Shown here one piece after another: positions 1-11,697 of a DNA stretch of 11,697 bases. The first letter of the stretch is position 1. The number at the start of each line of letters is the position of its first letter. The translations under genes were made by a program, and so were the position numbers. Source of the DNA: an uncultured Verrucomicrobiota bacterium. Lineage in GTDB: Bacteria; Verrucomicrobiota; Kiritimatiellia; RFP12; UBA1067. The notes under the pieces are model-generated. The model did no database searches. It was not told the DNA's origin and was given only the letters and a program-made list of their open reading frames with translations. The DNA lies in the NCBI GenBank assembly GCA_945483525.1, contig CALYRV010000059.1, positions 1-11,697 of the forward strand, in the 5' to 3' direction.

Positions 1-678
1 CGGAATCGTCGCGCCGTGCTTAGGATCGCCGATGCCGACCGTGAAGATCGGAATGCCACGTTTCTTCGCATACGCCGCGCTGTCGAGCGCCTCGCCACGG
101 AGATCTCCGCCGTCGGAGATGATAATGATCGCGTTATGATCGTCCGCCGCGGGGTCCAGCGTCTTCAGGGATTCGCGGATGGCGCTGCCGAGATCGGTCT
201 CGCCGCGCGGAGCGGAATCGGGAGTCATCTGTTCGAGGGCGCTCCGAAGATAGCCGTGATCCGTAGTAAGCGGACAGATCGTGACGCCGGTCCGGCGAAA
301 CGCCACCAGTGCACAGCGGTCGCTTTCCAGCGAGTCGATGAGGTCCGCGACATCGGCCTTCGCGCGCTCGAGCCGACTGGGGCGCACGTCTTCGGCGAGC
401 ATCGACCGCGAGACGTCGATCGCGACGACGACGTTACGGCTCTTCTGGACGAACTTCTCCGTCGACTTGCCCCACTGGGGACGTGATGCCGCAAAGAGCG
501 ATAGGAAGAGTCCGATCAGAATCGCCGCAGTCTGAAGACCAGACGTCTTCGACTTCGGCACGTTCAGCGTGATCTTCCGAAGCGCCTTCTCGCGCCGTGC
601 CTTGAGAAACGACCACCACAGCCCCGCGATCGGAACGATCGCGACAAGCGCCAGCATCAATGGATAGGCGAAACGCAT
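1..678 (-). CDS. BatB-like VWA-domain membrane protein, C-terminus cut off by window edge
   Basis: The minus-strand frame opens with ATG at 678-676 and stays open to base 1, giving 226 residues without a stop, so the gene is partial. Seen: a hydrophobic segment at about residues 5-23, a basic stretch (KARREKALRK), a second hydrophobic segment at about 49-64, then a von Willebrand factor A domain from about residue 82. The MIDAS metal site is intact: D88-x-S90-x-S92 (AIDVSRSM), T161 in GETDLGSAI, and D189 in IIISDGGD. The order of membrane anchor then VWA, and the phrase SRSMLAEDVRPSRLERAK, are typical of the BatA/BatB family (named for Bacteroides aerotolerance operons), whose VWA domain faces the periplasm. 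The exact role in this family is unsettled. The usual upstream partners (MoxR ATPase, DUF58 protein, BatA) are not present before it; an RNA methyltransferase gene is. No clear Shine-Dalgarno precedes the ATG; a heptad array lies there instead. Confidence 0.85.
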   Translation of the reverse strand, partial: MRFAYPLMLALVAIVPIAGLWWSFLKARREKALRKITLNVPKSKTSGLQTAAILIGLFLSLFAASRPQWGKSTEKFVQKSRNVVVAIDVSRSMLAEDVRPSRLERAKADVADLIDSLESDRCALVAFRRTGVTICPLTTDHGYLRSALEQMTPDSAPRGETDLGSAIRESLKTLDPAADDHNAIIIISDGGDLRGEALDSAAYAKKRGIPIFTVGIGDPKHGATIP

Positions 679-684
679 GAGAGA

Positions 685-713
685 TAGGTTTTAGGTTTTA
701 GGTCGAGGTCGAC
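685..713. repeat. Degenerate heptad array R1 (unit TAGGTTT on + strand)
   Basis: Two identical heptads TAGGTTT, at 685-691 and 692-698, are followed by TAGGTCG (699-705) and a related AGGTCGA-type remainder. The array lies between the stop of the RNA methyltransferase gene (732) and the ATG of the BatB-like gene (678), taking up over half of the 53-bp gap. Confidence 0.7.
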
Positions 714-731
714 AGCGGACGAATGTTATGG

Positions 732-1589
732 TTAGTGATCATGGGCGCCTTCGCCATGCCAGGGGATGAAGGCGGGGACGGTGTCGATGCCGGCGGCAAT
801 GCGCTGACGGACGGCCTCGTAGACGAGAATCGTCGCCGCGGCGGAGACGTTGAGGGAGTCCGCAAGACCGAGCATCGGGATGCGCACGCGAAGTTCCGCG
901 CCGTCCATCCATTTCGCGGTGAGTCCGTACTGTTCCGCGCCGAGCGCGATCGCAACATTGCCTGTGAGATCGACTTCGAAGTGCAGCTTCTCGGCGTGCG
1001 GCGTCGCCGCGAGGATCTTGAAGCCGTGTTCCTTAAGAAACGCAAGCGCCTCTTCGGACGACGCCTCGACGATCGGCACCGAGAACATCGTGCCGGTCGA
1101 GGCCCGCACCACGTTCGGATTGTGAATGTCGGTCGTGCGGTCGCAGACGATCACCGCGGCGACTTTCGCGGCGTCCGCGGAGCGGAGGATCGTCCCGAGA
1201 TTGCCGGGCTTCTCGATCGCCTCGGTGACGATCACAAGCGCGTTTTCGGGGAGCTTCAAGTCCGAAAGCCTGATCGAGACATGCGGACCGATCATGAGGA
1301 GTCCGTCAGGACGCTCCTTATAGGCGATCTTCTCGAAGCAGACCTTGGAGCAGGTATAGACCTCGGCGCCCGCCTTTTTCGCATCCGCGATCAGCTGCGG
1401 CTCGTTCTCGTTCTTGAGGTAGAAGTCGGGACAGTGGAAGATCGCGTGCGGACGGTATCCGAGGTCCAGCGCCCGGCGGCATTCGCGATAACCCTCGACG
1501 ATCATCTCGCCCGAGGCTTCGCGCGTCGAACAGCTCCTGAGCTTGACGACGTACTTCAGTTTCGGATTACTGGGAGATGTAATATCCAT
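732..1589 (-). CDS. TrmH/SpoU-family RNA 2'-O-ribose methyltransferase
   Basis: A 285-residue SPOUT-class methyltransferase predicted to transfer a methyl group from S-adenosylmethionine to a ribose 2'-OH in rRNA or tRNA, in the cytoplasm. An N-terminal substrate-binding region (about 1-100, with the typical start ITSPSNPKLKYVVKLRS and VEGYRECRRAL) precedes the knotted catalytic domain. The three SpoU motifs are all visible: motif 1 around E123-A140 with N130 and R136 (GNLGTILRSADA), motif 2 GAEQYGL at 217-223, and motif 3 at about 237-263 (IPMLGLADSLNVSAA...). NPNVVRASTGTMF at 157-169 is also typical. The layout is closest to the RlmB/TsnR-like group, but the target nucleotide cannot be told from sequence. 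ATG at 1589 is preceded by a purine-rich stretch with GGAAG close to the start, partly made by the heptad array in the gap. The upstream gene ends 34 bp away, suggesting co-transcription. Confidence 0.88.
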   Translation of the reverse strand: MDITSPSNPKLKYVVKLRSCSTREASGEMIVEGYRECRRALDLGYRPHAIFHCPDFYLKNENEPQLIADAKKAGAEVYTCSKVCFEKIAYKERPDGLLMIGPHVSIRLSDLKLPENALVIVTEAIEKPGNLGTILRSADAAKVAAVIVCDRTTDIHNPNVVRASTGTMFSVPIVEASSEEALAFLKEHGFKILAATPHAEKLHFEVDLTGNVAIALGAEQYGLTAKWMDGAELRVRIPMLGLADSLNVSAAATILVYEAVRQRIAAGIDTVPAFIPWHGEGAHDH

Positions 1590-1601
1590 AACTTCCGTTT
1601 C

Positions 1602-1629
1602 CTACCAACTACCCTCTACCAACTCACTT
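1602..1629. repeat. Degenerate heptad array R2 (unit CTACCAA on + strand)
   Basis: Four contiguous 7-bp units: CTACCAA, CTACCCT, CTACCAA and a diverged CTCACTT. The first and third are identical. The array covers nearly all of the gap between the esterase and methyltransferase genes, and its last unit contains the esterase stop codon (1624-1626). Confidence 0.78.
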
Positions 1630-3144
1630 CGTCTCGAACGGACCCAGCGGCAGACTCGCCTCATTGAAGAGATTGCCCATCGTCTTATTCTTGCCCAGGT
1701 AACGGACCCTTACCGGTTCTTCAACCCCCTCAGCTACGAGCACGAGATCGACCCCCTTGATCTCTCCACACTGCCACGGCTGACGATTCGCCTCGTTGAC
1801 GAGTTTCGCATCCTTCCAGACACCGTCCTTGCCGGCGAGTTCGAACGGCGGCTCATGCCAGAAATCGGCATCGTACGCATACCAGCTCTTCACGTGATCG
1901 AACTTGAGCGTCGCCTTGCCGTCCGCGAAGGCAACGGACCTAAGCACCGGCGAATCGTCCTCGGGGATGTTGAATCCGTAATCACGCTTCAGCGCATGCA
2001 CGACGAGACGCTTGGCGACGATCTCCTTGCGGTTCGGATGGATATCGGAGAAGTTGCCGACGTCCGCAGTGACCGCGATCGCGGCGTTCTTCTCTTCGGA
2101 GACGAACTTGTTCTGCGCTTGGACGATGTTCATCCAGTTCTGTTCCCAGGGGGCGAGCTGGACGAAGTAGAGCTTCAAGTCGGGATTCTGAAACGCGCGC
2201 GACCAGCCGTTGTAGAGCGCATGCATCTTAAGCGCGTAGATGTCGCCCTCACCGTGGTTGGAACAGCCCTGATACCAGATGAAGCCGCGCATCGCCATCG
2301 GCGTGAAGGCGTCGACCATTGCATTCCAGAGGACGGTCGGCTGCTTGTGGGCCGCGGAAACCGGATCCTTCTTGTCGGTCTCGGCCTTCCAGTCCTTCTT
2401 CAGCTTGTAGTCGGCGAGCCACTTGATCTCCGGCGCACAATCGTCCCAGCCGCAGCGCGGGATGAAACAGTCGATGTTCACGCCGCCCCAGCTCGCGTCG
2501 ACGATGCCGACCGGAATGCCAAGAGCGAGATAGAGCTCACGAGCGTAGTAGAATGCTACAGCGGAGAGCGAATTGTGATTCGTCCTTCCCGAGCCTGTCT
2601 TAGCGACGCAGAAGGACTGCAGATCCTCCGGAATGAACTTGCGCCATCTCGCCGAGATAGGTTCCGGCTCGACGGACCAGTTGCGCGGCACCTTAACGTA
2701 ACGGACATTCGGAAGACGCGTCATCGTGGTCATGAGTCCGCCCTCGAAGTCGCGATAGCGGCAGGCACTGCCCCAGATCGGACACTCCATGTTGCTCTGT
2801 CCCGACGCGAACCACACCTCGCCGACGAGCACATCCTTGACCTCGACCGTCTCCTTGGCGGGGAAAAGGCGGCCGAACAGAATGCTGTCGTACGTCTTCA
2901 CCGTCACCGTCATCGTGCGCGATTCGGCCGACGCCTCCATCGGATCGAGATCGACACGCCAGCGACCAGAGGGGTCGACGGCGGAAGACTTCTCCTGTCC
3001 CGCGAACTCGACGACGACATCGCGCGCGATCTTGCTCGGCCCGCAATCGCCCCACACTGGCACCTTCATCCCGCGTTGGAGCACCGAGCCATCGGTGAAC
3101 GGCGCGCCTAATGTGATCGCGGCAAGAAAAGCGCTAATGAGCAT
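1624..3144 (-). CDS. Sialate O-acetylesterase-like SGNH hydrolase (SASA domain), probably exported
   Basis: A 506-residue protein of the sialate O-acetylesterase family, whose known members remove O-acetyl groups from sialic acids and, in many bacterial relatives, from other acetylated glycans. An N-terminal beta-sandwich (PFTDGSVLQRGMKVPVWG, residues 15-32) precedes the SGNH hydrolase core. The predicted catalytic residues are Ser117 in WFASGQSNME and the D367-I-H369 pair in SDIHPNRK. The block that usually reads WYQGESN is WYQGCSN here (290-296), with Cys294 replacing Glu. FVQLAPWE (327-334) is typical. The N-terminus is short and hydrophobic (MLISAFLAAITLGA) and could be a signal peptide, though it lacks the usual basic residues. 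ATG 3144 is well supported: GGAGG (3154-3150) lies five bases upstream. Acetylated-glycan processing fits a mucin- or plant-glycan-rich habitat, but the flanking genes give no substrate. Confidence 0.87.
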   Translation of the reverse strand: MLISAFLAAITLGAPFTDGSVLQRGMKVPVWGDCGPSKIARDVVVEFAGQEKSSAVDPSGRWRVDLDPMEASAESRTMTVTVKTYDSILFGRLFPAKETVEVKDVLVGEVWFASGQSNMECPIWGSACRYRDFEGGLMTTMTRLPNVRYVKVPRNWSVEPEPISARWRKFIPEDLQSFCVAKTGSGRTNHNSLSAVAFYYARELYLALGIPVGIVDASWGGVNIDCFIPRCGWDDCAPEIKWLADYKLKKDWKAETDKKDPVSAAHKQPTVLWNAMVDAFTPMAMRGFIWYQGCSNHGEGDIYALKMHALYNGWSRAFQNPDLKLYFVQLAPWEQNWMNIVQAQNKFVSEEKNAAIAVTADVGNFSDIHPNRKEIVAKRLVVHALKRDYGFNIPEDDSPVLRSVAFADGKATLKFDHVKSWYAYDADFWHEPPFELAGKDGVWKDAKLVNEANRQPWQCGEIKGVDLVLVAEGVEEPVRVRYLGKNKTMGNLFNEASLPLGPFETK

Positions 3145-3149
3145 AATTA

Positions 3150-3154
3150 CCTCC
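3150..3154 (-). promoter_or_regulatory. Strong Shine-Dalgarno of the esterase gene
   Basis: GGAGG on the minus strand, five bases before ATG 3144. It stands out because two neighbouring genes (threonine synthase and the prolyl isomerase) have no comparable site. It sits just downstream of heptad array R3. Confidence 0.75.
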
Positions 3155-3159
3155 GCAAT

Positions 3160-3194
3160 TTTTCACTCTTCACTTTTCACTCTTCACTTCACTC
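3160..3194. repeat. Degenerate heptad array R3 (alternating TTTTCAC / TCTTCAC)
   Basis: Four units in exact 7-bp phase alternate in an ABAB pattern: TTTTCAC (3160), TCTTCAC (3167), TTTTCAC (3174), TCTTCAC (3181). A shifted TTCACTC follows (3188-3194). The array spans most of the 48-bp gap between the prolyl isomerase and the esterase, and its end overlaps the isomerase stop codon (3193-3195). Confidence 0.82.
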
Positions 3195-4119
3195 AGTGAT
3201 GGCATCCGCAATGACACTCGTGATCTTTGCCGTGCTCGTGCTTGCCGCAGCATTCGCGGAATTCGATCTTCGCCTTCTCGCGGAGTTCGGCGACGAACGC
3301 ATCCATCGCACGTCCGCGGTTCTCGTGACGCATAAGATCCTTGATCTGATCGTGCACATCGACGAGCGTGAGCTGTCCACCGCCCTTCTCGTCTGCCTTA
3401 TAGATGATGTGGTAGCCGAACTGAGTGGTGACGACGCCGGAAATCTCGCCCTTCTTCATCTCGAAGGCGACCTTGTCGAATTCCGGAACCATCATGCCGC
3501 GTCCGAACCAGCCGAGAGAACCGCCTTCCTGACCCGAGGGACAATCCGAGTTCTTCTTCGCCTCTTCCGCAAAATCGGCCTGGCCGGAGACGATGCGTTC
3601 GCGGATATCCTTGATCTTATCGAGCGCCTTGTCATCAGCTCCTTTCACGAGGATGTGCTGACAGAGAACCTTGGGCTCTTCAACATATTCCGCCTTGTGG
3701 GCTTCATAGAACGCCGCGACCTCCTCTTCGGTCGGATCGGAAATATGCGCACAAGCCTGATTGACGAGCATATTGACGCGCGCACCCTTTTCGAGTTCCT
3801 TGCGGAAGTTCGCTTCGGAAATGCCCTGCGCCTCGAGCGCCTTCTTGTAATTCTCTTCGCCTCCGATCTGGGACTTCACCCGCTCGACTTCGGCGTCGAC
3901 ATCGGCGGCGGTGACTGGGAGCTCGATCTCCAGCGCGCGGTCCAGCAGGAGCTTCGCGCCGATCGCCTGGTCAAGCGCCTTCTCTTCAAGCTTGGCGAGA
4001 TTCCTCTTAACCTCATCCATGGTCATGCCATGCGACATATAGAATCGGACGAGCCGATCGAGTTCAAACTGCACGGCTTCGCCGCTGATTTCCTGTCCGT
4101 TGACTATTGCGTGTTTCAT
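3193..4119 (-). CDS. PpiC-type (parvulin) peptidyl-prolyl isomerase, cytoplasmic, with Cys/His-rich C-terminal tail
   Basis: A 308-residue SurA/PpiC-like chaperone-isomerase expected to catalyse cis-trans isomerisation of X-Pro bonds. A helical SurA-N-like region occupies about residues 10-125. The rotamase domain covers about 148-242 and carries family landmarks: VLCQHILVK (151-159), FAEEAKKNSDCPSGQEGGSLGWFGRG (183-208), MVPEFDKVAFEMKKGEISGVV (210-230), and TQFGYHIIY (232-240). There is no signal peptide or membrane segment, unlike SurA, PrsA or PpiD, so a cytoplasmic site is inferred. The last 19 residues (290-308) hold five Cys and six His, ending ECHCGCHH, which looks like a metal-binding tail. 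ATG 4119 encodes MKHAIVNGQ, a normal start for NifM/PpiC-like proteins. No Shine-Dalgarno is visible; array R4 occupies the leader. The threonine synthase gene ends 45 bp upstream, suggesting co-transcription. Confidence 0.88.
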   Translation of the reverse strand: MKHAIVNGQEISGEAVQFELDRLVRFYMSHGMTMDEVKRNLAKLEEKALDQAIGAKLLLDRALEIELPVTAADVDAEVERVKSQIGGEENYKKALEAQGISEANFRKELEKGARVNMLVNQACAHISDPTEEEVAAFYEAHKAEYVEEPKVLCQHILVKGADDKALDKIKDIRERIVSGQADFAEEAKKNSDCPSGQEGGSLGWFGRGMMVPEFDKVAFEMKKGEISGVVTTQFGYHIIYKADEKGGGQLTLVDVHDQIKDLMRHENRGRAMDAFVAELREKAKIEFRECCGKHEHGKDHECHCGCHH

Positions 4120-4124
4120 AAATC

Positions 4125-4162
4125 AAGTTGGAGTTAAGAGTTGGAGTTGGAGAGCGGAGCGG
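4125..4162. repeat. Degenerate 6/7-bp array R4 (unit AGTTGG/AGTTAAG)
   Basis: Successive units start with AG: AAGTTGG, AGTTAAG, AGTTGG, AGTTGG, AGAGCGG, AGCGG. Unit length wavers between 5 and 7, so this is less regular than R2, R3 or R6. It fills essentially the whole gap between threonine synthase (stop at 4165) and the prolyl isomerase (ATG at 4119). Confidence 0.65.
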
Positions 4163-4164
4163 AA

Positions 4165-5631
4165 TCAGAAGAGTCGAGTCACTTCGGCGTCGATCTTGTC
4201 GACGTCGCAGACACGAGTCTGGGCGATCGGAAGCGACTCGAGATCCCTGAAGTTCGTCGGCGGGTCGGTGAGGACATCCGCACCGAACGCGCGAAGGCAC
4301 GTCTCGGGGAACTTGTACGGCGTCGCGGTAGCCGCGACGACGACGGGAAGAGAAGCGTTGCAGTTTGAAGTTGAAGTTGAAGAATGGAGAGTTCCACTTT
4401 GATACTTCTTGGCGACGAAAGTGGCGACGGCGGTATGCGGATCGACGAGGTAATTCGCGGCCTCGCGCATACGCCGCATTTCGCCTTCGGTCTCTTCGGG
4501 AGTCGCGACGCCGCCTTCGAAGTCCGCAAAGAGCTTCGCCTTCGCCTTCTCGTTCAGCTCGTAACGTCCCTTCTCCTTAAGGTCCTTCATGAGCCGGCTC
4601 ACTTCAGCACACGCCGCGGCGACATCGCCGTCGTAATTGAGCATCCAGAGGAGACGCTCGACGTTGGACGAGATGCGGATATCCATTGACGGCGAATTGG
4701 TGACCGTGAACCTGTCGCCGGGATCGTAGACGCCGGTCTTGACAAAGCGCGCGAGGACGTCGTTCACGTTCGAGGCGACGACGAGCCTGCGGATCGGCGA
4801 GCCAAGCTTCTTCGCGTAATATGCCGCGAGGATGTTGCCGAAGTTGCCGGACGGAACGACGACGTCGAAACTCGTGGCTCGCGATTCGTGGTCCGCGGCT
4901 CGTGCGGAAAGCCTCGCGCCGGCGAGGACATAGTAGGCGATCTGGGGAACGAGCCGCCCGGTGTTGATCGAGTTCGCGGAGGAGAGCGTGATACCGGCCT
5001 TGGCGGCGGCGGCGTTGATCTCCTTTGAAGCGAAGATGCGCTTCACGGCGGCCTGGGCGTCGTCGAAATTGCCGCGGATACCGACGGCATGAACGTTCGC
5101 TTCGGACGGCGTGGTCATCTGGAGCTTCTGGATGCGGCTCGTACCGGTCGCGGGATAGAAGACGATGATCTCGGTGCCGTCCACGCCGGCGAAGCCCTGC
5201 ATCGCGGCCGAACCGGTATCGCCGCTCGTCGCGGTGAGGATCAAGACGCGTTTGCCGTTCGCGGCATGGCGCATGAAGACGGGAAGCATGGAAAGCGCGA
5301 CGTCCTTGAACGCGCCAGTCTTGCCGAGGAAGAGCTCGAGAATGTGGAGCCCGTCCTTCTCGACCAGCGGAATCGGATCGCCGGCAGGGAAGCGGCTCAA
5401 GAGGCGGTCGATCGCATCCTTGCGGACAGATTCCGGGAAGTCGCCGAACAGCGCGTCACAGACGAAACGCTCAGCATCCCCGAGTGTCTTGACATTTGAA
5501 ATCTGAGATTTGAACTCTGCATTTCCGTCCGTGAGGACGGGGAGAAAGAGTCCGCCGTCGGGGGCGAGACCCTGGAAGACGCTTTCCGGAGCGGTGGCCG
5601 GAATACCGGTACGGGTAGATACGAATTTCAT
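4165..5631 (-). CDS. thrC: Threonine synthase carrying three repeat-derived segments
   Basis: PLP enzyme converting O-phosphohomoserine to threonine, the last step of threonine synthesis, in the cytoplasm. With the start at ATG 5631 it has 488 residues. Seen: MKFVSTR plus GLAPDGGLFLP (21-31), typical of the family N-terminus; the PLP-binding Lys109 in GAFKDVALS; SGDTGSAAMQGF (136-147); NSINTGRLVPQIAYY (220-234); the phosphate-binding loop SGNFGN (261-266); and DPHTAVA followed by ATATPYKFPE near the end. An in-frame TTG six bases upstream is less likely than the ATG because family members begin MKFVSTR. Three stretches, about residues 38-47, 243-254 and 411-425, are encoded by tandem arrays and lie between conserved blocks, probably in surface loops. 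A consensus extended -10 lies 16 bases before the ATG and no Shine-Dalgarno is seen, implying a leader of about 9-10 nt. It is probably the first gene of the left run. Confidence 0.95.
   Translation of the reverse strand: MKFVSTRTGIPATAPESVFQGLAPDGGLFLPVLTDGNAEFKSQISNVKTLGDAERFVCDALFGDFPESVRKDAIDRLLSRFPAGDPIPLVEKDGLHILELFLGKTGAFKDVALSMLPVFMRHAANGKRVLILTATSGDTGSAAMQGFAGVDGTEIIVFYPATGTSRIQKLQMTTPSEANVHAVGIRGNFDDAQAAVKRIFASKEINAAAAKAGITLSSANSINTGRLVPQIAYYVLAGARLSARAADHESRATSFDVVVPSGNFGNILAAYYAKKLGSPIRRLVVASNVNDVLARFVKTGVYDPGDRFTVTNSPSMDIRISSNVERLLWMLNYDGDVAAACAEVSRLMKDLKEKGRYELNEKAKAKLFADFEGGVATPEETEGEMRRMREAANYLVDPHTAVATFVAKKYQSGTLHSSTSTSNCNASLPVVVAATATPYKFPETCLRAFGADVLTDPPTNFRDLESLPIAQTRVCDVDKIDAEVTRLF
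4357..4400. repeat. In-frame 6/7-bp array R5 inside threonine synthase
   Basis: Units GTTTGAA (4363-4369), GTTGAA, GTTGAA and then diverged GAATGGA and GAGTTCC. In the coding direction it gives a Ser/Thr/Asn-rich stretch (LHSSTSTSNCNA) between the conserved DPHTAVATFVAKK helix and the ATATPYKFPE block, where family members normally have a short link. Confidence 0.65.
4870..4904. repeat. In-frame perfect-phase heptad array R6 inside threonine synthase
   Basis: Five consecutive heptads, 35 bases, every one matching RYYCGYG: ACTCGTG, GCTCGCG, ATTCGTG, GTCCGCG, GCTCGTG at 4870, 4877, 4884, 4891 and 4898. Read in the coding direction it encodes about residues 243-254 (ARAADHESRATS), just before the conserved beta strand leading to SGNFGN. 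Confidence 0.82.
5491..5518. repeat. In-frame heptad array R7 inside threonine synthase
   Basis: Four consecutive heptads starting GA and ending T: GACATTT, GAAATCT, GAGATTT, GAACTCT, at 5491, 5498, 5505 and 5512, with a diverged GCATTT after. The array encodes about residues 38-47 (AEFKSQISNV), in the N-terminal domain after GLFLPVLTDG. Confidence 0.75.
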
Positions 5632-5647
5632 AAGCAAATTACACTAT

Positions 5648-5656
5648 ATTATATCA
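5648..5656 (-). promoter_or_regulatory. Extended -10 promoter for threonine synthase
   Basis: Minus-strand TGATATAAT: a full TATAAT (5653-5648) with a TGN extension. It overlaps the last codon and TAA stop of the upstream FolK-HD gene. No good -35 is found 16-18 bases upstream (GGACGC or similar), which extended -10 promoters tolerate. The predicted start of transcription is near 5641, about ten bases before ATG 5631. Confidence 0.6.
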
Positions 5657-6821
5657 CAAGATCGCAGATTGCGTCCGCCTCGTCTCCTCCCCCGATTTCA
5701 GAAAGAAACCGCCGTCTGAACGCGAGGTGATTTCGATCGCGACACAGCTGACGTGAAGTGGCGAAGTACATGCCAGAGATCATCCAGCCAACTTGGATAA
5801 GGACGAAGTCGGCGAGTGATCTGATGTTCTGATAATCGACAGGTCGACGGTCGCGTATCGCCTTGACGACCTCAGGATTCGGCGGAACTCCGCATTGTAG
5901 ATTCCAGAACGCCCGAGAATCATTACGCCAGTCCGTATGTTCAACCTGATCCTCCAACACCCGGAATATATCAAGCTTATCAGCATCACGGACGGTATTC
6001 GCGGCGATAGCAGTGAGCGGATCAAGCCCATCTGGCAGATCACGGCGGTTATGATAAAGGATTGCGGAAAGGATAACCGATTCCAGCGGACTGAACAGCT
6101 GATACGCCGGCAGATTCTTCAACCACCCCTGTTTCTTGACGATGTCATGCGAGAAAACGGCATGGTCAACCGACTCCGAGTCCTTGAAGGTATTATACCG
6201 CTGAAGCTGTTCGTAACGTCCGGTGTCATGCAACAACGCCGAAGCGACGGACACGAAGCGTTGTTCGTCGGTAAACCTCTCCCCAGCCGCTATCGCATCG
6301 GCGTTATCCACAACCATCCCCGTATGGACGTACTTCAACTGCATCATCCGCGGCAGATGTTCAAACGGATCGCGGAAGTTGCGTACATACAGTTCATAGT
6401 CGGCCTTAAGCTCGTCGAGCCAAATCTCGCGCAATGGTTCCATTACGAATTCGCGCTGAGAAGCGCGAGGATGTGGAAGCGTAAGCGCTGACTTCTCTAA
6501 CCTAAGATTTCCAAAGGTGATAAGATCAAGATCAATAGTGCGCGGACCATTCTTCACGCCTCGCACCCTTCCCAGATCATCCTCAATAGCGTGCATCATC
6601 CCCGAAAACTCATAAACATCCAGATCGGTCTCGAGGACGACAACCTGGTTCAGGAATTTTAGCGACGCGAAAAACGCCGGCACGTCTACGGGATCGGTTG
6701 TTCTAACCTTGCTCTTGCGAACCAGCTTCGTACTAGGTAAGGCCGCAAGCCGTTCCACCGCTTTGCGGAGATACTCCGCCTTCGGCTCGATGTTCGATCC
6801 TAAAGAAACTACTGCACGCAC
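5649..6821 (-). CDS. folK: Fused 6-hydroxymethyl-dihydropterin pyrophosphokinase (FolK) and HD-domain phosphohydrolase
   Basis: A 390-residue two-domain protein. Residues 1-160 form FolK (HPPK), which transfers pyrophosphate from ATP to 6-hydroxymethyl-7,8-dihydropterin in folate synthesis: VVSLGSN (4-10), the signature RVRGVKNGPRTIDLDLI (85-101) and LPHPR (115-119). Residues 160-375 form an HD-superfamily domain with candidate metal ligands H166 (YVHTG), H198-D199 (LLHDTGRYEQLQRYNTF), H220 (VDHAVFSHD), H257 (YHNRRD) and D279 or D281 (RDADKLD). Such domains hydrolyse phosphate esters. FolK alone is usually about 160 residues, so the HD half is a true fusion. The start is GTG 6821, giving (M)RAVVSLGSN directly; the frame continues further upstream only into the thioesterase gene. 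It begins seven bases after the thioesterase stop, so the two are one transcript. No strong Shine-Dalgarno is seen. The HD substrate is unknown. Confidence 0.88.
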   Translation of the reverse strand: MRAVVSLGSNIEPKAEYLRKAVERLAALPSTKLVRKSKVRTTDPVDVPAFFASLKFLNQVVVLETDLDVYEFSGMMHAIEDDLGRVRGVKNGPRTIDLDLITFGNLRLEKSALTLPHPRASQREFVMEPLREIWLDELKADYELYVRNFRDPFEHLPRMMQLKYVHTGMVVDNADAIAAGERFTDEQRFVSVASALLHDTGRYEQLQRYNTFKDSESVDHAVFSHDIVKKQGWLKNLPAYQLFSPLESVILSAILYHNRRDLPDGLDPLTAIAANTVRDADKLDIFRVLEDQVEHTDWRNDSRAFWNLQCGVPPNPEVVKAIRDRRPVDYQNIRSLADFVLIQVGWMISGMYFATSRQLCRDRNHLAFRRRFLSEIGGGDEADAICDLVI

Positions 6822-6828
6822 GGAGATC

Positions 6829-7224
6829 TCACTTGTAGTTGGCGAGGAAGTCTTCCGGAGGAGGCATTGGACGGAAATCCCTGGTTGACACGAAACAATG
6901 CCTCGTGAAGCCGGAAACGAGGATATGTTCCTCACCCTTGCGGCGGACCTCACACGCAATCTCGAGGCGAACGCCCTTCATCTGCTTCACATAGGCAGTG
7001 ACCTCGAGCAGATCATCGTATTTGGCCGGCGACTTGTAATCGACCTCGGCATGAATCACCGGCAGCATCCACCCGTCCTGCTCGCAACGCTTGTAGGTAT
7101 ACCCGCCAGCGCGCATCAATTCGTTTCGCGCCCGCTCGAAAATAGTGAGATAATTGCCATAATACACGACACCCATCTGGTCGGTATCTGCATACGGCAC
7201 TCGGTATTCCATCGTAATCTTCAT
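6829..7224 (-). CDS. YbgC/FadM-family acyl-CoA thioesterase (hotdog fold)
   Basis: A 131-residue single-domain hotdog protein, the normal length for the 4-hydroxybenzoyl-CoA thioesterase / YbgC family, which hydrolyses acyl-CoA thioesters in the cytoplasm. The signature is intact: YADTDQMGVVYYGNYLTIFERARNE from Tyr11, with Asp15 as the expected catalytic residue in DQMGVVY. Hotdog strands follow (VIHAEVDYKSPAKYDDLLEVTAYV). The substrate chain length cannot be judged. The ATG at 7224 starts MKITMEYRVPYADTD, a normal family N-terminus. The upstream -10 element ends seven bases before this ATG, leaving no room for a leader or Shine-Dalgarno site. It is followed, seven bases after its stop, by the FolK-HD gene. 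Confidence 0.9.
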   Translation of the reverse strand: MKITMEYRVPYADTDQMGVVYYGNYLTIFERARNELMRAGGYTYKRCEQDGWMLPVIHAEVDYKSPAKYDDLLEVTAYVKQMKGVRLEIACEVRRKGEEHILVSGFTRHCFVSTRDFRPMPPPEDFLANYK

Positions 7225-7231
7225 ACCGGAT

Positions 7232-7240
7232 ATTATATCA
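7232..7240 (-). promoter_or_regulatory. Extended -10 promoter giving a predicted leaderless thioesterase mRNA
   Basis: Minus-strand TGATATAAT, identical to the element before threonine synthase, with TATAAT at 7237-7232. Seven bases separate it from ATG 7224, so the usual -10 to +1 distance puts the transcription start on or next to the A of the ATG. No -35 match is seen at 17 bp (ACGGGC). The element lies in the 35-bp gap after the large secreted-protein gene. Confidence 0.62.
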
Positions 7241-7259
7241 AAATCCCGACCCCCGCCCG

Positions 7260-10200
7260 TCAGCGGAAGAGAATCATCAGGCCCTTGGGCGCGGCAGGAG
7301 GATTTGAGCTGAAGATTCGCAGTTCCGGATAATCTACGCCTCCGACCTTGCCGTCAACCCACGGCACGTAACCGTTCGCCTTTGCCCACGCATCCAGCAC
7401 CGCCCGTGCAGATGCACAGGTGTAATCACCGTCTGCCGCGGTCTTGCAACCATCGAAATTCGCGACCGCGCCGGCAGTATGTCCGACGAAACTCGCCGTC
7501 ATGAAGAATGAGTTTAGAGCACCATATCCGCATCTCGGAGCGACCGTCGCCTTCGGATTCGTGTTGAGATCGCCAACCCACTCGCCAGCATAGCCACCGT
7601 CGACGAGGACCGAAACCGCCGCGTAGTTCGCGCAATTCGTCGATATCACGAAAACATCTCCGTAGTCGGCATTGGCACTTACATAACCGACCTGGCCTCC
7701 CGCACAGGATCCACCGATGACCTCGCCGTAGTTCGCGCTATCCGTAATGAAGATCGGACGCTTGCCGTAAACATCATCAAGATACGCGGCGATTCCACCT
7801 GCTCCACCACCTGTTACCGTATAGGTCGCGCTCGCCGGTCTGCCGCCGATTCGACCCATGTTCTTACAACGAGAAATCGATATCGCTCCGAGACGATAGG
7901 TGTATCCGAAGATGCCGCCGTAATATACCTTCGGACCAGCCCCCTGCGAATCAATGTCTCCGTAATTCTCACAATCGACAATCGTCAAAGATCCGCAAAG
8001 CGTACCGCTGTTGACATTGCCTGTCCGGAACCCGACGATACCGGCGAAACGGCCCTCCGCCCCGTCAGCGTAAGTCGAGGTGATCCGACCGTAGTTCACG
8101 CAGTTGGAAACGATGATCTCCGGCTTTTGCACCGAACTCTGGCTGCTTGCTTCACCGATTATGCCGCCAAGCGACTGTCCGCCGGACGAGACCGTGACAA
8201 TGTCCGCACAGTTCGTGCAGGAAACAATCGACAGCAACATCAGATCATCACCGGTCCAGGCGTCGGACATGACCGTGCAGCCGGAGATTCCGCCAGCGGT
8301 TATGGAACGCACTGTGAGCGTGCAATTCGATTCGACAGAGCATTGCTCGATGATCGCGCCATCACCGGCAGCGCCGCAAATCACTCCGACCGCAACACCA
8401 GACGCGGAATTAGAAACCTTGACCGAATAGTTGCGCACGACCACGTTAGCGATTCTGCCGCCACGACAATCTATCGCAAGCATACCGAACCGACTGCTGA
8501 TATTATTGACGGAGGTCACGGATCCGTCATTGTCTCCGTCCAGGATAAAGTTTGCGAATCGTCCGGACAACTTCGCGACAATCGGAGCAGACCCATTGTA
8601 ATGAATCACATACCCGCTGCCATCAATCTGACTGACAAACTCGTCAACCGTCGTCCAATCGGATCGAAGCGCAACATCTCCGGTCAGACGATATGTAACC
8701 TCCGGATAAATCGCCGTCTTAAGCGCGTTCTCAAGTTCCTCGCCCGTCGAAACATCCTGCACAAGCTGAACATATGTCGCATGAACATCCAGATCTTCTA
8801 TGACATTGGAGAAATCCCCGTCCCATCCGGTGAAGAGATAACCATCGCGAACCGGGCTGGCAGGCGCCTCCGCTGGCTTGCCGTGTCCGACGAGCTGATC
8901 AGCGCCGATCTGCGATTCATCCCAGTCAAAGAAGCGAACCGTATGCTCGATCGTCCCGCTCATATAGACGGCCGTAATAACCGTATCAGAAGTCAAGTCC
9001 GAGAATGTTTCCGGAGACCACCCAGTAAAGGTGTATCCGTCATGCTCGGGCGTCGACGGCGGAATCGGAGTGCCGCCACGGAGAATGACGCATGTCTTAA
9101 GCACAACCAACTCGAAATCCTCGGCATCAACGAAAGTCGCCGTAATCGTATCTGGCGCCGCTTCATCCGCCATAATCTTGAGAATCGGCGTAGACGAGCC
9201 CTGCTTCCAAAGATTGCAGTCATCATTATACGCGTTGAGAGACTCGAGATCAGCACCGCTGACAAGCCCTTCCGAGGTTGCGGCATCAACATTCGATTCT
9301 GTAATCAATGTCGGAACCAAGGCGCCGGCGATCATGCCGCCGATAAGTGTATCCGACATGAATGCCGACCCTGAAATCGTAATGGACGGATAAGCAACCG
9401 TGGACTTGAGATATCCAATCGCCTGACCCGGCAGAAATCCATCGCGACTATTGGTGATCGTTCCACGATTAAACGACGACAGAATCGTATAACCGGTACA
9501 CGAGGACTGTGAGATATCGCCAATCAAGCCACCGGCATCCGTACCAGTTACGCTACCGAGATTTGCGCAACCGATCATAGCAAACGAATCCTTGATGATG
9601 GAATTCACCGAACCAACGACACCCCCGGCGGCTTTTGAGCCACCAGTATGCGAGATGTTTCCGTAATTCACGCAATCGACTATTTCCGCACCGCAGTTCT
9701 TGATGCCGGAAATGATGCCGCCCGTCTCGCTTTGAGGGCTCTTGACGGTAAGATTTCCATAGTTGACGCACCGAGCGATGCGAATGTTGCCGTTGATGCT
9801 GTCCGTGCCGCCCTCGGCATAGCGAACGACGCCGCCCAAATTGCCATTCGCACCGTTAGCCGCAGCACTCATGTAATTCGTGCAATCATAGACATTCACG
9901 TAGGCATGGTGGGTATATTTGGCCATCTTCGGATAGATGCCGTTAACGATTCCAGCCCCCTGGTTCGTCCAGTCATTAATCGTCAGCGTTCCGCGTGAAA
10001 CGCAATTGGAAATCGTAACCTCCGCGCCATCACCATTGGCGGTAACAGAACCGAAGAGACCGCCGACATACGCACCCGCGCGCACAGTCACCTTGCAGGA
10101 ATCGTCCATCGAGCAATTCGACAGCAGTGCCGTCGTCGCCGTCGTTAACTTCGCGACGACCATGCCGCCAGTCTTCGACTTCAACGACAGCGAGCAATTG

Positions 10201-10571
10201 ACAAAGGAGATGTTCTGAATGACAAACGACCCTTCCGTCATCGTCGTAGCAACAATGCCGATATCCGCCGTTTCCGACGAAACAGCCGCCCCGCTGACAA
10301 CGAGATTCTTAATCGTCGCGTTTCCACTGACAGTTCCGAAGAGCGGCACCGTCAGCCCCGTAATCGTCTTCCCGTCGCCATCGAGCGTGCCGGAGAAGGC
10401 ACAGGTCGTCCACCCAGTGCAGTCGATATCCGCCGTAAGCTTGATATCATCTGTTGCCGCGCCGGTAATCGCCACGGCAAGTTCTTTGGCGGTCGCGACC
10501 TCAGTCGCAGCGCGGAGAGTGAACGACACAACCGCCACAATCGCGGCGAACAGCAACGACAGTTTCTTCAT
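7260..10571 (-). CDS. Large secreted Cys-rich beta-helix protein (GLUG-like) with two InlB_B repeats
   Basis: An 1103-residue exported protein of unknown function. A clear Sec signal peptide (MKKLSLLFAAIVAVVSFTLRA, cleavage near residue 21-22) is followed by two similar modules. Module 1 (about 24-466) and module 2 (about 604-1086) each open with an 'xxAxEL..AL....Y/IxLTxDxxL' stretch and a D-G-x-G-(K/Y)-x-I turn, followed by right-handed beta-helix coils. Each module carries six coils with a C-x-N-x-G-x-(I/L/V)-type signature, such as DCVNYGNIS and NCVNYGRIT; in one copy per module Ser replaces Cys (near residues 366 and 945). Gly-Gly-hydrophobic-Gly turns (GGLFGS, GGVVGS, GGIIGE) resemble GLUG/peptidase-G2-type adhesin coils. 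Between the modules lie two Listeria-Bacteroides (InlB_B/Flg_new) repeats, about 475-537 and 542-601, ending in TFTGWSP and LFTGWDGDFSN. The C-terminus is PPAAPKGLMILFR. A surface or extracellular adhesive role is inferred. ATG 10571 has GGAG at 10580-10577. Confidence 0.85.
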   Translation of the reverse strand: MKKLSLLFAAIVAVVSFTLRAATEVATAKELAVAITGAATDDIKLTADIDCTGWTTCAFSGTLDGDGKTITGLTVPLFGTVSGNATIKNLVVSGAAVSSETADIGIVATTMTEGSFVIQNISFVNCSLSLKSKTGGMVVAKLTTATTALLSNCSMDDSCKVTVRAGAYVGGLFGSVTANGDGAEVTISNCVSRGTLTINDWTNQGAGIVNGIYPKMAKYTHHAYVNVYDCTNYMSAAANGANGNLGGVVRYAEGGTDSINGNIRIARCVNYGNLTVKSPQSETGGIISGIKNCGAEIVDCVNYGNISHTGGSKAAGGVVGSVNSIIKDSFAMIGCANLGSVTGTDAGGLIGDISQSSCTGYTILSSFNRGTITNSRDGFLPGQAIGYLKSTVAYPSITISGSAFMSDTLIGGMIAGALVPTLITESNVDAATSEGLVSGADLESLNAYNDDCNLWKQGSSTPILKIMADEAAPDTITATFVDAEDFELVVLKTCVILRGGTPIPPSTPEHDGYTFTGWSPETFSDLTSDTVITAVYMSGTIEHTVRFFDWDESQIGADQLVGHGKPAEAPASPVRDGYLFTGWDGDFSNVIEDLDVHATYVQLVQDVSTGEELENALKTAIYPEVTYRLTGDVALRSDWTTVDEFVSQIDGSGYVIHYNGSAPIVAKLSGRFANFILDGDNDGSVTSVNNISSRFGMLAIDCRGGRIANVVVRNYSVKVSNSASGVAVGVICGAAGDGAIIEQCSVESNCTLTVRSITAGGISGCTVMSDAWTGDDLMLLSIVSCTNCADIVTVSSGGQSLGGIIGEASSQSSVQKPEIIVSNCVNYGRITSTYADGAEGRFAGIVGFRTGNVNSGTLCGSLTIVDCENYGDIDSQGAGPKVYYGGIFGYTYRLGAISISRCKNMGRIGGRPASATYTVTGGGAGGIAAYLDDVYGKRPIFITDSANYGEVIGGSCAGGQVGYVSANADYGDVFVISTNCANYAAVSVLVDGGYAGEWVGDLNTNPKATVAPRCGYGALNSFFMTASFVGHTAGAVANFDGCKTAADGDYTCASARAVLDAWAKANGYVPWVDGKVGGVDYPELRIFSSNPPAAPKGLMILFR

Positions 10572-10576
10572 AAATG

Positions 10577-10580
10577 CTCC
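10577..10580 (-). promoter_or_regulatory. Shine-Dalgarno of the large secreted-protein gene
   Basis: GGAG on the minus strand, five bases before ATG 10571; together with the signal-peptide N-terminus it fixes the start. Confidence 0.65.
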
Positions 10581-10592
10581 ATAACTATTTTA

Positions 10593-10610
10593 CTATTATC
10601 GCTATAATAG
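10593..10610. promoter_or_regulatory. Inverted repeat overlapping the -10 of the secreted-protein promoter
   Basis: CTATTAT (10593-10599) and ATAATAG (10604-10610) are perfect 7-bp arms separated by four bases. The dyad covers the -10 hexamer, as an operator would, but it is AT-rich and could be chance symmetry around a -10 sequence. Confidence 0.35.
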
Positions 10611-10632
10611 CATTGTTCTCGCCGCAAAGCAA
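10604..10632 (-). promoter_or_regulatory. Sigma-70-type promoter of the large secreted-protein gene
   Basis: On the minus strand: -35 TTGCTT (10632-10627), a 17-bp spacer, then -10 TATTAT (10609-10604) with a TGC extension. The ATG follows about 32 bases after the -10, leaving a leader of roughly 25 nt with a Shine-Dalgarno site. A second possible -10, TATAAT, lies at 10653-10648. Confidence 0.55.
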
Positions 10633-10698
10633 GCAAAAAACGAAATCATTATACTCGGACGAGAGCGCCCGCAAGAATTTCGCAAAACAGCTGTCGCG

Positions 10699-11109
10699 CT
10701 ACTGCTTGAACGGATTGATGACCACCATTCCGCGATACATCTGCCCAGCGTTGAGATCTTCGCTGACAATCTCGTTACAACCCAGTCGCTCCGCCGCCGA
10801 AACAATCAGCGCATCGTAAAACTGGATTCCATATTCCTCAGCGACATACAATGCATGCCTGACAAGATCATAGGTAACATCAATAGCCCAAAGATCCCTG
10901 AAATAATCAAGCAGCGCATCCAGTTTCTCCCGCGGCAAGCCGAGTTTACGTTTGGCAACACAACAGAACTCCTGTATTACCTGCGTGGAAACGACCCCAT
11001 CCCGATTTATAGTCATCGCGTGAGCGATCAACTCCTTAGCGATCGTCTGACGACGCGGATCAGCGTCATCAACCGCATAAATCAAAACGTTCGAATCGAA
11101 GAATCTCAT
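10699..11109 (-). CDS. PIN-domain (VapC-like) ribonuclease toxin
   Basis: A 136-residue PIN-domain protein, the usual size for VapC toxins, which are Mg2+/Mn2+-dependent RNases that cut specific RNAs and stop growth when freed from the antitoxin. The acidic catalytic residues can be placed: D5 (FFDSNVLIYA), E47 (STQVIQEF), D99 (IQFYDALIVSAA) and D118 (VSEDLN). Hydrophobic beta strands surround them in the normal order. The ATG at 11109 overlaps the antitoxin stop by four bases (ATGA), the standard sign of translational coupling. It looks intact. Nothing here indicates which RNA it cuts. A solitary metabolic PIN nuclease is unlikely given the overlapping antitoxin. Confidence 0.9.
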   Translation of the reverse strand: MRFFDSNVLIYAVDDADPRRQTIAKELIAHAMTINRDGVVSTQVIQEFCCVAKRKLGLPREKLDALLDYFRDLWAIDVTYDLVRHALYVAEEYGIQFYDALIVSAAERLGCNEIVSEDLNAGQMYRGMVVINPFKQ

Positions 11110-11459
11110 TTCGCGCTCCCCGATTCACGGAAATTGGCGTCATCGCGGCTGAACTGATAAGGCGTGCTTCTGCCTGACTTCGGCAACGACTCGATCAGAC
11201 GCCGGAACTCGGATGCGCGGCGAGCACGAAACTTTGACTCCTCGTCATCCTCCGCAAACGTCCTCACATTGCCATTCCAACGCGACATTCCCGCCGCCAT
11301 CATCTGATTGCCAACCGCAAAAGGAATCCCTCCGCTGGCAGCAACCGCACAAATAAAGATATTCACCGCCGCCGAAGTCGTAAGACCAACCTCGTCAAAC
11401 ACCTTCTCGGCCGCTTTCCTTTTTTCACTATCCACTCTCGCCGTAATCATCGTCGTCAT
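11106..11459 (-). CDS. RelB/DinJ-family antitoxin with extended C-terminus
   Basis: A 117-residue protein whose first 50 residues are a textbook RelB/DinJ ribbon-helix-helix domain: TARVDSEKRKAAEKVFDEVGL (6-26) then TTSAAVNIFICAVAASGGIPFAV (27-49). This domain dimerises and binds the operator of its own operon. DinJ proteins are usually near 85-90 residues; here the polar, charged tail (about 53-117) is longer and would be the part that wraps and blocks the toxin. The partner is a PIN toxin rather than the RelE/YafQ type normally encoded beside DinJ. ATG 11459 is favoured by AGGAGG at 11469-11464, four bases upstream; an in-frame ATG three codons later is a weaker alternative. An operator-like palindrome overlaps the promoter, suggesting autorepression. 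Confidence 0.88.
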   Translation of the reverse strand: MTTMITARVDSEKRKAAEKVFDEVGLTTSAAVNIFICAVAASGGIPFAVGNQMMAAGMSRWNGNVRTFAEDDEESKFRARRASEFRRLIESLPKSGRSTPYQFSRDDANFRESGSAK

Positions 11460-11463
11460 AACA

Positions 11464-11469
11464 CCTCCT
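11464..11469 (-). promoter_or_regulatory. Strong Shine-Dalgarno of the antitoxin gene
   Basis: AGGAGG on the minus strand, four bases before ATG 11459. It is the strongest ribosome-binding site in the window and fits the need for antitoxin to be made in excess of toxin. Confidence 0.75.
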
Positions 11470-11473
11470 GTAT

Positions 11474-11493
11474 TACAATCGTTAATGATTGTA
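11474..11493. promoter_or_regulatory. Near-perfect 20-bp palindrome, probable antitoxin operator
   Basis: Arms TACAATC and GATTGTA flank a TTAA centre, with a single mismatched base pair in the whole dyad. It overlaps the -10 hexamer of the toxin-antitoxin promoter (11493-11488), where binding of a ribbon-helix-helix antitoxin would block RNA polymerase. Confidence 0.65.
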
Positions 11494-11516
11494 TCACATT
11501 ATGCCGACAGAATCAA
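11488..11516 (-). promoter_or_regulatory. Promoter of the toxin-antitoxin operon
   Basis: Minus strand: -35 TTGATT (11516-11511), exact 17-bp spacer, -10 TACAAT (11493-11488) preceded by TGA, making an extended -10. The predicted transcript starts near 11481, giving a leader of about 20 nt that contains the AGGAGG site. Confidence 0.65.
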
Positions 11517-11697
11517 GCGCATCAAGACTGGAGTCTCCCCAAAATTTCAGGCCTGCCGCGCCCCTTCCCGAAAAGGACGTGCGCGACTCGACATTAAGGC
11601 GCATTCCATTGGCCCTCCAATCGTCGCGCCGAAGCGACTTCCCCCTTTGATTACGCTTGCAATGGTTCGGCTGCGGGCTGAAGCTCGTCCCGGGCAC
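11517..11697. other. No convincing gene; stretch rich in inverted repeats
   Basis: The short open frames on both strands are Arg/Ser-rich and show no family features. Dyads seen on the plus strand: AGACT-GG-AGTCT (11525-11536); GCGCGAC (11581-11587) with GTCGCGC (11623-11629); and a competing nested pair, ATTGG-CCCT-CCAAT (11608-11621) inside GGCGC/GCGCC (11598-11602 with 11626-11630). This could be an intergenic repeat, part of a structured RNA, or chance in GC-rich DNA. The region continues past the window edge. Confidence 0.3.

What the first reader, a model, noticed from the sequence alone, without database searches (positions are those of the whole stretch)
685..4162. Every stop-to-start gap in the left gene run is filled by a different short heptad-type array
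All four gaps between the five left-hand genes (679-731, 1590-1623, 3145-3192, 4120-4164) hold one degenerate tandem array with a period of 7 bp (6/7 in R4). The unit sequence differs each time (TAGGTTT; CTACCAA; TTTTCAC/TCTTCAC; AGTTGG-type), but unit length and total length (about 28-38 bp) are alike, and two arrays run into the upstream stop codon. The three short gaps in the right half lack them. Shared period without shared sequence argues against an ordinary dispersed repeat family, and alternating ABAB units argue against simple recent slippage. They recall the heptameter STRR repeats described in filamentous cyanobacteria, but the units seen here are different and diverse. A process that generates period-7 DNA at gene junctions, or a role as translational spacers or leaders, are both possible.
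Basis: partly seen in the sequence, partly recalled or inferred. Interest (0 to 1): 0.82.

Follow-up and report, generated by a model that had tools for sequence, protein, structure and literature searches.

The report
Seven-base repeats filling operon junctions
Short stretches of DNA that repeat about every seven bases sit between neighbouring genes of this gut bacterium; in related and even distant bacteria the same kind of repeat brackets a tiny gene known from insertions in ribosomal RNA, so they may be traces of a little-studied mobile element.

Summary
Three of four gaps hold significant period-7/14 arrays; the fourth is a 6/7 mixture. Three array-like stretches, one of them weak, also lie in frame inside thrC. 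It is a trait of the clade: in relative G003, 13 of 156 co-directional gaps hold lag-7 arrays (shuffled 0.6); E. coli K-12 has 0 of 124 gaps. Of 77 distinct instances of the window's junctions in relatives, 43 are at most 10 nt; of 23 longer than 30 nt, 14 hold a period-7/8 array.

Main new result: arrays of this kind, as inverted pairs, bracket PF05635 (S23) genes in the clade and on cyanobacterial and Gemmatimonadota plasmids. PF13366 genes instead have mostly period-9 arrays. The S23 units resemble the 23S rRNA intervening sequence (IVS) in size, stem and ORF.

Best reading: the window's arrays are solitary relics or half-elements of an S23/IVS-type element, later changed unit by unit. Against it: genomes without a PF05635 hit have at least as many solitary arrays, and no heptad full-to-solo series was caught. 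Slippage in unconstrained spacer remains a serious rival.

The parts
685..703 (-). Array in SpoU|VWA gap; sense strand ACCTAAA x2.7, C-rich, 28 nt after the SpoU stop and 6 nt before the VWA start
   Evidence: (p=0.0002)
1601..1623 (-). Array in esterase|SpoU gap; sense GTTGGTAGAGGGTAGTTGGTAGG, G-rich, directly after the esterase stop
   Evidence: (lags 7/14 p=0.001)
3160..3192 (-). Array in PpiC|esterase gap; sense (GTGAAGA/GTGAAAA) alternating, G-rich, runs into the PpiC stop TGA
   Evidence: (p=0.0002)
4125..4152 (-). 6/7-nt mixed array in ThrC|PpiC gap; sense CTCCAACTCCAACTCTTAACTCCAACTT, C-rich, 5 nt before the PpiC start
   Evidence: (lag 7 alone p=0.07; lags 6/7/8/14 p=0.0015)
4363..4395 (-). 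In-frame array-like stretch (mostly period 6) inside thrC, coding HSSTSTSNCN
4870..4904 (-). In-frame stretch with weak period 7/14 inside thrC, in a loop that is 12 residues in 39 of 78 sequences
   Evidence: p=0.034
5490..5524 (-). In-frame period-14 stretch inside thrC, coding EFKSQISNVK
   Evidence: p=0.0005
1..678 (-). VWA-domain protein (cut by window end)
   Evidence: PF13519
732..1589 (-). SpoU-family RNA methyltransferase
   Evidence: PF00588
1624..3144 (-). Sialate O-acetylesterase-like protein
   Evidence: PF03629
3193..4119 (-). PpiC-type peptidyl-prolyl isomerase
   Evidence: PF00639
4165..5637 (-). Threonine synthase
   Evidence: PF00291/PF14821

Best explanation
The window's arrays are solitary (half or decayed) copies of a repeat type that elsewhere forms the two inverted ends of a small mobile element. 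SHOWN in relatives: (i) inverted period-7/8 arrays often bracket PF05635 genes (S23, 23S-rRNA intervening-sequence protein, Avd-like), G-rich on the 5' side and C-rich on the 3' side, and can pair into a stem around a unit of about 0.4-0.7 kb; (ii) such units, and single arrays, sit between the stop and start of co-directional genes where other related species have a few to about 20 nt; (iii) single arrays share units with S23-flanking arrays of the same genome more than with those of other genomes; (iv) an orthologous array changes by a whole 7-bp unit. INFERRED: the S23 unit is an IVS-type element that inserts at operon junctions and, in frame, in tolerant protein loops, tolerated because its RNA can fold or be cut away; loss of the gene and one arm leaves a single array that then drifts by slippage; each junction has its own unit because it records a separate insertion.
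For: Inverted pairs around PF05635: 13 of 20 genus loci, 8 of 29 phylum loci, 8 of 11 plasmid loci, against 0 of 23 spoU and 0 of 23 moxR control loci. Period by gene family: 73 of 79 arrays next to PF05635 are period 7/8; 15 of 20 next to PF13366 are period 9. Polarity: 5' arrays G-rich 35 of 38, 3' arrays C-rich or balanced 37 of 38. Size and stem: 20 chosen elements are 418-667 nt with on average 27 arm-to-arm pairs in the predicted fold, like the Coxiella IVS (428 nt, 28-bp stem, S23 ORF, tandem heptamers before it; PMC4990558, passages). Filled and empty sites: with a decay series for period 9 at MoxR|DUF58. Shared units: 19 of 57 against 31 of 367, permutation p=0.0025. All four window arrays fit 'G-rich next to the stop, C-rich next to the start'.
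Against: Genomes with no PF05635 match have at least as many single arrays: 9 of 139 gaps against 4 of 152 in S23-rich genomes. G003 has 13 arrays in 400 kb but only a sub-threshold PF05635 match and no inverted pair in that sample. No full-to-solo series was caught for period 7. The position-by-polarity rule is not significant in 36 arrays of relatives (Fisher p=1). 21 of 29 phylum loci lack arrays on both sides. Shuffled arms still give 16.5 of the 27 arm pairs, so much of the stem follows from G-rich/C-rich composition. The window has no S23 gene and no inverted partner. An array-plus-inverse at the SpoU|VWA gap of G010 could not be shown to hold an S23 remnant.
Confidence: 0.48

Rival explanations
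1. Replication slippage. Short repeats grow in unconstrained spacer just after stop codons, with a bias for 7-nt steps set by the polymerase; the arrays are neutral and have no element behind them.
For: Orthologous arrays differ by exactly 7 bp. 24 of 38 arrays start within -12..+6 nt of the upstream stop against 35% under random placement, where change is tolerated. Heptamers are the commonest long simple repeats in many genomes and a polymerase footprint was proposed (work of Mrazek et al. as reported in PMC4679880 section 3, and in PMC4692102 passages). Single arrays do not need S23.
Against: Junctions that abut in other relatives hold about 45-100 nt of array. Units are shared within a genome. 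Inverted pairs, fixed polarity and a period that depends on the bracketed gene family are not expected from slippage.
Confidence: 0.27
2. Arrays come first by an unknown copying process and serve as landing sites into which S23 and PF13366 genes insert.
For: Single arrays outnumber pairs in G003 (13 arrays, no inverted pair in 400 kb). At the pseudopilin junction the S23 unit's array motif GTTGAAA also occurs in the 17-nt spacer of G008/G010.
Against: Insertion into one array would leave the two sides in direct, not inverted, orientation; direct pairs were 1 of 20 genus loci (L142) and 1 of 11 plasmid loci (L287).
Confidence: 0.12
3. The arrays are selected for a job: translational spacer or leader, protein-binding site, or a run of stop codons closing all frames after the gene.
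For: They lie between tightly packed co-directional genes; the TAACTGA repeats of Beggiatoaceae were proposed as translational control sites (PMC4679880, abstract and passages).
Against: 43 of 77 orthologous junction instances are at most 10 nt with no room for one; unit, length and strand polarity vary; similar stretches occur in frame inside thrC.
Confidence: 0.08

Closest known systems
23S rRNA intervening sequence (IVS) with S23 ORF (Coxiella burnetii; PMC4990558, passages read)
   Same: As the S23 units of relatives: S23 ORF, inverted ends forming a stem, about 0.4-0.7 kb, tandem heptamers by the ORF that vary in number among strains
   Different: Lies in 23S rRNA, not between protein genes; the window itself has no S23 gene and no inverted pair
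TAACTGA direct repeats of Beggiatoaceae, some Cyanobacteria and Bacteroidetes (PMC4679880; abstract, introduction and passages read)
   Same: Heptanucleotide, mostly intergenic, some running over the end of the upstream ORF
   Different: One fixed unit that sits just before start codons; window units are several and degenerate, and two arrays lie at the stop
GGGAATC / GGGGAYT heptamers of Xanthomonas and Nostoc (PMC4692102; two sections and passages read)
   Same: Degenerate heptamers close to the upstream ORF, some over its stop; 70-75 inverted pairs per Xanthomonas genome; length varies between species
   Different: One G-rich unit family per genome; the authors report no general link to insertion sequences or transposable elements and do not mention S23
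STRR heptanucleotide repeats of filamentous cyanobacteria (recalled; PMC4692102 mentions three tandem heptanucleotides in Calothrix)
   Same: Period 7, several unit types
   Different: Unit sequences were not in any call, so not compared
MITE and REP/RAYT elements (recalled)
   Same: Small inverted-end elements near gene ends, with gene-bearing and gene-less forms
   Different: Ends here are tandem arrays with a locus-specific unit, not one conserved sequence; I did not look for a transposase

Membership tests
Intergenic heptamer arrays (STRR/TAACTGA/GGGAATC-like, as a broad class) | Tandem 7-nt period beyond chance | tested here: met
   Three of four gaps; the fourth is a 6/7 mixture with lag-7 p=0.07
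TAACTGA repeats | Unit TAACTGA | tested here: not met
   Units are TAGGTTT, CTACCAA, TTTTCAC/TCTTCAC and AGTTGG types
STRR of cyanobacteria | Published STRR unit sequences | not tested
   No call gave the STRR sequences
IVS / S23 element | S23 (PF05635) ORF inside | tested here: not met
   None of the 10 window proteins scanned hits PF05635; present in relatives
IVS / S23 element | Inverted arrays on both sides | tested here: not met
   Each window gap holds one array; inverted pairs occur at S23 loci of relatives and plasmids
IVS / S23 element | Excision by RNase III | not testable with these tools
   Needs RNA; only pairing was predicted, for 20 elements of other genomes
Slippage-type simple repeat | Copy number changes by whole units between close relatives | tested here: met
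   In relatives, not in the window's own array: four species at SpoU|VWA, gaps 54/53/47/47 nt

The most novel reading that the evidence does not exclude
The scattered heptamer repeats of several phyla (those here, and those like STRR, TAACTGA or GGGAATC) are mainly ends and relics of one class of mobile element, in which the small gene inside sets the repeat period: an Avd-like S23 protein gives 7/8, a PDDEXK_3 protein gives 9. The unit is made anew or copied at each insertion, perhaps with a reverse transcriptase acting in trans, and the rRNA intervening sequence is the special case that landed in rRNA.
Probability: 0.3. Interest if true: 0.9.

Novelty: new variant of a known kind. Interest (0 to 1): 0.7.

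Why it matters
Heptamer repeats have been described piecemeal in cyanobacteria, Beggiatoaceae and Xanthomonas without an agreed origin, and how rRNA intervening sequences move is unclear (PMC4990558, passages). A shared anatomy would join the two and give a testable prediction: inverted period-7/8 arrays around S23 genes, period 9 around PDDEXK_3 genes. It would also account for fast turnover of operon spacers and of in-frame inserts in enzyme loops in uncultured gut bacteria.

Tried and rejected
Rejected: chance for three gaps. Rejected: one fixed unit for the window. Rejected: a quirk of this genome alone. Set aside as not significant: polarity by position in single arrays of relatives. Only suggestive: enrichment in co-directional over divergent plus convergent gaps, 23 of 401 against 3 of 115 and 13 of 156 against 0 of 20; I ran no test on these counts.

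Led nowhere: the short peptide in the SpoU|VWA gap of G010 (L082) as an S23 remnant. Pfam, NCBIfam, a blastp against S23 ORFs of my loci and a plasmid tblastn gave nothing convincing; the likeness is recall only. Viral and metagenome contig scans were not used.

Literature: ten searches of the open-licence PMC library. In the listings and passages I saw, the only tie between S23 and heptamers is the Coxiella IVS (PMC4990558). I did not open most listed papers, so this is not proof that the link is unpublished.

Limits: genes came from my own simple caller. An array is a maximal lag-p segment with match +1 and mismatch -2 and a cut-off of 8 to 15 that differs by call. The inverted-pair threshold was 0.25 shared 6-mers and 0.15. 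Regions sampled were picked by me, not at random. I used 12 of 27 plasmid records. MAGs are incomplete. No tree-based count of gains and losses and no structure prediction was made.
Full report
What the window is. Ten proteins on the minus strand were scanned with Pfam: VWA, SpoU methylase, sialate-esterase-like, PpiC, threonine synthase, HPPK plus HD, thioesterase, a large repeat protein, PIN and RelB. A genome-contig scan with ThrC gave 546 relatives, of which the best 80 were kept, mostly Kiritimatiellae/Verrucomicrobia/Lentisphaerae MAGs from guts, best identity 76%. The protein database holds ThrC at up to 90% besides the window's own. The window's genome is not held.

Is it real? For three gaps yes, at period 7/14. 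The fourth is a 6/7 mixture (lag 7 alone p=0.07; lags 6/7/8/14 p=0.0015). Three array-like stretches also lie in frame inside thrC (p=0.0005, 0.0007 and a weak 0.034). In the 80 loci, 23 of 401 co-directional gaps hold a lag-7 segment of score 10 or more against 0.4 in shuffles; lags 14 and 21 give 21 and 15 and the next highest, lag 8, gives 10; divergent and convergent gaps give 1 of 59 and 2 of 56. In 400-kb samples: relative G003, 13 of 156 co-directional gaps (shuffled 0.6) and 0 of 20 others; five S23-rich genomes, 4 of 152 (0.3); six genomes without a PF05635 match, 9 of 139 (0.1) plus 2 of 14 convergent gaps. In 200 kb of E. coli K-12, 0 of 124 gaps.

Where do they sit? Of 38 distinct arrays in co-directional gaps, 24 start within -12 to +6 nt of the upstream stop: 63%, against 35% for random placement and at most 58% in 2,000 trials.

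The same junctions in relatives. The order thrC-ppiC-(esterase)-spoU-vwa recurs in a number of loci. Among 77 distinct junction instances with a gap of 400 nt or less, 43 are at most 10 nt, 11 are 11-30 nt and 23 are longer. Of those 23, 12 hold a period-7 array, 2 a period-8 array and 9 pass no threshold; none of the 54 short ones does. Ten instances over 400 nt were left out. Units differ: at thrC|ppiC the window has CCAACTC, L005 GACTAAC and L073 a CAACTTTT/CAACCTTT array. At SpoU|VWA four species share one array that differs by exactly 7 bp and by base changes, most of them A/G.

Inside thrC. One loop is 12 residues in 39 of 78 sequences (window and loci). Among proteins 88-90% identical to the window's, P0005, P0006, P0007 and P0009 have the short loop, while P0002, P0003, P0004 and P0008, like the window, carry longer and different ones. 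Some inserts repeat in a way that a heptad array would encode (NLQPSTFNLQPS in P0014). DNA was seen only for loci: L006 passed the lag-7 threshold there, L007 did not though its CCCAAAC units are visible.

The S23 link. Following a recalled resemblance I searched PF05635. It is over cut-off in 35 of 59 genus genomes and 199 of 288 phylum genomes, and in 0 of 14 control genomes. Period-7 segments are 48.7 per 100 kb in the 30 genus S23 loci against 7.0 in spoU loci, 4.5 in G003 and 3.6 in the thrC loci. Flanks were examined where complete. Genus, 20 of 30 loci: 16 with arrays on both sides, 13 inverted, 1 direct, 4 with none. Phylum, 29 of 30: 19 with any array, 8 on both sides, all 8 inverted. 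Controls: spoU, 23 of 31: 9 with any, 0 on both sides; moxR, 23 of 30: 6 with any, 4 on both sides, 0 inverted. On plasmids 27 records matched and I fetched 12; 11 had full flanks: 10 with arrays on both sides, 8 inverted, 1 direct, 1 under the threshold, and 1 locus with none. These are Cyanobacteria and one Gemmatimonadota record (period 8). A Bacteroidota record with a cut flank shows heptad-like arrays on both sides. Two of the cyanobacterial S23 genes lie between cas6 and cas4 and one between two ribonucleotide reductase genes.

A second family. PF13366 genes (over cut-off in 36 of 59 genus genomes, and 52 of 115 phylum genomes; 3 of 14 controls) have period-9 arrays: genus, 8 of 12 loci usable, 5 with any array, 3 on both sides, 7 of 8 arrays period 9; phylum, 26 loci usable, 10 with any array, 2 on both sides and inverted, 8 of 12 arrays period 9. 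Overall 73 of 79 arrays next to PF05635 are period 7/8 and 15 of 20 next to PF13366 are period 9. A period that goes with the gene inside is hard to get from slippage alone.

Polarity and stem. On the S23 strand the 5' array is G-rich in 35 of 38 and the 3' array C-rich or balanced in 37 of 38. Twenty elements chosen for arrays on both sides fold with 13-44 arm-to-arm pairs, mean 27.0; shuffling each arm leaves 16.5, so composition accounts for much of it; lengths are 418-667 nt. The Coxiella IVS is 428 nt with a 28-bp stem, an S23 ORF, two or three tandem GACAGAT units before the ORF depending on strain, and RNase III cutting at the first unit (PMC4990558, passages). PF05635 is said to resemble the Avd protein of diversity-generating retroelements (PMC10053308, passages); P0121 hits TIGR02436 and, below cut-off, the Avd model.

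Filled, empty and decayed sites. After a pseudopilin-like gene 98-100% identical among six genomes, G004 carries an S23 unit (505-nt gap), G008 and G010 have 17 nt, and G003, G009 and G001 have what looks like one period-9 arm. At MoxR|DUF58 I read 30 fetched loci. Seven are -1 to +6 nt (L177, L185, L189, L192, L195, L196, L200). L174 has the S23 unit (501 nt). L201 has a 467-nt period-9 unit whose PF13366 gene is placed. L175, L180 and L181 have shorter versions with two period-9 arms by eye; L176, L179 and L182 have one arm by eye. L197 and L198 have a single heptad array, with units like those around the S23 gene of the same two genomes. The other 13 had other spacers or no DUF58 found next. 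This is a decay series for period 9; none was caught for period 7.

Shared units. In 8 genomes with S23 loci and sampled regions, 19 of 57 sampled arrays share at least 30% of 7-mers with an S23-flank array of the same genome, against 31 of 367 across genomes (two close sister pairs left out); permutation p=0.0025.

Against the element reading. Genomes without a PF05635 match have at least as many single arrays; MAG gaps may hide genes, but G007 and G009 are 3.0 and 2.8 Mb. G003 (3.4 Mb) has many arrays and only a sub-threshold match. The window has no S23 gene and no inverted partner. The rule 'G-rich after the stop, C-rich before the start' fits the four window arrays, but in relatives 22 of 29 near-stop and 5 of 7 near-start arrays are G-rich (Fisher p=1).

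Judgement. The window's arrays belong to a broad class of intergenic heptamer arrays. The tie between that class and inverted arrays around S23 genes is well supported in relatives and on plasmids. That the window's own arrays are relics of such an element is the likeliest single account but is not proven; unit-wise length change also acts on such arrays.

Noticed in passing
window 10699-11459: PIN-domain protein (PF01850) overlapping a RelB-type antitoxin (PF04221) by 4 nt: a toxin-antitoxin-like pair of mixed type.
   Followed up: no
window 7260-10571: 1103-residue protein with weak Listeria-Bacteroides repeat, M26-N-terminal and pectate-lyase-like matches, probably secreted.
   Followed up: no
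window 5649-6824: HPPK (folate synthesis) and HD domains in one reading frame.
   Followed up: no
L073 2662-2860 and the same place in L082: SpoU|VWA gap of G010 holds an array and its inverse around about 93 nt with a short open stretch (NAIVDKSKGFALIIV) that looks to me, by recall only, like an S23 start; searches gave no support.
   Followed up: partly
L285, L287: S23 genes sit between cas6 and cas4 in two cyanobacterial plasmids; in L287 the two flanking arrays are in direct, not inverted, orientation.
   Followed up: partly
L002, L005, L015, thrC loop near residue 35-55: GC-rich palindrome-like inserts (GACGCCTCGGAGAGGCGTC type) lie in frame in thrC, unlike the heptads.
   Followed up: no
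L110, L111, PpiC|SpoU gap: A longer repeat unit (about 46 nt, with GGCGAGCGTCCCCGCGA) fills this junction in two species.
   Followed up: no
L144 1313-1363 and 2231-2284: Arrays with the same unit as those of the adjacent S23 gene also lie inside the reading frames of the two neighbouring genes.
   Followed up: partly
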